From: Pelagicoccus sp. SDUM812003
Lineage (GTDB): Bacteria; Verrucomicrobiota; Verrucomicrobiia; Opitutales; Opitutaceae
Reading direction: 5' to 3'
Assembly: GCF_031127815.1 (NCBI RefSeq)
Contig: NZ_JARXHY010000012.1
Span: 1-64,000, forward strand
DNA length: 64,000 nt
Of the stretch, positions 1 through 64,000 are shown one piece after another. The first letter of the stretch is position 1. Every line of letters starts with the position of its first letter. Below the pieces are notes generated by a model, which was not told where the DNA came from, did no database searches, and was given only the letters and a program-made list of their open reading frames with translations. The position numbers were made by a program, and so were the translations under genes.

Positions 1-290
1 GGTCGCCGCGTTGAGGCGACATGCCAGGGCGGCGGGTCGACGCCCCGCCCTACAGAGGCAGGGTGGCTTGTTTTGAATGAGGATTTGAAAGCCCCACTGC
101 TTGCGGAGGACTTTCGTTAGTCGTTATTCGTTTTTGGTCCAATACCCCTCCGCGCGCGGTCGCTGTAGGTCGCCGCGTTGAGGCGACATGCCAGGGCGGC
201 GGGTCGACGCCCCGCCCTACAGAGGGAGGTCGGCTTGTTTTGAGTGAGGATTTGAAAGCCCCGCTGCTTGCGGGGGGACTTTCGTTAGTC
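1..290. repeat. Tandem direct repeat of a palindromic REP-like element
   Basis: A unit of about 120 bp is present twice, at 1-122 and 168-290 (period 167 bp), nearly identical. Each copy holds two hairpins: GTCGCC...GGCGAC, then a longer GC palindrome centred on GTCGAC. In the second copy these are bordered by GTAG (165-168) and CTAC (217-220), the inverted tetranucleotide arrangement typical of paired REP elements. A third hairpin follows with CCCCGC-TGCTT-GCGGGG flanked by GAAAG and CTTTC. The right end of copy 2 overlaps the stop codon (285-287) of the minus-strand ATPase gene, so the last hairpin may also act as its 3' transcript end. No protein-coding gene is seen in 1-284. The left copy is cut by the window edge. 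Confidence 0.85.
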
Positions 291-1070
291 CGACGATTCG
301 AGCTGTCTCCAATAGCGCTGCGGATCAGCTAGAAAGCTTTTGCTGAATCGTACGTGCTCAAGTTCTGAATACGATCTTTCGGCAAGCCCCTCTTCGCTAA
401 ACTCCCAGATCTCGGCGTCGGGGCAGCTGAGGATAATAGGCGAATGGGTGGCGATGATGAACTGGCAGCCAGCTAACGCTTTTTCCCGCACGAAGAGGGC
501 GAATGCGAGCTGACGCTGCGGAGAGAGAGCTGCCTCGGGTTCGTCGAAGAGGTAAAGTCCGTTGGCATTGACCCGCGAGCGCACGAACTCGAAGAACCCC
601 TCTCCGTGCGAATAGTCGTTGAGATCTCTTCCGTAGCGGCCATTGATGGCCTGTCGGTTGCTCTCCATGTAGCCGCGAACTCGGTCGTCGTCCTTGAAGC
701 GTTCGATCAGTCCGTCGAAGGTTTTTTCTAGATCCTGATTGCGTCGGATGAAGTTGAAGAAGTCCTCTGCTCGGAGGAAAAAGCCGTTGGCGGAGCGGCG
801 CCTCCAACTCAGGGTGAGTCGATCCGAAAGGGGGCGAATCGCGTCGAGCGTCCCATCCGCCGAAAGATCCGATTTTCCGATGTTGACGCGCTTGGCGGCG
901 ATGCCGATCGCCTCGAGCAAGGTGGACTTTCCACTGCCGTTCTCGCCCACGAAAAAGAGCACGTTGCAGGGGATGTCGCGGGCTGAGAGCGATGGGACAA
1001 ACGGAAGATTGAGGGGAAACTCGCTCGGGTTTTCATCCGCGGGGCAGTCGATTCGCGTCAGGAATGGCAT
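285..1070 (-). CDS. AAA family ATPase (COG3910-like)
   Basis: About 261 aa. It has a complete set of ABC/SMC-type ATPase motifs: Walker A GENGSGKST about 40 residues in, a signature-like YSHGEGFFEF, Walker B LYLFDEPEAAL, and an H-loop ATHSPII. It is a small soluble ATPase of the predicted-ATPase group related to the RecF/SbcC head domains; no coiled-coil insertion is long enough for an SMC. The open frame extends upstream to a TTG at 1115, but the ATG at 1070 (MPFLTRID) matches where this family normally starts, since only about 40 residues should precede Walker A. No Shine-Dalgarno is visible. No partner nuclease or toxin is next to it, so its role is unknown; such orphans sometimes belong to phage defence, but nothing here shows that. 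Confidence 0.85.
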   Translation of the reverse strand: MPFLTRIDCPADENPSEFPLNLPFVPSLSARDIPCNVLFFVGENGSGKSTLLEAIGIAAKRVNIGKSDLSADGTLDAIRPLSDRLTLSWRRRSANGFFLRAEDFFNFIRRNQDLEKTFDGLIERFKDDDRVRGYMESNRQAINGRYGRDLNDYSHGEGFFEFVRSRVNANGLYLFDEPEAALSPQRQLAFALFVREKALAGCQFIIATHSPIILSCPDAEIWEFSEEGLAERSYSELEHVRFSKSFLADPQRYWRQLESSD

Positions 1071-1146
1071 CTGGCTAAAGGTTAAGCAGCAGACCTGACG
1101 AGGTTTCAAACCCAAAGGCGTTCGCCGTTTCTCTGGCTTCGCCGCC

Positions 1147-4005
1147 TCAACGGTGGCGGGAAGCGACTTCGATGCGCCGTCCCATTGCGAGGTGTTTTTG
1201 CAGGTATCGATAGACCTCGTCGGCGCTTATGGATTCGAGGGCTTCCAGAGCGAGACTGCGGTCCTCCGCAGCGGACAGCCGGTCTCTGGTGGCCGTGAGG
1301 AGATCTAACCAGTATTTGCTCGTATCCAGATACGAATACATGGAATGCATGAGTTGCTCCTTGGCCTGTTCGATTTCGCCGGGGCGAAAGCCGTCGTCCT
1401 GGAGGGAGTTGGTGATGGATCGCAGCGCCTTGGAGATTTTTGCGCGTCGTTTCGGTGCATGTTTCACCAGGAAGAGCAGGCCGGCTTTCCCGATTGGGTC
1501 AGCTTCGACGATATAGGCGGTGGGAGAATAGCTTTGGCCCCTCTGCGAACGGATCAACTCGGTGGCGCGCAGTCGGAGGATTCGAAGGATCAGATCTCGA
1601 CAGAGGTCGTCTCGCCACCCGACCTCTTGAGGGACGAGCCAGCCAAAGACGGTGCCATCGGTCCTGCTGCGGGCGCTCAGCTCCAGAATGGCTTTGATCG
1701 GGAGCTCGGGCTGCTTCACTCGTCGCAGTTGCTCATGGCTGTCGTTTACGTTTCGCTCGGGCAAGGCCCCAAACGTGCGGGCAACGAGGTCTTTAGCCAT
1801 ATCCGGCGCGATGTTGCCCACTAGAGCGATTTCCATGGGAGCTTGTCGGACCATGGGAGACAGCCAATCGACCATTTCCTGTGCGGAGACTGAGCGGAGG
1901 TAGTCGGAATCGACGGGTCTGAAGAGGAAATGCCCGGATGTGGCCTGGCGGAAAAACGCCTTGAGCAGGGATTGCTCGAGGTCGCGACTCGATTCGTGCA
2001 AGGTAGACTCCAGCAACGCCCGGCCTTTTTCCTGATTGCCGAACTGGGGCGACCGCAACATCAGTGAAACGAAATCCAGAGACTCCGGAAGATTAGCCGA
2101 AGGACAGGAGAAACGGACTTCAAAGCAGTCCAATTTCGATTCCAAGGTGAGCGATAGGTTGAACGTTTTCCCTTGCAGGGATTCGGGACGGCCGGTGTGG
2201 GCGCCTGCCCAGAAGACGATGCTCTCGCTCATGCCGGGAGGCCTATCGCTGGTGGCTAGAGCGCCATAGCCGAACTGCACCCTTGCCTCAACGCGATCAG
2301 CCGCTTGTTCGAGCTGCTTTACGATAAGCCTCACTCCGTTTTCAAAGTCCACGAGGTTAGCTCCCAAGGTTTCGTTGAAGCGTTCGCTGCTAACGCTACC
2401 CGGGGCGTCGAGCTGAAGGTCGTGCGGAGCGATGATGGGACTGTATTGGGAAACGTAGGACGACGGGTCGTGCTCGTCCGACTGGAGCTTGCGCGCTTGC
2501 ACCTGCTGCATCAGATCGGCCAGATCGCTGTCGTAAAGCATGCTCGGGGATTGGTTGCTGTTTACGAGCACGGTGGCGGATTCGGGTTGCCAGAGATCCT
2601 GCAAGGCCCGCTGACTCTCTTCCAAGGTGAGCTCTTGCAGCCACTGACGCTCGAGCTCGATCATCTGCTCTTGATCGGCGAAGACGTTGCCGCGCGCGAT
2701 CGAGTAGGCCAACGCCGATGCCAGCTGAGCAGGGGTGGCAGCTCGGGCCCGGTTCAGCTTCTGCTCCAGGCGACGCTCAATCCTGGTCCGGCAAAATTCG
2801 AAGCGCCCGGAATCGAAGGTCTTCAACAAGGCGCCATTCATCTCCTCGACGAGCTTTAGGGCGACGGCGGGAATCTGATCCTCTCGACAGGAGATGCGCA
2901 CGAAGGGAAGGGCCCAGCCTTTTATGAGATGATCGATCGAGCTTTCCGTGTTGACGAAGCTTGAAAGGTCGTCGTCCACCTCGCTCGCGACATAGTCCAG
3001 CGCCAGACGAAGCGCCAGGTCCCTTTTGCGGTTCGACAGATTGTCGTAGTTAGATTTTGGATATGTGTTGGCGATCGAAACGTAGCTGATTCCCGGATCG
3101 GAGATCTTTCTGGCGAAGAGCCGTGGCGCCTCGTAGTCCAATTGGCAAGGGACGGGAGGAGGAGGCTCCTCCGGCCCTGGATCCTTCGATGCGAGCGATG
3201 CGAACGTGGCCAAGATCTCCTTCTCCGCTTGCTCCGGATCGACGTCGCCCACCAACGCGAGGATCATGCGTTCGGGGCGATACCAGTCCTGGTAGAACGC
3301 GCGCAGTTTCCTGGCGGACGCCCGCTTGACGATGCGGTGGTTTCCCCCGGGAGTCCGCGACTCGACGCGCGTCTCGTCAAAGAGCCCGTCGCGCTCGTTC
3401 ACGAACAGCGCGTTCCAATCCTCGGCCTTAGCGAAGGGATTGGACGGATCGGCGCCGTAGCGGCCAATGGAGTTCGAATTGTGCAACAGTTCGTTGAGGA
3501 TGACCCGTGCCTCCTTTTTCACCGCGTTCTTTTCGAAGAGTGCCCCATCCGAAAAACCACGAAGGATCCTCAGAGCAGTGGGCAGGGCCGCCGCGTCTTG
3601 CAGAGGCAGATTGAAGATGTTGTAGCTGGTTTCGAACTGCTTGGTGGTAGCGTTGGCGTGGGCTCCGAAAGAGAGACCGAGCGCCTCCAGCGACCGTATC
3701 GCCTGGTCGCCAGGAAAGTCCCGAGTGCCCTCGAATACCATATGCTCCACGAAGTGTGCGTAGCCGCTCTGCTCTGGCGTTTCGTGGTACGAGCCCGCCT
3801 GCGCAAGGAGGAGCAAACTCGCCTGCTGGGGGGGACCGGACTGCGGCAGTATGGCGTAGCGAAAGCCGTTTTCCAAGCGTCCCCATCTGACATTCGAATT
3901 CGGAGGGATGTCGCTTTGCTGGTGCGGAAAGGCTGGGGGCGAAGCGTTGGAGATCCGGCAGATCGAAAGAATCAGGAAAAAGACCGAGAATTGGAATCTA
4001 AGCAT
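1147..4005 (-). CDS. Secreted M16 family zinc metalloprotease (insulinase/pitrilysin)
   Basis: 952 aa. The N-terminus (MLRFQFSVFFLILSICRISNA) is a signal peptide. The inverted zinc motif HxxEH occurs as HFVEH at residues 84-88, in the first of two M16 homologous halves; the second half (from about residue 540) resembles the inactive M16 C-terminal half. This is the usual layout of the full-length, PqqL-like periplasmic proteases. They degrade peptides in the periplasm by a clamshell mechanism. The start ATG at 4005 is well fixed by the signal peptide, although no Shine-Dalgarno precedes it. It is divergent from the GH43 gene, with a 186-bp shared upstream region. No substrate can be inferred from the neighbours. 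Confidence 0.92.
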   Translation of the reverse strand: MLRFQFSVFFLILSICRISNASPPAFPHQQSDIPPNSNVRWGRLENGFRYAILPQSGPPQQASLLLLAQAGSYHETPEQSGYAHFVEHMVFEGTRDFPGDQAIRSLEALGLSFGAHANATTKQFETSYNIFNLPLQDAAALPTALRILRGFSDGALFEKNAVKKEARVILNELLHNSNSIGRYGADPSNPFAKAEDWNALFVNERDGLFDETRVESRTPGGNHRIVKRASARKLRAFYQDWYRPERMILALVGDVDPEQAEKEILATFASLASKDPGPEEPPPPVPCQLDYEAPRLFARKISDPGISYVSIANTYPKSNYDNLSNRKRDLALRLALDYVASEVDDDLSSFVNTESSIDHLIKGWALPFVRISCREDQIPAVALKLVEEMNGALLKTFDSGRFEFCRTRIERRLEQKLNRARAATPAQLASALAYSIARGNVFADQEQMIELERQWLQELTLEESQRALQDLWQPESATVLVNSNQSPSMLYDSDLADLMQQVQARKLQSDEHDPSSYVSQYSPIIAPHDLQLDAPGSVSSERFNETLGANLVDFENGVRLIVKQLEQAADRVEARVQFGYGALATSDRPPGMSESIVFWAGAHTGRPESLQGKTFNLSLTLESKLDCFEVRFSCPSANLPESLDFVSLMLRSPQFGNQEKGRALLESTLHESSRDLEQSLLKAFFRQATSGHFLFRPVDSDYLRSVSAQEMVDWLSPMVRQAPMEIALVGNIAPDMAKDLVARTFGALPERNVNDSHEQLRRVKQPELPIKAILELSARSRTDGTVFGWLVPQEVGWRDDLCRDLILRILRLRATELIRSQRGQSYSPTAYIVEADPIGKAGLLFLVKHAPKRRAKISKALRSITNSLQDDGFRPGEIEQAKEQLMHSMYSYLDTSKYWLDLLTATRDRLSAAEDRSLALEALESISADEVYRYLQKHLAMGRRIEVASRHR

Positions 4006-4191
4006 TGGGGTAACGGGAGGGCCGGTTCAGCGTTCACTAGGCGGCCTGACAGGCAAGTACGATCGGATCTGACAGTTAACCTCGAGAATTTGGCGCCGGA
4101 TTTCCTCTGGAGCTTGAGCTTCTTCGAAATGTGGGTAATCGATTTGCGGATACTCGTTTGCCAAAACTCCTGCAACAGACCTGATACCCTT

Positions 4192-5157
4192 ATGATGAAA
4201 CGATGCGCGCTCGTTCTCGCAGCCCTCGCTGTCTGTGTTCTTTCTCTCGATTGCCTTGCCGAGAATCCGCTCGATTTCGGCAGCGACATTCTAACCGCAG
4301 ACCCTTCCGGGCACGTCTGGGCGGACGGTAAGCTGTATTTGTACACGTCCCACGATGAAGAGTGCCAAGAGGATTTCTGGATGAAGGACTGGCATGTCTT
4401 TTCATCGGATGATCTGGTGAACTGGACCGACCACGGGGCTGTTCTTTCCGTGGAGGATCTGTCATGGGCGGACAACTACGCGTGGGCTCCCGACTGCGCG
4501 TACAAGGACGGAAAGTACTACTTTTGCTTCCCCGCAGGGACTGGGCACAAGGATCGCGTTAATCCCGAGAACAGCACCAAATGGATGGGCATCGGCATCG
4601 CGGTGAGCGATTCTCCCACGGGTCCTTTCGAGGACGCCATCGGCGGCCCCTTGTGGACCGAGCCCTATGCCAATGATCCGTGCTTGTTTATCGATGACGA
4701 TGGCCAGGGGTATCTCTATTTTCACGGAGGCGGCGGTCAGGACTGGTTGGTCGCGAAAATGGCGGACGACCTCCTCAGCGTGGAGGGCGACTTCATCAAA
4801 ATGGACATGGGCGGTTACGAACCGAAGATGGAAGGGCCCTGGGTCTTCAAGCGTGGCGACAAGTATTATTTTTCCATGCCGGAAAACAACCGAGTGCTGA
4901 CATATTACATGAGCGATTCTCCGACGGGTCCCTGGGAATACCAAGGGCTGATCATGGAGCAGGAAAACAATGCCAACAACCACCACTCGATTGTCGAGTT
5001 CGAGGGTCAGTGGATCCTCTTCTATCATCGCTGGTTGCCGACTGATTCGGAATGCGGGGACTTGCAGCGACGGGTCTGTGCCGAGTATTTGCATTTCAAT
5101 GACGACGGCACGATTCAGAAAGTCACTCGAACTGAAGAAGGTCTCAGCAAAAAATAG
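4192..5157 (+). CDS. Glycoside hydrolase family 43, secreted
   Basis: 321 aa with a signal peptide (MMKRCALVLAALAVCVLSLDCLAE). It carries the three acidic residues expected of the five-bladed GH43 propeller: base Asp37 in ADPSGHVW, the pKa-modulating Asp162 in NDPCLFIDDDG, and the acid Glu214 in KMEGPWVFK. His in NNHHSIVEF fits the conserved metal/substrate site. GH43 enzymes act as arabinofuranosidases, xylosidases or exo-galactanases on plant cell-wall side chains. The frame is open for about 1 kb upstream, antisense to the protease gene, but the signal peptide sets the start at 4192 or the adjacent ATG at 4195. A pectinesterase gene follows after about 20 bp, so the pair is probably one operon acting on pectin with its arabinan/galactan side chains. 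Subfamily not resolved. Confidence 0.9.
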   Translation: MMKRCALVLAALAVCVLSLDCLAENPLDFGSDILTADPSGHVWADGKLYLYTSHDEECQEDFWMKDWHVFSSDDLVNWTDHGAVLSVEDLSWADNYAWAPDCAYKDGKYYFCFPAGTGHKDRVNPENSTKWMGIGIAVSDSPTGPFEDAIGGPLWTEPYANDPCLFIDDDGQGYLYFHGGGGQDWLVAKMADDLLSVEGDFIKMDMGGYEPKMEGPWVFKRGDKYYFSMPENNRVLTYYMSDSPTGPWEYQGLIMEQENNANNHHSIVEFEGQWILFYHRWLPTDSECGDLQRRVCAEYLHFNDDGTIQKVTRTEEGLSKK

Positions 5158-5178
5158 AACCGCCTTCGCTACATCGTG

Positions 5179-6159
5179 ATGGTAAAGGAATTGGCTGCCT
5201 GTTTCTGTTTTCTGTCGCTTCTGGTCGTTTCGAAAGGAAGCCAGAGCGCTGCGCTCAAAGCCGACTTCGTCGTAGCGGGTGATGGGAGCGGGGATTTCAC
5301 GACCATTCAGGACGCGATCGACGCTGTGCCTGATTTTCGAAAACAGCGCACGGTCATCTTGGTCAAGCCAGGCGTTTACGAAGAACGGCTCACTCTCGCG
5401 TCAACCAAGAACAAGGTTAGTTTGATCGGAGAGGATCCGAGAACGACGATCGTCGCCACGTCGATGCATGCTAAATCTTTGAACCGATTCGGCGAGCAGG
5501 TTGGCACCACGGGGTCCTCTGGCTTCTTTCTGTTCGGCGACGATTTTACCTGCCGGAACTTCACTTTCGAAAACCGAGCGGGCCCGGTGGGGCAAGCGGT
5601 AGCGGTGCGGGTGGACGGCGACCGAGCGTTTTTCGAAAACTGTCGCTTTATTGGAAATCAGGACACGCTTTACCCTCACGGTCGAGACAGCAGACAATAC
5701 TATAAGAACTGCTACATCGAGGGAACGGTGGATTTCATCTTTGGTTGGTCGACCGCCTTTTTTGAAGAATGTGAGATCTTCTGCAAAACGAGCGGATACG
5801 TCACTGCAGCCTCGACCGAGAAGGGGCAAACCTATGGGTTTGTATTCAAAAATTGCCGGATCGTCGGAGATGCGGCTGAGGATACGTTTTATCTCGGCCG
5901 ACCTTGGCGACCCTACGCCAAAACCGTATTCATTGATTGTTACATGGGGGATCATATCAAAGCGGAAGGCTGGCACAATTGGGGGAAGGAAGCGGCGGAA
6001 AAGACCGTATTTTACGCCGAGTACGGAAGTGTCGGGCCTGGCGCTGCTTCGCCAGAAGCTCGCGTCGACTGGGCTCGAACCCTTGCGGAAGAGGACTTGC
6101 CGTTGTTCGAGCGCTCTCAAGTCCTCGGTGACTGGGATTTGGATACGGTGGATCGCTAG
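5179..6159 (+). CDS. Pectinesterase (carbohydrate esterase family 8)
   Basis: 326 aa with an N-terminal signal peptide. It de-methylesterifies homogalacturonan. All CE8 active-site elements are present: GQAVA (Gln139), GNQDTLY (Gln161, Asp162), GTVDFIFG (Asp185) and YLGRPW (Arg241), in a right-handed parallel beta-helix. The start is GTG at 5176 or ATG at 5179; I chose the ATG. It lies about 20 bp behind the GH43 gene in the same direction, consistent with co-transcription. Length is normal for a bacterial single-domain pectinesterase. It converges on the DUF5995 gene with a 34-bp gap. Its product would be a substrate for polygalacturonases such as the GH28 encoded at 26141-27769. Confidence 0.95.
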   Translation: MVKELAACFCFLSLLVVSKGSQSAALKADFVVAGDGSGDFTTIQDAIDAVPDFRKQRTVILVKPGVYEERLTLASTKNKVSLIGEDPRTTIVATSMHAKSLNRFGEQVGTTGSSGFFLFGDDFTCRNFTFENRAGPVGQAVAVRVDGDRAFFENCRFIGNQDTLYPHGRDSRQYYKNCYIEGTVDFIFGWSTAFFEECEIFCKTSGYVTAASTEKGQTYGFVFKNCRIVGDAAEDTFYLGRPWRPYAKTVFIDCYMGDHIKAEGWHNWGKEAAEKTVFYAEYGSVGPGAASPEARVDWARTLAEEDLPLFERSQVLGDWDLDTVDR

Positions 6160-6193
6160 CAGATCGAGATGGCTCTCGAGCAATGGATCCGTA

Positions 6194-6952
6194 TCACCGC
6201 GACATTTCGTTCAGGATGCGGATGCGGTCCGACACGTTGCCGCGTTCTAGGACGCGCACTAGTAGTAGTAGGATACGGATACAACGCTTAGTGGGCTCTG
6301 CGAGCGCCTTTCCAAACCCAGCGACGGATCGGTCGCGAGTCATGATTTGCTCGTCATAGCTAACCTGTCCCCCGAGCAGGAGCTCCAAGGTTTGCGCCCA
6401 CGCTTTGTCACGGGCGTAGCCGATGCTAAAGAGACTGATGGATTCGTCAATGGGCCCTAAAAGATGATCGATGACTCCGAGCGGTCCGAAGATGCGGGTG
6501 AGGCGTCGCTGCGTGTCGTTGATCAGGGAGCCGAGTATATGGTTGATGGTGTAAAAATCCTCCTTGAGCGACAGCGGATTTTCGGCGTCGCAAACGGCCG
6601 CCGCGGCGATACCCAGATCGAGCGAAATGTGAGCGTTCATGCCGAGCAGCAAATGCTGAAGCGTAGTCAGCTTGCTATTGGCAGTCTGCTCGAACGCGAA
6701 TTTCCAGGATTGAGTAGGTTGCTCATTGTTTTGGAAACGGTTGTAGGCATCGATGTACCGATTTGCGAATACGACATCGAGTCGCTCCATGCGCTGGTTG
6801 TCTTGAAATGCGGATGCCTGAATCGCTTTTTTGACCTCTATCGTTACCCTGCGATAGAGAGCAGGGAAAAAGCCTGCTGCCGAGTACCGCCTTTCTTCAA
6901 GTTGCACAATAGCCGCCAGTTCCGAAATAACTTCGTCTATTGTATCAGCCAT
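6194..6952 (-). CDS. DUF5995 family protein
   Basis: 252 aa, no signal peptide. I recognise the family from the ERRYSAAGFFPALYRRVT segment, RMERLDVVFANRY and the highly conserved LQHLLLGMNAHISLDLG core, all of which are hallmark stretches of DUF5995. The frame can be extended to a TTG at 6988, but the ATG at 6952 (MADTIDEV) matches where family members start. The protein appears all-helical and soluble with several conserved His and Asp residues (LLLGMNAHIxxDLG) that could bind a metal. The function is unknown. It is convergent with the pectinesterase and has no same-strand partner close by. Confidence 0.85.
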   Translation of the reverse strand: MADTIDEVISELAAIVQLEERRYSAAGFFPALYRRVTIEVKKAIQASAFQDNQRMERLDVVFANRYIDAYNRFQNNEQPTQSWKFAFEQTANSKLTTLQHLLLGMNAHISLDLGIAAAAVCDAENPLSLKEDFYTINHILGSLINDTQRRLTRIFGPLGVIDHLLGPIDESISLFSIGYARDKAWAQTLELLLGGQVSYDEQIMTRDRSVAGFGKALAEPTKRCIRILLLLVRVLERGNVSDRIRILNEMSR

Positions 6953-7150
6953 CGCTGAAACGGTCTCAATCCAGCGCTGATTCGGCAAGCGCTAAGTTGA
7001 GCGTCCAGCATCGGCGTCACCGAGATCGTGGAGCGAGATTTGAGCGGGCGTTTCGGACTTAACCGGCTAGGGATGCTTCGGGAAGCCTCAGGAGTTGGAA
7101 GAGATGGTCCTCGTTAGAAACTCCGATCTGCTCTGGTGGGCAGACACGGC

Positions 7151-9868
7151 CTAAGGTTCCGCTGAGACTTCCATTTTCAAGAAGTGACTTTGTGAATCGA
7201 GCGACACGGGCAGATCGAGATAGTATCCACCGATATCCGATGTACTGAGCGTCGTTTGAGTTCCTTCGAACGACGACCAATTGGCGAGATCCGAGGAGAG
7301 GTGGAATACCATTTGATCCAGACCAATATCAGATGGCCGTTTTCGCAGATAGTAGCGTTTTGCTTGGGGATTAAACGCCAGCAAGTCGCTATGATTGCTG
7401 TGACTCGTCGGGTCGAGACTGAGAAGGTATTCTAGTTTGTTCGATAGCGAGTCACCGTCGGGGTCCGCGGATTCGTCGGCAACCTCAAGCGGAAGTCCCC
7501 ACCACTCGGTCCAGTCTCCGTATTTGCCCGATAGGGCGCCTTGCACGTTGATCTGAAAGGAGCCGCTAGCTGAAGCGCCAGCTGAGTTTACCGCCTCTAC
7601 CCAGTAGGCGCTCGATTCTCGTGGGACTAAGGTGTAACTCGACTCTCCTGATACGAACAAAGGATTGGAGCGGTCGCCCGATTCGCCTTCGTACCAAGTA
7701 AAGTTCGGGTAGCTGCCTTGCGCTTCTAGGCTCACGGTCACGCTTTGTCCCCGCTCAACTTGCAGATTGCTTGGCTCCATCGTGATGGTTGGTTCTCTTA
7801 TGGATTCGAAGACGGCTGCAAAGCTTTGGGTAGAGCAGTCGAAATCAACAATCGAGTCGCCGGGGAAGGCTCTAGCAGGAATAGACGAATCTTCGGGAAT
7901 GTCGTTTTCGCTCACCCCGAAATAGGGAGGCCGCGATCCCCCAAGACGCCATAGGCTGCCGTCCGACCGGGAAAAATAAAGAACGCCATTTCCTCGGCCC
8001 CAATATATTGACTCAAAGTCGGCCACATCGTTTACGAGAAAAGCCTTCTCCGAGAAGTCTAGATTTTCAAAGGGATCGAACTTGAAGCTCCAGAGCTCGT
8101 TTGATGTAGTGGTGAATAAAATACAATCGTTAGTCTCAGCCGAGTATTTAACGAGTTGGACGTTCTTGTGGATCTCGTAAGCGTCTGATTGCCCGTCAAA
8201 GAGGCTATAGACCCGTAGCGTATTCGATTGATCGATCAATGCGATGGAGTATTCGGAGGTGCTGACCGCCTTAACCTCCTCTCTTACTTTGAGGGGATCG
8301 CCATCGAAGGACGCCCCGTCCGAGGCCATTCCCCAGTCAGTCTCGCCAGCGACCCAGAGCGAACCGTCGGTCTTGATGTAGGCGACGCTTGCGACACTAG
8401 CGGAGATCGCTACCACCCCGCTATCTATCGTCTCAAAGGTGGTATTGGGCGAGCTTTCTGTTTCGTCATCGACAGTTAAGTAGTTTCGCACCACTCCAGC
8501 AGCTAGGAGTTTGCCATCGGTGGTGACCGCGAATGATGACGAGCCATCGCGATCGAAAGCCTCGATGTTTTCCAGCAGTTTGACGGGCGAGGCAAACGAG
8601 CGATCACGGGTTGTTTCCCAGGAGTGATGGTTTTCGCCGACCGTCCAAAGGGTCTTGTCTTGTTTTAGGTAGAATACGGTTTGGTAGCCCTGTACTACGG
8701 AAATGACGTCTGTGTCTTGGAAATTCGCCGCGGTGTAGTCGATCTGAGGCACGTGGCCAAGCGTGACCTCCGATTGACCCTTGGCGAAGAGATTTCCTTC
8801 TTGGTCGATGAAGCAGCTTAGGCTCAAGCTTACATCTCGGTCGCGTACGGGATCGGAAATCGTGCCGGCTAAGGAGGTCCACGCCTCAGGGTTGGTGGAC
8901 CCTTCCTGTTCTACGGTCTTCTCGAAATCTATGGCCCATATCATACCGTCCTCCCTCACATAGGACCATCCCTCCACCTCGACCGCACCGCTCTCCGCGA
9001 GGGTGATCGCCTCCTGTTCGGGGGCGATTAGCACGTGGGCTGATCCGTCCGATTTGAGGTACGCTATCGATAGTCCGCCGGCCTTCGATAGCTGCACGAC
9101 TTCGGTCTCTAGCAGCACAGGTTCCGCTAGACCGTTCTCGCTACTGGAATAGTCCGGACCGATGGCTGACATGGTCCCATCCAGTCCTAGGAGCACTATA
9201 TTGTTCCCCGTGAAGAAGACCGCGTCCTTAGCATTGTGAGCGATGATGGTAGGACTGAACTCTTTGAAAGGGAAGCGGAAGTTCGGAGCGTTTTCGTATT
9301 CGAACCCGAACCGATTCACCGTGGGGTACGCAACGATTCCGACTCTGCCATCCTTGAAGATAAAAAGAGTGTTGCCGCTAGAGGTTCTGACCTTCTCGAC
9401 GCCATCGAGAATTTTGATGGGGCAGTTATAGCGTCCTGAATACGGAGCAAGAAATACCTGCCCAACGTCGCCCGCGAAAAAGAGAGAGCCGTCGTCGCCC
9501 AAAAGAAAAGTGCAGCCGGGATCGGCGACGATGTCGGTAAAACTGTGTCCTAGCTGAACGAACTGATCGAGAAACACGGAGTGCGAACCCACTCCTAACT
9601 CTCCATCACGATTCTGCCCCATGGCCCACGTTCTGCCCGAATCGTCATTGTAAAACACCGAGTGACTACCGGCGAAAACGCTTGTAGCGTTAGACGCAAG
9701 TTTTCGCTCCGTAGACGGATAGTCTTTTTCGTAGATTCCTGCGTAGCCGGGAAGTCCTCTCCCGAAGGTGAAAAGAGAGTTGGAGCTATGGAGCGGTGAG
9801 CAGATACCTACGAATAGGAAAGTCAGGGCAAACCAGATCCATAAGAAACGTGGATTTGAGGGAGACAT
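7151..9868 (-). CDS. Large secreted RCC1-repeat protein with Ig-like and C-terminal linker domains
   Basis: 905 aa. The start ATG at 9868 gives a clear signal peptide (MSPSNPRFLWIWFALTFLFVGIC). Residues about 30-690 consist of degenerate RCC1/ATS1-type blades, repeating patterns such as DGSLWVAGE, DGRVGIV, DKTLWTVGENHH and DGELGVGSH. Residues about 690-775 form an Ig-like domain (TITMEPSNLQVERGQSVTV). A calcium-binding-type linker DPDGDSLSNKLEYLL at about 800-812 precedes a C-terminal beta domain with a W..F pattern. The same C-terminal design ends the LRR-BACON protein at 27983-33520, which suggests a shared export or surface-retention mode in this organism. RCC1 propellers bind protein or polymer partners; the ligand here is unknown. 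Confidence 0.85.
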   Translation of the reverse strand: MSPSNPRFLWIWFALTFLFVGICSPLHSSNSLFTFGRGLPGYAGIYEKDYPSTERKLASNATSVFAGSHSVFYNDDSGRTWAMGQNRDGELGVGSHSVFLDQFVQLGHSFTDIVADPGCTFLLGDDGSLFFAGDVGQVFLAPYSGRYNCPIKILDGVEKVRTSSGNTLFIFKDGRVGIVAYPTVNRFGFEYENAPNFRFPFKEFSPTIIAHNAKDAVFFTGNNIVLLGLDGTMSAIGPDYSSSENGLAEPVLLETEVVQLSKAGGLSIAYLKSDGSAHVLIAPEQEAITLAESGAVEVEGWSYVREDGMIWAIDFEKTVEQEGSTNPEAWTSLAGTISDPVRDRDVSLSLSCFIDQEGNLFAKGQSEVTLGHVPQIDYTAANFQDTDVISVVQGYQTVFYLKQDKTLWTVGENHHSWETTRDRSFASPVKLLENIEAFDRDGSSSFAVTTDGKLLAAGVVRNYLTVDDETESSPNTTFETIDSGVVAISASVASVAYIKTDGSLWVAGETDWGMASDGASFDGDPLKVREEVKAVSTSEYSIALIDQSNTLRVYSLFDGQSDAYEIHKNVQLVKYSAETNDCILFTTTSNELWSFKFDPFENLDFSEKAFLVNDVADFESIYWGRGNGVLYFSRSDGSLWRLGGSRPPYFGVSENDIPEDSSIPARAFPGDSIVDFDCSTQSFAAVFESIREPTITMEPSNLQVERGQSVTVSLEAQGSYPNFTWYEGESGDRSNPLFVSGESSYTLVPRESSAYWVEAVNSAGASASGSFQINVQGALSGKYGDWTEWWGLPLEVADESADPDGDSLSNKLEYLLSLDPTSHSNHSDLLAFNPQAKRYYLRKRPSDIGLDQMVFHLSSDLANWSSFEGTQTTLSTSDIGGYYLDLPVSLDSQSHFLKMEVSAEP

Positions 9869-10180
9869 GGGAGAAATACTAACGGGAGGAGGTATGAGAG
9901 ATAAAAATACGACACAGTACCTACGGGTCGTCCAGCAGCACCACAAGTCTCAATTCCTTTGTGACTGTCAGGCAATTCGTCGACGTCTCTTTGATCGAAC
10001 TCGAAGAGGGATGACTCGGCGCGTGGTAGCTAGCATGTCGGACGAAACGATCAGTCTCGCGCTTGGGTTCACGGAAGAGCGCGAGCTTGGAAGTCTCGCG
10101 CCGCCTATTTTGCTGGCTTGAAAAAAACGTCAGGCGTGGAGGCCTAAGCTTTTCGAGCAGTCTAGCACTGGTTCGAACTC
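9869..10180. other. Intergenic region, 312 bp
   Basis: This holds the promoter side of the RCC1-repeat gene and the 3' end of the GH63-like gene, both on the minus strand. A terminator-like hairpin sits at 10121-10147. A sequence resembling a tRNA T-loop near 10170 lacks matching stems. I see no convincing coding frame. Confidence 0.6.
10121..10147 (-). terminator. Probable intrinsic terminator of the GH63-like gene
   Basis: Read on the minus strand, TTAGGC and GCCTGA pair (6 bp, one G-T wobble) around a 6-nt loop, followed by CG and seven T residues. It lies about 35 bp past the GH63 stop codon. Confidence 0.5.
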
Positions 10181-12841
10181 TTAAGCGAGATCGTGCAGGA
10201 TGGTGGCGATCAGGGCGGTCCAGCCGGTCTGGTGGCTCGCTCCGTGGCCTTGTCCGGTGTCGCCGTGAAAGAACTCGTAGAAGAGGTGCAGGTCCTCGAA
10301 GTGAGGATCCGAGCTTTGCGCTGGGAAATCGCGCTGGTACGGGCGAGTCCCGTTCTCGTCCTTCAGGAACAGCTTGGTCAGGCGTCTTTCGATGTCTTGG
10401 GCGCATTCCTGCAAAGTGCGCTGCTGGCCGGAACCGGTCGGGTACTCGATAAGGAAGTGATCGCCAAAGTGATCGTGGTATTGCTTGAGCGCTTGGATGA
10501 TAAGGAAGTTTAGAGGAAACCAGATGGGGCCGCGCCAGTTCGAGTTTCCGCCAAAGAGCCAAGTATCCGAATCTCCAGGACAGTAGCGAACCTCGTGCAG
10601 CTGTTCTCCCAGTCGGAGCGAAAATGGATGTTCCTTATGATACTTTGAGAGGGAGCGGATCCCGTAGTCCGAGAGGAACTCGGATTCATCGAAGAGGTAG
10701 CCCAGCAAGGAGCGAAGGCGTTCCTCGTTTGGGATGGCTAGCAGGAGGCTGCCGCCGGTCTCCTCGCAATCCATACTAGAGATGGTTTGGGTGATGTCCT
10801 TGCGGTGCTCAAGGTACCAGCGAAGACGGGCATGGAACTCCGGCATGGATTCGAGCTGCTGGCGCTGGATGCTATGCACGGCGATGAGAGGGAGGAGGCC
10901 TACGAGGGAGCGGACTTTGATGCGCTCGACGTGACCGTCGGCGAAAACGATTTCATCGTAGTAGAAACCGGTTTCGGAATCCCAAAGCCCCTTTTCGCCG
11001 AAGTGGTTGATGGCGTCGGCAATGCTCATGAAGTGCTCGAAGAACTTTGAAGCGATGTCCTCGTAGGTCGGATCCGTTTTCGCTAATTCCAGAGCGATGG
11101 CCAGCATGGTTACGCTGTAGAACGCCATCCAGGCGGTTCCATCCGCCTGATGCAGTTGGGCCCCACCTGGTAGCGGCTTGGATCGATCGAAGATGCCGAT
11201 GTTGTCCAGACCAAGAAAGCCGCCTCCGAAAATGTTGTTGCCCGAGGGGTCCTTGCGGTTCACCCACCATGTGAAGTTGAGTAACAGCTTGGTGAATACG
11301 CGTTTCAGGAAATCCGTGTCCGCAGCGCCTAGCTTCGCCTCTCGACGATAGACCTGCCAGCACGCCCAGGCATGGGTGGGAGGATTCACGTCGTCTAGCG
11401 CCCATTCGTAGGCCGGGATTTGGCCGTTTGGGTGCATATACCATTCGCGGAGAAACAGCAGGAGCTGGCGCTTGGCGAAGGTAGGATCCATGCGAGCGAA
11501 GGGGATCATATGAAACGCCAGGTCCCAGGAGGCGTACCATGGGTACTCCCACTTGTCGGGCATGGAAATGACGTCCCGGTTGAAGAGGTGCGTCCAGGCG
11601 TGATTTCGCCCTTTGAGACGCGAGGCCGGCGGCTTAGCCACCGATGAATCGCCCGCCAGCCAATCCGACACTGAATAGTGATAGAACTGCTTGGTCCAGA
11701 GCAAGCCAGCGTAGGCTTGACGTTGGAGTCGCTGTTCCTCCGGGCTGAGGCTGCTGGCGACATGCTTCTCCCAAAATGCATCCGCTTCGTGAATACGATT
11801 GAGAAAAATCTTATCGAAGTCGTCGAAGGGACCATTTGCAGACGCTTCCGATTCGGCATATAGCCTGAGCTTAACTTGATGCGAGCCTCCGGCTTCTATG
11901 GTTGCTGCGTAGCGAAGCAGTGCCATGGTGCCACCTTCGCGGTTAACCGAGTTCTGGTCGCCATCAATTATCCATTTGTTGAAAGCGTTCCCGGTGTACT
12001 TGGTGTAGGAATCCTTCTGATACAGCGTTTGGGTGTCGGTTTCGTTTTCGGTGAAGGCAAATTCCGGATACTGGCCCGACTCGTCGCAATCGAAGGCAAG
12101 AACAAAGTTCCCCAGGCTTTGGTGTTCGAGGCGAAGTCGCCCCTGGTCCATCGAGGAAATGCGAGGCTTCGGTGTGCAGCCTTCGTGTTCGCATCCCCAG
12201 ATCCAGGTATTGCGGTACCAGATTTTCGGAAGGATGTGCAGAGGAGCCGGGTCTGGACCGCGATTCGTAGCGGTGAGGCGGATCAGAATGTCGTTTGGCC
12301 CTTCTTTGGCGTATTCGACTTCCAGGTCGAAGTAGCGGTTTTCATCGAAGATACCTGTATCCAAAATTTCGTACTCCGGCTGGGTGCGGTCGCGATTGGC
12401 GTTTTCCGATCGCAGCAGTTCGTAGGGGAACTTCGCTTGTGGATACTTGTAGACGGCTTTGGCGTAGCTGTGGGTCGGAGTGGCGTCGAGGTAGTAGTAG
12501 AGCTCCTTGCAATCCTCCCCATGGTTCCCTTCGGTGCTGCTGAGTCCGAAGAGCCTTTCCTTCAGGATTGGATCCTTCTCATTCCACACTACGGGACAGA
12601 GGCAGAGTCGCGCTTGGCGATCGGTGAAACCAAGGAGGCCATCAGCGCCCCAGCGGTAGGAGCGCAGTGAGGCCTGCTCGAACGGAAAATAGGCCCAGGC
12701 GTTTCCGTCTTCCGAATAGTCCTCTCGCACGGTGCCCCATTGCCTTTCGGACAGATAGGTGCCCCAACGCTTCCAGTTTCCCTTGCGGGAAAGTTCATCT
12801 TCGAGGCGCTGCTCTTCGGTGGAGAGTTTTTTATCGGGCAT
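10181..12841 (-). CDS. GH63-like glucosidase (MGH1-type catalytic domain)
   Basis: 886 aa, no signal peptide. The N-terminal 350 residues form a beta-sandwich domain (SYRWGADGLLGFTD, LPKIWYRNTW) and the rest an (alpha/alpha)6 barrel of clan GH-G, with the conserved motifs YPWYASWDLAFHMIPFARM and HPNGQIPAYEWALDDVNPP. It closely resembles the bacterial relatives of mannosyl-oligosaccharide glucosidase, which cleave alpha-linked glucose or glucose-glycerate type compatible solutes. The size (about 880 aa) is normal for this bacterial group. The lack of a signal peptide points to a cytoplasmic substrate, such as imported oligosaccharides or storage polymers. It follows a LytTR regulator and its kinase on the same strand with a 69-bp gap, so it may be their target or operon partner. 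Confidence 0.85.
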   Translation of the reverse strand: MPDKKLSTEEQRLEDELSRKGNWKRWGTYLSERQWGTVREDYSEDGNAWAYFPFEQASLRSYRWGADGLLGFTDRQARLCLCPVVWNEKDPILKERLFGLSSTEGNHGEDCKELYYYLDATPTHSYAKAVYKYPQAKFPYELLRSENANRDRTQPEYEILDTGIFDENRYFDLEVEYAKEGPNDILIRLTATNRGPDPAPLHILPKIWYRNTWIWGCEHEGCTPKPRISSMDQGRLRLEHQSLGNFVLAFDCDESGQYPEFAFTENETDTQTLYQKDSYTKYTGNAFNKWIIDGDQNSVNREGGTMALLRYAATIEAGGSHQVKLRLYAESEASANGPFDDFDKIFLNRIHEADAFWEKHVASSLSPEEQRLQRQAYAGLLWTKQFYHYSVSDWLAGDSSVAKPPASRLKGRNHAWTHLFNRDVISMPDKWEYPWYASWDLAFHMIPFARMDPTFAKRQLLLFLREWYMHPNGQIPAYEWALDDVNPPTHAWACWQVYRREAKLGAADTDFLKRVFTKLLLNFTWWVNRKDPSGNNIFGGGFLGLDNIGIFDRSKPLPGGAQLHQADGTAWMAFYSVTMLAIALELAKTDPTYEDIASKFFEHFMSIADAINHFGEKGLWDSETGFYYDEIVFADGHVERIKVRSLVGLLPLIAVHSIQRQQLESMPEFHARLRWYLEHRKDITQTISSMDCEETGGSLLLAIPNEERLRSLLGYLFDESEFLSDYGIRSLSKYHKEHPFSLRLGEQLHEVRYCPGDSDTWLFGGNSNWRGPIWFPLNFLIIQALKQYHDHFGDHFLIEYPTGSGQQRTLQECAQDIERRLTKLFLKDENGTRPYQRDFPAQSSDPHFEDLHLFYEFFHGDTGQGHGASHQTGWTALIATILHDLA

Positions 12842-12910
12842 TGCGAAAAGTCGTTGGCAGGCGAGGACGTTCTGTAGCTAAGATGCGGTACAGTGTTGCT
12901 GAATCCTTTG

Positions 12911-13624
12911 CTATGGATCGCGCGTTTCTAGTCGAGCACGGAACGCCTTGGCGAACGAGCGACTCAAGGGAATGGTACGTCCACTGGGGAAAGTGAGCAC
13001 GTTCTGATGGTCCGGTCCTGCTATCATGCCATCTATGGCTTGCATGTTTGCCAGGAAGGACTTGTGGACCCTTTCGAAGTGCGGTGGAAGGATTTGCTGG
13101 AGCGTTTTCAGCATCTTGTCGTGGCAGCGCGGTGCGCCATCTGTTTTCTGGATGAGGGAGCAAGGGCCATCCGCCTGCACGTATTCGATTTCCTCAAGTG
13201 AAATCAGCTCGATGCGACCCGCGGAGCGAACCGCTAAATACTTCGCGAAATGGGCGTCGAGAGGAACGCTTTCGGTCACGCGACTGAACGCTAGTCCGAG
13301 TCGCTCCTCATCGAAGGGTTTCGGCACGAAGTCCAATACGCCAAGTTCGTAAGCTTCGATGGCCCGTCTGGTGTAGGCGGATACAACGATGGTTTGGAAG
13401 GAGCGAGAGGCAAGATCCTTTAGGATATCAAATCCGTCTCGCCCCTCCAGGTTGAGATCGAGCAAAAGGAGGTCGATATCCTGGTGAGTCTCGATCAGCG
13501 CGAGCGCTTCGCTGAGATTGATAGCCGTATGAAGCGTTTCGATACGCTCTTTTAGAATAGAACGGGCGAGGCGGACGAGACGGTCCATGATGCTGGCTTC
13601 ATCTTCGACTATTAGCAGTTTCAT
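12911..13624 (-). CDS. LytTR-family response regulator
   Basis: 237 aa. A receiver domain (residues 1-120: acidic pocket Glu7-Asp8, phospho-acceptor Asp56 in LLLLDLNLEG, Lys in VPKPFDEE) is followed by a LytTR DNA-binding domain (RIELISLEEIEYVQADG, FERVHKSFLANMQAIDG, LTFPSGRTIPLSRSF). The ATG at 13622-13624 overlaps the TGA of the upstream kinase gene as ATGA, so the two are translationally coupled. The frame remains open further upstream, but that part is antisense to kinase coding sequence. LytTR regulators bind direct repeats upstream of target promoters. Likely targets, by proximity, are its own operon and the GH63 gene. Confidence 0.93.
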   Translation of the reverse strand: MKLLIVEDEASIMDRLVRLARSILKERIETLHTAINLSEALALIETHQDIDLLLLDLNLEGRDGFDILKDLASRSFQTIVVSAYTRRAIEAYELGVLDFVPKPFDEERLGLAFSRVTESVPLDAHFAKYLAVRSAGRIELISLEEIEYVQADGPCSLIQKTDGAPRCHDKMLKTLQQILPPHFERVHKSFLANMQAIDGMIAGPDHQNVLTFPSGRTIPLSRSFAKAFRARLETRDP

Positions 13625-15300
13625 GGGATGGTGATCGTCGTTTTCCAGAACTCGCCTTCGGGACCGTGCTCGAAGTGCCATGACGGGTAGGATTCCGCGA
13701 GTCTTGCTTTGATGTATCGAATCCCGGTGCCATCTCTCTGGCTTGTCGCATTCGAGTCGGTTTTGCCAAGCGGGGCGGAGAACACGAGTCTCCGCTCGCC
13801 AGCTCGTTTGCTTTGCTGCACAGTGAAGCGAATGCCTTGCTGTCCGTAGCTGTTGTGGGTGATGGCGTTTTCGACCAGGTTTCTCAATACAGCAGGGGGA
13901 ATCGTATCCTCCGGGTCGATACCTTCGCAATCGATTTGATAGGATGCCTTTTTCCGATACTCCATGATCTTCAAATAGCTCCGGCAGGACTCGATTTCGA
14001 TGGCGATCGGAATAAGCGGTTTATCCGAAATGTCTGACAGCAGCTCGAATTCCTTTGCCAAGGCTTGAATCAGTTTCACTCCTTGCTTGGGATTGGTCTC
14101 GATCCATTCGATAGCGGAGGTGAGCGAATTGAGCACGAAATGCGGTTCGATCTTGCTTTTTAGTAGTTCGAGTTCGAGTCGGGCGTTTTGTAGTTGAGCT
14201 TGGGATCGTTTGCGCGACTCCATGCGTTGTAACTTAATAATCGATACAAATAGGATCGCAGCCAGTATCCCCAGTCCGATCGCTTGATTTTGTACGAGAA
14301 ATGGAAGCTGGTAGTTCGCGAGGAGGAGCGAAGAAATCGCTAGCGCTTTCAGTGAATGTGGTCGCTTCGATGCGACGGCGTAGAGCGAAATGGCTACGCA
14401 GACGTATGCGGTTGATGGGATGATTTCGAGGTCGCTTATAACCTTGCTCAAGGCATATGGCACGAGGCAGAGAGCGAAAAGCCAAGGTTTCTGAAAGCGG
14501 AGCAGCGAAATTAGCGAAGCTGGAGCGAGAATGGACAAGCACGTGTGGACGAATAGAACGCCAATGCCAATCCAGTCCAGATAGGGATACGGCACGTTCA
14601 GCTGATAATAGAGCAACTTGTTGACCGCGTAGAGCCCGAACACGATGCAGCTTAGCCCGAGCAAAAGGTATTGTCGGCGTTCCTTCTCGAAGGCGGAATA
14701 AGCTACGAGGTAAACGCCGAATAGAGCGAACGCGAGATAGAGGCAGTAGATAAGCGTCGATTTTCCAGCAGTCGCCAAACGCTCGCTGATGGTTTGGAGA
14801 ATAAGCATCATGGCATGCCCATTCGTTTCGTCGAAGGAATGCACGCCACGAATGGTCAAGGTGTACTTTGCTCCCGCTTTCAGAGGGGTGGGGAGCGGAA
14901 AGCTCCGATAGCTGTTTCCAACGGAAAGCTCATCCATCGCCTCATCGAGTCGGCCATTGCGACCGAGAAAATCTGTTTCCCAACTCAACTCGTAGGTGGC
15001 GGGCAAATACAAAGAAAGTACCGGTGAATCGTCAATCTGCTGATCAGTCAGCGCAACCAACGTCAGTTCGATCTGGAAGCGAGTCGGAAGGTTTCTTTGC
15101 AGCGGCAGGGCGATGTAGTACGGGTTATCAACGGTAATCTCTACAGGCTTCGCGGCTGCTGCTGCGGGCTGCGTCAGATCGGTCAATCTGAACGACTCGA
15201 ATATGTATGGCGATCCGACGAAGCCGTTTTCCGCTCGACTGTCTTGCGCCTCAAGAGCAGGCAGGACGATAAGAATCAGGAGGATTAGGCAACGCGACAT
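13621..15300 (-). CDS. LytS/YehU-type membrane sensor histidine kinase with 7TM-DISM sensor
   Basis: About 559 aa from the ATG at 15300, which begins a signal peptide ([19 protein letters not shown]); a second ATG at 15363 would add 21 residues. An extracellular beta-rich domain (to about residue 170) is followed by seven predicted membrane helices (about 180-370), as in 7TMR-DISM receptors, whose extracellular part often binds carbohydrates. The kinase part is of the His_kinase type, with His in [17 protein letters not shown] at about residue 387, and a HATPase domain with the N box [15 protein letters not shown] and a G box [12 protein letters not shown]. It signals to the LytTR regulator encoded immediately downstream. 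The ligand is not evident; the adjacent GH63-like gene hints at a sugar. Confidence 0.92.
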
Positions 15301-15457
15301 CGATGACTTATTTGCCAGTTGGGAGGGAGGCAAGGCGAGCGAAAAGAGGCGTTGTCTGACCATTGGTTACCCATTGCGACCGTTCGTTGCAATGACCTCG
15401 CTCGCAGTTAGCCCGACGACTGTCCTGAAGCTGAACTTTCGCGAAACGCTAGAAGAC

Positions 15458-15940
15458 ATGAAGCAGACGATACAAATGACGATAAACGGGCAGCGTCGGG
15501 AGCTGCTGGTCGATCCCCAGCAACCGTTGCTTTGGTCCTTGAGGGATGACTTGGGGATGACGGGGACTAAATACGGATGTGGCAAGGGCCTGTGCGGGTG
15601 TTGCACGGTTCACTTGAATGGAGTCGCTGTTCGATCCTGCCAGATGCCGACTGGCGGCTTGCAGAATGCGGAAATTCGAACGATCGAGGGCGTCGGCTCC
15701 GAGGAAATGCTACACCCCGTTCAGCAGGCTTGGGAAATCGAGGACGTCGCCCAATGCGGCTATTGTCAAGCAGGCCAGATCATGTCGGCCGTAGCTTTAC
15801 TCGACAGCGATAGCTCCCCTAGCGATGAGGCGATCGATGTGGCGATGGACGGCAATCTGTGCCGATGCGCTACCTACAAGCGTATCCGCAAAGCCATACA
15901 CCGTGCCGTGCGGTTGAAGATGGAAGGAGCGAGCTCATGA
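15458..15940 (+). CDS. iorA: IorA-type (2Fe-2S) subunit of molybdenum hydroxylase
   Basis: 160 aa. Contains the plant-type [2Fe-2S] ligand set [15 protein letters not shown]...SC and the second cluster ligands in [10 protein letters not shown] and GNLCRCATY, exactly as in the small subunit of isoquinoline 1-oxidoreductase and other xanthine-oxidase-family enzymes. Electrons from the Mo centre pass through these clusters. The ATG at 15458 fits family starts; the frame is open upstream to an ATG at about 15391. Its stop overlaps the start of the large-subunit gene (ATGA), so the two are coupled. The substrate cannot be read from sequence; 'ior' names the family, and the real substrate may be another aldehyde or N-heterocycle. 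Confidence 0.9.
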
Positions 15941-18132
15941 AGCAGACAGTCAGTCGCAGACACTTCTTGAAACTAGGCGCGGCGGCCGGTGGCGGTTTGC
16001 TTGTCAAAGCCTATTGGACGCCCGTTTCGTTTGCCAATGAAGCGACGATTATCAACTCGAACTCGCCTTGGTTTTGGGCGGAGTTTCTAGCGGATGGCAG
16101 CGTCTCGTTGAAGCTGAGCAAGCAGGAAATGGGGCAGGGCGTGCACACAGGACTTGCGATGCTCTTTGCGGAGGAAGCCTGCCTGGACTGGAGCAAGGTG
16201 TCAGCGAGTCAGGCCAACTGGGATCGTGGGTCGCGAGCCTACTACGAATCTCCGTTTGGTGTAGTGACGGGCGGAAGTTCGACGATTCACACCCTTTGGG
16301 AACCGATGCGACTTGCGGGTGCGCAAGTGAGAGATTGTTTCGTAAGGGCTGCCGCTCGAAAGTGGAAGGTCGATCCGCAATCGTGTACCGCGAAAAATGG
16401 ATACGTGCTTAACCAATCCTCCGGGGAGTCACTTTCCTACCACGAGCTTAGTCACAAAGCGAAAACCTTCGCTCCGAGCGAGTCCCCAGAGTTGAAGCCA
16501 AGAGAACGCTATGAACTGATTGGGAAGTCCGTTTCGAGTCGCCACAATCGGGCTTTTGTCACCGGTTCGGCGAACTACGCCAGCAATGTCAGGCTTCCAG
16601 GTATGCTCCACGCCGTGGTCAATCGTCGACCTTTGCTCGGCAGCAAGCTGGTCTCCTTTGACGCCAGGGAGACGTTGAACGTTCCCGGAGTCGTCGACGT
16701 GGTCGAGATTTCTGGAGACGAGGAAAGTGAAGGATTCGTTTTCGGACTGGCCGGCGGAGTGGCGGTTTTAGCCGAGTCGACCTGGTCGGCCATGCAGGGG
16801 GCACGAGTATTGAAAGTCGAGTGGGACATGGGGGAGAATGCAAATGCCAGCTACGATAGCGTGCGAAGCGCAAACGAGCGGCGAGACTTCATCAAGAGCG
16901 AGGTTAAAAATGACTTCGGCGATATCGAAACGGCTTTCTCAACAGCGGTGGAAACCGTCGAGTCCAGCTATGAAAACCTGTTGCAAGCCCACGGGCAAAT
17001 GGAACCCCTCACCTCCACTGCCAGCTTCAAGAATGGAAACCTCGAGATATGGTCATCCTGCCAAGACATGCGCGGATCAGTGCAGTATGTTGCGCGATTG
17101 CTCGCTATCGAAGAAGATGCAGTCACGCTTCACAGCGCCTTGGCGGGAGGTTCGTTCGGAAGGCTGGCTTGGGCTGATTATGTAGGTGAATCCGCACTAC
17201 TGTCCAAAATGGTTGGGAAACCTGTGAAGGTGACGTGGACGAGAGAGGACGACATGCGGTGCGACTACTATCACCCTCAGAAGATATCAAAGTGGAAAGG
17301 CTGTCTCGATAGTGAGGGCTTTGTATCCGGAATCTGGAGCGAATACGGAATCTTGGGAACTCCCTCCTATTGGTGGCTACTTCACTGGGCGTACCTGCCT
17401 TACGGGATAGACAATGTGAAGGTCGAATCGAATCTGATAAAGCAGCCGATCAGAACGGGGGCTTGGCGTAGCGTGGTGGAGCACATGCAGGCTTTCCCTG
17501 AGGAGAGTTTCATCGACGAACTTTCATACGTCGCAGGCGAAGATCCATATCGCTTTCGCTTGAAGCATGTTCGAAGGGCAGTCGAGCGATTTGAAGGTGA
17601 CGACTATTGGCGCCAGATGGGGCAGAGAGCGAAATTGGTTCTGGAATCGGTTCCCGACTTCTACGATTGGGATGCGCCGCTCGGTCTTGGAAAAGGGCGA
17701 GGTATCGCGATGTCGAAGTTCGGCTCAACCATCGTCTGCCAGATCGCGGAAGTCGACCTAGGCGAGCGCGATTTCACAGTGGAAAGAATCGTTGCCATCG
17801 TCGCGCCCGGCAAGGTCCTCAACCCGCAGCTTGCGGAAAACCAAATCGAAGGAGGCATCCTCTGGGCGTTGAGCGCCTGCAAGCACGGCCGACTCAGCTT
17901 CGAGCATGGAAAAGTGAAGGAGGACAACTACGACGCGTATCCAGTTCTTCGATTCTCGGAGACTCCTGAGTTGCAAGTCCACTTTCTAGAAGATGAGGGA
18001 CCGTTGGGAGGCATGGGGGAGCTCGGCGTGCCAGCGACGGCGCCCGCTGTAGCGAACGCGATCTACGCCATCAGCTGCAAACGCCTGCGCTCGCTGCCCT
18101 TCGATACGAACACGTTGTTCGGGAACGTCTAG
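15937..18132 (+). CDS. iorB: IorB-type molybdopterin-binding subunit, Tat-exported
   Basis: 731 aa. It begins with a twin-arginine signal ([15 protein letters not shown]), so the complex is assembled in the cytoplasm and exported folded. The sequence matches the large subunit of the isoquinoline 1-oxidoreductase type: [17 protein letters not shown], the [17 protein letters not shown] segment, [15 protein letters not shown], and the catalytic Glu in [18 protein letters not shown]. Unlike most large subunits there is no separate FAD subunit gene next to it, as expected for IorAB. One of the few clear Shine-Dalgarno sequences in the window (GGAAGGAG) precedes the start. No maturation chaperone (XdhC/CoxF) lies nearby. 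Confidence 0.9.
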
Positions 18133-18219
18133 GCGCAAGGCGCTAATCTTCGATTAACCGCTCCGCAGCTTTTCGTTGGTGGAGCGAGACCTCCGGGCAC
18201 GCTCTGCACTGCAAAACTG

Positions 18220-20358
18220 CTACTCTTCGGTCTTTGCGATTTCCAAATCGCGGGCAACTTCATCGCGAATCAAAGCCCAGTGAAAGAGGTTGTCAGGGTT
18301 CGCGTCGAACGAGTTGTGGTTGTAGTGGGTGAGTGGCATGTCTCGGTACAGTGGGCGAGTGATAGCGATCACTTGATCCCAGTGCTGCAAAGCTCTTTCG
18401 AGATGCGCGATCGCATCTCTCTTCTGGTCGCTGTCGCCAGAAAGACGATACGAGTGCAGAGCCACCGCGCCGCGGAGCTTTTCCGCAAGGTGAAGGCCAA
18501 GTTGAGCCCAGGCTTTCACATCGGAAACTTCATACAGCAGGCTGTCTGAACTCGAAGTATCGATAGAAGAAACTAGCCTCAGAGCCTCGCGGTTGTCTCG
18601 TTCTAGAGTGTCGGCAAGTTGCAAGGGAGTAATCTGCCCGGCGCCGAATGAGCCGCCAGTGCGAAGGGTTTCCACGTATTCGGAAACGGATACGTAGCTG
18701 GGATCCATGGTCGGGTGCGAAATGAGCTGGTCGATGCCGATGTACTTGGTCTCCTCGCCTTGCAGCGCGAGAAAGCCCTCGCTGTAGAGGGTGAAGTCCC
18801 AGCGGGAGTCGTAAAGGGAGGCAAGCCTAAGCTGCGTGGAGGAAGCAAGCGAGTAGGCGTTGAGCAGATTGTCGCCATCGCTCCCGAATCGTCGATTGAA
18901 CTCGGCTTGAAAGACGGAATCCGGCGTTTCCGGATCATAGAGGAGACGCCCCCATAGCTTGTAGAACAGCCACTGACGCTGAAAGGCATACTTCCAATCG
19001 ACGGACCTATTCGAAGCCGTAAAATAGTCCAGAGCGGGAATGTACGTTTCCGATCCGATAAAATAGCCGCCAACATAATCGGCCTCGCCGTTTAGGGCGA
19101 TGTGCTGTCGTATAAAACTGGGTACGCCCCAGCGAAGGCAGAAGAAGTCCTCGTTTCTCGCTTGCCACACGATTTTGTAGTTTTCGGGCAGCGGATCGAA
19201 ATAGGTGTCGCCGAGCTTTCCTCCGTGGACTTTCACAAGTTTGGGAGTGGAGTGAGCGTGCGACCAGTTGAATTTCATCTCCACCCAGATGGGACCATCG
19301 AAGCGGTCTTCCAAGCGCTCCATGGCGTCGCGGGTGACCTGTTCGACGTTTTTGCTCACTCCGGGATCGGAGGAAGTGCCAGATGAGAACGGCACGCGGT
19401 GTATCAGTTTTACCTTACGATCCGCTTCGAGCATGCCTGCGATCATCACGTCGTCCATCCACTTCTGGCGTTCGAGCGGGGTCATGCCCGCCATGCCTTC
19501 GCCGTGAGAGATGCCGATGCCATCGAGATTCGGATAGGTATTCAGAATCTGGGTAACGCTTTCGCGTAGGTAGCGTCTCAGCAGTTCGGAAGTGTCGCCG
19601 GGGACGTAGTAGTGCGGGTAGAAATTTCGCTCGGCGATGCCGTGGGCCTTCGAAAACTCCTCGCTGGTGAAGATGCTCCATTGCACGATGTAGGTATCCA
19701 ACGCCCGTTCCTTAGCCATTCTGAAGATCTCGCGATAAAGGCTTTCCCATTCCGCTTGTTGCTCATCGTTCCACGGCGAGGCTTCGGGAAAGTTTTCCGG
19801 TTTCACCATGTAGGTGAAGGGATTCATGTTCCAGAGGCTGATCACGTTGAAACGGTTCTCCACCATCATATCCAGGAAGGCCTCCCAGTACTTCGGGTCG
19901 CGTGCGGTTTCGTAGTGCTGGTCGAGAGCGCTGCTTGGTCGATAGGTCTCCCAAGGGAGATTGTATTTGATGCCGCGAAATTCGAAATGCGGCGTTTCTT
20001 CAAAACTCGGCACGTCCGCGAGCGCCACGCCGTTTTCGAGGCGTTCGATCAAAGCGAAGGTTCCGTAGATCAATCCCCGCTCGTCTCCTCCCAGCACGGA
20101 AACGACTTGATCTTCGGGAATGATTTGAAAGCCCTCTGGAGAAAGGCGTCCGGAGTTCAGGCCAAGATTCATCAAGCGATCGTAGCCGCTGCGCTGCTCC
20201 AGTACATCGTGCCCTGTCGCGTCCAAGGCCTGTTTCAACTTGCGAGCAGCATAGCTCGCTTGAGGGCTATCTTGGTCGTAGAGCACGTAGATGGCCTCAG
20301 CGAGGCACGCTTGACCGAATAGAAGGGCGCTCGCGAACAGAAGGGGTAGGTTACGCAT
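18220..20358 (-). CDS. Secreted glycosidase-like protein (GH67N/GH20b-type N-terminal domain)
   Basis: 712 aa with a signal peptide (MRNLPLLFASALLFGQACLA). Residues about 20-120 form an alpha/beta domain like those preceding GH67 and GH20 catalytic barrels (SPQASYAARKLKQALDATG, ERGLIYGTFALIERLENG). The following region looks like a TIM barrel: HFEFRGIKYNLPWETYRPSS, NRFNVISLWNMNPFTYMV, LDGIGISHGEGMAGM, GPIWVEMKFNWSHAHSTP and NYKIVWQARNEDFFCLRWG. Candidate catalytic acids are the Glu residues in SHGEGM and WVEMKFN, but I cannot assign a CAZy family. Alpha-glucuronidase or alpha-galacturonidase activity would suit the pectin genes nearby. It is monocistronic by appearance. Confidence 0.65.
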   Translation of the reverse strand: MRNLPLLFASALLFGQACLAEAIYVLYDQDSPQASYAARKLKQALDATGHDVLEQRSGYDRLMNLGLNSGRLSPEGFQIIPEDQVVSVLGGDERGLIYGTFALIERLENGVALADVPSFEETPHFEFRGIKYNLPWETYRPSSALDQHYETARDPKYWEAFLDMMVENRFNVISLWNMNPFTYMVKPENFPEASPWNDEQQAEWESLYREIFRMAKERALDTYIVQWSIFTSEEFSKAHGIAERNFYPHYYVPGDTSELLRRYLRESVTQILNTYPNLDGIGISHGEGMAGMTPLERQKWMDDVMIAGMLEADRKVKLIHRVPFSSGTSSDPGVSKNVEQVTRDAMERLEDRFDGPIWVEMKFNWSHAHSTPKLVKVHGGKLGDTYFDPLPENYKIVWQARNEDFFCLRWGVPSFIRQHIALNGEADYVGGYFIGSETYIPALDYFTASNRSVDWKYAFQRQWLFYKLWGRLLYDPETPDSVFQAEFNRRFGSDGDNLLNAYSLASSTQLRLASLYDSRWDFTLYSEGFLALQGEETKYIGIDQLISHPTMDPSYVSVSEYVETLRTGGSFGAGQITPLQLADTLERDNREALRLVSSIDTSSSDSLLYEVSDVKAWAQLGLHLAEKLRGAVALHSYRLSGDSDQKRDAIAHLERALQHWDQVIAITRPLYRDMPLTHYNHNSFDANPDNLFHWALIRDEVARDLEIAKTEE

Positions 20359-20470
20359 GCGGCTATACTAGGCGCCGCCGAGCATCACAGAAGGGGAAAG
20401 GCTGGGGAATCTGGTGCGCGTTCGCCCCGATAGCGGACCGAGGTCCATTTCGAACCGACGAGGCTAAGCG

Positions 20471-21016
20471 TTAGACGAGGAGAAAGTGTTGCGGAAGATC
20501 GATGCCGAAAAGCCTTTCGGAAAAGTCCTCCAGGACGCCCAAGGTTTCAGGAGACAGGAGCTGTATGATCTCATCCATCGCTTCGCCGGAGAGCATATAG
20601 GGCAAGCCGTTGAAGACGATATCGCGGTCGACGAACCAGCCAAAAATCTGGTGTTCCTCGCATTTCCAGCGCGGAGTGCCCTTGATCATGCAGTGGCCCA
20701 GCCAAGAGCGCGTGCGTTTTTGATGGGCCGCGGTCATTTCCTTGCGACGCTGCTCGATGTCTACGTGCTCCTCGAAGTAGTTATCGATGAGCTTGAGGCT
20801 CTTTCGCGATAGCGTCTTCTGGTGCTCTTGGTAGCAATCGTAGCACATCGCGTATTCGAAAACCGTTTCCTTCTTTCGAAACGCCTTTTCGACGAGGTAG
20901 TTGGTGTCTGGCTCGAAAAGGTCGCGATCGCACAATGTGCAACGCTGAAAGGGTCGCCCTGTTTCGAAGGACCAGAACGCCTTGGGGACAGGGGAGAATT
21001 CGTCGAAGAAAGTCAT
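20471..21016 (-). CDS. Uncharacterised cytoplasmic protein with two CxxC motifs
   Basis: 181 aa, no signal peptide. Two CxxC pairs (Cys26/Cys29 in RCTLCDRDLFE and Cys58/Cys61 in AMCYDCYQEHQ) could form one structural zinc site. The rest is mostly helical and charged, with several aromatic residues (WKCEEHQIFGWFVDRDIVF). I do not recognise the family. It lies 76 bp downstream of the cupin gene on the same strand, so it could be transcribed with the cupin and NDH-2 genes. The function is unknown. Confidence 0.75.
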   Translation of the reverse strand: MTFFDEFSPVPKAFWSFETGRPFQRCTLCDRDLFEPDTNYLVEKAFRKKETVFEYAMCYDCYQEHQKTLSRKSLKLIDNYFEEHVDIEQRRKEMTAAHQKRTRSWLGHCMIKGTPRWKCEEHQIFGWFVDRDIVFNGLPYMLSGEAMDEIIQLLSPETLGVLEDFSERLFGIDLPQHFLLV

Positions 21017-21092
21017 CGATGTCGGAACGATTGGATTTTGGATACAGTGGAAGAGAGAGCTCGGAGGCGTCCTTCTATGACCGGTTTTAGGC

Positions 21093-21485
21093 TTAAAGAG
21101 GAGGTCCCACCAGATCGAGTCCGTATTGGGAGAAAAACGCGTTCATGTCCGTGATGTTCGAAAATTCGGATACGATGCGTGAAAAGAACTCCTCTGAGTT
21201 CCCAGCCTCCAGCAATTCGAAGTGGTGTCGAGCTGGCGTGTCTCCGATGTTTTTGAAGGTATGGACAACTCCGGGAGGAATGAGGCAGCTATCGCCAGCT
21301 GAAAGGTACAGCTGCTGGTCGCCTCTTTGAAACAGGAAGTCGCCTTCGATGATGTGAAAGATTTCCGTTTGTTGGCGATGGGTGTGGAGAGGGGGACCAA
21401 ACTGAGGAGCGACGATCTCCTCGAAACCAACGAGACGACCACCGGTCGCGGTGCTGGGGATGATGCATTTGATATCGAATTTCAT
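21093..21485 (-). CDS. Cupin domain protein
   Basis: 130 aa. A single conserved barrel with the two cupin motifs: PPLHTHRQQTEIFHIIEGDF (metal-binding His, His and Glu) and AGDSCLIPPGVVHTFKN (third His). Such small cupins bind a divalent metal and serve as isomerases, dioxygenases or sensors of small ligands. The start lies only 3 nt past the stop codon of the NDH-2 fusion gene, so the two genes are almost certainly co-transcribed. No Shine-Dalgarno is visible. The link to respiration is suggested by position only. Confidence 0.88.
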   Translation of the reverse strand: MKFDIKCIIPSTATGGRLVGFEEIVAPQFGPPLHTHRQQTEIFHIIEGDFLFQRGDQQLYLSAGDSCLIPPGVVHTFKNIGDTPARHHFELLEAGNSEEFFSRIVSEFSNITDMNAFFSQYGLDLVGPPL

Positions 21486-21488
21486 CGT

Positions 21489-23531
21489 TCAGGTTGCGTT
21501 AGGCTCTGCGGAAGGAGTCGGCAGAATATCCACCAATGCGATAAGGCCGCAAAGGCGTTCGGACTCGTCCGTCACCAATGCCTTGCTCGCGTTGCTCCGG
21601 GCCATCAGTGTCATGGCTTCGCGGATACTGCTTTCTTTCAAGATCTGAGGGAGTTCGACGTAATCGGATTCGGCTACAGGCTGATCGCTATCGAAGTCCG
21701 AACTTTGCAGGTGCAGGAAGAAGGATTCCTTGCGGATGGCCCCGAGCGGCTTTCCGTCGTCGTCGGTGACAGGTACGTAGCTTTTCGGGCGCTGCTTGAA
21801 TAGCTCTATCGTCTCGCGGATGCTTTGACCTTTTCTCAGCGTGATCAAGTCTCGTTTCATCACGGATTCCACTGGTTTGTCCAGGAGCGAGTCCGGCAGG
21901 CGTCGCAGCAATTGATCGAGTTCGTTGCTCGTGAGGAAGGTGCGAGCGCTTTGTCGAAGGGCGGTGGCGAAAGAAGCGTCCGCCTGTACGATCTGTTTGA
22001 ATACATTGGAGCGAATGGAGACCAGACTGGTCGGCTCAGTCGCGATCGCGTGAAACAGGAAATTCGTCCCTTCCAGCAGGGCGCGCTCGCCAAAATGCTG
22101 ATTCGCTTTCACCGTGGTGACCAATCGATCGCCGTCGCGCAGCTCGATGGTGCCTCGCTTCACGATATAGAATGAAAACGCGGGATCTCCCTTGCGGAAC
22201 AAGGTGTCACCGGCTTCTAGGTGCGTTTCCGAAATATCCGAACTGTAGCGAGGATTAAGCAGATTGATATCGCGGTGAAAGAACAGCTCCAAGGTCCAGT
22301 CGAACATGACCCGTATCTTGCGCTCGATGCTGGGAAGCTTCATAAGGTAGATGGTACGCCACATCCACCAAGCCAGCAGGCCGGAAAAGCGAAGCCCCTT
22401 GATTTCCGCGACAGCGGTGAGGTGGCCAATGGAGGCAAGCTCTCCGATCGCCTTGAAATCGAACGGTTTTGTCGGGGAATTCAGGATACGCGCGGCGATG
22501 TTCTTTCCCAGCAGAAGCCCCTCGCGCATGGCGAACTGAGCAGTGGGCGGGCAAACGCCGCCTTCCACGCTGGGAATGCTGGCGCAATCGCCTGCGGCCC
22601 AGATCCAGTCCACCGATGGCGCCGCGCAGTCGGGACCAACCTTCAGTCGGCCCCGCTCGACCTCCAGGCCGAGCTGCCCGTCCAGCTTGGTCATTATGGG
22701 ATTTGGGGCGTTCCCCACGGTGCAAACGATATTGTTGGTATCGATTTCCTCACCATTGTCGAGGTACACCTTGTTGGCTGTCACCGCTTTGGCTCGGCGA
22801 TTTAGGATGATCTCAATGCCGCGTTTGCGGAGCTTTTCAGCCGTGTAATGCCCCAGCGATTTGTGCAAGGTAGGGAGCAGGTGTTCCCTGCTGTGGATCA
22901 GGATGAAGCGGCAGTGGTCGATATCGACGTTTTTGTAGCTTTTGTGTATCGCCTGTCCGAGGTCGATCAGCTGTCCGGCTGTTTCCACTCCGGAATAGCC
23001 GCCTCCTACGATGACGAAGGTCAGCAGCCGGCGCTTTGTATCCAAATCCTGGGTAAGGTTCGCTTCTTCGAAACGGGAAATGAAATGGGCCCGTAGCCGC
23101 ATGGCGTCTCCCACGTTCTGCATGAGCAAGGCGTGCTCCTGCATGCCTGGAATGCGGCTCAGGTCGATCTTCGCTCCGACGCAAAGGGCGATTTGCTCGA
23201 AATCGAGTTGGATGCGCCCTGCGAAATCGCCCGCGAACAAGTGCACCGCCTTTTTCTCGAGGTCGACCTCGGTGGCCTCGGCCTTGAAGACGGTGGCTCC
23301 CTTGCAAAGGTTGCGAATCGGGTTGACCACGTGCCGCGGCGAAAGCGTAGCCCCGGCCACTTCTGGCAGCATCGGCTGGAAGACCATATGATTCTCTTCC
23401 GCGATGAGAGCGATTTTCGCATCCGGTTTCTTTTTGCGAAGGGCTTTGGCGAGGGATTGAGCGGCATAGACGCCGGCGAACCCACCGCCGAGAATCACGA
23501 CATCGAAGGTCTGCAAGGGATTACTTGGCAT
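21489..23531 (-). CDS. Type II NADH dehydrogenase fused to cNMP-binding and CBS domains
   Basis: 680 aa. Residues 1-430 are a complete NDH-2-like flavoprotein: FAD Rossmann motif VVILGGGFAG at 11-20, NADH motif VIVGGGYSGVE, IWAAGDCA near residue 315, and a C-terminal amphipathic membrane-anchoring segment (LLAWWMWRTIYLMKLPS). Residues about 435-545 match a cyclic-nucleotide-binding domain (LEAGDTLFRKGDPAFSFYIV, HFGERALL). Residues about 560-675 contain a CBS pair (VESVMKRDLITLRKGQSIRE, SSIREAMTLMARSNASKAL). Ordinary NDH-2 is about 430 aa, so about 250 residues of regulatory module have been added. It would pass electrons from NADH to quinone without proton pumping. It is the first gene of a unit with the cupin. 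Confidence 0.88.
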   Translation of the reverse strand: MPSNPLQTFDVVILGGGFAGVYAAQSLAKALRKKKPDAKIALIAEENHMVFQPMLPEVAGATLSPRHVVNPIRNLCKGATVFKAEATEVDLEKKAVHLFAGDFAGRIQLDFEQIALCVGAKIDLSRIPGMQEHALLMQNVGDAMRLRAHFISRFEEANLTQDLDTKRRLLTFVIVGGGYSGVETAGQLIDLGQAIHKSYKNVDIDHCRFILIHSREHLLPTLHKSLGHYTAEKLRKRGIEIILNRRAKAVTANKVYLDNGEEIDTNNIVCTVGNAPNPIMTKLDGQLGLEVERGRLKVGPDCAAPSVDWIWAAGDCASIPSVEGGVCPPTAQFAMREGLLLGKNIAARILNSPTKPFDFKAIGELASIGHLTAVAEIKGLRFSGLLAWWMWRTIYLMKLPSIERKIRVMFDWTLELFFHRDINLLNPRYSSDISETHLEAGDTLFRKGDPAFSFYIVKRGTIELRDGDRLVTTVKANQHFGERALLEGTNFLFHAIATEPTSLVSIRSNVFKQIVQADASFATALRQSARTFLTSNELDQLLRRLPDSLLDKPVESVMKRDLITLRKGQSIRETIELFKQRPKSYVPVTDDDGKPLGAIRKESFFLHLQSSDFDSDQPVAESDYVELPQILKESSIREAMTLMARSNASKALVTDESERLCGLIALVDILPTPSAEPNAT

Positions 23532-23702
23532 AGGCAGGAGCCAGAGTGCAACAGGACTGGGGCGCTGTGAAGTGAATTCCCAAAAGAAAATTCGAGCGAC
23601 CGCAGCCCAGCGACGCCACCGCTGCTTGCGGTAGCTCTGGCGGTTTGCCTCGGTTTCCCTATCGACCCGGGGAGCCTAGAGGCGTTGGGAGAGAGCCGAT
23701 CG

Positions 23703-25361
23703 CTATTTGCCTGGCGTGATGCCTTCGACCTGATTGCCGGGATCCGGAAGGGACGGAGCCTCGGGAGCTCGGTACCGTAGGGCCGCGCTTTGGGCTTGGC
23801 GGCTGTAGTCGATGGATTCGCCGAGGATGCGGGCGGCTTCCTGGTCGGCGTGGAAGCCGAGCGAGTTTTCGCTGCTGATATAGTCCAGCCGCCACATGGC
23901 TTTCCGTTGCAGCTCGAGAATCGGTTCGAGTTCCGCCTCGCTGGCTCCGGCGGCCTGAGCTTCGCGAATCGCATCCAGCATGTCCGTCATCGCGTTCGCG
24001 GCACGAGCCATGAGGGACTTGGTGCGGTTTTGAATGGTATCCACTTTTTCAACCAGCTCCGATTCCGGAACGTTGTGACAGGTCTGGCAGGCGTTGTTGA
24101 CGTTTAGCATCGGCGAGCGTACCCAGTGATTGGAGACCTTGGTCGCTCCCTGGCGCTCGTAGGGCATGTGGCAGTCGGTGCAGCTGACGCCGCTGCGAGC
24201 GTGGATGCCCTGGCTCCAGAGCTCGAACTCCGGATGCTGAGCCTTGTAGATCGGGGCTCCGGTTTCGGCGTGTTTGTAGTCGAGGAAGCGCGAGCCGTCG
24301 GGAAAGGTGTGGTTTTCATAGGTCTCTTCCATCTGCTCGACCTTCAGGCCGTTCTCCCATGGGAAGAAGAGCGTTTCCTTGGACGCGCAGTAGTATTCCA
24401 CGTGACATTGGGCGCAGGAGAAGCTGCGCATCTCGTGGCGGCTGGCGTCGATATTTGGGTCGTAGGGCTTGCTTCTAGGACCCTCCCGCCAACGCTCGAT
24501 GCTCGGAAGGTGCGGGACTGGGTCATCGCTTTCCGCGAGGGCTGCCACGCCGAGAATGAAGCCAGGCCGAGTGACGCGCAGTTTCATGGTATCCGGGTCA
24601 TGGCAGTCGACGCAGCTTACGGGGTGAGCGTTTCCGATATTGTGCGGATCCTGCTCGACGGGTTGATTCGCGGATTGCTCGAGGGCGCCGCCTGGAAAAA
24701 GCGGTATTGATTCGTGAGGCGTGCCGTCGGGAGTGTCGAGAAGCTCAGCGTGAGCGTCGGCGTAAGACATGGCGCTGGCGATCTTGAAGCCTTCGAGCAC
24801 TGCGGGCCAATTGAAGTCCGCCGCGATCGCTTCGGGACTGGCATCTTTGCCCATCGCCTCCAAGCCGAGGCGGCGGTAGGTCGGTATGATCGAAGAGTGG
24901 CAGTGCAGGCAGGCGCCGCCCTGGGAGCGGTTTGTCACACGCTGGGTGACTTCCTGGTCGTAGAGCATGTAGGCGTGGCCGCGGAGTTCCCGATAGTCGA
25001 TGCTGAAGGCGTAGCCCGCATAGAGGCGCTTGAGCCATGGGTATTGCTCGAGTTTGCTGGCGGAGAGGGCGCTGGAACCGCCGTGCGTGGTGTCGGTGGA
25101 GTCCACCGATCGTTTGTAGGTGTCGAACTGATACGGCCAATTGGTACCCCAAGGGACGGGGTCGGAAGTGGCTTCGTCGACTTCCACGAGGCGAACGAAT
25201 GGGCGCTGGGCTTCCTGCTTATGCTCGAAGATGTTGACCAGAAGAGCCGTCGCTCCGAAAGTCACGACCATCGTCACGAGCAGAAGGCCGATGAGCAGTC
25301 CTTTGGGCTTTCCTGTGGATGGGGTTGGTGAGGATGGAGGCTGGTTTTGGGATTCGTTCAT
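23703..25361 (-). CDS. nrfA: Ammonia-forming cytochrome c nitrite reductase
   Basis: 552 aa with an N-terminal membrane anchor or uncleaved signal (about residues 20-43). Five haem motifs: CLHCH (151), CVDCH (250), CAQCH (316), CTDCH (394), CQTCH (425). Active-site residues are conserved: Arg127 in RGHAYML, Tyr323 and Glu322 in HVEYYC, and His376 in YKAQHPE, where Lys373 and Gln375 complete the calcium site. The first, catalytic haem has CxxCH in place of the canonical CxxCK, as in the Campylobacter-type enzymes. It reduces nitrite to ammonium in the periplasm, with electrons supplied by NrfH, whose gene ends 37 bp upstream. The open frame extends upstream antisense-like into nrfH, but the ATG at 25361 is clear. 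Confidence 0.93.
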
Positions 25362-25398
25362 CGCGGTGGTGTGGGTTGAAATGGGCGCGTGCCGAAGG

Positions 25399-25917
25399 CT
25401 ATTTGAAGGCGTGCCCCACATCGCTGTGGCAGCGTACGCAATTGAAGGGCTCGGATTCGCTGGTTTCCGAGAGGAAGAGGGTTTGGTGGGCGATCTCCTC
25501 GTGGCAGTGGGTGCAGGCGTTTTGCGTGACCACCCGGTTGCGCGGCTTGATGCGGATGGGCTTGTGGTAGTTGTCCAGGGTGAAGGCCAAGGAGTGGAAG
25601 AAACCGTTGTCCGCCTTGGTGACCCATTTCCCGATAGGGTGATGGGAAAGGTGACAGTCGTTGCACACCGCCACGTGATGGTGGCTGGAGTTTCCCCAGG
25701 TGTCGAAGTAGTCCTGCATGACGTGGCAGTTCGTGCAGGCCGCTGGGTCGTTGCTGAGATAGCTCGCCCCTTGACCGTAGCCGAAGGTGAACAGTCCGAC
25801 GCCTCCGGCGAGTCCGAGCGCGCAGGCGAGCAAGGCATAGGCTAGCCCGACGGATGCGAAAACGTGTCCGAGACGGTTCTTTCGCGATTGACTGGTTGGG
25901 GAGTTCTCGGTCGGCAC
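25399..25917 (-). CDS. nrfH: NrfH tetrahaem quinol dehydrogenase
   Basis: 172 aa. One N-terminal membrane helix (about residues 20-45) anchors a NapC/NirT-type domain with four haem motifs: CTNCH followed by Val-Met (residues 61-67, the Met being the NrfH-typical axial ligand), CNDCH (85), CTHCH (135) and CVRCH (160). It takes electrons from menaquinol and delivers them to NrfA; the gene pair nrfHA is the standard arrangement. The start codon is GTG. Directly upstream lies an unusual nested inverted repeat (25919-25995) that could control the operon. Confidence 0.94.
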
Positions 25918-25918
25918 C

Positions 25919-25995
25919 TTGGTTGATCGCGGTGGGTTCGAGGTTTAGGCAGTGAACTAATTCAGGTAGGTCAAAAACTGCCTAGGATCAACCAA
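25919..25995 (-). promoter_or_regulatory. Nested inverted repeats in the nrfHA leader
   Basis: Two perfect inverted repeats are nested: TTGGTTGATC (25919-25928) with GATCAACCAA (25986-25995), and TAGGCAGT (25946-25953) with ACTGCCTA (25977-25984). On the right side the arms are separated by one base, on the left by 17. The outermost arm ends 1 bp upstream of the nrfH GTG start. It may be an RNA structure that occludes translation, or a pair of protein-binding sites. The TTGAT/ATCAA ends resemble FNR half-sites but the spacing is wrong for one FNR box. Confidence 0.55.
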
Positions 25996-26140
25996 ACTCG
26001 GCAGAAAATCGACCTCTCCCCCGTGAGTCTACGCGCTCAGCTGCGCTTGAGAAACGCGTGACGAAAATTCGAATACACGGGAAAAATGGATACGCCCGGC
26101 GGGATTGCCTGCTTGAGTCCGTCCTTATCGACAGCGGCGC

Positions 26141-27769
26141 CTAGCGCCGGTCCAGGTCTCGGTGGCCGAACGGGACTAGTTGGGTTTCCTGGGTCGTGAA
26201 CTGCGAGTCGTTGACGGAGAAGATGGGTGGGGCGGCATCTCTGTCGCGATCGAAATGGCAGTGGCGAAATTCGATGCCTTTCGCATCGTCGAGCATGATG
26301 GCGGGCCGGGCGTCCTCCTTTAGCAAGGAAGAGGAAACGTCGGAAAACGTGACGTTTCTCGCGTGCCGGATGTAGAGCGCATACGCCGGCAGGAGGCCGA
26401 ACATGCTAGGTTCCGGATAGGCGGCTGGGCGTTCCGGTACGTGGAACGGGTCGCGCGGACCGGTAACGCCGGGTTCGTCCGATCGGAGGAAGAAGGGATT
26501 GACCAGGCTTGGGTCTTGCTGAGCGACTTGCTCCAGCGAGAGCCCACCACGGTAGTGGATGCGAATGTTGCTGAATCTGATGTCTTCGATTTCGTGTCCG
26601 GGTTCGCCTACGATCTGAGACGCGTATCGGGAATCTGCATCGAATACGTTGACGTTGGAAATGGATACACGGCGGAGCTTTCCGATGGGAGTGCCCTCGG
26701 GGCCGCGGGCGCGGTTTCCCAGACGGAGGAAAAAGGGAGAGTTGGCGATGTGGCGCATCGTAATGTTGGATACAACCACGTCTTCGATAGTAGCGCCATC
26801 GACGGTCTCCAGGGCAAGGCCGCGACAGTGGTCGAAGAGGCAGTTGGTGATGGCGATGTTGCGAAAGTCGCCATTGGACTCGGTGCCGATCTTGATTCGT
26901 CCAGTCGGACCGTCGCCGTCCGTGGCTTTTTCGAAGCTGCGATCATAGATTCCGTCGATGAGGGAGCCGACCTGGTAGCCGCTGACCAAGCAGTCGGAAA
27001 TAGTGATGTTTTCGCAGCTTCTCAGCTCGTTGAGAGCGTAGGAGGTCTTGAGGACGATCCCGTCGTCGAAAGGGGAGTTTATGGAGCAGTTCGTTATGCG
27101 AACGTTGCGGCAGCAATCGATGTCCAGCGCGTCCCGGTTGGTGTCAACCGTGATGCGGTCGATGGTGAGGTTGTCCACCCCGGTGGCAAGCAACGCGAAG
27201 TGCCCGCCGCGAAAGAGGGTGATGTCGCTCAGCGTGACGTTACGGCAGTTTTTCAAAGCGATGGCCTTGTTAGCGAAGTAGGGCTGCTCGCCGAGCTCGT
27301 AGTCGTGAAAGTCATCAATCTTGCCGTGGTTCGGTCCTTGAAACGGATTCGGCGGATCGCCGACTCGATCGATGTGGTGCGCCCCGCGCAGGGCGCGACC
27401 GTCGATGGCCCCGAAGCCGATGATGGCGATGTTCGTGAGGTTTTCTCCGTAGATGAGGCTGTTGCGAAAATAGCTGTGCCCAAAGTCCTGATACTTCTTC
27501 GATCCCGATTCGCTAGACTCTGGCAGGTCGTATCCAATCTTCCGATCAGGATCAGGATAAGCGGCAACCAAAGTGGCGCCGGCTTCCAGGTGGAGGGTCA
27601 CGCCGTCGCGTAGGTGGAGGGTGTAGCTAAGGTAGGATCCCGCAGGAAAGACGACGGTGCCGCCTCCGGAAGCGTGAGCGTCATCGATCGCGCTTTGGAT
27701 CGAGGCGGTGTCGTTCGTCTCGCCGTCGCCGCGAGCTCCAAAATCTAGGATCGTTTTTAGGAAGGGCAT
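26141..27769 (-). CDS. GH28 family polygalacturonase-like glycosidase
   Basis: 542 aa. A right-handed beta-helix enzyme: N-terminal ILDFGARGDGETNDTASIQ is the standard GH28 opening, the catalytic region reads TVDTNRDALDIDCCRN followed by SINSPFDDGIVLKT (conserved Asp residues), and RIKIGT gives the Arg-x-Lys substrate motif. The canonical NTD is NRD here, a common variation in exo-acting or rhamnogalacturonan-directed GH28. No signal peptide is visible from the ATG at 27769; the frame extends only to a GTG at 27808. A cytoplasmic enzyme acting on imported oligogalacturonides is therefore possible. It is divergent from the LRR-BACON gene. Confidence 0.88.
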   Translation of the reverse strand: MPFLKTILDFGARGDGETNDTASIQSAIDDAHASGGGTVVFPAGSYLSYTLHLRDGVTLHLEAGATLVAAYPDPDRKIGYDLPESSESGSKKYQDFGHSYFRNSLIYGENLTNIAIIGFGAIDGRALRGAHHIDRVGDPPNPFQGPNHGKIDDFHDYELGEQPYFANKAIALKNCRNVTLSDITLFRGGHFALLATGVDNLTIDRITVDTNRDALDIDCCRNVRITNCSINSPFDDGIVLKTSYALNELRSCENITISDCLVSGYQVGSLIDGIYDRSFEKATDGDGPTGRIKIGTESNGDFRNIAITNCLFDHCRGLALETVDGATIEDVVVSNITMRHIANSPFFLRLGNRARGPEGTPIGKLRRVSISNVNVFDADSRYASQIVGEPGHEIEDIRFSNIRIHYRGGLSLEQVAQQDPSLVNPFFLRSDEPGVTGPRDPFHVPERPAAYPEPSMFGLLPAYALYIRHARNVTFSDVSSSLLKEDARPAIMLDDAKGIEFRHCHFDRDRDAAPPIFSVNDSQFTTQETQLVPFGHRDLDRR

Positions 27770-27982
27770 AAAGGGCCTAATTTGGCGCAAAACCTGACTA
27801 CCTACCACGCCGAAAGGCGCATACAGTCAGATCGGTGGGGTGCACTGCAATTTCAGTTTTGAACGTCACTTAGAAATTAAGTAGATACACGAGTAAATGT
27901 CTCGCTTCGTGTAAGCGCAATTCCCATATAGTCGAAATTGCTTCGTGGTTATACTCCGAACAAAGGTCCCAAACCCCATCTC

Positions 27983-30900
27983 ATGCGTTCTCCCCGATTT
28001 GCCCTGTTGGCCTTCGTCCAACTCAGTGTAGCTATTTTGTCAGCGAGCGGAGCCGAAATCTCTATCCCTGACCCCAACTTGGAAGCCGTCCTACGCGAGG
28101 CCTTGGCCAAACCAACTGGAACCCTAACGGATGCCGATCTCGCTACCCTGACCTTCCTCGACTCAAGCGGGTATTCGCTGGACGAGTCCGAGCGTATATC
28201 GGATCTGACGGGTTTAAATTACGCAGTGAATCTGGAGGAGCTGCGTTTGGACTATCATGAAATAGAGGACTTATCGCCACTTTGGACGCTGGAGAGTCTA
28301 CTGGGACTATCGATGATCCACAATCGAATTGCCAGCATCGGTATCTTGGCGGCTATCCCACAGATCGAGTTGATCGACCTGAGACACAACCAGATTGAGG
28401 GAATCTCTGCATTGTGGGGATTTGACGACTTGGGGTACCTTGATCTGTCCTCCAATTTCATCGACCTCGACGACGCGTCAACCTCGAGCGTCGTCAATCA
28501 CCTTCAAGGGGACGTGGCGGATCTCGATCTGTCTGACCAGCGAACGAAGTCGACTGAGATTTCTTCCCACGACACAGTATTTTCTTCCGAAGGTGGCACT
28601 GGCTCGATCGCCGTAAGCTCGAGTACGAGTTGGGCCGTCTCGGCCGATGTGGATTGGATCGAGATAGACCCCGAGATTGTGTCGGGATTCGAAGATGGGA
28701 TTGTCCCATTCACTGTTTCGGCTTTGCCGGAGGGGGACACGCATCGCATTGGGAAGATCTCGGTGGAAGGGGTTTCGGTCGAAATCAGTCAAGGTGAACC
28801 TGTGACCGTTGAGGTAGCCGATAGCGTATTGGAGCAAGCAATACGTCTGGAACTCGATACGACAGTAGCGGCGCTGACGCAAACGCATCTCGCTGCCCTG
28901 ACCAAGCTTAGAATAACAGCGGAGGACTTTGAGTCGCCCGACGCTCCTTTGAGCTCCCTTTCCGGCTTGGAGCATGCGACAAATTTAGAAGAGCTCGTTG
29001 TAAGCGGTTCCGATGTCTCGTCGTTGCAACCGATCTTGAATTTACCGAATCTGCAAACTTTGTATATCGATGGTGGATACTTAAGCGGACCTATCGATCT
29101 CTCCGACGCGAGCTCTCTGCGTTTCCTTACTCTAGCCGATTGCGGTCTCACCTCGCTGCCGAGTTTCTCCAGTTCGGTCGTAAACTTGTCGCTAAGTGGA
29201 AACGAAATCATCGATTTGGCCCCGCTCGCTGCTAGTACTCAACTAGAGTTCTTGAGCCTGAGTTATAATCGGATTTCCGATATTTCGCCAATTGCTGATT
29301 TGTCGGAATTGAGGAGTCTGTACTTGGATAACAATCTGATTCGAGATGTCGGTTCTCTCGAGGGGCTGGATCAGCTATCGGACCTGCAAATATACTCCAA
29401 CCACCTTGTCAGCATCGAATCGTTGCTTGGCTTAACGGCTCTTTCCTCTTTGGGGCTGCATTACAACTATTTGGACCTCTCCGCTGAGAGTTTGCAAAAC
29501 GAGTTTTTGCAGGAGCTTTCAGGGCGAGGAGTTTATATTGCTAACACGGTCCAATTCTCTCCAGAACCGATATTATCTGACTCGAGTTCGACTATCGGGG
29601 CAGAAGGAGGCATTGGCGAGATTGCCGTTTCTTGCAGCACCTACTGGCAAGCAACTACGGAAACGGAGTGGATCAGCGTGGTGGGAGATGCTAGTGGCTT
29701 TGGGGATGGCGTGATTGCCTATCAGTTGGAGTTCGCTCCCGATTTGATGGCTCCCCGCACTGGTGCCATAGAAGTTAACGGAGTTCGGATCGAGATCACC
29801 CAAGATGTCGAAGTGGATATTCCGGATCCTGTATTGAAGAGTTCACTACGCGCATTATTTGGTGGCCAAACCGACACCATTTGGATGACTGATTTGGCAT
29901 CGCTAACATCATTATCGATCAACGGGAGTAGCAGCTCGACGGGTGAAGCTCTTTCTGATCTTAGTGGGCTCGAGTATGCTGTCAGTCTTGAGTCGATAGA
30001 CGTCACCTATTCGTTGATCGAAAGTCTCGATCCCATTCGTGACTTGAGCTCGCTCCGTACGATTCGAATCGCCCATTCTGAGCTCCTAGATCCGGGCGAT
30101 CTGTCTGGATTGGTCAATCTCAACAGTTTGGATCTTAGCTCGAATCGTTTGGAAGCGGTACCAATCGTGCCAGCCTCGATTCAGACGCTTAGTTTCACGA
30201 ACAATCAAATAATCGATATAAGCGAAGTGGCAGGTCTGTCCGATTTGGAGAGCCTTAGTCTAAGCGGGAACCTAATTGAGGATATTTCTTCGCTGATCGG
30301 TCTGGATTCGTTGAAAACCCTGTATCTCAATGGGAATCAAGTCTACAGAACGACGGCCCTGCGGTCGCTAGTCGGATTGCAAACACTCGGCCTGGAACGC
30401 AACCATCTCGATAGCATGGTCGATTTAGAGGAGTTGAAAGACCTCTCAAACCTTTGGATCAGTCACAATTATATCGATTTCGCGGAGCCATCTGATCGGC
30501 TAGCGCTAGACGCTTTCAAGCAGCAGGGAGTCAATTTCATCAACGGAACGACGCAGAACCCCAACGTTACAAGTATTGGTCCGATTCTTACTCAGATCGG
30601 TCAAGCGGGAGGGAGTCGCACCCTCAGTGTCGCAGCGAATAGCTATTGGTCTGCTTCAACGGACGTTGATTGGATCACTGTAGTGGACGGTGAAGAACGC
30701 TTCAGCTCGGGAACGCTCACACTCGAGATAGCTGCCGCTCCGGATTTGGAGTCGAGCCGTACGGGGACCGTGAAAGTGGGTGATAACGAATTGAGTGTTG
30801 CCCAGTATTTGGATGCTCCGCCCCTTGATCCTGTAGTAGAAAAGTCGGTACGGATAGCGCTAGACAAGCCAGAAGGCCAGCTGCTTGAGCCCGATATGGA

Positions 30901-33520
30901 GCAGTTGTTTGTCCTGACGATCGAAGGCGATCTGGGTTCGGGTGGCGCTCAATCACCGGTATCGCTGTCGGGCCTAGAATTCGCGACGAACCTCGAAAGG
31001 CTTTCCGTAATAGAGTCAGACATCGAGGACTTAGCTCCCATTAGTCTTCTGTCCCGTTTGTCCTTCCTGCTGTTTTATAAGACGACTCTACCCGAAATGT
31101 TGGATTTCGGGTCTATGCATTCCTTGGACTACCTGGTGATAGATCACTGCGGACTCGAGCAGACACCAGTGATTCCAGACAGCCTCACAACCTTGAGTTT
31201 GCCCAACAATCAGATCGAACAGCTGGACTCGCTCGAAGGCAAAACGTCGCTGACTGAACTGTATCTCTCTTGGAATGAGATTTCCGACCTTTCATCCCTA
31301 GCCACTTTGACGAATCTGGAGAAGCTCTCTATCGACAACAATCAGGTGCGGGAAATCGATCCCATCAGCAGCTTGGAGTTCCTTGAATCCCTGTTCATTG
31401 GAGACAACCATCTTAGGTCGATAGAAGCACTGGCTGGTCTATCAGCGCTTAAGGAAGTGTATCTGACTAATAACTACATAGACTTTGAGTATGGTAGCGA
31501 TGAGTATAGTCGCTTGGAAACGTTGATCGCTAGAGTGCCAACGGTTCACTTTGAAGGTCAGCTGACGCAAGTGTACAAAGTGGAACCACTTGGCTCGCTG
31601 GTGGGCCAAGCTGGAGCGATTCGGAGGCTTTCGGTTTTTTCAACGACCTTCTGGGACGTTGGATGCGACGCGGAGTGGATCGAAATTCTTGGGGCCGAGC
31701 AGCGCTTTGGGAATGACATCGTCGAGTACCGTATCGCTCCAGCAGCAGAGCTGAGCGAACGCAGAACCGCTACGATAGTGGTCGGCGAGGTAGAGGTACC
31801 CATCACGCAGTACCTAACGGTCGAGATCGAAGACAGGGCTCTTCGATATGCCATTCGTAGCGAACTGGGAATAGCTCGGGAGGAAATACTGGATGTTGAT
31901 CTGGAGAGGCTCACTTATCTCTCCGTAGGCCAAGACAGTTTCCCTGATTCGACATGGAAGGTTGAGAGGCTGGACGGACTGGAGAACGCGAGCAATCTGG
32001 AACACCTAAGCTTGAGGCAACAAAGGGTGGCTAGTCTGACTCCAATCGCGAATCACAAAACTCTGAACTTTCTTCAAATCAGCGAAAACGAGGCGAAGCT
32101 CGGATCGATTGAATCGCTGGAGGAGATGGATAATCTGGAAATCCTCGGTATTTACGGAAGTGGACTTGCTGAATTGCCCACACTGCCAGCGGGGCTAAAG
32201 ACGCTTGCGGCGACTCAGAATGAGATCAGCGATCTCGAGCCGCTAAGGGGGCTAGAGCATTTACGGTACGTGGAAGCGGCGAGGAATGATCTATCGAACC
32301 TGAACGCCTTGAAAGGCCTGACCTCTCTCGAATACCTTTACCTCGCCGAGAATAGAATCGATGATATTTCGGGATTAGCTGGTTTAACCAATTTGGAAGA
32401 GCTGACTATCTTCGGCAACCGAGTGAGGGATTTGCGAAGCCTTTCGGGTTTGCCGAAGTTGAAGGATCTGAATCTCTCTATGAATCACGTGCGAGATCTC
32501 GAGGGACTTGAAGAGTTGCCAAGCTTATTGAAAGCAAACCTGTCTCTTAACTTCGTCGACGCGCCCGAGGGTAGCAGGAATTCAGAAATCGTGCAGAAGC
32601 TGATAGATGAGAGCGTCGGAGTCACTATCGATACTCAGCAGCCCACCGACGCTTATCTCGACTATGAAACGTTCGATACAGGGTATTGGGAGAGCGAATA
32701 CGCAATCGCCGTCTCATCGCTTACCTATTGGTCCGTGTCGGTCGATCAACCTTGGGTCGAGGTTTCGACAACCGAAGGCTTTGGGATCGGTCATTTTACC
32801 ATTTCTCTCGCGGAAAATCCTTCTGATCAGAGTCGTATCGCAACGGTAGTTGTCGAGGGATCCGTTTTGGAGATTAGACAAAATGGTAGTGGTTCTGAAT
32901 TGAGTCTAAGCATCTCTCACCGCGAGATTGGTTTCGAAGCGACACAATTCGAAGTCGAAGTAACCTCGGATGTGCATTGGACTGCTGGGTCTGATAGTAG
33001 CTGGCTTACGCTTCAAGGCAGAGAGGGGTTTGGCAGTTCGGCGATTCGGGTTTCCGTCGCCCCAAATTATTCAAACGCCAAGCGGACTGCAGTGGTGTCG
33101 ATCGGTCCAAAGACGCTCACCGTCGTGCAGAGAGTGGATGCGGAGTATTTTCTGTTCCTAGATACATTGACCGTCGATGCGACTCAGGAGATCAACTGGC
33201 CAGCGGCGGACGCAGATGGGGATGGCGCGTCCAACATCGAGGAGTTCATTATCGGAACCGATCCTTTCGACGCGGCCTCGAAGCCCGTCCTAAAGGTAAC
33301 GATGGCTGACGAGACGCTCAGTCTTCTTTCGAACGTAGGTAGGTCGGGAGTGTCGTTGACCTACGAATACAGCGAAGATATCGTGAATTGGCAGACCTTC
33401 GCGCCAGAAGCGAGTGCGGTCCAGGAAAACGGTCTCGTGAGAGCGAAGGTCACCTATCCCGAGGGAGAATCAGGCCGCTTCTATCGTGTTGGTTTCGATA
33501 GGCAGACTGTATCCGAATAG
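27983..33520 (+). CDS. Giant secreted protein alternating LRR blocks and BACON domains
   Basis: 1845 aa with a signal peptide (MRSPRFALLAFVQLSVAILSASGAE). Five leucine-rich-repeat blocks of the internalin/SDS22 type each start with a helical cap like IPDPNLEAVLREAL...LTDADLATLTFL, at about residues 25-190, 275-525, 611-860, 946-1192 and 1280-1553. Between and after them are six BACON-like beta-sandwiches (about 198-275, 530-611, 863-945, 1198-1280, 1556-1636, 1638-1718), each with a W...TDVDWI-type core and a T-V-G-V-E-I-x-Q ending. A DADGDGASNIEEF linker (about 1742) leads to a short C-terminal beta domain like that of the RCC1-repeat protein. The gene is visibly more AT-rich than its neighbours. 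It is probably a surface adhesin or polysaccharide-binding protein. Confidence 0.88.
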   Translation: MRSPRFALLAFVQLSVAILSASGAEISIPDPNLEAVLREALAKPTGTLTDADLATLTFLDSSGYSLDESERISDLTGLNYAVNLEELRLDYHEIEDLSPLWTLESLLGLSMIHNRIASIGILAAIPQIELIDLRHNQIEGISALWGFDDLGYLDLSSNFIDLDDASTSSVVNHLQGDVADLDLSDQRTKSTEISSHDTVFSSEGGTGSIAVSSSTSWAVSADVDWIEIDPEIVSGFEDGIVPFTVSALPEGDTHRIGKISVEGVSVEISQGEPVTVEVADSVLEQAIRLELDTTVAALTQTHLAALTKLRITAEDFESPDAPLSSLSGLEHATNLEELVVSGSDVSSLQPILNLPNLQTLYIDGGYLSGPIDLSDASSLRFLTLADCGLTSLPSFSSSVVNLSLSGNEIIDLAPLAASTQLEFLSLSYNRISDISPIADLSELRSLYLDNNLIRDVGSLEGLDQLSDLQIYSNHLVSIESLLGLTALSSLGLHYNYLDLSAESLQNEFLQELSGRGVYIANTVQFSPEPILSDSSSTIGAEGGIGEIAVSCSTYWQATTETEWISVVGDASGFGDGVIAYQLEFAPDLMAPRTGAIEVNGVRIEITQDVEVDIPDPVLKSSLRALFGGQTDTIWMTDLASLTSLSINGSSSSTGEALSDLSGLEYAVSLESIDVTYSLIESLDPIRDLSSLRTIRIAHSELLDPGDLSGLVNLNSLDLSSNRLEAVPIVPASIQTLSFTNNQIIDISEVAGLSDLESLSLSGNLIEDISSLIGLDSLKTLYLNGNQVYRTTALRSLVGLQTLGLERNHLDSMVDLEELKDLSNLWISHNYIDFAEPSDRLALDAFKQQGVNFINGTTQNPNVTSIGPILTQIGQAGGSRTLSVAANSYWSASTDVDWITVVDGEERFSSGTLTLEIAAAPDLESSRTGTVKVGDNELSVAQYLDAPPLDPVVEKSVRIALDKPEGQLLEPDMEQLFVLTIEGDLGSGGAQSPVSLSGLEFATNLERLSVIESDIEDLAPISLLSRLSFLLFYKTTLPEMLDFGSMHSLDYLVIDHCGLEQTPVIPDSLTTLSLPNNQIEQLDSLEGKTSLTELYLSWNEISDLSSLATLTNLEKLSIDNNQVREIDPISSLEFLESLFIGDNHLRSIEALAGLSALKEVYLTNNYIDFEYGSDEYSRLETLIARVPTVHFEGQLTQVYKVEPLGSLVGQAGAIRRLSVFSTTFWDVGCDAEWIEILGAEQRFGNDIVEYRIAPAAELSERRTATIVVGEVEVPITQYLTVEIEDRALRYAIRSELGIAREEILDVDLERLTYLSVGQDSFPDSTWKVERLDGLENASNLEHLSLRQQRVASLTPIANHKTLNFLQISENEAKLGSIESLEEMDNLEILGIYGSGLAELPTLPAGLKTLAATQNEISDLEPLRGLEHLRYVEAARNDLSNLNALKGLTSLEYLYLAENRIDDISGLAGLTNLEELTIFGNRVRDLRSLSGLPKLKDLNLSMNHVRDLEGLEELPSLLKANLSLNFVDAPEGSRNSEIVQKLIDESVGVTIDTQQPTDAYLDYETFDTGYWESEYAIAVSSLTYWSVSVDQPWVEVSTTEGFGIGHFTISLAENPSDQSRIATVVVEGSVLEIRQNGSGSELSLSISHREIGFEATQFEVEVTSDVHWTAGSDSSWLTLQGREGFGSSAIRVSVAPNYSNAKRTAVVSIGPKTLTVVQRVDAEYFLFLDTLTVDATQEINWPAADADGDGASNIEEFIIGTDPFDAASKPVLKVTMADETLSLLSNVGRSGVSLTYEYSEDIVNWQTFAPEASAVQENGLVRAKVTYPEGESGRFYRVGFDRQTVSE

Positions 33521-33553
33521 TGGATGCTTTGGGGGATTTAAGACTTCGTCAAC

Positions 33554-34786
33554 TCAATATCCTTGCCGAACCACGCGGTTGATATTTAGCACGAGCAGAG
33601 CGGTGGCGATGATGATGCCGCTAACGATGTAGCCGAGCGTACCGTAGCGCTCTAGCGTTCCATCTGGCGATTGCGCCACGACCAGGCCTGCGATGATGGC
33701 GGCGAAACCGCCAGCCGCCTGCTGAATCGATGAGTTGACGCTCATGCATGTCCCTCGGTCTGCGGGGGCCGGCACTGCCGTCAGCAAGGTTTGAGCGGCG
33801 ATCATTCGGGTGGATACGCCGATATAGAGGAAAGCGTTGAGCGCGATCACCAGCCAAAGCGGAGTGGGGCCGAGGTGAGTGAAAATGAGAATGAACACCA
33901 TGGCGAGGGTTGAGCCGATGAGAAAGACCTGTAGCCTGCCGAGGCTGTCAGCTAGTCGGCCAGCGATGGGACCTGTGACTAAGGTGCAGGCTCCGGCGAC
34001 CATGTACATGAGCGGGAGGCTATCGAGTTCGATTTTCAGATTCCCGACTGCGAAGGCGCTTGCGAAGGGCATCAGCATGTACCCGCCTGAGGAAAGCAGC
34101 GTCACCGTGGCGAAGCCTTGCAGATAACGGCGATTCGCCAGAGCTTTTCCGAGTTTGCGAAACGGATTTCTCATCTGCGGCTGTTCGAGGTGGGCATTGA
34201 TCGGGCGCATGAAGCAGATGATCAGCACGATGACCACGAGACTGAGAGCGACAATTGCCAGGAAGGGCATGTGCCAGTCGAAATGCGTGGCGAGTAAAAG
34301 ACCGATCGGCAGTCCGAAGATTTGACTGGCGGAGAACGCCATCTGCACGAAGCCGAGCACGCGACCGCGTTTCTCAAGGGGAAAGAGGTCCGTTACAATC
34401 GCGAAGCCGATGGAGCTCATCACGCCTCCGAAGAAGCCAGTTAGGGTCCGCGCGATCAGCAAGGTTTCGTAGTTTGGCGCAAGCCCGCAAAAGAGGGTGC
34501 CGACGATGAAACCTCCGTAAAAGAACAGGAGCATGCGCTTCCGGTCGAATCGATCCGCGAACCCAGCCGCTAGAAAAGCGGATATGCCCGCGGAGAAGGC
34601 GTAGGCGGAAACCACATGTCCGAATTGCTCGGTGGTGATGGAAAGCTCCTGCAGGAGGATCGCTCCAAGGGGAGAGAGCACCATGAAGTCCAGCACCACG
34701 GTGAACTGGATGATGGCGAGAAGCGCGATGGCAAACTTCTGGTAGCCGCTAAATGAAGCGTCTTTGGGGTTGTGTACTCTCTTCAA
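33554..34786 (-). CDS. MFS transporter (drug/sugar efflux type)
   Basis: 410 aa with 12 predicted membrane helices. The motif between helices 2 and 3, GFADRFDRKRMLLF, is MFS motif A, and LTGFFGGVMSSIG in the fourth helix region resembles the motif found in drug/proton antiporters. LGFVQMAFSASQIFGLPIGL fits the antiporter motif C region. It belongs to the AraJ/YdhP-like proton antiporters that export arabinose-type sugars or drugs. It is convergent with the LRR-BACON gene, with no same-strand partner. The substrate cannot be predicted. Confidence 0.9.
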   Translation of the reverse strand: MKRVHNPKDASFSGYQKFAIALLAIIQFTVVLDFMVLSPLGAILLQELSITTEQFGHVVSAYAFSAGISAFLAAGFADRFDRKRMLLFFYGGFIVGTLFCGLAPNYETLLIARTLTGFFGGVMSSIGFAIVTDLFPLEKRGRVLGFVQMAFSASQIFGLPIGLLLATHFDWHMPFLAIVALSLVVIVLIICFMRPINAHLEQPQMRNPFRKLGKALANRRYLQGFATVTLLSSGGYMLMPFASAFAVGNLKIELDSLPLMYMVAGACTLVTGPIAGRLADSLGRLQVFLIGSTLAMVFILIFTHLGPTPLWLVIALNAFLYIGVSTRMIAAQTLLTAVPAPADRGTCMSVNSSIQQAAGGFAAIIAGLVVAQSPDGTLERYGTLGYIVSGIIIATALLVLNINRVVRQGY

Positions 34787-35314
34787 ATTAACCCGGACCT
34801 AACACAGCGATGGCTCCGCGGCGAGAGCGTAGGGAGGACAAACGGGTAAATAGTGAGGACTCTGGCAGGCGCCCAAACGTGAAGTCGAATGGGGTCTAGC
34901 ATAACTCACAGTGGACCACCTCCGCTTTCGATCGATTCGGTCTTATAGCAACCTTCTGATATCGGAAACTGGTTTCTGGGTCAACAACTGTATCCGTCAG
35001 ATTGTGACGTAGCAGCGTTTGTTAGGTTTTATGCCTCGATAGGACGTATTCAAAAGTCAGCGATCTTGGACACGCATTGAGGTTGTGTTTAATGACTTCG
35101 AACGTCGATTTCGCTGAATAGCAATGCGTGGACGTATGTATCCATAAAACCATACGGATTGGTGTATCGCCAATTCAGCTACGCAAGGCAAATGACCTAC
35201 ATGTATATTCCTAATGGTAGAAAAAGAACCATTTCTGCTGGCATGATGGGTAGAATGCCCTATCGATAATGTCGCCGTTTCCCGCCTGTCTCCAATTCAA
35301 CCTCCTCTTGTGCC
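34787..35314. other. Intergenic region of 528 bp upstream of the coiled-coil operon
   Basis: This is the longest gene-free stretch and is more AT-rich than the flanks. It contains the divergent promoter regions of the MFS gene and the three-gene coiled-coil operon. A 6-bp inverted repeat AATGGT/ACCATT (35213-35218 and 35228-35233, 9-nt A-rich spacer) lies about 80 bp before the operon start, and a TAGAAT hexamer at 35251-35256 could be a -10 box. No coding frame or RNA gene was recognised. Confidence 0.5.
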
Positions 35315-37633
35315 ATGAGCGATGGAACACCTGACTATCTGGTGCCGCGTATGGGTGACCTTCCTGTGTCCTCTTCGCGATTTTATCAAACTGCTTCTAT
35401 CACTCGCATGCGTGTGCCGCCTTCAGCCGATGGCGGACAGCCGCTCGAACTGAGGCCGATTGAAGGATCGATTCCCGCCCCGAGACCTGGTTCCTTTTCG
35501 ACGGGCCTGCCCGCAGAAGGCGTGCTACTAACGCACGAACAGAGTTGGATCATACAAGGCACGGCCCTCGGCCCGCTTTTGCACAGCGTTTGTCTTGCTC
35601 CGGGAGAAATCACGCAAATCGCAGTCAGCAACCGAACAAGGAGCGTATTGGAAAACTCGGTCGATAAAGGGCTGCAACAGGAAAACCTCGCCCAAAGCAG
35701 CGACTCCACGAGTTCGTTGCACGAGTCGGAAGACGCCAAGACCAAAGATTCGCAATCGGGAAGTTCGGTCGCTTCCAGTAGCAGCATGTCGAGCGAGGCT
35801 GGGGTTGGCGGTTTGCTTGGGGGCCTGGGCGTCTCAGCGGGTGGAGGGTCGAATCTCGCGGCGAGCAACCAAGCCAGCGTCAGTACCGGGAATCGATCCG
35901 TTGCCGATCAGTCTAGCCAGTCGTTGCACCAACGCGCTCAGGTGGAGGCGAGACTGGCCCGGGCCCGTCACACCGCGTCCATCCGTGAAGTATCGGAGTC
36001 GGATAGCTTGTCTCTCGAATCGCGGGTGGTGGCTAACTACAACCACATGCACGCCTTGACGATGCAGTACTTCGAGGTCGATCAGGTATACCGGCTTCGG
36101 ACGCGTGTCACCAGCGCGGAACGGCTCATCTTTTTGCCGATCCGCCAAATCGATTTTCTCAATGAATCGGAAACCAAAGCCGCGATTCTTCGCTATGAGA
36201 AGCCCCTCATTGAGGCGACTCGCGACTTGGGCCTAGATCGCTTGGCGGCGAAGATCCAAGCGGAGGGCTGGAAATTCGAGAAGGAACAGGCGAAGGCGGC
36301 TCGGGAAAAAACGAAACGCCAGGTCCCGAGTGCACCGACTAATCTCACGGTGTCAGCCGGTGATGAAGGCGCCGTGCTTAGCGCGGAAGAGGTAATTGTC
36401 GATGTCGACCTCGAACGTGAAAAGCTGGAAGAGGCAGGAGCGGTATCCAACATACAAAGACTAGAGAACAAACTAAAGGATACGCGGGCCGATCTCACTG
36501 AGGAGCGTAAGATCAGAATCGCTGCCGAAGATCGCGTTCTTGAAGCACGGGATTCCTTGCGGGAAGCAGGCGACATCGGCTTGGCGGCGCGAGCGAGGCT
36601 TCAGCGTGAACTCTCGACTGCGAAGGCGGAGAAGATCGCGGCAGAGCAGAAGATTGAAACGATCAAGAAAAACATCGATGAACTAAGGGCAAGGCTTCAG
36701 CGCGAACGTCGTGTCGAAGCGGATACAGAAGCGGCGGAGAGCATTAGTTTCAAGGAAATGTGCGAATTGATGGACGAGCATCGCGTCGCCCTCAACCAAG
36801 GGCTTTGGCTTCGCCTGGCTCCGAGTACGACCTCGGCGTTTCTTCGTGGTCGAGTAGCCCGGGGCGAATCCTTGGGAGATACTGTCGATCCCAATCCGGT
36901 CGCCGTCTCGGGTAACTATCTGGGCTTTCGCTGGCGCTTTGCTGACGACGACGCGGCGACCACGTTTGAAAAGCAATACCTCAGCAGCGTTGAGCTCGAA
37001 GACAGCGTAGCGCTTTCTACGGGCGGCGTATTCGGCGAAGCAGTACTTGGCGAATCGAACGCTTCCGAAAAGATCGATCTCACCCGATTCTGGAACTGGA
37101 AAGACGCTCTCCCACCAATCATGCCCGCTGAGATCGGTCCGCTGGGACAGCAAAAACTGGATACGCTGCAGACGGCCTCGCCCGCCAGCGTGCCAGATTC
37201 GAAAGTCGACCCGGGCCCGATTTCGTTCCCTCAAGTCGCCTCTGGTATTCCTTCCATAACTGCGGCCTTGTCGAATCCCGATCTTTTCCGCGACATGAGC
37301 GGCAAGGAGACGACCGCCGCCCTCGCGAAATCGGCCCTCGAGCTATCTTCCGCAGGCGCCAGCGAGGCAGGGCGACTCGCCAGCGAGAACTACAAGAAAT
37401 TCCTTTCCCTGCAACGAGCGGTTGCTTCATCGGTTTTGGACGCCACGAAGCAGAAGGATCTCGACCCGACCATCGCTGGTGGCGTCCTAAACTCGGAAGA
37501 ATCCGCCCTCGGCGTCGCCGATAAGACAGAGGAAACGAGCGAGGACAGCGGGGGCGACGAAGAACTCGATGTCGTTTTTGAACCGGAGGAAACAACCGAC
37601 AGCACTCCAGCCCCGAACCCCTCGAATCCATGA
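35315..37633 (+). CDS. Uncharacterised coiled-coil protein, paralogue A
   Basis: 772 aa, no signal peptide or membrane segment. Order: an N-terminal region with GPLLHSVCLAPGEITQIA (residues 87-103); a Ser/Gly-rich low-complexity tract (about 145-200, including SSVASSSSMSS and GGLLGGLGVSAGGG); a highly conserved block RVVANYNHMHALTMQYFEV (237-255) then AERLIFLP (268-275); a coiled coil rich in Glu, Lys and Arg (about 365-475); NQGLWLRLAPS and SGNYLGFRWRF (494-542); TGGVFGEAVLGESNASEKIDLT (569-590); and a C-terminal FRDMSGKETTAAL (658-670). The next gene encodes a paralogue with the same order of blocks and overlaps it by 4 bp (ATGA). I do not recognise the family. The absence of export signals suggests a cytoplasmic scaffold or a substrate of a dedicated secretion machine. 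Confidence 0.85.
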   Translation: MSDGTPDYLVPRMGDLPVSSSRFYQTASITRMRVPPSADGGQPLELRPIEGSIPAPRPGSFSTGLPAEGVLLTHEQSWIIQGTALGPLLHSVCLAPGEITQIAVSNRTRSVLENSVDKGLQQENLAQSSDSTSSLHESEDAKTKDSQSGSSVASSSSMSSEAGVGGLLGGLGVSAGGGSNLAASNQASVSTGNRSVADQSSQSLHQRAQVEARLARARHTASIREVSESDSLSLESRVVANYNHMHALTMQYFEVDQVYRLRTRVTSAERLIFLPIRQIDFLNESETKAAILRYEKPLIEATRDLGLDRLAAKIQAEGWKFEKEQAKAAREKTKRQVPSAPTNLTVSAGDEGAVLSAEEVIVDVDLEREKLEEAGAVSNIQRLENKLKDTRADLTEERKIRIAAEDRVLEARDSLREAGDIGLAARARLQRELSTAKAEKIAAEQKIETIKKNIDELRARLQRERRVEADTEAAESISFKEMCELMDEHRVALNQGLWLRLAPSTTSAFLRGRVARGESLGDTVDPNPVAVSGNYLGFRWRFADDDAATTFEKQYLSSVELEDSVALSTGGVFGEAVLGESNASEKIDLTRFWNWKDALPPIMPAEIGPLGQQKLDTLQTASPASVPDSKVDPGPISFPQVASGIPSITAALSNPDLFRDMSGKETTAALAKSALELSSAGASEAGRLASENYKKFLSLQRAVASSVLDATKQKDLDPTIAGGVLNSEESALGVADKTEETSEDSGGDEELDVVFEPEETTDSTPAPNPSNP

Positions 37634-40188
37634 GCGCCGCACGATCAAACACTTGGCAAAACGCCGTCGACAAGCACTTCGCCCGTGCTCGCAGACAGGA
37701 GAAAGAAAGCGGCGACCGATTTGCCCCCAACGTGGATTTGCCACTGTCGCACGTGAAGGTCTACGAGACGCTGACCATTACGGAAGTCGATCCGCAGGCC
37801 GAGCAAACGGCGGAGCTGGACCAGCCTGTCGATCTCTTGCAGGTCGATCCATCCGCTCCGTTGATCGGTGGTCCGGCGGTTGGCGTCATCTTGCGCTACG
37901 AGCAAGCGTGGCGCATGAAAGGACTCTCGCTCGGGCGCTTGTTGCACTCGCTTAGCTTAGCGCCGGGAGAGGTCACTCAAGTGGCCATGGTCGATTGGGA
38001 GCGAGGCACTCGAGCTGGAACATCCGAGGATGTGGATGAGGCGGAAGACGCTTCAAAGTCCGCCAGTCGCGATCGCATGTCCCATGAAGTGACTCAAGCA
38101 GTCGAGAGTGAGGTCACTGCCGGTGGTTCGTCGACCCTCTCTTCCAATACCCAAGTGGATGGAGGCATCGGCGGCGTGCTGGGTTTTCTCGGGGGCAGCG
38201 CTTCGGCATCTGCCAATTCCGGGATCGCTACCAGCGCGAACTGGAGCACAGGCTCTCGAAACGCCAGCGCGGATTCGTTGCAGAAGATCAGAGAAAAGAC
38301 CGCTCAACACGCGGCCAATACGCGATCTCGCAAGGCCACGCTGGTGCAGGAAGTTTCCGAAACTCAGACCGAGCAATTTAAGACGCGAGTGGTGGCAAAC
38401 TACAATCACATGCACTCGCTCAACATGCAGTACTTCGAGGTGCTGCAAGTGTATGAGCTAGCGACCCGGCCAGTGAAAGCTGAGCGCTGTCTATTTCTGC
38501 CCATGCAGGTGATGACGTTCGATGATGAAACTGTGAGGGACTTCTCAAAGCCGCTCTCGAAGGCAGCTTTCGCCATGGGCATGCCAGTCTTGGCCGAAGC
38601 CATTCTCCATTTCGGGCTGACTCAGGAACAGAGTGAAAAACAGATCGAGTCCCACCTCACCAAAGTCAGCTTAGCGAAAAGAAGTATTCAAGCATCGACT
38701 ACGAATCTTGAAAGAGCCAAGGGGAACGTGAGCCGTTTGGAAACGGAGCTTCCTCGCTCGCAGAGGACCCTTGACGATGCGAATACCAAACTTTCCGAGT
38801 TGCTCCAAGAATTGGATACGATCGAACGCAGGCAAGTGGAACTTCGATCGGAGAAGGATCAGCTCGCGAAGAGCCAAAGAGAAACGAGAAAATCCAAACA
38901 GCAGCTCGATCGGTCGATTCAGAAGGCTCTCGATGAAGTCAACCGATTCAGGATCCCGGGGATGCAAACGTTTCACTCGATCTCGGAAGTCGAGTCTTTC
39001 TTCGAAAATTCAGCGTTTAGCGGCATAGCCGGATCGATCCGTCCCACTCTGGCAAAGGTCCGTGCGGAAGAAGCGGCGATTGAAACCCAAATGGCTAAAA
39101 ACAAAAGCCTAGAACTCGCCATCACGAACGCGCAAGCGGCCCTTGTGGCTCAGAGCGCTAACCTGAAGACAGCAGCGCAATCGGCCCGCCGGACGTTAAC
39201 AGCGGCTGAAACGGTCCACTCAAAAGTGAAGTCTCGGCTTATCGCAGAAAAGAAGGCGGTCACCACCGCCAGAGAACAACTGGTCGCAGCCAAGGAAACG
39301 TTTGAGGAAGCCCAGAGGTTACACGCCGCAGCGATCGCCGGATCAGAAACGAAAAGCGAAGATCTCAAGTCGCGGCTAAACGCTCGAAAACTGGAATTCA
39401 ATCAAGCCATTTGGGCTCAGTTCGATCCCTCGTCGGTCGAGGCAATTCTGGCGGGCCGCGGTCATCAAGGCTTCTCGCTCATCGACACGGTGAATCCGAA
39501 GCCCATGGCCATCATCGGGACCTACGTCGGATTCCGTTGGGGCTTTCCAGACGACAAAGCGGGCGTCGCCGCGGAAAAGGAATTTTCCAAACGTTACCTC
39601 GATGACTTCAGTGATGCCGCATTGGATACACATGTTCTGCCTACCGGAGGCGTCTTCGCGGAGGCGGTACTGGGTCGAGCGAATGCGGCGGAGAAACTGG
39701 ACATCACCCGCTACTGGCATTGGGACAAGGATACGATTCCGATTCAGCCGACCGCCATTCGCAAGCTCACCCAGCAGCGCCATGCGGCGAGAGCCCAAGC
39801 CAATCCAGGCGCGCTCGGCGATCCGGTCGTCCGAACGGAGGCCTTGCCGACTGCTCCGCCTGGTCCTGGGCACGAGATGGCGAACGTCATCGCGGCCTCC
39901 GCGTTTCGCGATATGAGCGGATCGGGAGTGATCAAAGATCTGCTCGAAGCTGGCCAGAAAGCGGCGAAGGATGGAAGCGCCAACGCCCAGGAACTCGCCC
40001 ATAAAAATATCTCGGAGTACATCGATCATATCGAGCAGCTGCTGCCCGAAGTGACCAATCTGATCGGTAGTGGAAAACTGGATCCCTCCACCATGGGAGC
40101 CCTAAACAACGCCTTGGGCGAAGGGGGAGCGATCAACCCGGAAGCTCTCCTAGGGCTGGCATCCGAAGCCGGTCTCATGGCGCTCTAA
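37630..40188 (+). CDS. Uncharacterised coiled-coil protein, paralogue B
   Basis: 852 aa, no signal peptide. It shares every conserved block with paralogue A: GRLLHSLSLAPGEVTQVA (102-119), a Ser/Gly/Ala-rich tract (about 163-212), RVVANYNHMHSLNMQYFEV (253-271), AERCLFLP (284-291), a long coiled coil in two parts (about 335-440 and 475-585), NQAIWAQFDPS with GTYVGFRWGFP (591-640), TGGVFAEAVLGRANAAEKLDIT (672-693) and FRDMSG near the C-terminus. The coiled coil is about 100 residues longer than in A. Its start overlaps the stop of gene A (ATGA), so both are made in coupled fashion, as expected for subunits of one complex. The function is unknown. Confidence 0.85.
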   Translation: MSAARSNTWQNAVDKHFARARRQEKESGDRFAPNVDLPLSHVKVYETLTITEVDPQAEQTAELDQPVDLLQVDPSAPLIGGPAVGVILRYEQAWRMKGLSLGRLLHSLSLAPGEVTQVAMVDWERGTRAGTSEDVDEAEDASKSASRDRMSHEVTQAVESEVTAGGSSTLSSNTQVDGGIGGVLGFLGGSASASANSGIATSANWSTGSRNASADSLQKIREKTAQHAANTRSRKATLVQEVSETQTEQFKTRVVANYNHMHSLNMQYFEVLQVYELATRPVKAERCLFLPMQVMTFDDETVRDFSKPLSKAAFAMGMPVLAEAILHFGLTQEQSEKQIESHLTKVSLAKRSIQASTTNLERAKGNVSRLETELPRSQRTLDDANTKLSELLQELDTIERRQVELRSEKDQLAKSQRETRKSKQQLDRSIQKALDEVNRFRIPGMQTFHSISEVESFFENSAFSGIAGSIRPTLAKVRAEEAAIETQMAKNKSLELAITNAQAALVAQSANLKTAAQSARRTLTAAETVHSKVKSRLIAEKKAVTTAREQLVAAKETFEEAQRLHAAAIAGSETKSEDLKSRLNARKLEFNQAIWAQFDPSSVEAILAGRGHQGFSLIDTVNPKPMAIIGTYVGFRWGFPDDKAGVAAEKEFSKRYLDDFSDAALDTHVLPTGGVFAEAVLGRANAAEKLDITRYWHWDKDTIPIQPTAIRKLTQQRHAARAQANPGALGDPVVRTEALPTAPPGPGHEMANVIAASAFRDMSGSGVIKDLLEAGQKAAKDGSANAQELAHKNISEYIDHIEQLLPEVTNLIGSGKLDPSTMGALNNALGEGGAINPEALLGLASEAGLMAL

Positions 40189-40211
40189 AAGAAACAAGAG
40201 GAGATATTGCC

Positions 40212-41801
40212 ATGGCTCGACGGATTTTTAGTTTACGCGATCAGAGATACGACACCTACCAGAAGCAGATAGGATCTGTAAGCGCTTGGCTGATACGCTG
40301 CCTGGAAAAGAGCGGGCGACCCAGCGTGAGCTGGACCGCGTCCCAGCGGAATAAGACCAATGCCGCCCTGGCAAACATTCCGCAAAATCAGCAGGATCTA
40401 TTCGCTGGCTGGCGAGGGCTGGGAGTTCCAACCGCGGGTCACTGGAAGCTGGAACATGGAGGTTGGGGCGAGTATTTCATGTCCATCCTAGCGGAGCCAG
40501 GGAGTCGGACCAGCTTACACGGTTCGGAAGCCAAGAAAGCCCTGAAACGCGTCGTCACCGCCTCGAGTCGCGTGCGAATCATCACTTTCAAAGTTCGCAA
40601 GAAGGGCGGAAGTACACGCCTTTTCGCCATGGCGGCAGTCGTGGAGGAAGACCAGGTCCACCTCTTCGATCCGGCGGTTGGACTCAGCACGGTCGACGTC
40701 ACAGAGGCCTTCTATTGGTTTGGTCGGTATATGGATAGCAACTACGGCCCGAGCGAAGCGATCGAGCAGTGGCACACCTATCTCGTCACAGTGGTCGACT
40801 TGTTCTTCACTTGGTTCGGACCACCGCCCCAAGCGAATCAGGCCGGGCAGCATCCGGACACCATGGGGCCGGACAAAATTGCGACTTCGGGCTTCGCAGA
40901 TCCGTTTCCGCCTCGCGTCAAGTTCTGTTGCGAATTGTCACACGTTCGCCACTACAAGCAGGTTTTACCGAGGACGGTCGACGTCTTCTGCCCAGATGAT
41001 CTCTTACCTGGAGGACAGCTTGATTCCGGGCCGCAAATGCAGAAGCCGGATTACAACCAGCTGGACAGCTGCGTCGCCTCGATTTTATCGAAATCCACCC
41101 GAGCGGGGAGCACCGTTCGCGAACGCGTGAATGCAAAAAACATCTGGTCGCTCTACTGTATCTGGAAGTTTGGTGGGTATCACATGGACAACGGAGTTAT
41201 TCCTGCCCGCGATGGAGCAGGGGAACTTCATTTTCCGGTTCCCGAAACCTTTGGCATCGCCGAGATTTCCGGACTTTCGGTCCAGGATGGGCATGCGCCG
41301 ACTCCGCGCAAGGTGAGCCATTGGAAGGGCGCGTTTGGGAAATCCGGTTTTCACTGCGCGGCGATCCGCGACGAAAATGGCTTCCTAGTAAATGAGTTGC
41401 TGGCGAAAAACGGTCTCAAAGCGCTCAAGACCAAATTGCAGTTGCACGACAAGTTCGACGTCTGGCTCATGCGAGCGCCTCGTGGAGACCGAGCGGTTCG
41501 CCAGGCCCTGAAATTCTACATCTATCTTTGGTACAAGATGGATGAGGTCTTCAGCGAACACCATGCGAAGCCGGCCTTCCGTTTGGACAGCGAATTCTAC
41601 AAAAACGCCAGTCGTGCCTCTATCCTCTCAGCAGTCGCCACCGGCATGACGCATCCCGAAGCGAATAGCGGGAAATGTAGCGCTCTAAAATCGTTGCCGG
41701 CCCATAGCCTCATGCCAGCCATCAATGACAACGCTCGCGGCCTTGCGGTCTACGTCGATGAGTTGAAAGTGCGAAAAATAGGGTTTCGCAGTCACGGCTA
41801 G
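40212..41801 (+). CDS. Uncharacterised protein, third gene of the coiled-coil operon
   Basis: 529 aa, no signal peptide, preceded by one of the best Shine-Dalgarno sequences in the window (AGAGGAG, 9 nt before the ATG) and only 23 bp after paralogue B. Residues 1-200 end in HLFDPAVG, which recalls the H-x-F-D-P-N-x-G region of YopT/C58-type cysteine proteases, but the expected Gly-x-Cys near the N-terminus reads GSVSAWL. Residues about 308-330 (AKNIWSLYCIWKFGGYHMDN) recall the SDILR...GGxYxDxD motif of GT-A glycosyltransferases such as clostridial toxins, but the second Asp of DxD is Gly. Both resemblances are weak. It may be a degenerate enzyme, an effector-like protein or an unrelated new fold. 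Confidence 0.8.
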   Translation: MARRIFSLRDQRYDTYQKQIGSVSAWLIRCLEKSGRPSVSWTASQRNKTNAALANIPQNQQDLFAGWRGLGVPTAGHWKLEHGGWGEYFMSILAEPGSRTSLHGSEAKKALKRVVTASSRVRIITFKVRKKGGSTRLFAMAAVVEEDQVHLFDPAVGLSTVDVTEAFYWFGRYMDSNYGPSEAIEQWHTYLVTVVDLFFTWFGPPPQANQAGQHPDTMGPDKIATSGFADPFPPRVKFCCELSHVRHYKQVLPRTVDVFCPDDLLPGGQLDSGPQMQKPDYNQLDSCVASILSKSTRAGSTVRERVNAKNIWSLYCIWKFGGYHMDNGVIPARDGAGELHFPVPETFGIAEISGLSVQDGHAPTPRKVSHWKGAFGKSGFHCAAIRDENGFLVNELLAKNGLKALKTKLQLHDKFDVWLMRAPRGDRAVRQALKFYIYLWYKMDEVFSEHHAKPAFRLDSEFYKNASRASILSAVATGMTHPEANSGKCSALKSLPAHSLMPAINDNARGLAVYVDELKVRKIGFRSHG

Positions 41802-41834
41802 CCGTGGCGAGTTCGATTATCAGTTTCGCTCAAA

Positions 41835-41849
41835 CCCGGACGGTCCGGG
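41835..41849. terminator. Possible bidirectional terminator hairpin
   Basis: A perfect 6-bp palindrome CCCGGA-CGG-TCCGGG lies between the convergent stop codons at 41801 and 41858. On the minus strand it is followed by TTTGAG, so only a weak U-tract is present. Confidence 0.4.
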
Positions 41850-41857
41850 CCTGATTT

Positions 41858-42565
41858 CTACTGAGGACGCCTGAAGAAGCGGGGGTTGCGCTCGATGAAG
41901 GTTCGGATTCCGCTTTCGATAAAGGAGCGTTTCCGGCGCCTCATGTACCACCAGCCTAGCAGACTGATGATCAGGGCTCCCAGGGTATCCACGATGAGAT
42001 CCCACATGGTGTCGGTGAGGCCGGACGGGTCGTTGAACATCGGCTTTTGCATTTGCGTGCCGAAAACCTGGTCCATGGTGAATTCGAAGATTTCCCAGAC
42101 GGCGCCGATCGCCACGGCGAAGACAAAAGCGAAGAAGGCCACGAAGCGCGGTCGCATGGTGAGTTCGATCCTCGCATTCTCGTTGAGCAAATAGACCAGA
42201 AGAAAGCCCAGGATGCCGAGCAGGAAGCCCGAGGTGGTGTGTAGAGCGATATCCCACCACCAGATACGAACATAGAATTGGCGAAGCTCGCCCAGGAAGA
42301 GAGCGGCGAAGACGAAACCAATCGCCATGAGCTGGAATTCCGGAGGGATGTAGACTTGGAAGCGTCGGCCTAGGATGATAGGAGACATGGTCGCTAACAT
42401 AATGGCGATGACCAGAAAAGCGGTGAACCACTGCCCTCGAAGCAGAACGACCGCGAGCTCAAGGGTCATGATCGCTTGAATCAAGATCACCGCGTATTTG
42501 TGGATGCGAGACGCTCTGCTCTGCACCAGATCTGGCTGCTGGTTCGATACCTCTGATTCGCTCAT
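41858..42565 (-). CDS. DUF2238 family membrane protein (YjdF-like)
   Basis: 235 aa with about six predicted membrane helices. The family is recognised from WWWDIALHTTSGFLLGILGF, AVWEIFEFTMDQVFGTQMQ and GLTDTMWDLIVDTLGALI, where the Asp, His and Glu residues inside the membrane are strongly conserved. No biochemical role is established for the family. It lies convergent to the coiled-coil operon and divergent from the AMP nucleosidase gene, with 108 bp between the two starts. The start ATG at 42565 gives a soluble N-terminal tail of about 25 residues before the first helix. Confidence 0.85.
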   Translation of the reverse strand: MSESEVSNQQPDLVQSRASRIHKYAVILIQAIMTLELAVVLLRGQWFTAFLVIAIMLATMSPIILGRRFQVYIPPEFQLMAIGFVFAALFLGELRQFYVRIWWWDIALHTTSGFLLGILGFLLVYLLNENARIELTMRPRFVAFFAFVFAVAIGAVWEIFEFTMDQVFGTQMQKPMFNDPSGLTDTMWDLIVDTLGALIISLLGWWYMRRRKRSFIESGIRTFIERNPRFFRRPQ

Positions 42566-42673
42566 ATCCCGGAGGGTAGCGTGATCGCTTGGTGAATTCC
42601 AATCTTGGAATGCGGTTAGACGTCCGCCGCTTTTCCTGTTGAACCGAATCCTCAGCTGGGCTTTGCATAGTCA

Positions 42674-43444
42674 ATGAATAGCAAGAAGGAGATCGTGGAG
42701 GACTGGCTGCCTCGCTACACCGGAACGGAGCTAAAGGCGTTTGGAGACTACATCCTGCTATGCAATTTCGACCAGTATCTGGAGCTCTTCGCCGAACGTT
42801 TCGGAGTGGAGATCAAAGGAGCGGGCAAGCCTATGCAGTGCGTCACCGCAGGTCGCATCAGTCTGGTAAACTTCGGTATCGGCAGCCCGTCCGCAGCTAC
42901 CATCATCGACCTGCTCACCGCGGTGAAACCAAAGGCCGCCCTGTTTCTGGGAAAATGCGGCGGGCTCAAGCACGTGGCGAATGTAGGCTCGTTTGTGCTA
43001 CCCATCGCGGCGATTCGCGGGGAAGGGACGAGTTCCGACTACATGCCGCCAGAGGTGCCCGCTCTTCCCGCTTTCGCCTTGCAGAAGGCGATTTCCACCA
43101 CCATTCGCGACAACGGCTTCGACTACTGGACGGGCACGGTTTACACCACCAATCGACGCGTCTGGGAGCATGACGAGCGTTTCAGAGAGTATCTCAGAAA
43201 GACGCGGGCCATCGCGGTGGACATGGAAACCGCGACCATTTTCGTGGCCAGCTTCGCCAACGAAATCCCCTCGGGCGCTCTGCTGCTGGTATCGGATCAG
43301 CCCATGCTGCCGGAAGGGATAAAAACCGGCGCCAGCGACCGCACGGTAGACCAATCCTACGTGGAGAAGCACCTGGACATCGGCATCAAAGCCCTCGAGC
43401 AGCTGATCAACAAAGGCGAGACCATCAAACACCTGAAGTTCTAG
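42674..43444 (+). CDS. amn: AMP nucleosidase, short form
   Basis: 256 aa. It belongs to the purine nucleoside phosphorylase fold: LVNFGIGSPSAATIIDLL (phosphate/ribose loop), ALFLGKCGGLKH and the base-binding VDMETATIFVASFANEIP with LLLVSDQPMLPEGIKT, which is typical of AMP nucleosidases of the short type lacking the N-terminal regulatory domain of the E. coli enzyme. It cleaves AMP to adenine and ribose 5-phosphate. The stop codon is immediately followed by the first REP unit of a RAYT cassette. Confidence 0.88.
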   Translation: MNSKKEIVEDWLPRYTGTELKAFGDYILLCNFDQYLELFAERFGVEIKGAGKPMQCVTAGRISLVNFGIGSPSAATIIDLLTAVKPKAALFLGKCGGLKHVANVGSFVLPIAAIRGEGTSSDYMPPEVPALPAFALQKAISTTIRDNGFDYWTGTVYTTNRRVWEHDERFREYLRKTRAIAVDMETATIFVASFANEIPSGALLLVSDQPMLPEGIKTGASDRTVDQSYVEKHLDIGIKALEQLINKGETIKHLKF

Positions 43445-43539
43445 GGTAGGGCACGACCGCCGGGCGTGCCGCGAAACTCTGTCCATACTGTAATTTTCTC
43501 AATCGTCCGGCGCGGCGTGCCCGGCGGTCACGCCCTACC
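43445..43539. repeat. REP pair (left), inverted
   Basis: Two 29-bp units face each other: 43445-43473 (forward) and 43511-43539 (reverse). Each reads GGTAGGG, a 4-nt arm, ACCGCCGGG, the complementary 4-nt arm, then CCGCG. Each carries GTAG before its hairpin, the mark of RAYT-linked REPs. The 37-nt spacer between them is AT-richer. The reverse unit supplies the TAG stop of the transposase gene. Confidence 0.88.
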
Positions 43540-43966
43540 GTTTGTAGGGCCAGTCTTCGGGGGTATTGCAGAGGCCGGCTCGTACTGGGTTATTCAATAC
43601 GTAACTCCACTTTTCGTCGAGTTCGGCTTGATTGCGGATGCGGTGGTCGAAGAAGTTGGATTGCCAGTTGATACCGAGCTTCTTGGAGGTGTATTGCTTC
43701 CAATCGGATATCGTTTTGGTTATCGACTGAAACTGCGAGAAGGCAATGAAAGCATGCAAGTGGTCCGGCATGAGAAGCATTAGATCGACGTTCCACTGGA
43801 GGAGCTTCTCGCGATAGATGACCGTGTCGAAGAGCGCGTTTGCGAGTGTTGAATGCGCTAGGGTGTTGGCATACCGTTTTGCGCAATTGATTGTGATGAA
43901 GTAGACGGCGTCATCCGGCACCCATGGAGGAGGGGTATGCGGAAGACGTTTGCGTTCGGGTAACAT
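43535..43966 (-). CDS. REP-associated tyrosine transposase (RAYT, Y1_Tnp family)
   Basis: 143 aa. Shows the HUH-endonuclease features of this family: YFITINCAKRYANT near the N-terminus, the metal-binding His pair in LLMPDHLHAF, and the catalytic Tyr in the SDWKQYTSKKLGI segment; NNPVRAGLCNTPEDWPYKR is the usual C-terminal ending. RAYTs cut at REP hairpins carrying GTAG and are thought to spread REPs without mobilising themselves. The gene spans exactly from one REP pair to the other: its ATG is adjacent to the unit at 43967 and its TAG stop is inside the unit ending at 43539. No Shine-Dalgarno is present; the REP occupies that place. Confidence 0.93.
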   Translation of the reverse strand: MLPERKRLPHTPPPWVPDDAVYFITINCAKRYANTLAHSTLANALFDTVIYREKLLQWNVDLMLLMPDHLHAFIAFSQFQSITKTISDWKQYTSKKLGINWQSNFFDHRIRNQAELDEKWSYVLNNPVRAGLCNTPEDWPYKR

Positions 43967-44079
43967 GGTAGGGTCCGACCGCCGGGCGGACCGCGACGGT
44001 TGGTTAATTCGGATTAGATCTAAGAGTGGAGAGTTGGGAAAGATGATCGGCTTGGCGCGGCGTGCCCGGCGGTCACGCC

Positions 44080-44084
<5 letters not shown>
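43967..44084. repeat. REP pair (right), inverted
   Basis: Units 43967-43995 (forward) and 44056-44084 (reverse), the same 29-bp design as the left pair. In the forward unit the 4-nt arms are TCCG and CGGA rather than CACG and CGTG: both arms changed, so pairing is kept. The reverse unit reaches into alaS and supplies its TAG stop codon (44080-44082). Confidence 0.88.
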
Positions 44085-46734
<2,650 letters not shown>

Positions 46735-46793
46735 GCTAGGATGTGCCGTATTTGTTTTTTGCCCACGAATTTCACGAATCTTTTTGAGAGCCT

Positions 46794-46816
46794 GAATCCT
46801 TCTGATCGAAGGATTC
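46794..46816. repeat. Perfect 9-bp stem-loop after the GxxExxY gene
   Basis: GAATCCTTC (46794-46802) and GAAGGATTC (46808-46816) form a perfect 9-bp stem with a 5-nt loop, touching the stop codon of the GxxExxY gene. No T-run follows on either strand, so it is a weak terminator candidate or an mRNA-stabilising hairpin before alaS. Confidence 0.55.
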
Positions 46817-47202
46817 TATCTTATGATTCGTTTCCATTCTAGTTTTTGATCGTGGCCGAAGTTTATGAGAATACCGAGACGGAGATTGGACGCTCTGAGG
46901 TAGTTTAGGATTTGGGATTCTTCGCGTTTTGTGAGCTTTTCGATGGCTTTGAGCTCGATAAGGATTTCGTGATAGGCGATGAGGTCGGCGAAGTACTCTT
47001 TGTTGAGAGTGTGTCCCTTGTAGGTGATGTGTAGTGGTGGCTGGGATACGAAAGGAATCGAATTGGAGTTGAGCTCGAACTCGTATGCTTCTTGGTAGAC
47101 TTGTTCTAGAAACTCTGAACCGAGTTCGTTGTAAACCTCGAAGGCCGCGCCGACGAGCTTGTAACACTCGTCGGCAAACAGGACTTCTTGATTCGTGCTC
47201 AT
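46816..47202 (-). CDS. GxxExxY family protein
   Basis: 128 aa. The name-giving motif is GSEFLEQVY, and NKEYFADLIAYHEILIELKAI carries the D...ExK residues of a PD-(D/E)xK nuclease-like core. Members are widespread in environmental bacteria, usually as solitary genes scattered between housekeeping genes, and have no firm function. Here it lies between leuB (24 bp upstream) and alaS (81 bp downstream), all in the same direction. Confidence 0.9.
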   Translation of the reverse strand: MSTNQEVLFADECYKLVGAAFEVYNELGSEFLEQVYQEAYEFELNSNSIPFVSQPPLHITYKGHTLNKEYFADLIAYHEILIELKAIEKLTKREESQILNYLRASNLRLGILINFGHDQKLEWKRIIR

Positions 47203-47226
47203 TCGAGCGATTCGTGGGCGAACTTT

Positions 47227-48336
47227 CTACAGTCTTTCGATGATGGCGGCGGCCATTTCTTTGGTGCCGATGCTGGGTTTGCCGAAGGCGATGTCGCCGG
47301 TGCGTTGGCCGTCCATGACGGCTTGCTTGACGGCCTTTTCGATCTTTTGCGCGATTTCTTCTTCGCCGAAGCTGTAGCGGAGCATGAGGGCGGCGCTGAG
47401 GATCTGGGCGCAGGGGTTGGCGATGCCTTTGCCTGCGATGTCGGGAGCGGTGCCTCCGGATGGCTCGTAGAGACCGAAGGGGAGACCGAGGCGATTCTTG
47501 CCGGTGCCGAGGGAGGCGGAGGAGAGCATGCCGAGGCTGCCGCAAACGATGCCCATTTCATCCGAAAGGATGTCGCCGAACATGTTTTCGGTCACGATGA
47601 CGTCGAATTGGTTCGGATCGCGGGCGAGTTGCATGGCGGCGTTGTCCACGTACATGTGGGTGAGCTGAAGCTCCGGGGCCTTGGCCTTGATGTACTCGGT
47701 AGCGGTCTTGCGCCAGAGCACGGAAGTGGTGAGCACGTTGGCCTTGTCGACGGAGCAGATCCTGCCGGAGCGGGACTTTGCGGAGGCGATGGCCACGTCG
47801 AGGATGCGTTCGATCTCGGACTTCTTGTAGACCATCTCGTCGGTGGCTTGGATGTCGCCATCGGGGAGCTCTTCGGTGCGCTTGGGGCCGAAGTAGATGC
47901 CGCCGGTGAGCTCGCGCACGCAGACGATGTCGATGCCTTCGGGGATGCGCTCGGTTTTTAGCGGGGAGGCGTCGGTGAGTTCCTTGTAGAGGAGGCCTGG
48001 GCGGAGGTTGGCGAAGAGTGAGAAGTGTTTTCTGATGGGCAGCAGGGCGGCGCGCTCGGGCTGCTCGGCCGGAGGGAGGTTTTCCCACTTGGGGCCGCCA
48101 ATGGAGCCGAAGAGGATGGCGTCGGCGTCTTCGCAGATCTTGACGGTGGAGTCGGGAAGGGCCTTGCCTTCGTTGTCGATGCCGGCTCCGCCGACGTGGG
48201 CTTCGGTGTAGTCGAGAGCGATGCCGGCGGGCTCGGTGGCGGCCTTGAGGACGTCGAGAGCGACGGTCATAACTTCCGGACCGATGTAGTCACCGGGGAG
48301 AACTGCGAATTTGAGCGTTTTCATGAAGGGGGCCAT
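47227..48336 (-). CDS. leuB: 3-isopropylmalate dehydrogenase
   Basis: 369 aa. It oxidises and decarboxylates 3-isopropylmalate with NAD in leucine synthesis. Typical signatures are [11 protein letters not shown] at the N-terminus, [30 protein letters not shown] (substrate-specifying loop), [16 protein letters not shown] and the NAD-binding [12 protein letters not shown]...[16 protein letters not shown]. Starts at 48336 (MAPFMKTL) or 48324 (MKTL); neither has a Shine-Dalgarno. The remaining leu genes are not in the window. It follows the large hybrid sensor kinase by 67 bp on the same strand. Confidence 0.96.
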
Positions 48337-48403
48337 TGAGAGGGAAAACGCTGGATTTTAAAGCGAAAATTTGGCGGATGCGAAGGCGGGCCTGAGGCGG
48401 GGT

Positions 48404-51400
48404 TTAGCGTGACGATCCGTAGGAGCGCGAGCGGAGTTGCTTGTCGATCGCCTGAAGCAGTTGGTCGGGGGTGAAGGGCTTGCACAGATGGGCGTCGGCT
48501 CCGGCGGCGAGCGAACGATTGATCTCCTCCTTCATCGCGTAGGCGGATTGCACGATGATCGGCAGATTGGGGAATCGTTCCCGAGCGAGCCGAGCGGCTT
48601 CGTATCCGTTCATCACCGGCATTTTCAAGTCGAGCACCAGGACGTCCACCGAATGGCGAGCGAGCAGGTCCAGGGTTTCCTGGCCGTCGGAGGCCCGGAG
48701 CAGCTTGATGCCGGTGGGAGCCAGCACGTGGCTGATGTACTCGAAGTTCGGGGTTTCGTCCTCCGCGATCAGCGCGGTGTAGCCCTCCAGATCGGGAGCC
48801 TTGTCGAATGGGTTGTCCGTCTCCGAGGTAGGTTGGGAAACGCCTTGCTCGGCGGGCGACCAATCGCAGGGAAGCTTGATGGTGAAGGTCGTGCCTTGCC
48901 CGATCTTGGAGCTAGCCGAAATGCGGCCTCCCATGAGCTCGGTCAGCTTCTGCGATATGGTGAGGCCTAGACCGGTGCCGCGGTAGAGCTTCTGGCGATC
49001 GTTTTCCACCTTGTGAAACCGCTTGAAGATATCGGCCAGCTGATTCTCGGGGATGCCGATCCCGGTGTCGCGTACCTCGAAGACCACTTGTGTCCGATTC
49101 GCTTCCTCGCAAGGTTCGAAGCGACAGCTAAGCGTGATGGAGCCGTCCTCGGTGAACTTGATGGCGTTGGTGAGCAGGTTGGAGAGGATTTGGCGAAGGC
49201 GCAGGGGATCGAGCATCACGCTGAAATTCGACCGGCTCGGGGCGTTGCGATCGTCGTATTCGAGGCTGAGCTGACTGTTGCTCTTGGTTTTGGCTGATGA
49301 TCGGAAGAGCGAGTAGAGCTGATCGCACAGCTCTCGCAAATCGATGGGTTGGAGGTCGATTTCCGCCTCTCCTGCTTCGATGGTCGAAAGATCGAGAATG
49401 TCGTCGATCAGAGCGAGCAGGGTCTCGCTGCTCTGGTTCACGATCGCGATGAGGCGTTTCCTCTCTTCGGCGGGGAGCGACTCATTGTCGAAAAAGTGTA
49501 GAAAGCCCACGATGGCGTTCATCGGGGTGCGGATTTCGTGGGACATGTTGGCCAGAAACGCCGATTTGAGCCGGTCGCTGCGCTCGGCGGCGCTTTTGGC
49601 CACCTCCAGCTCCCGAGTGCGTTCGCGCACCGTGTCCTCCAGATGGTTCTGGTAGGCGAGGATCTGGTTGTACGCGGTTTCCAGTTTCTTGTTGGCCTTG
49701 TCCAATTCCCGAGTGCGCTCGGCTACTGCGATCTCCAGCTCGCGCCGGCTTCGCTTGATCTTCGAGATGCGCAGGTAGATCAGCAGGGTCGGGATAGCGA
49801 CGAGAGATATCAGAGCGAGAGCGAGAAACCATCCCGTCTGCCAGAAGGGCGGCAGCACGCTTATGCTAAGCTGGGCTCCTTCCTGATTCCAGTACCCATC
49901 GGAATTGGAGGCGCGAACATGGAAGGTGTAGTCTCCCGGGAAAAGGTTGGTATAGGTGACGGAGCGGGCTTCCACCGGTGGGCTCCAATTTTGCTCGAAG
50001 CCTTCGAGACGGTAGCTGTAGCGGTTTTTGGAGGAGCGGTGGTAGCTGAGTCCGGCGAATTCGAAGGTGAGCGACTTTTGGTTGTGCCTGAGTCGAACTC
50101 GGTCGCTGTGGAGAACGCTTCGACGCAGGACGCCCGGACGGCTCGAATTCGGATCGATGGGCAAAGGCTGATTGAAGACCTGCAGACCGGTGATCGTCAC
50201 TTTCGGTGGCGTAGTGTCTTCCACGATGCGGCTCGGATCGAAATGCACGATGCCCTGAAGCGTGCCAAAAAACAGCTCGCCATCGGGAGCCCGCTGAACG
50301 GAGCCGGTGAAAAACTCGTGCGACGCCAGACCGTCGGATTGGTCGAAGCTCGCCATTTCGCCGGAGTCTGGATCGAAGCGAGCCAAGCCTTGCCAGGTGC
50401 CCACCCAGAGCTGGCCGGAGTCGTCCTCCACGATGGATTCCACGCTGCGATTGGGAAGCCCGGCGGAGGTGCCGAAGACCTGGAAGCCATCCGTTTCCGG
50501 AAGGTAGCGGTTGAGCCCGTTTTCGGTACCGATCCAGACGCGGCCCCGACTGTCGATGGCGATGTCCTTGACCACGGCGTTCGAGAGGCTGTCGTTTCGA
50601 CCATCGTCCGGTCGGTAGTTGCGAAAGACTTGCTTCTGCGTGTCGTACCGGGAAAGCCCGACCTGGGCGCCGATCCAGAGAAACTTCGTTTTAGGATCGT
50701 AGGCGATGGCGTTCGCCCAATCGCTGATCAGGGTGGTTTCAGGCCGGTAGGGATCCGATTTGAGATGCTGGAACGTCCCGGTGGCGATGTCCAGGTAGTC
50801 GATGCCGCCCCCGTGGGTGTTGATCCAAAGGTTCCCCTTTTCGTCCTCGGCGAAGTCGCGAATATCCTGGCTGGCGATGGAGTCGGGATTCTGCGGATCG
50901 GTAAGGTAGCGCTGGAAGCGGTCGCTTTCCGGCAGATAGCGAAAGAGACCGCCGCGAAAGGTTCCGACCCAGATCCAACCGCGCGAGTCCTCGAACAGCT
51001 TCAGGACGGGCTGGTCCGTGAAGGCGTCGGGATCCGACTCATCGCTCTGGTAGCGGCGAAAGGCAGCGCCGTCCTCTGGAAATACCTCCAGCCCGGATCG
51101 GGCGTCGCCGACCCAGAGCCTCCCTTGCCGGTCCTTCAGCGCGGCGCTGACCGGGGCGAAGGGCTTGGCCTGCGGGTTGCGCAGGTGGTGGGCGAAGTGC
51201 TGGAAGGGCTTCCTCGGGGCCGAATAGCGGGCGCCGTCGAACTGGCTGCCGATCCAGTAGGTGCCTTGAGGATCCTGGTAGAAGCGAGTAAGCCCGGCGT
51301 ACGGGATGTCTCCGTTTCCCGAGTCCGAGCCGATGCGATGAATCAGCTGGCCTGCGTCGGAGTAGACGAGAACGCTCCCGCCGGTGACAGCGACCATCTT

Positions 51401-52267
51401 CCCATCGGCCAACTGGTCGATATCGGCTACGTAGTTGTCCCCCGTCAAAAAGGAGGTCATCTGCCTCAAGACGCCGTCGACGCTGTCCAGAATCGCCACT
51501 CCATGGCCGCTCGTCCCGACCCAGACACGGCGATCGTCGAGATAGTGGATGGCGTTTATGAAATCGTTTGTCAGGCCAGCTTTCTTGCCGAGCTCGTTTC
51601 GGAATCGCACCACCTCGTTCTTCTTTGGATCGAAGCGGATGATGCCCAAGTGATCGCCGACCCAGATTCGGTCCTTGGGGTCCAGATCGATCGATTTTAT
51701 ATAGCCGAACGGGGTGAGGTTGAGCTGAACGAACGTGTCCGCAGACGGATCGTAGCGGAAGAGGTAGCCGGACTCGGTAGGGGCGATCAGTCGGCCTTCG
51801 CTGTCCACTACGAACGCGTTCACCCGATTGCTCTTGGTTTTGTCAGGCCAGGCCTCGCCTTTGAGGTAGTTGCGAAACGACTCCGTTTCCGGCAGGTAGC
51901 GGCTGACGCCGTCGCTGGTGCCTATCCACATGCTGCCTTGGAGGTCGAAGGCTAGGGCGTGCGCTGAATCGTTCGCCAGGCTGTTCGGACGCGCGGGGTC
52001 GTTGCGGAACTCCTTGGCTCGAAAGCCGTCGTAGCGGTAGAGGCCTTGCTTGGTCGCGAACCACATGAAACCGAGCTCGTCCATGAGGATGTCCTGGATG
52101 TAGCTGAAGGCCACGCGGCCTTCGGAGCGCGAGCGCGAAAAGCGCAATTCGTCAAATTCGTCCGGGACGCCCGATTGCTCCGCGGGATGGGCTCCTAGAT
52201 CGGTAGGAGGTGACTGCTGGGCGACCAAACTGCTGAGGGCCAGGGACGCGATCGCGATAGCTAACAT
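48404..52267 (-). CDS. Hybrid sensor kinase with two-component propeller, Y_Y_Y, kinase and receiver domains
   Basis: 1287 aa. A signal peptide precedes a periplasmic sensor of about 14 Reg_prop repeats (for example GFMWFATKQGLYRYDGF, GRVWIGTENGLNRYLPE) forming two beta-propellers, then a Y_Y_Y domain (LFPGDYTFHVRASNSDG) and one membrane helix at about 800-820. The cytoplasmic part has a coiled linker, HisKA with His908 in MSHEIRTPMNAIVGF, HATPase with RQILSNLLTNAIKF and DTGIGIPENQ...GTGLGLTISQKL, and a receiver with Asp near 1210 (VLVLDLKMPVMNGYEA). This resembles Bacteroidetes hybrid two-component systems that sense glycan fragments, but the AraC-type DNA-binding domain is absent. Output must pass through the receiver to a separate protein. 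Confidence 0.93.
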   Translation of the reverse strand: MLAIAIASLALSSLVAQQSPPTDLGAHPAEQSGVPDEFDELRFSRSRSEGRVAFSYIQDILMDELGFMWFATKQGLYRYDGFRAKEFRNDPARPNSLANDSAHALAFDLQGSMWIGTSDGVSRYLPETESFRNYLKGEAWPDKTKSNRVNAFVVDSEGRLIAPTESGYLFRYDPSADTFVQLNLTPFGYIKSIDLDPKDRIWVGDHLGIIRFDPKKNEVVRFRNELGKKAGLTNDFINAIHYLDDRRVWVGTSGHGVAILDSVDGVLRQMTSFLTGDNYVADIDQLADGKMVAVTGGSVLVYSDAGQLIHRIGSDSGNGDIPYAGLTRFYQDPQGTYWIGSQFDGARYSAPRKPFQHFAHHLRNPQAKPFAPVSAALKDRQGRLWVGDARSGLEVFPEDGAAFRRYQSDESDPDAFTDQPVLKLFEDSRGWIWVGTFRGGLFRYLPESDRFQRYLTDPQNPDSIASQDIRDFAEDEKGNLWINTHGGGIDYLDIATGTFQHLKSDPYRPETTLISDWANAIAYDPKTKFLWIGAQVGLSRYDTQKQVFRNYRPDDGRNDSLSNAVVKDIAIDSRGRVWIGTENGLNRYLPETDGFQVFGTSAGLPNRSVESIVEDDSGQLWVGTWQGLARFDPDSGEMASFDQSDGLASHEFFTGSVQRAPDGELFFGTLQGIVHFDPSRIVEDTTPPKVTITGLQVFNQPLPIDPNSSRPGVLRRSVLHSDRVRLRHNQKSLTFEFAGLSYHRSSKNRYSYRLEGFEQNWSPPVEARSVTYTNLFPGDYTFHVRASNSDGYWNQEGAQLSISVLPPFWQTGWFLALALISLVAIPTLLIYLRISKIKRSRRELEIAVAERTRELDKANKKLETAYNQILAYQNHLEDTVRERTRELEVAKSAAERSDRLKSAFLANMSHEIRTPMNAIVGFLHFFDNESLPAEERKRLIAIVNQSSETLLALIDDILDLSTIEAGEAEIDLQPIDLRELCDQLYSLFRSSAKTKSNSQLSLEYDDRNAPSRSNFSVMLDPLRLRQILSNLLTNAIKFTEDGSITLSCRFEPCEEANRTQVVFEVRDTGIGIPENQLADIFKRFHKVENDRQKLYRGTGLGLTISQKLTELMGGRISASSKIGQGTTFTIKLPCDWSPAEQGVSQPTSETDNPFDKAPDLEGYTALIAEDETPNFEYISHVLAPTGIKLLRASDGQETLDLLARHSVDVLVLDLKMPVMNGYEAARLARERFPNLPIIVQSAYAMKEEINRSLAAGADAHLCKPFTPDQLLQAIDKQLRSRSYGSSR

Positions 52268-52470
52268 TTTCTTGAGTGGGATTTAAGGGAATGCGCCGTA
52301 GCGGGAGGGAGGGCGGTAGCTTAGTATTGGCTGCATGCCGCGGATTTGTCAAAAACGCCGAAGCGTTTGCCTGACATTCTTGCCGCAGCCTTGGGACCTC
52401 GCCTGAAAGTGGCCCTTGGCCGGGCTTAAGGCTGGACCAAGCGGTCATGCTAGCTGTTGTAGTCAAGCCC

Positions 52471-53115
52471 ATGAACTACAAGCTTAGGGCCTACCCGACC
52501 GGACACATCCAGACCAACGCTTTTCTGCTCTCCGATCCCTCCCGAGGGGAAGCGGTCCTGATCGACGCTCCCCATTTCGCGTGGGACGAGATTCAGACCG
52601 CGCTCAAGGAGGACGGCTGCGAGCTGAAGGCCCTGCTGCTGACCCATGGCCACTACGACCACATCGGAGACGCTGCCAAGATCGCGGAAAAAGGCGTCCC
52701 GCTCTACGGCCATCAAGCGGATCGCAAGATGTTCGAAACGCCCGAGATGATGCGTCCCTACGCCTATCCGGAGTCGATCGAGCTGGTCGGTTTTCAGATC
52801 GATCACTGGGTCAAGCAGGGAGACGTCCTGCAGATTCTAGGGCTCGATTGCGAGGTCAGGCACGTGCCTGGACATTGCCCGGGCAACGTCTTGTTCTATT
52901 TCGAATCGCTCGAACTGGCTTTCGTGGGAGACGCCTTGTTCGCTGGCAGCATAGGGCGTACGGACTTGCCGGGAGGGGATTTCAATGAGCTGGAACGCTC
53001 CATCCGAGAGCGTATCTATACCTTGCCAGAGGAGGTTACGGTGCTTCCAGGGCATGGGCCGAGCACCACGGTTGGCGAAGAAAAGAAGTACAACCCCTAC
53101 GTCTCGGCGCAATAG
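52471..53115 (+). CDS. Metallo-beta-lactamase-fold hydrolase (glyoxalase II-like)
   Basis: 214 aa from the ATG at 52471; an in-frame ATG at 52447 would add 8 residues. The metal-binding motif LLTHGHYDHIGDA (HxHxDH) is complete, with further ligands in HVPGHCPGNV (His), FVGDALFAGSIGRTD (Asp) and LPGHGPSTT (His). This set of ligands and the overall length match the small glyoxalase-II-like hydrolases that act on thioesters such as S-lactoylglutathione. The substrate is unproven. It is divergent from the hybrid kinase gene; ribD follows after about 60 bp on the same strand. Confidence 0.9.
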   Translation: MNYKLRAYPTGHIQTNAFLLSDPSRGEAVLIDAPHFAWDEIQTALKEDGCELKALLLTHGHYDHIGDAAKIAEKGVPLYGHQADRKMFETPEMMRPYAYPESIELVGFQIDHWVKQGDVLQILGLDCEVRHVPGHCPGNVLFYFESLELAFVGDALFAGSIGRTDLPGGDFNELERSIRERIYTLPEEVTVLPGHGPSTTVGEEKKYNPYVSAQ

Positions 53116-53175
53116 GGCATTGCGTGATCGGCCAATATGCGTTCTATGTGAACGCGTTAGCCAAGATTCCTCAGC

Positions 53176-54336
53176 ATGACCCAGTCGGAAAAAGAGACTT
53201 TTATGCGCGCCGCCTTGGCGGAGGCGCGACTAGGATGGGGCCGAACTCATCCGCAGGCGATGATCGGAACCGTCCTCGTGGAGGAGGGCAAGATCGTCGC
53301 CCGAGCTGCCGTGGAGCACCCGAGCTCCAGCGGTTTGGAAGGGCGACTGCTGGAAACCCTGGGCAGAAAACCCAAGCCTGACGCGGCCTTGTTTCTGACA
53401 TTGGAGCCGGGTCCGTCCACCAACCGCTTGGAGTCCGGCGTGAAAACCATCATCGACGCCGGCATTCGCTACGTGGTCATCGGAGCCAGCGATCCAGTGC
53501 CGGACCACGCCAACAAAGGGGCCGACGCCCTGAAGGAGGGCGGCGTCAAGGTCGAGCGCCGCGTGCTCATCGACGAGTGCGAGGACCTGAACTTGATTTT
53601 CAATCACTGGGTGCGCGAGCGCATGCCCATCTTTGCCGCCAAGTCCGCCACCACCATCGACGGCAAGATCGCCTGCCGAAGCGGCGAATCGAAGTGGATC
53701 ACTGGCGAGGAGGCTCGCCAAAACGTGATGCTGTGGCGCCGACTGTTTCCCTCCATCGCAGTGGGAGCGGGCACCTTGGTCGAGGATGACCCTCGCCTGA
53801 CTAGTCGCATCGACGGCCAGGAGGAGTGGTGCGGCATGCGCTTCGTCTTCGACGGTCTCCTGCGCACCGCCATGGAACGCTACCTGCCGAGCATCTACAC
53901 GGACGATTATCGAGACAATACCATCGTGGTCACCACCGACGCGGCCGGAACCGGCTATATCCGAAGATTGGAGACGGAGGGCGTGACGGTCTGGGTGCTG
54001 CCTGCCGAGAACATGCGCGTTCCGTTTTCCGTATTCAGAAAACGGTGTTTCGATGTCGGCATCACAGGCGTCTATTTCGAAGGAGGCAGCCGCTTGGTGA
54101 GCGAGCTGCTGCACATGCGAGAGCTCGACTACCATTTCAACTACCGGGCTCCCATCCTCCTAGGCGACGACAAGGCGAAGTCCGTCTATCGCGGCATCCG
54201 CGTGGAAAAGCTCTCCCAAGCCATCCGCCTCGACAAGGTGCGTCACGAGGTTTTCGGAAACGACCAACTGATGCGCGGCTTCGTCTCGTATCCAGCTCGC
54301 TTAGACGTCGATGAAACTGTATTTGGCCACGGGTAA
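53176..54336 (+). CDS. ribD: RibD-type pyrimidine reductase with a degenerate deaminase domain
   Basis: 386 aa. The C-terminal half is an intact 5-amino-6-(5-phosphoribosylamino)uracil reductase: AKSATTIDGKIACRSGESKWITG, AVGAGTLVEDDPRLTSR and VYFEGGSRLVSELL. The N-terminal half keeps the deaminase fold (RTHPQAMIGTVLVEEGKIVARA) but not its zinc site. Where active RibD has PHAE, this protein has SGLE (Gly53 in place of His, Glu55 kept). The two Cys ligands in LEPC and GRTPPC are Gly79 and Gly88. It should therefore be able to reduce but not deaminate, so a separate deaminase is expected elsewhere in the genome. It overlaps the next gene by 26 bp. Confidence 0.88.
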   Translation: MTQSEKETFMRAALAEARLGWGRTHPQAMIGTVLVEEGKIVARAAVEHPSSSGLEGRLLETLGRKPKPDAALFLTLEPGPSTNRLESGVKTIIDAGIRYVVIGASDPVPDHANKGADALKEGGVKVERRVLIDECEDLNLIFNHWVRERMPIFAAKSATTIDGKIACRSGESKWITGEEARQNVMLWRRLFPSIAVGAGTLVEDDPRLTSRIDGQEEWCGMRFVFDGLLRTAMERYLPSIYTDDYRDNTIVVTTDAAGTGYIRRLETEGVTVWVLPAENMRVPFSVFRKRCFDVGITGVYFEGGSRLVSELLHMRELDYHFNYRAPILLGDDKAKSVYRGIRVEKLSQAIRLDKVRHEVFGNDQLMRGFVSYPARLDVDETVFGHG

Positions 54337-54916
54337 CCTTCACAAGATCGAGGAGCTGCAAGCTATGCTGGCCGCGGCGAACCTGGCTGTGGAGGTCCAT
54401 ACGCCGGCCGCGGTCGGGGGCATGCCGAATGTGGTGGAAGATCAGGATTCCTTCTCAGGCAACGCCCTTAAGAAGGCCCGCGCTCTGGCGGCCATGCTGC
54501 CCGCGGAGGATTGGGCGCTCGCCGATGACAGCGGGTTGGCGGTCGAGATCCTCAACGGGGCTCCCGGCGTCTACTCCGCTCGCTACGCAGGCGAAGGCGC
54601 CAGCGACCGCGACAACCTGGAGAAACTGCTGGAAATGCTCAAGGACGTCGAGGACGCCGATCGATCCGCAAGCTTTCGCTGCCACCTGGCTTTGGTCTCG
54701 CCCAGCGGCGAGGAGCAAGTGTTCGAAGGAGCGTGCCATGGCAGGATCATTAGCGCCCCGGCAGGCGAAGGCGGTTTCGGCTACGATCCCATTTTCGTAC
54801 CCGACGGTTTCGACAAGACCTTCGCAGAAATCAGCTCCGCCGAAAAGCAGGCCCTCAGCCATCGTGGCAAGGCCATGCGCCAGCTCGTCGACTGGATCCG
54901 CTCGCGAGCTGGCTAG
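54311..54916 (+). CDS. rdgB: XTP/dITP diphosphatase (RdgB/HAM1 family)
   Basis: 201 aa. It removes non-canonical purine nucleotides from the pool. Signatures: LATGNLHKIEEL at the N-terminus, LADDSGLAVEILNGAPGVYSARYAG, GFGYDPIFVPDG and SHRGKAM, all at the usual positions; the length is standard. The start overlaps the 3' end of ribD by 26 bp, so the two are co-transcribed and likely coupled. No membrane or export signal. Confidence 0.95.
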   Translation: MKLYLATGNLHKIEELQAMLAAANLAVEVHTPAAVGGMPNVVEDQDSFSGNALKKARALAAMLPAEDWALADDSGLAVEILNGAPGVYSARYAGEGASDRDNLEKLLEMLKDVEDADRSASFRCHLALVSPSGEEQVFEGACHGRIISAPAGEGGFGYDPIFVPDGFDKTFAEISSAEKQALSHRGKAMRQLVDWIRSRAG

Positions 54917-55110
54917 GGAGTTTTTCCGCTTTGTATCCACTTGATGAGGACGTATCCCTAGCGATCTGGGGTGGAATTTGTGAAGCGTTTTTGAAAGATA
55001 GGTAGTGCGCCTCCTTGGCGTCAGTAGAGGATTGATTTAGCCGTAGGTAGCATAAGCGTTCGCCCTTGGTCGTGCGGCGTTTCGCGTTTCCTAATCCAAC
55101 TATGGCAGCC

Positions 55111-56712
55111 ATGAATCTAACGATAAAAACGAAATTGATAGGCGGTTTTCTTCTCGTCGCCATCCTGGGACTGGTGATCGGTCTCGTCGGTCTGACCGGC
55201 CTGAAACGGTCTGAATCCACTCTCGCCCAAATCCGCGAGCAGGTCGTGGAGCGTGGGGCTTTTCTTGTGAAAGCCACAGACCTCGCTCGGTCCGCTCAGG
55301 TGAATTTTAAGATACAGGTTCAGGAGTGGAAAAACACTTTGCTGCGGGGCCAGGACAAAGCCCAGTTCGACAAGTATTGGGGCCGCTTTGGCGAAAGAGC
55401 GGAGCAGGTGCAGGAGAATCTCGCCGAGCTTTCGAAGCTGCTGGGAACGTACGGCGTGCCGAACGATAGGGTCGAGCAGGCGAAGCGTTCCCTGGCCGAA
55501 CTCAACACCGCCTACGCCGACGCCATTTCCAAATACGCTCAAAACGATCCGGAGGCCCATTTGAAGGTCGACCGAATGGTGAAGGGCATCGACCGCGCCC
55601 CTACTGCCGATATCGACTCCATCGTCGCTATGGTGCAGGACTTCGAAGCCGCGAACGCGGAGGAGCAGGAGGCCGCCTATCACGCATCCGTAGAGAAGCT
55701 GACTTGGTTCACCAGCGCCGTCATGCTGGCTGGAGTCGCCGTCGCGGTAGGACTCGGCTTGTTCTTGGGCGGCTCGGTGAGCAGACAGATTTCCAGGATC
55801 GCCAAGGACTTGCGAGGTGGCTCCGAGGTGGTCGACACGGCCTCACGCGAAGTTTCGAACTACGGGCAGTCGCTTGCGGACTCCGCAAACCGCGAAGCAG
55901 CATCCATCCAGCAGGCCAGCGCCTCGCTGGAAGTCCTCGCGGAAAACACCCGCGAAAACGCCCAGGCGGCGACCTCGGCCACCGAGATTGCTAACCAGAC
56001 CCGACAAGCCGTCAACGAAGGCAAGACGCAGATGAAGGAGATGGAACAGGCCATGAACGCCATTCGCGATTCCAGCGATGGCATTTCAAACATCCTGAAA
56101 TCCATCGACGAGATCGCTTTCCAGACCAACATCCTCGCTCTAAACGCTGCGGTGGAAGCGGCCAGGGCCGGCGAGGCGGGCGCTGGTTTCGCCGTAGTGG
56201 CGGACGAGGTCCGCAATCTGGCTCAACGAAGCGCCAAGGCCGCTCAGGAGACCTCCACCCGCATCGAAGACTCCATCAACCGCAGCCGAGTCGGCGTGGA
56301 AATCAGCAGTCGCGTTTCCACCTCCTTGGACGAGATCCTGCAGAAAGCCAGCGAGCTCGACGACCTGGTGGCAAGCATCGCCCAGTCCGTAGAGCGCAGC
56401 AGCGAAGGCGTTGGCCAAGTCAATGCCGCCATTCGCGAGATCGAAAGCGGATACCAAGCCAATGCCGCCATCACTCAGGAGAGCGCTGCCGCCGCGCAGG
56501 AGCTGTCGCAGCAGGCGGAAGCCCTGAACCGATCAGTCAGCGAACTCACTGAAATGGTCGGAGGATCCAACGACAGGCTCGACCGCAAAACCAGTCGCTA
56601 TCAAGCGACGCCTTCGCTGGGCCTCGCATCCAAGAGCAAGGCTTCGAAGCAGACGGACAAATTTACAGAGCGCTACGATACGGTCGAAGAGGATGTTAGC
56701 CTTTGGAACTAG
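55111..56712 (+). CDS. Methyl-accepting chemotaxis protein
   Basis: 533 aa (start ATG 55111, or 55102 with three more residues). Two membrane helices (about 7-30 and 210-232) frame a helical periplasmic ligand domain of four-helix-bundle type. A HAMP-like segment is short or degenerate, followed by the long cytoplasmic signalling coil with the conserved hairpin tip [20 protein letters not shown] and [21 protein letters not shown]. The C-terminus ends DVSLWN and shows no NWETF-type CheR docking peptide. No chemotaxis or flagellar genes are near. The ligand is unknown. Confidence 0.93.
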
Positions 56713-56937
56713 AAAGGCGGACAGTTGCGAATAATTCGCGAAAACCGATGCCTCGACTGGAATTTCCTGAAATCTGATTAAACTGTAACGTATTAGACGC
56801 GATAAGTGTTTATGACCAAACGAAAAGTCAGGATAACACCTGAGAGTAGTTTGAGACTCAGTTAGACTTTCAATTTGCGAATTTGGACTGCGCGGAAACG
56901 CGCTAAGGTTCAGGATCAAGGCAACAATAAAGGGATA

Positions 56938-56976
56938 GCTGGCTTGGAGGGGGGCCTCCGAGCCAGCACTTTTTTT
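56938..56976 (+). terminator. Strong intrinsic terminator
   Basis: A 13-bp stem (GCTGGCTTGGAGG with CCTCCGAGCCAGC, one G-T pair) with a GGGG loop is followed by AC and seven T residues. Direction is plus strand. Confidence 0.9.
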
Positions 56977-57053
56977 GTCCGGAGGTAGCGGTGTCGGGGA
57001 GTGAGCTGTGGCGCCGGCTAGAGGTCGGGCTCGAGATGCAGACGCAAAGAAGC

Positions 57054-57073
57054 CCACCCCGTCGCCAGGGTGG
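57054..57073 (-). terminator. Probable terminator of the porin gene
   Basis: On the minus strand CCACCC and GGGTGG pair around an 8-nt loop, followed by GCTTCTTTG. It lies about 30 bp past the porin stop codon. The U-tract is imperfect. Confidence 0.5.
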
Positions 57074-57103
57074 ACTTTATGCAATTTCTTATCTCAGAGA
57101 CGC

Positions 57104-57793
57104 TTAGAAGCTCTTGCTGAAGGAAACGCCTGCCCAGGCATTGTCGTCCTTGCCACCTTCGCCGAAGCGTCCGTCGTTGCCGCCTACGCGGGCGCCGATG
57201 GATGCGGTGGTGGTTTCATTGAACGAGTACACGAGGTCTGCAGTCGCGTTGTAGTAGTAGAACTCAGCGCCTTCGTCGAGGTCGGAATCAACCCAACCAG
57301 CAGCAGCTCCAAGCTCCAGAGCGGTCTTTTCAGCCACGTCGTAGGACTTGGATACGGAGCCTTCGAGTGTGAGGGCTTCGAGATCGAAGTCGTAGTAGAC
57401 GTAGAAGCTAGGAGCCAAAGGCGCGTCCAAGCTCAGTCCGGTGTAGATTTCGAAGGTTTCGTCGTCCGCGTCCGGATAGTGGTACAGAGTCGCTCCGAAG
57501 TCAGCGGTCAAGGTGTCGTTGATAGCGTAGCCGTAACCTGCGTAGAAGTCGTACTCGCTGGCACCCTTGTCCTCGTCCTCGAGGGACTCGTTCATCCAAA
57601 CGCCGAAGTAACCGTCGCCGTAAGCGCCTTCGATGCTTGCTTGGAAGCTTTCGCTGGCGATTTCGACACCACGGAACACGTACTCGGACTCGACTCCTGC
57701 AGAAGCGGTCCAAGTGAGCTCTTGAGCGTTTACGTTAACAGCTGCGAGCGAAACGCCTGCAGCGGATAGCGCTGTGATCAGTTTAGTTTTCAT
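57104..57793 (-). CDS. TorF family putative porin
   Basis: 229 aa with a signal peptide (MKTKLITALSAAGVSLAAVNVNA). The motif VESEYVFRGVEIASESFQAS and alternation of aromatic and small residues to the C-terminal phenylalanine (WAGVSFSKSF) are the marks of TorF/Gcw_chp beta-barrel proteins, a family found in outer membranes of gammaproteobacteria and common in Verrucomicrobiota. A 12-16-strand barrel would fit this length. Function is thought to be porin-like. The codon choice looks highly biased (repeated GCT, GAC, CAG-type codons), as expected for an abundant protein. Confidence 0.85.
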   Translation of the reverse strand: MKTKLITALSAAGVSLAAVNVNAQELTWTASAGVESEYVFRGVEIASESFQASIEGAYGDGYFGVWMNESLEDEDKGASEYDFYAGYGYAINDTLTADFGATLYHYPDADDETFEIYTGLSLDAPLAPSFYVYYDFDLEALTLEGSVSKSYDVAEKTALELGAAAGWVDSDLDEGAEFYYYNATADLVYSFNETTTASIGARVGGNDGRFGEGGKDDNAWAGVSFSKSF

Positions 57794-58024
57794 TTTCTAG
57801 TTTGTAGTTTGATAAGTTAGACTGGGTTGTTAAAGCCCGAGTCTTAGTTTCGAACCCCAGGGATAAGTTCCCTAGCGATGCGAAATTGAAGCTGGGAAAA
57901 TGCCTTCCCATGGGCGCTTTGAAAGGAAAAAATGAAACGTATTCAGATTTTCCATAAGACGCGCCCCATTCCAGGCTGCCTGAGCACCGCCTTCCCGGCG
58001 TCCCAATTGGGGTCTTACCTAGGC

Positions 58025-58480
58025 TCAGGAGGCGTCCTTGCGCTTCAGCCAGGCTTCCAGCGACCAGTCGCCGAGCTGGTAGTGGGGCAGCATGAGGCAC
58101 ACCCCGAGCAGACAAAGGTTCTTTACGAAATTGCTGCGCTGCAGCGTATCCCAGATCCACTTGTTTTCCGGGTTCAAAGGGGAGGCTTCGGGACTCGCCA
58201 TGGCTGGCGCGTGCACCAGGATGGATACGAACACCAGAAAGCTTCCCAAAAGAAACGCGGCCCATTTCAAGCGGTAGCCGAGCGCGATCATTGCCCCGCC
58301 TGCGAAAAGAACCAGTCCGGTAAATATGGATACAAGACGCGGCGCGGGAATCCACTGCGGCATCAGCTTCTGTATCAGCTCGTCGGAAAACAGGTGCTCG
58401 GCTCCCAGACCGAGAAAGATCAGGCAAAACAGCAAGCGGAAGCAGAGGTCCGAAACGTTCTTGGAAATCTGGATGCTCAT
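58025..58480 (-). CDS. DoxX-like membrane protein
   Basis: 151 aa with four predicted membrane helices, matching the DoxX/YphA group: FRLLFCLIFLGLGAEHLFSD, VSIFTGLVLFAGGAMIALGY, LLGSFLVFVSILVHAP and NFVKNLCLLGVCLMLP. Its ATG overlaps the stop of the upstream SDR gene (ATGA), so they are translationally coupled. DoxX-like proteins often accompany oxidoreductases in membrane redox functions, but the role here is not known. Confidence 0.85.
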   Translation of the reverse strand: MSIQISKNVSDLCFRLLFCLIFLGLGAEHLFSDELIQKLMPQWIPAPRLVSIFTGLVLFAGGAMIALGYRLKWAAFLLGSFLVFVSILVHAPAMASPEASPLNPENKWIWDTLQRSNFVKNLCLLGVCLMLPHYQLGDWSLEAWLKRKDAS

Positions 58481-59349
58481 TTTCCTGGACCCCATCGTTT
58501 CACTCCCGGCAAAGAGCAATAGAGCAGCTTGTGATAGAGAAACCGTGGTAGAATCCGTCGGAGGTAGTAGAAGAGGAAAGCGTCGATGGTGCCTGCCGCT
58601 CTTAGTGGCGGCCGCTTCTTCTGCGAGATTCGAAATATCCGCTGAGCGACGTCTTCCGAGGTCGCGAGGGCCCGTTTCATGATCGTCTCCACAAAGCGGG
58701 TCATGTTGCGGTAGTGCTGCTCGTATTCGGGCGATGCGAGCCCTTGCTCGCGCTTCTTCGAATAGAGCACCTTGGTGAAGGCCAGAGAGTTGATAAATCC
58801 CGGACGCACCAGCGTGACCTTGATCTTCCAGGGCTTCAGCTCGTACCAAAGCGACTCGCTGGCGCCCTCCAGAGCGAATTTCGAAGCGGAGTAGGACGCC
58901 ATGGTGGGCATGGCCATCATGCCGCCGACCGAGGAAACGTTGATGATATGGCCGCTACGCCGCTGGCGCATGGAAGGCAGGCAACAGCGGATCAAGTGCA
59001 TCGGGCCGAGATAGTTGACCTGCATCTGGCGCTGCTCGTCATCGATCGTCATGTCCTCCACGGTGGATCGATAGGAAATGCCCGCATTGTTGATCAGTAG
59101 ATCGATCGGCCCGATAGAGTCATGTATCTCATCCACCAGGGTAGAAGCGCTTTTGTAGTCGGCGATATCCAAGGCCCGCACCGAGATGCGCTCGCTCCGG
59201 GTCGCAGGATCGTCGATCAGAGCCTTGTAGGAGCTCGGCAAGGCAGTTGCCACGACATGATAGCCCGGGCGGTCGAACAGCCGCATAAGCTCGTAGCCAA
59301 TGCCCGAACTGCAGCCGGTGATCAGAGTAACCTTGGTGCGCTCCTTCAT
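58477..59349 (-). CDS. Short-chain dehydrogenase/reductase
   Basis: 290 aa from the ATG at 59349 (the frame continues to a TTG at 59400). Classical SDR motifs: cofactor-binding TGCSSGIG near residue 11, NNAGIS, and the catalytic SYSASKFALEGASESLWYEL (YxxxK) with the preceding Ser in NVSSVGG. A hydrophobic C-terminal part (AFLFYYLRRILPRFLYHKLL) suggests membrane association. Length and C-terminus resemble SDRs that act on lipids or steroids. It is coupled to the DoxX-like gene. Confidence 0.9.
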   Translation of the reverse strand: MKERTKVTLITGCSSGIGYELMRLFDRPGYHVVATALPSSYKALIDDPATRSERISVRALDIADYKSASTLVDEIHDSIGPIDLLINNAGISYRSTVEDMTIDDEQRQMQVNYLGPMHLIRCCLPSMRQRRSGHIINVSSVGGMMAMPTMASYSASKFALEGASESLWYELKPWKIKVTLVRPGFINSLAFTKVLYSKKREQGLASPEYEQHYRNMTRFVETIMKRALATSEDVAQRIFRISQKKRPPLRAAGTIDAFLFYYLRRILPRFLYHKLLYCSLPGVKRWGPGK

Positions 59350-59736
59350 CCTCGCAAACACCGTAAAGCTTTGTCGCGAAACGTAAAGTGTTGGTGCCAA
59401 TTTATTTGTTAGGCGGTTTCAAAGCGAAATGGAAAACTCTCAGCGCAAGGCCGGGCAGCTCGCGAACGCCTAAGGCGCCGTCGGCGCCCTGTCCTGTAGG
59501 TCCATGTATCAGAATTTAGGATACGAAAAACGTCGCTCAGGGAAGTGACGCGCGAACGGCGAAAACGTTCAAAAAAAATCGCTATCAAATAGCGCATAAT
59601 GGTTGGTCGGTAGTCTTCGCTACGGGGTCTAGTAAAAGGGGTGTTAGAACCCTGTAACTTATCTATCAAACCGGGCTCCTTCCATTGATCATCGCAGAGA
59701 ATGGACGATGTTGTACCGCCAGAGGACATCCAACAT
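59350..59736. other. Intergenic region of 387 bp with hairpins
   Basis: Between divergent SDR and secreted-protein genes. It contains a perfect palindrome GGCGCC-GTC-GGCGCC (59474-59488) followed by CTGTCCTGTAGG, resembling a single REP-type hairpin beside GTAG, and a hairpin with A/T tract at 59571-59594. A 115-codon minus-strand frame through the region looks non-coding (no family resemblance, Arg/Ser-rich). Confidence 0.5.
59571..59594 (-). terminator. Possible minus-strand terminator
   Basis: On the minus strand CGCTAT-TTG-ATAGCG (6-bp stem, 3-nt loop) is followed by A and eight T residues. The only minus-strand genes upstream are cydAB, whose coding ends 760 bp away. Confidence 0.4.
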
Positions 59737-60321
59737 ATGACATCGAAAAAAGCCATTGCCCAGTTATCGTTTCTTCTCGTCAGCGTCTTTGCTTCGAACG
59801 TCGTCCAAGCTCAAAGTTCGTTGCACTGTCTGATGGAAGGAAGCTGGCTGCCAGTGGCGGAGGTGAAGGGTCGCGAGCCGTATTGTTTCACCGGCGACAG
59901 TCTGGTGCGGGCCGATCAGGCCGAGGTGGCGATGCTGCCCGAGAAGAGCTTCGAGCAAGGCTACATCGAAGTGGAAGTCATCTCGAACAAGCGGGGCGGA
60001 ATCCAGAACCGGGAAGCGGGCGTGCAGTTCGTGTCGTCGAACGGATGGTATGAACTGATCGCTCGACTGAAGCCCGATCGGGATCTCGACGATTGCTATC
60101 TAGTCTTGCGTTTCGACTCCTTCGGGGACGTTCGCTACTACGTGCAGGGCCTTGGAGATCTCAAGGAAGGGAAGGCGAAGCGCATCAATGTTTTCACGAA
60201 GGTCCAATACGAAATGCCGCAGCAGCTGCATCTCTACAGCGGGATGCTCGAAGTGCGCAGCTCCCTGGTGCCAAACGAATACTGCTACTCGGGCGGCGAA
60301 CTGCTTTTCGCGTCCAAATAG
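59737..60321 (+). CDS. Uncharacterised secreted protein
   Basis: 194 aa with a signal peptide (MTSKKAIAQLSFLLVSVFAS...AQA). The start at 59737 is preceded by AGAGGA about 11 nt upstream; an ATG at 59701 would give a less plausible leader. The mature part is beta-rich with three Cys residues (LHCLMEG, PYCFTGDS, NEYCYSGGELLF) and a segment YIEVEVISNKRGGIQNREAG-like that resembles the LamG/concanavalin type of sandwich used for polysaccharide binding. The family is not recognised with certainty. It converges on cydB with a 35-bp gap. Confidence 0.75.
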   Translation: MTSKKAIAQLSFLLVSVFASNVVQAQSSLHCLMEGSWLPVAEVKGREPYCFTGDSLVRADQAEVAMLPEKSFEQGYIEVEVISNKRGGIQNREAGVQFVSSNGWYELIARLKPDRDLDDCYLVLRFDSFGDVRYYVQGLGDLKEGKAKRINVFTKVQYEMPQQLHLYSGMLEVRSSLVPNEYCYSGGELLFASK

Positions 60322-60356
60322 CTGGCTGTGCGAAGGCGAAAAACGTCACGCCGATG

Positions 60357-61373
60357 TCAGTAGCTGTTTTCGTCCAGCTTCACCTTACCTCTGAAGATCC
60401 AGTATATGGATACGGTGTAGGCGATGACGATCGGCATGCCCAGCAGGGCGATGTTGGCCATGATCTTCAATGTTCCCTGCGAGCTGGAGGCGTTGTAGAT
60501 GGTTAAGCTGTTTTCGGGGTTCGGCAAGGAGTGGATCATGTTTGGATACATGCCGATGCCAAACAGTCCCATCATGAGGATCATCGCGGCGCAGGATGAG
60601 ATGAAGGCCCGGTTGTCACGGTTGCGATTGATTTCGCGAGGGATGTTCGCGATCGCCAGTATGGCCATGACCACTACGACGAAGAAAATCGGATTGTTGC
60701 GGATCGCTTCAGTCATCACCGGCACGTAGAGCAAGGTGGCGATGGTGAAGATCGCGTAGCCGATGATGAAGGCGATGATGGCCGGGTTGATGCGCGAACG
60801 CACGTAGCGCTGGTAGTCGCCATCGGTTTTCATCGCGAGGTAGATGCTGCCGTGCATGGCGAAAAGGGCCACGGTGGTAAGTCCGAGGAGAATGGCGTAC
60901 GGATGCAGCATACCGAGGAAGCTCCCTGCGAACTCGCCTTGTTCATCGATCGGTACGCCCCAGGCGATGTTGCCCATGGCCACGCCGATGATAAAGCTGG
61001 AAAGCAGGCTGCCCATGGAAAAGCCCCAATCCCAGAGGCGCCGCCAGGTCTTGTTTTCCACTTTGCTGCGGAAGTCGATGGCTACGGCCCGAAAGATCAG
61101 ACCGAACAGCAGCAGCATGAACGCGATGTAGAAGCCGGAAAAGGCGGTCGCGTAAACGTCGGGGAAGGCCGCGAAAAGCGCTCCGCCTCCCGTCACCAGC
61201 CAGACTTCGTTTCCGTCCCAAACCGGACCGATGGCATTGAGGTTGATGCGGCGTTCCTGGTCGTTTCGGGCGAGCAGGTGCAGGATGCCGACCCCGAGGT
61301 CGAACCCGTCCAGAATCGCGTATCCAGAAAACAGAACACCTACTAGAACAAACCAAAGCGTATTGAGATCCAT
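60357..61373 (-). CDS. cydB: Cytochrome bd quinol oxidase subunit II
   Basis: 338 aa with eight or nine membrane helices. CydB signatures are the N-terminal WFVLVGVLFSGYAILDGFDL and VWDGNEVWLVTGGGALFAAF. With CydA it forms the high-affinity bd oxidase that reduces oxygen to water using quinol. The ATG at 61373 lies 8 bp after the cydA stop, so the two genes form one operon. The preceding sequence has a weak AAGAGG. No cydX was found, but such small peptides are easy to miss. Confidence 0.95.
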   Translation of the reverse strand: MDLNTLWFVLVGVLFSGYAILDGFDLGVGILHLLARNDQERRINLNAIGPVWDGNEVWLVTGGGALFAAFPDVYATAFSGFYIAFMLLLFGLIFRAVAIDFRSKVENKTWRRLWDWGFSMGSLLSSFIIGVAMGNIAWGVPIDEQGEFAGSFLGMLHPYAILLGLTTVALFAMHGSIYLAMKTDGDYQRYVRSRINPAIIAFIIGYAIFTIATLLYVPVMTEAIRNNPIFFVVVVMAILAIANIPREINRNRDNRAFISSCAAMILMMGLFGIGMYPNMIHSLPNPENSLTIYNASSSQGTLKIMANIALLGMPIVIAYTVSIYWIFRGKVKLDENSY

Positions 61374-61381
61374 GGCGCCTC

Positions 61382-62746
61382 TTATCGGTTGGAGGTTAGG
61401 ATGCGGCGCTTGGAGCCGCCTTCGATGGTTACCTTGTCGTCCGGTCCGTGCTTGATCTTCATGTTCAGCAGAAAGACGAAAAGGGCGAATAAAAGAGCGT
61501 AGATGAGCGAGAATCCGATCAAAGAAAAGAGGACTTGGTTTGCCTCCACCGTTTTCGAGAGCCCGTCCGACGTGCGGAGGTGTCCGTAGACGATCCAGGG
61601 CTGGCGGCCGAGTTCGGCGGTGAACCAGCCCGCTTGGTTGGCGATCTGCGGACCGAGAGGAGCGACCACCAACAGCTTGAGCAGCCATGGGGTCGATTCC
61701 AGCGAGCCGCGCCACCATTTGAAGCAGGCGATGCCGGCGAGCGCGATCAAGGCGAATCCGATAGCGATCATGAGATGATAGCATTGGAAGACCCAGTTGG
61801 CCTTTGGTCGATCCTCCGGCTCCCAATTGGTGAGACCGGGCAGCTCCTGGCGAGTGTCGCCCGATAGCAGAAGGCCCACGCCTCCGGGAATCGATAGGCC
61901 GGTTGTCTTCTCGTTTTCCTCGTCCACCCAGCCGAAAAGATAAAGGTCGGCCGGGCCTTGGTCCCAATGCCCTTCCATGGCGGCGAGCTTGGCGGGCTGA
62001 TGCTCGGCGACCACTTCCGCGCTGCTGTGTCCAGATATGAGCTGCAAGATGCTAGCCACCGCGGCCACGCTGAGCCCGATGCGCAAGCCCATGGGACTGG
62101 TGTTGGGATGACGTTTCTTGAGAATGTAGTAGGCGCTGACGCTGACCAGCAGCCAGGCCCCGGCCTGCCAGCAGCCGATGATGGTGTGGGACAGTCGGTC
62201 CATCGAAGACGGATTGAAGACCATGGCCCAGAAGTCCGTAATTTCCGCTCGCGCGTCTATGCCTTCGCCCACGATCTGGTAGCCCGCTGGCGTTTGCTGC
62301 CAAGAGTTCGCCACCACGATCCAGACGGCGCTGAAGTGGGCGCCGAAACAGACCATCAAGGTGGAGAAGTAGTGCAGCTTCGGTCCGACCTTGTCCCAGC
62401 CGAAAAGCAGGATGGCGAGAAAGCCGGATTCGAGAAAGAAGGCGAAAACCCCTTCAGCCGCCAGAGCGCTTCCAAACACGTCGCCCACGTAGCGCGAGTA
62501 GGTGGCCCAGTTGGTGCCGAACTCGAACTCCATCACGATGCCGGTCGCCACCCCGATGGCGAAGGTGAGGGCGAAGATGCGGGTCCAAAACTTCGCCATG
62601 CGGCGGTAGATCTCGTTGCGCGTCTTCAGATAGATGGTCTCGATAATGACGAGACACACGCCGAGTCCGATGCTGAGCGGCGGATAGATGTAGTGAAACG
62701 CGATCGTAAACGCGAATTGGATACGTGAGAGTATTTCGACGTCCAT
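61382..62746 (-). CDS. cydA: Cytochrome bd quinol oxidase subunit I
   Basis: 454 aa with nine predicted helices. His18 in [17 protein letters not shown] matches the haem b595 ligand of the N-terminus; [16 protein letters not shown] is the highly conserved GRQPW motif; [11 protein letters not shown] and [15 protein letters not shown] cover further haem-ligand regions. At 454 aa it is of the short-Q-loop type, unlike the 520-aa E. coli enzyme. It serves microaerobic respiration and oxygen or nitric-oxide stress defence. A probable terminator for the upstream oxidoreductase gene at 62921-62955 separates the two units. Confidence 0.95.
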
Positions 62747-62920
62747 TTGGTGTAAAAAGGAGCGTTGTCAGTTCAATCGAAGGAGCTCTGCAGGATTTCC
62801 CCTTTGAGCAGCAATTCAACCATTGAGCCGGAAACGCGCAGACTATTAAGACGCGGAATGACGTTGATTAGCAAATGGCGCGGATAGCAGTTTTCGATCC
62901 GATTGTCTGGCTCCGTCCGC

Positions 62921-62955
62921 AAAAAGGCCGCCATCGCGCGTGCGAGAGCGGCCTT
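62921..62955 (-). terminator. Intrinsic terminator of the PFOR gene
   Basis: On the minus strand AAGGCCGC (62955-62948) pairs perfectly with GCGGCCTT (62931-62924) across a 16-nt loop, running into five T residues. It follows the PFOR stop codon at 63026 by about 70 bp. Confidence 0.65.
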
Positions 62956-63025
62956 GTCGTGTGATAAGTCGGCGCAGGAGCGGCCAGGCTGTTGGGTGGC
63001 CTAGGCGCTCGAGCGGTTTCGCCGA

Positions 63026-64000
63026 TCAGGCATTCGCTTGTTGGCTCTCTTCTAGAAGCTTTCGACCTTTGGCCTTCAAGTCCTCTACGCTGATCTCGCC
63101 TTTGTCGACCTTGGCGAGCAGCTCCTTTTGAGCCTTGTAGTCGAGGTTTTCGATGCCGGCGTGGCTCTGCAGCATGCGCCAAGCCTTGCGGCGCTCGATG
63201 TTGAAGAGCACCATCTGGCGGCTCATTTTCATAGGCACGCGTTTGCCGTTGCCCGCGTCGAAGAGGATGTAGACGCCGAAGTCCGGGATGTAGGCCCGGC
63301 TCTTGGGATCGTTGAAGCGACGATAGATGACATCTTGCTGAGTCACGCGCAGCAATACGTCCTCAAGATGCTCCATGCGCTCAATCTCTTCTGTCGTGGC
63401 TTTCTTGATATGCTGACGGAAGCGGGCTTCGGTACAGGCCCAATGGGCGATGGTGAAGGAGTAGCTTTCCTTGGAATCGCTGTATTTCGCCTGCCACCAG
63501 TCGCGGTCGATATTCTTGTTTCCCTTAAGGCTGAGGGCTTCCTGATAGGACTCGCCCAGCTGCGGGTTGAAGACGAACTCCGGCAAGCAACGGCTCTCGC
63601 GCACCAAGCCGGCCTGGTGGGTGGCCATATTGTCCGCTACGCCGTGCTCTGGCTGGCAGGTGGTGTAGCACTGGAAGAAGGCGGTGCCGCGGTATTGCAG
63701 GCCCTCCAGAATGCTGGTGTAGAGCTTGGCCGAGTCGGCCATGGAAACTTGAGCCAGGTAGGGCGAGCCGTGACCGTTGAGGAAACACTCGGTCACGTTC
63801 TTCATCTCGGTCAGCTTGCCTTGCGACGCGGCGCCGGCCTGATTCATGTCGAAACCGCCGGTCATGGGCGAGTGGTCGGAGTTTTGGCCACCAGTATTTG
63901 AATACACCTGAGTGTCCAGCATGAGCAGCTTCACGTTCGGACGGTTTTGTAGGATGACCTTGGATACGTTTTGGAAACCAATGTCGCCCATGCCGCCGTC
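63026..64000 (-). CDS. nifJ: Pyruvate:ferredoxin (flavodoxin) oxidoreductase, C-terminal part (truncated by window edge)
   Basis: The last 324 codons of a minus-strand gene whose 5' part lies beyond 64000. The frame continues upstream without a stop (GGMGDIGF...). GDIGFQNVSKVIL and LLMLDTQVYSNTGGQNS are the thiamine-pyrophosphate/magnesium-binding region of the PFOR domain VI, and the Cys in CYTTCQPEHG is typical of the C-terminal portion. PFOR oxidises pyruvate to acetyl-CoA and reduces ferredoxin, an oxygen-sensitive reaction of anaerobic metabolism. The final ~100 residues (from about DVLLRVTQQDVIYRRF) are an extension I do not recognise. Confidence 0.85.
   Translation of the reverse strand, partial: DGGMGDIGFQNVSKVILQNRPNVKLLMLDTQVYSNTGGQNSDHSPMTGGFDMNQAGAASQGKLTEMKNVTECFLNGHGSPYLAQVSMADSAKLYTSILEGLQYRGTAFFQCYTTCQPEHGVADNMATHQAGLVRESRCLPEFVFNPQLGESYQEALSLKGNKNIDRDWWQAKYSDSKESYSFTIAHWACTEARFRQHIKKATTEEIERMEHLEDVLLRVTQQDVIYRRFNDPKSRAYIPDFGVYILFDAGNGKRVPMKMSRQMVLFNIERRKAWRMLQSHAGIENLDYKAQKELLAKVDKGEISVEDLKAKGRKLLEESQQANA

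Follow-up and report, generated by a model that had tools for sequence, protein, structure and literature searches.

Tandem paralogues of Pelagicoccus sp. SDUM812003 belong to a scattered prokaryotic protein family with exchangeable parts and a predicted aerolysin-like core

Results

Two tandem genes, A and B, in a 64,000-nucleotide stretch of Pelagicoccus sp. SDUM812003 DNA (the window, meaning the whole stretch that was analyzed) encode members of a protein family that occurs sporadically in archaea and across several phyla of bacteria. Its members share a core in two conserved parts; the domain lodged inside this core can be exchanged, as can, in the relatives of A and B, the C-terminal tip. 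For the core, modeling predicts very long strands arranged in an aerolysin-like sheet, with a Ser/Thr/Gly-rich hairpin held within it. Largely from these features, we tentatively infer, with slightly less than even confidence, that A and B are a polymorphic, probably pore-forming released carrier, which would act as an A+B mixed oligomer with the product of a third gene, C, as the payload.

Gene A (35315..37633, 772 aa), gene B (37630..40188, 852 aa) and gene C (40212..41801, 529 aa) are located on the forward strand, as are all features given below. These open reading frames agree with the preliminary description of the locus, including the 4-bp overlap (ATGA) of A and B and the 23-bp gap between B and C. 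The absence of an export signal, also claimed there, is in accord with the three N-termini, in which none was apparent by eye. A Shine-Dalgarno-like purine-rich stretch is located 5′ of C and a weak terminator-like hairpin (41835..41849) is located 3′ of it; in the 8 kb scanned, 17 terminator-like sites were found versus 10.0 expected. Promoter-like sites were not in excess in the scan around the operon (2 found, 2.8 expected), and no RNA family scored over threshold at the locus.

Judged by their sequences, A and B are true paralogues. A BLASTP alignment of the two gave 35% identity over 351 aa (192 bits, E 2e-55) and a second segment with 31% identity over 303 aa. When B was shuffled 500 times, 366 of the shuffles aligned with A at all and the top score was 37 bits, in a control that was run without composition adjustment, unlike the BLASTP of A and B itself. 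All five of the blocks proposed to be shared in the same order were found in both proteins. One of these, RVVANYNHMHxLxMQYFEV, is encoded at 36023..36079 in A and at 38386..38442 in B, where it lies across two predicted long strands, and the second half of the core, from TGGVF to FRDMSG, is encoded at 37019..37303 in A and 39643..39921 in B. The core halves are separated by a variable insert, which is coiled-coil-like by eye in A (36140..36793) and contains a predicted coiled-coil hairpin (38632-39342) in B (38503..39399). The block spacing is unequal, as was described, but the AERxxFLP-to-TGGVF distances differ by 87 residues (293 versus 380) and not by more than 100. Similarly, the picture of conserved aromatic and His blocks around a variable middle was retained, but the coil cannot be regarded as the core of the family: it is an insert, and its place is often taken by another domain in relatives. 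The strongest conserved blocks are predicted to be on long beta strands. Formation of an A:B hetero-oligomer would be plausible, given that tandem pairs also originated independently in two other lineages (L017 and L022).

The family was called undescribed, and we found no model for it in the libraries used (Pfam, NCBIfam, PHROGs, and PADLOC), nor any linkable published work under toxin, pore-forming, Hedgehog, DUF2272, and conserved-motif topics. Most of the relatives examined are longer single genes in which the core is kept and the C-terminal tip is exchanged. For instance, the cores of members L018 and L028 are 87% identical over 659 aa and their tails are unrelated; the L028 tail has a relative in the distant member L021 (33% identity over 204 aa, E 3e-23), the cores of these two being 33% identical. 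Tips recognized by Pfam are DUF2272 (L005, L016, and L055), the Hedgehog N-terminal domain, a tip type that is also M15-like (L024, Hedgehog-N at E 6e-54), and OmpA (L052, E 3.5e-6); the similarities of tips to M15 and GH19 (E 0.16) are weak. A Hedgehog-N tip occurs in a Micromonospora member. Many tips are preceded by a short conserved stretch. The insert also varies, being a tectonin domain in L006 (E 1.3e-8), a coiled coil in the model of B, and a predicted beta domain in L015. By structure comparison, the L015 insert is a beta sandwich of the lipid-binding type (PLAT/C2), similar to the N-terminal domains of lipoxygenases and to the C-terminal domain of a toxin. Members of one clade (L029, L030, L053, and L054) are tipless and are directly followed by a conserved second gene.

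This architecture is similar to that of the polymorphic toxins (Rhs, PVC-type, and others), which have been described as having a conserved N-terminal part and a highly variable C-terminal domain (PMC3482391). The A/B family keeps its N-terminal part, varies its C-terminal domain, and carries the short stretch before many tips, although the trafficking and repeat domains usual in polymorphic toxins were not recognized by Pfam and a search for recurrent neighbors brought up no immunity gene. A conserved carrier with exchanged C-terminal domains is therefore a feature of the family, of which A and B are tipless members.

The core model, which is of moderate confidence, consists of five very long strands around the Ser/Thr/Gly-rich hairpin. 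The best 50 Foldseek matches listed for this model were all pore-forming toxins or pore-type translocases; 11 of the matches listed had E ≤0.001, and the top match was the aerolysin pore (7.9e-5). The model of B itself also matched aerolysin (E 4e-3). A further Foldseek match was to a giant-virus protein (Yasminevirus A0A5K0U6Q4, E 1.1e-5, 15% identity). The hairpin segment has a mean Ser/Thr/Gly/Ala content of 66% (23 rows); in 19 of these 23 it ranks within the richest 5% of the respective protein. It corresponds to residues 149-190 of A (35759..35884) and 165-206 of B (38122..38247), which we propose could form a membrane hairpin. A hydrophobic hairpin tip was not enriched family-wide in a within-protein comparison. 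When 27 members were compared with Pfam, none hit a model of pore-forming toxins at E 0.1, and the family profile gave no toxin match in the PDB, where the best rows were serpins (E 1.5).

Among the closest known counterparts is the aerolysin family (aerolysin, lysenin, epsilon toxin, and parasporin-2), for which PMC9558359 gives as hallmark a pre-stem loop with two adjacent beta sheets. The putative likeness lies in the five very long predicted strands, with the Ser/Thr-rich hairpin between the second and third, and in the top Foldseek matches. However, the A/B family shows no sequence match to aerolysins, its toxin likeness is weak with a second structural aligner, its core holds a large exchangeable insert and is followed by exchangeable tips, and no signal peptide is seen by eye in A or B. 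A reading of the coil alone as an alpha-pore was set aside because the coil of B aligns with many unrelated coils. For helical pore domains of the XaxAB/AHL type, it gave a generic coil match only; SMC and chemoreceptor coils fit the B coil equally well or better. A difference from the coiled-coil-bearing alpha-pore toxins of two components (XaxAB, AHL, and SMH) is that in the A/B family the beta core, rather than the coil, is conserved.

The claim that no enzymatic domain is present was nearly right, with two weak similarities in C as the exception. Residues 106-167 of C (40527..40712) align to positions 114-174 of the 205 in the profile of Peptidase_C58, the YopT-type papain-like family, with E 0.0079 for the whole protein and 0.0021 for the first 200 aa. 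These scores (16.3 and 18.2 bits) are below the Pfam cut-off of 23, and inspection by eye did not reveal a complete set of active-site residues. Residues 198-351 (40803..41264) align weakly to residues 4-157 of the glycosyltransferase LtpM1, with E 0.041 and for one chain only, over a stretch that includes the sugar-nucleotide-site region. Of five donor-site residues named as important in PMC6393602 on LtpM, a GT-A-type enzyme, three are kept in C and two are not, according to a by-eye mapping that relies on an inferred offset in numbering. C was found in 1 of 387 genomes of the phylum sample, namely the source genome itself. The remaining 199 of the 200 genomes searched from its bacterial family gave no credible match, the plasmid, phage, and viral collections gave none, and no counterpart was found among the ORFs at 26 loci harboring relatives of A/B. 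Since C occurs in no other genome searched, the proposal that A-B-C is a conserved three-gene system is unsupported. C is, on its sequence, an orphan and a possible payload or enzyme.

Discussion

If A and B are a pore-forming carrier, they would leave the producer by lysis or by another route, as suggested by the lack of a visible export signal. Subunits would then bind the target through the variable insert, here the coiled coils, and oligomerize, such that the hairpins are pushed into the target membrane. This could damage the target or give a payload the chance to act. For the relatives that bear a tip, the fused tip would serve as payload; here, A and B, both tipless, would assemble into a mixed oligomer, which fits the repeated tandem doubling in the family, and the separately encoded, papain-like or glycosyltransferase-like C would be their payload. 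The wider proposal, that the family is an unrecognized pan-prokaryotic class of pore-forming polymorphic toxins with an aerolysin-like core, varied binding inserts, and varied C-terminal enzymes, and that this operon splits it into an A+B coiled-coil pore and a papain-like/glycosyltransferase payload, we regard as rather unlikely in its full extent.

The part of this picture that concerns C has its own rival, in which C is merely downstream and functionally unrelated to A and B. This would be compatible with any reading of the pair and, although somewhat improbable, deserves the most weight among the alternatives. The missing counterparts at the 26 loci and the failure to find relatives of C in any collection favor it, while the shared strand, the 23-bp gap, and the purine-rich stretch before C argue for a functional link. 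A partner gene would also not be unusual, because a conserved second gene directly follows the tipless members of the L029/L030/L053/L054 clade. For A and B themselves, an unlikely alternative is a carrier without a pore, in which the long sheet would serve as a stalk or scaffold, presenting exchangeable enzymes and binding modules on a cell surface or within the matrix, for example for wall or polymer remodeling. Several of the tips have a connection to walls or polymers (DUF2272, OmpA, and, weakly, M15 and GH19), and the DUF2272 relatives include the peptidoglycan amidase Tse1 (PMC10318531). The lipid-binding-type sandwich of the L015 insert and the lack of enrichment of a hydrophobic hairpin tip are also consistent with a scaffold, but the Foldseek ranking of the core, the conservation of the Ser/Thr/Gly/Ala-rich segment, and the absence of an export or anchor signal by eye point away from it.

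Bacterial gasdermins pierce the membrane of the producer itself, and A and B could similarly be triggered by infection to act from inside, as an abortive defense. The sporadic spread of the family, the lack of an export signal, and a Polaromonas member close to restriction, TIR-domain, PIN, and HigA genes would fit this reading. We consider it improbable, as several of the tips (OmpA and DUF2272) belong to extracytoplasmic types, the genes around A-B-C are ordinary, and PADLOC gave only weak matches located in the coil, on which basis a known defense system was rejected. Least probable, and very unlikely, is that A and B are structural proteins derived from a phage or an injection machine. In its favor, a remote relative in one phage-labeled contig was matched by the longer member L015, the L026 member is directly followed by a tail-collar gene, and a lone sheath-like gene, whose surroundings were read by eye, is present on another contig of the source genome. 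However, a comparison of B with 50,697 phage records yielded no match, 16 pattern matches to the family in viral contigs yielded no confirmed relative, and PHROGs families matched A and B only weakly; a phage or structural protein was rejected on these grounds. Membership of a contractile injection system was likewise rejected, as a model search found no VipB in the source genome and the sheath-like gene was the sole find. The 10 neighboring ORFs scanned in the window are ordinary genes and include no sheath, tube, or baseplate gene. The preliminary suggestion of an effector or injection-like complex survives in its effector flavor, through the swapped tips of relatives and the pore-forming-toxin-like structure matches, but not in its injection-like part. 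Neither an empty site nor synteny was established in a genome of the same genus (G448): of 12 proteins from both flanks in the window, only the right-hand DUF2238-like protein was found in its 19-kb piece, and just two of eight genus genomes, the source included, have it.

Our preferred reading, that of a pore-forming carrier, concerns a toxin-like family that is present in several bacterial phyla and archaea and has no model in the four protein libraries used. If the core pierces membranes, aerolysin-type pores and exchangeable C-terminal enzymes, which are usually separate, would be joined in one polypeptide, and the tandem tipless pair with its separate C would provide a direct test case for a mixed oligomer whose payload is supplied in trans. 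Should the pan-prokaryotic pore-forming class be real, the Yasminevirus structural match and the Micromonospora Hedgehog-N tip would tie the family to eukaryotic biology. That bacteria use the Hedgehog N-terminal domain as one of several interchangeable tips is relevant to the connection of Hedgehog with bacterial peptidases (PMC6027127, PMC8052667).

Two tandem paralogues and a third gene

The three ORFs proposed in the preliminary description, all on the + strand, were borne out in the same order: gene A (35315-37633, 772 aa) overlaps gene B (37630-40188, 852 aa) by 4 bp, and gene C (40212-41801, 529 aa) follows after 23 bp, as had been stated. All five blocks (LAPGExTQxA, RVVANYNHMHxLxMQYFEV, AERxxFLP, TGGVFxEAVLGxxNAxEKxDxT, and FRDMSG) were found in both A and B in the same order; the stretch between AERxxFLP and TGGVF, however, measures 293 vs 380 residues, a difference of 87 rather than the more than 100 claimed. 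Homology between A and B extends through both conserved parts (35% identity across 351 aa, E 2e-55), and curated families gave weak matches only, most of these in the coil. The genome is a draft (5.75 Mb, 88 contigs), and the nearest genes are ordinary among the 10 neighboring ORFs scanned: to the left lies an MFS transporter, and to the right are a membrane protein weakly resembling DUF2238, a phosphorylase, and an alanyl-tRNA synthetase. Upstream of the operon, 27938-33520 encodes a protein of 1860 aa that carries numerous leucine-rich repeats and BACON domains.

A widely but thinly spread family with exchangeable parts

A, B, and their relatives form a family with a core that is predicted to be long-stranded, in which both an insert and the C-terminal tip are exchanged. 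A profile built from 23 rows, A, B, and many of the searched loci among them, finds 39 ORFs: besides A and B, every one of the 33 examined loci (L005-L030 and L050-L056) contributes one or more. One scan of named genomes gave 47 pattern matches, 23 of them confirmed as relatives, a lower bound because two peptide patterns only were used; the confirmed relatives lie in Pseudomonadota, Actinomycetota, Myxococcota, Bacteroidota, Acidobacteriota, and one thaumarchaeal MAG. Plasmid records matched in 27 of 72,556 cases with B as query and 29 of 72,556 with the relative L015, by genus 18 Streptomyces and otherwise Haladaptatus, Novosphingobium, Ruegeria, Embleya, Nostoc, Caballeronia, Polaromonas, and Psychrobacter, annotated, where at all, as hypothetical, DUF2272, or OmpA family protein. 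Since A/B matches are rare in the phylum (3/387 sampled genomes, own counted) and in the taxonomic family (1/200, its own), horizontal acquisition is likely. A member with a DUF2272 tip occurs on L055 (MT835996.1, human feces), an unverified contig labeled phage that may be bacterial, as the record is unannotated. In Micromonospora sp. HK10, the tip is a Hedgehog N-terminal signaling domain (L024:12083-13042, Pfam E 6.4e-54).

A tree of 23 rows places A and B together with the members from Nisaea (L020) and Alteromonadaceae (L012) with support of 100/99; all four proteins are short, lack a tip, and sit on long branches that the tree does not order among themselves. Tandem copies are sister pairs within L017 and within L022 (each 100/100), and doubling therefore occurred more than once. 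L012 and L020 hold one copy each within the stretch examined, and thus A-B is not a fixed ancient pair.

Comparison of the loci found no recurrent neighbor beside the main family. The sole recurrent co-directional next gene adjoins tipless members of a divergent clade (L029:5314-6039, L030:12213-13610, L053:11072-12310, and L054:11154-12152); these second genes have in common a stretch about SRIPxPRNITExGGYLNL, and the one in L053 has no Pfam family. In one gammaproteobacterial MAG, the gene immediately after a tipless member encodes a phage tail collar domain (L026:3738-4286, E 1.8e-15). The window's own genome has a phage-tail-sheath-like gene on contig 27 at about 26632-28197 (L061:8633-10198, Phage_sheath_1C E 6.6e-10), which looks isolated, the other genes in 15 kb being judged by eye.

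Gene C is a candidate enzyme

The searches found no relative of C: its own genome and 387 sampled genomes of the phylum gave C alone. Of 200 genomes of the taxonomic family, 25 gave a match at E 1; apart from C itself none was convincing, and the best of the others (E 0.0055) lies in an interrupted frame. No match was found at E 10 in two genomes holding A/B relatives (G023 and G235), and plasmids, phages, and viral contigs gave none; the best E for any ORF from 26 loci harboring A/B relatives was 1.2 (BLAST) or 0.19 (phmmer). Weak similarities were to Peptidase_C58 (E 0.0021-0.0079, below cut-off), the NCBIfam YopT-type family (E 0.16), and the glycosyltransferase LtpM1 (E 0.041). C keeps three of five LtpM residues discussed in PMC6393602 (alignment judged by eye). 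Judged from sequence, C is a candidate enzyme whose activity cannot be assumed.

Proposed function and relation to known systems

The most likely reading, which we hold tentatively, is a polymorphic, pore-type carrier that we infer would be released from its producer, with A and B assembling as a mixed oligomer that would insert into the membrane of a target and C acting as payload. Repeated doubling fits such an oligomer. Among the main rivals, a display scaffold without a pore is unlikely, an intracellular defense pore more doubtful still, and a phage or injection part highly improbable. Whether C is unrelated to A/B is a separate question, compatible with any of these readings; we consider it a real but minority prospect.

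The proposal that the system is undescribed holds for the core family, which seems so within the protein-family libraries and literature searched; no published account was found in work on polymorphic toxins, aerolysin-like proteins, or Hedgehog/peptidase links. The principle of pairing a constant carrier with interchangeable tips, which the A/B family shares, is already known from polymorphic toxins. What would be new, if true, is an aerolysin-like core carrying a swappable insert, and such a core split into a tandem pair with a third gene. We keep the family outside the aerolysin family because a sequence test of membership failed and the fold comparison, made on a predicted model, gave mixed results. 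The core model has a Foldseek match in a giant virus, a Yasminevirus protein of 642 aa (BFVD A0A5K0U6Q4; E 1.1e-5, prob 1.00, 15% identity).
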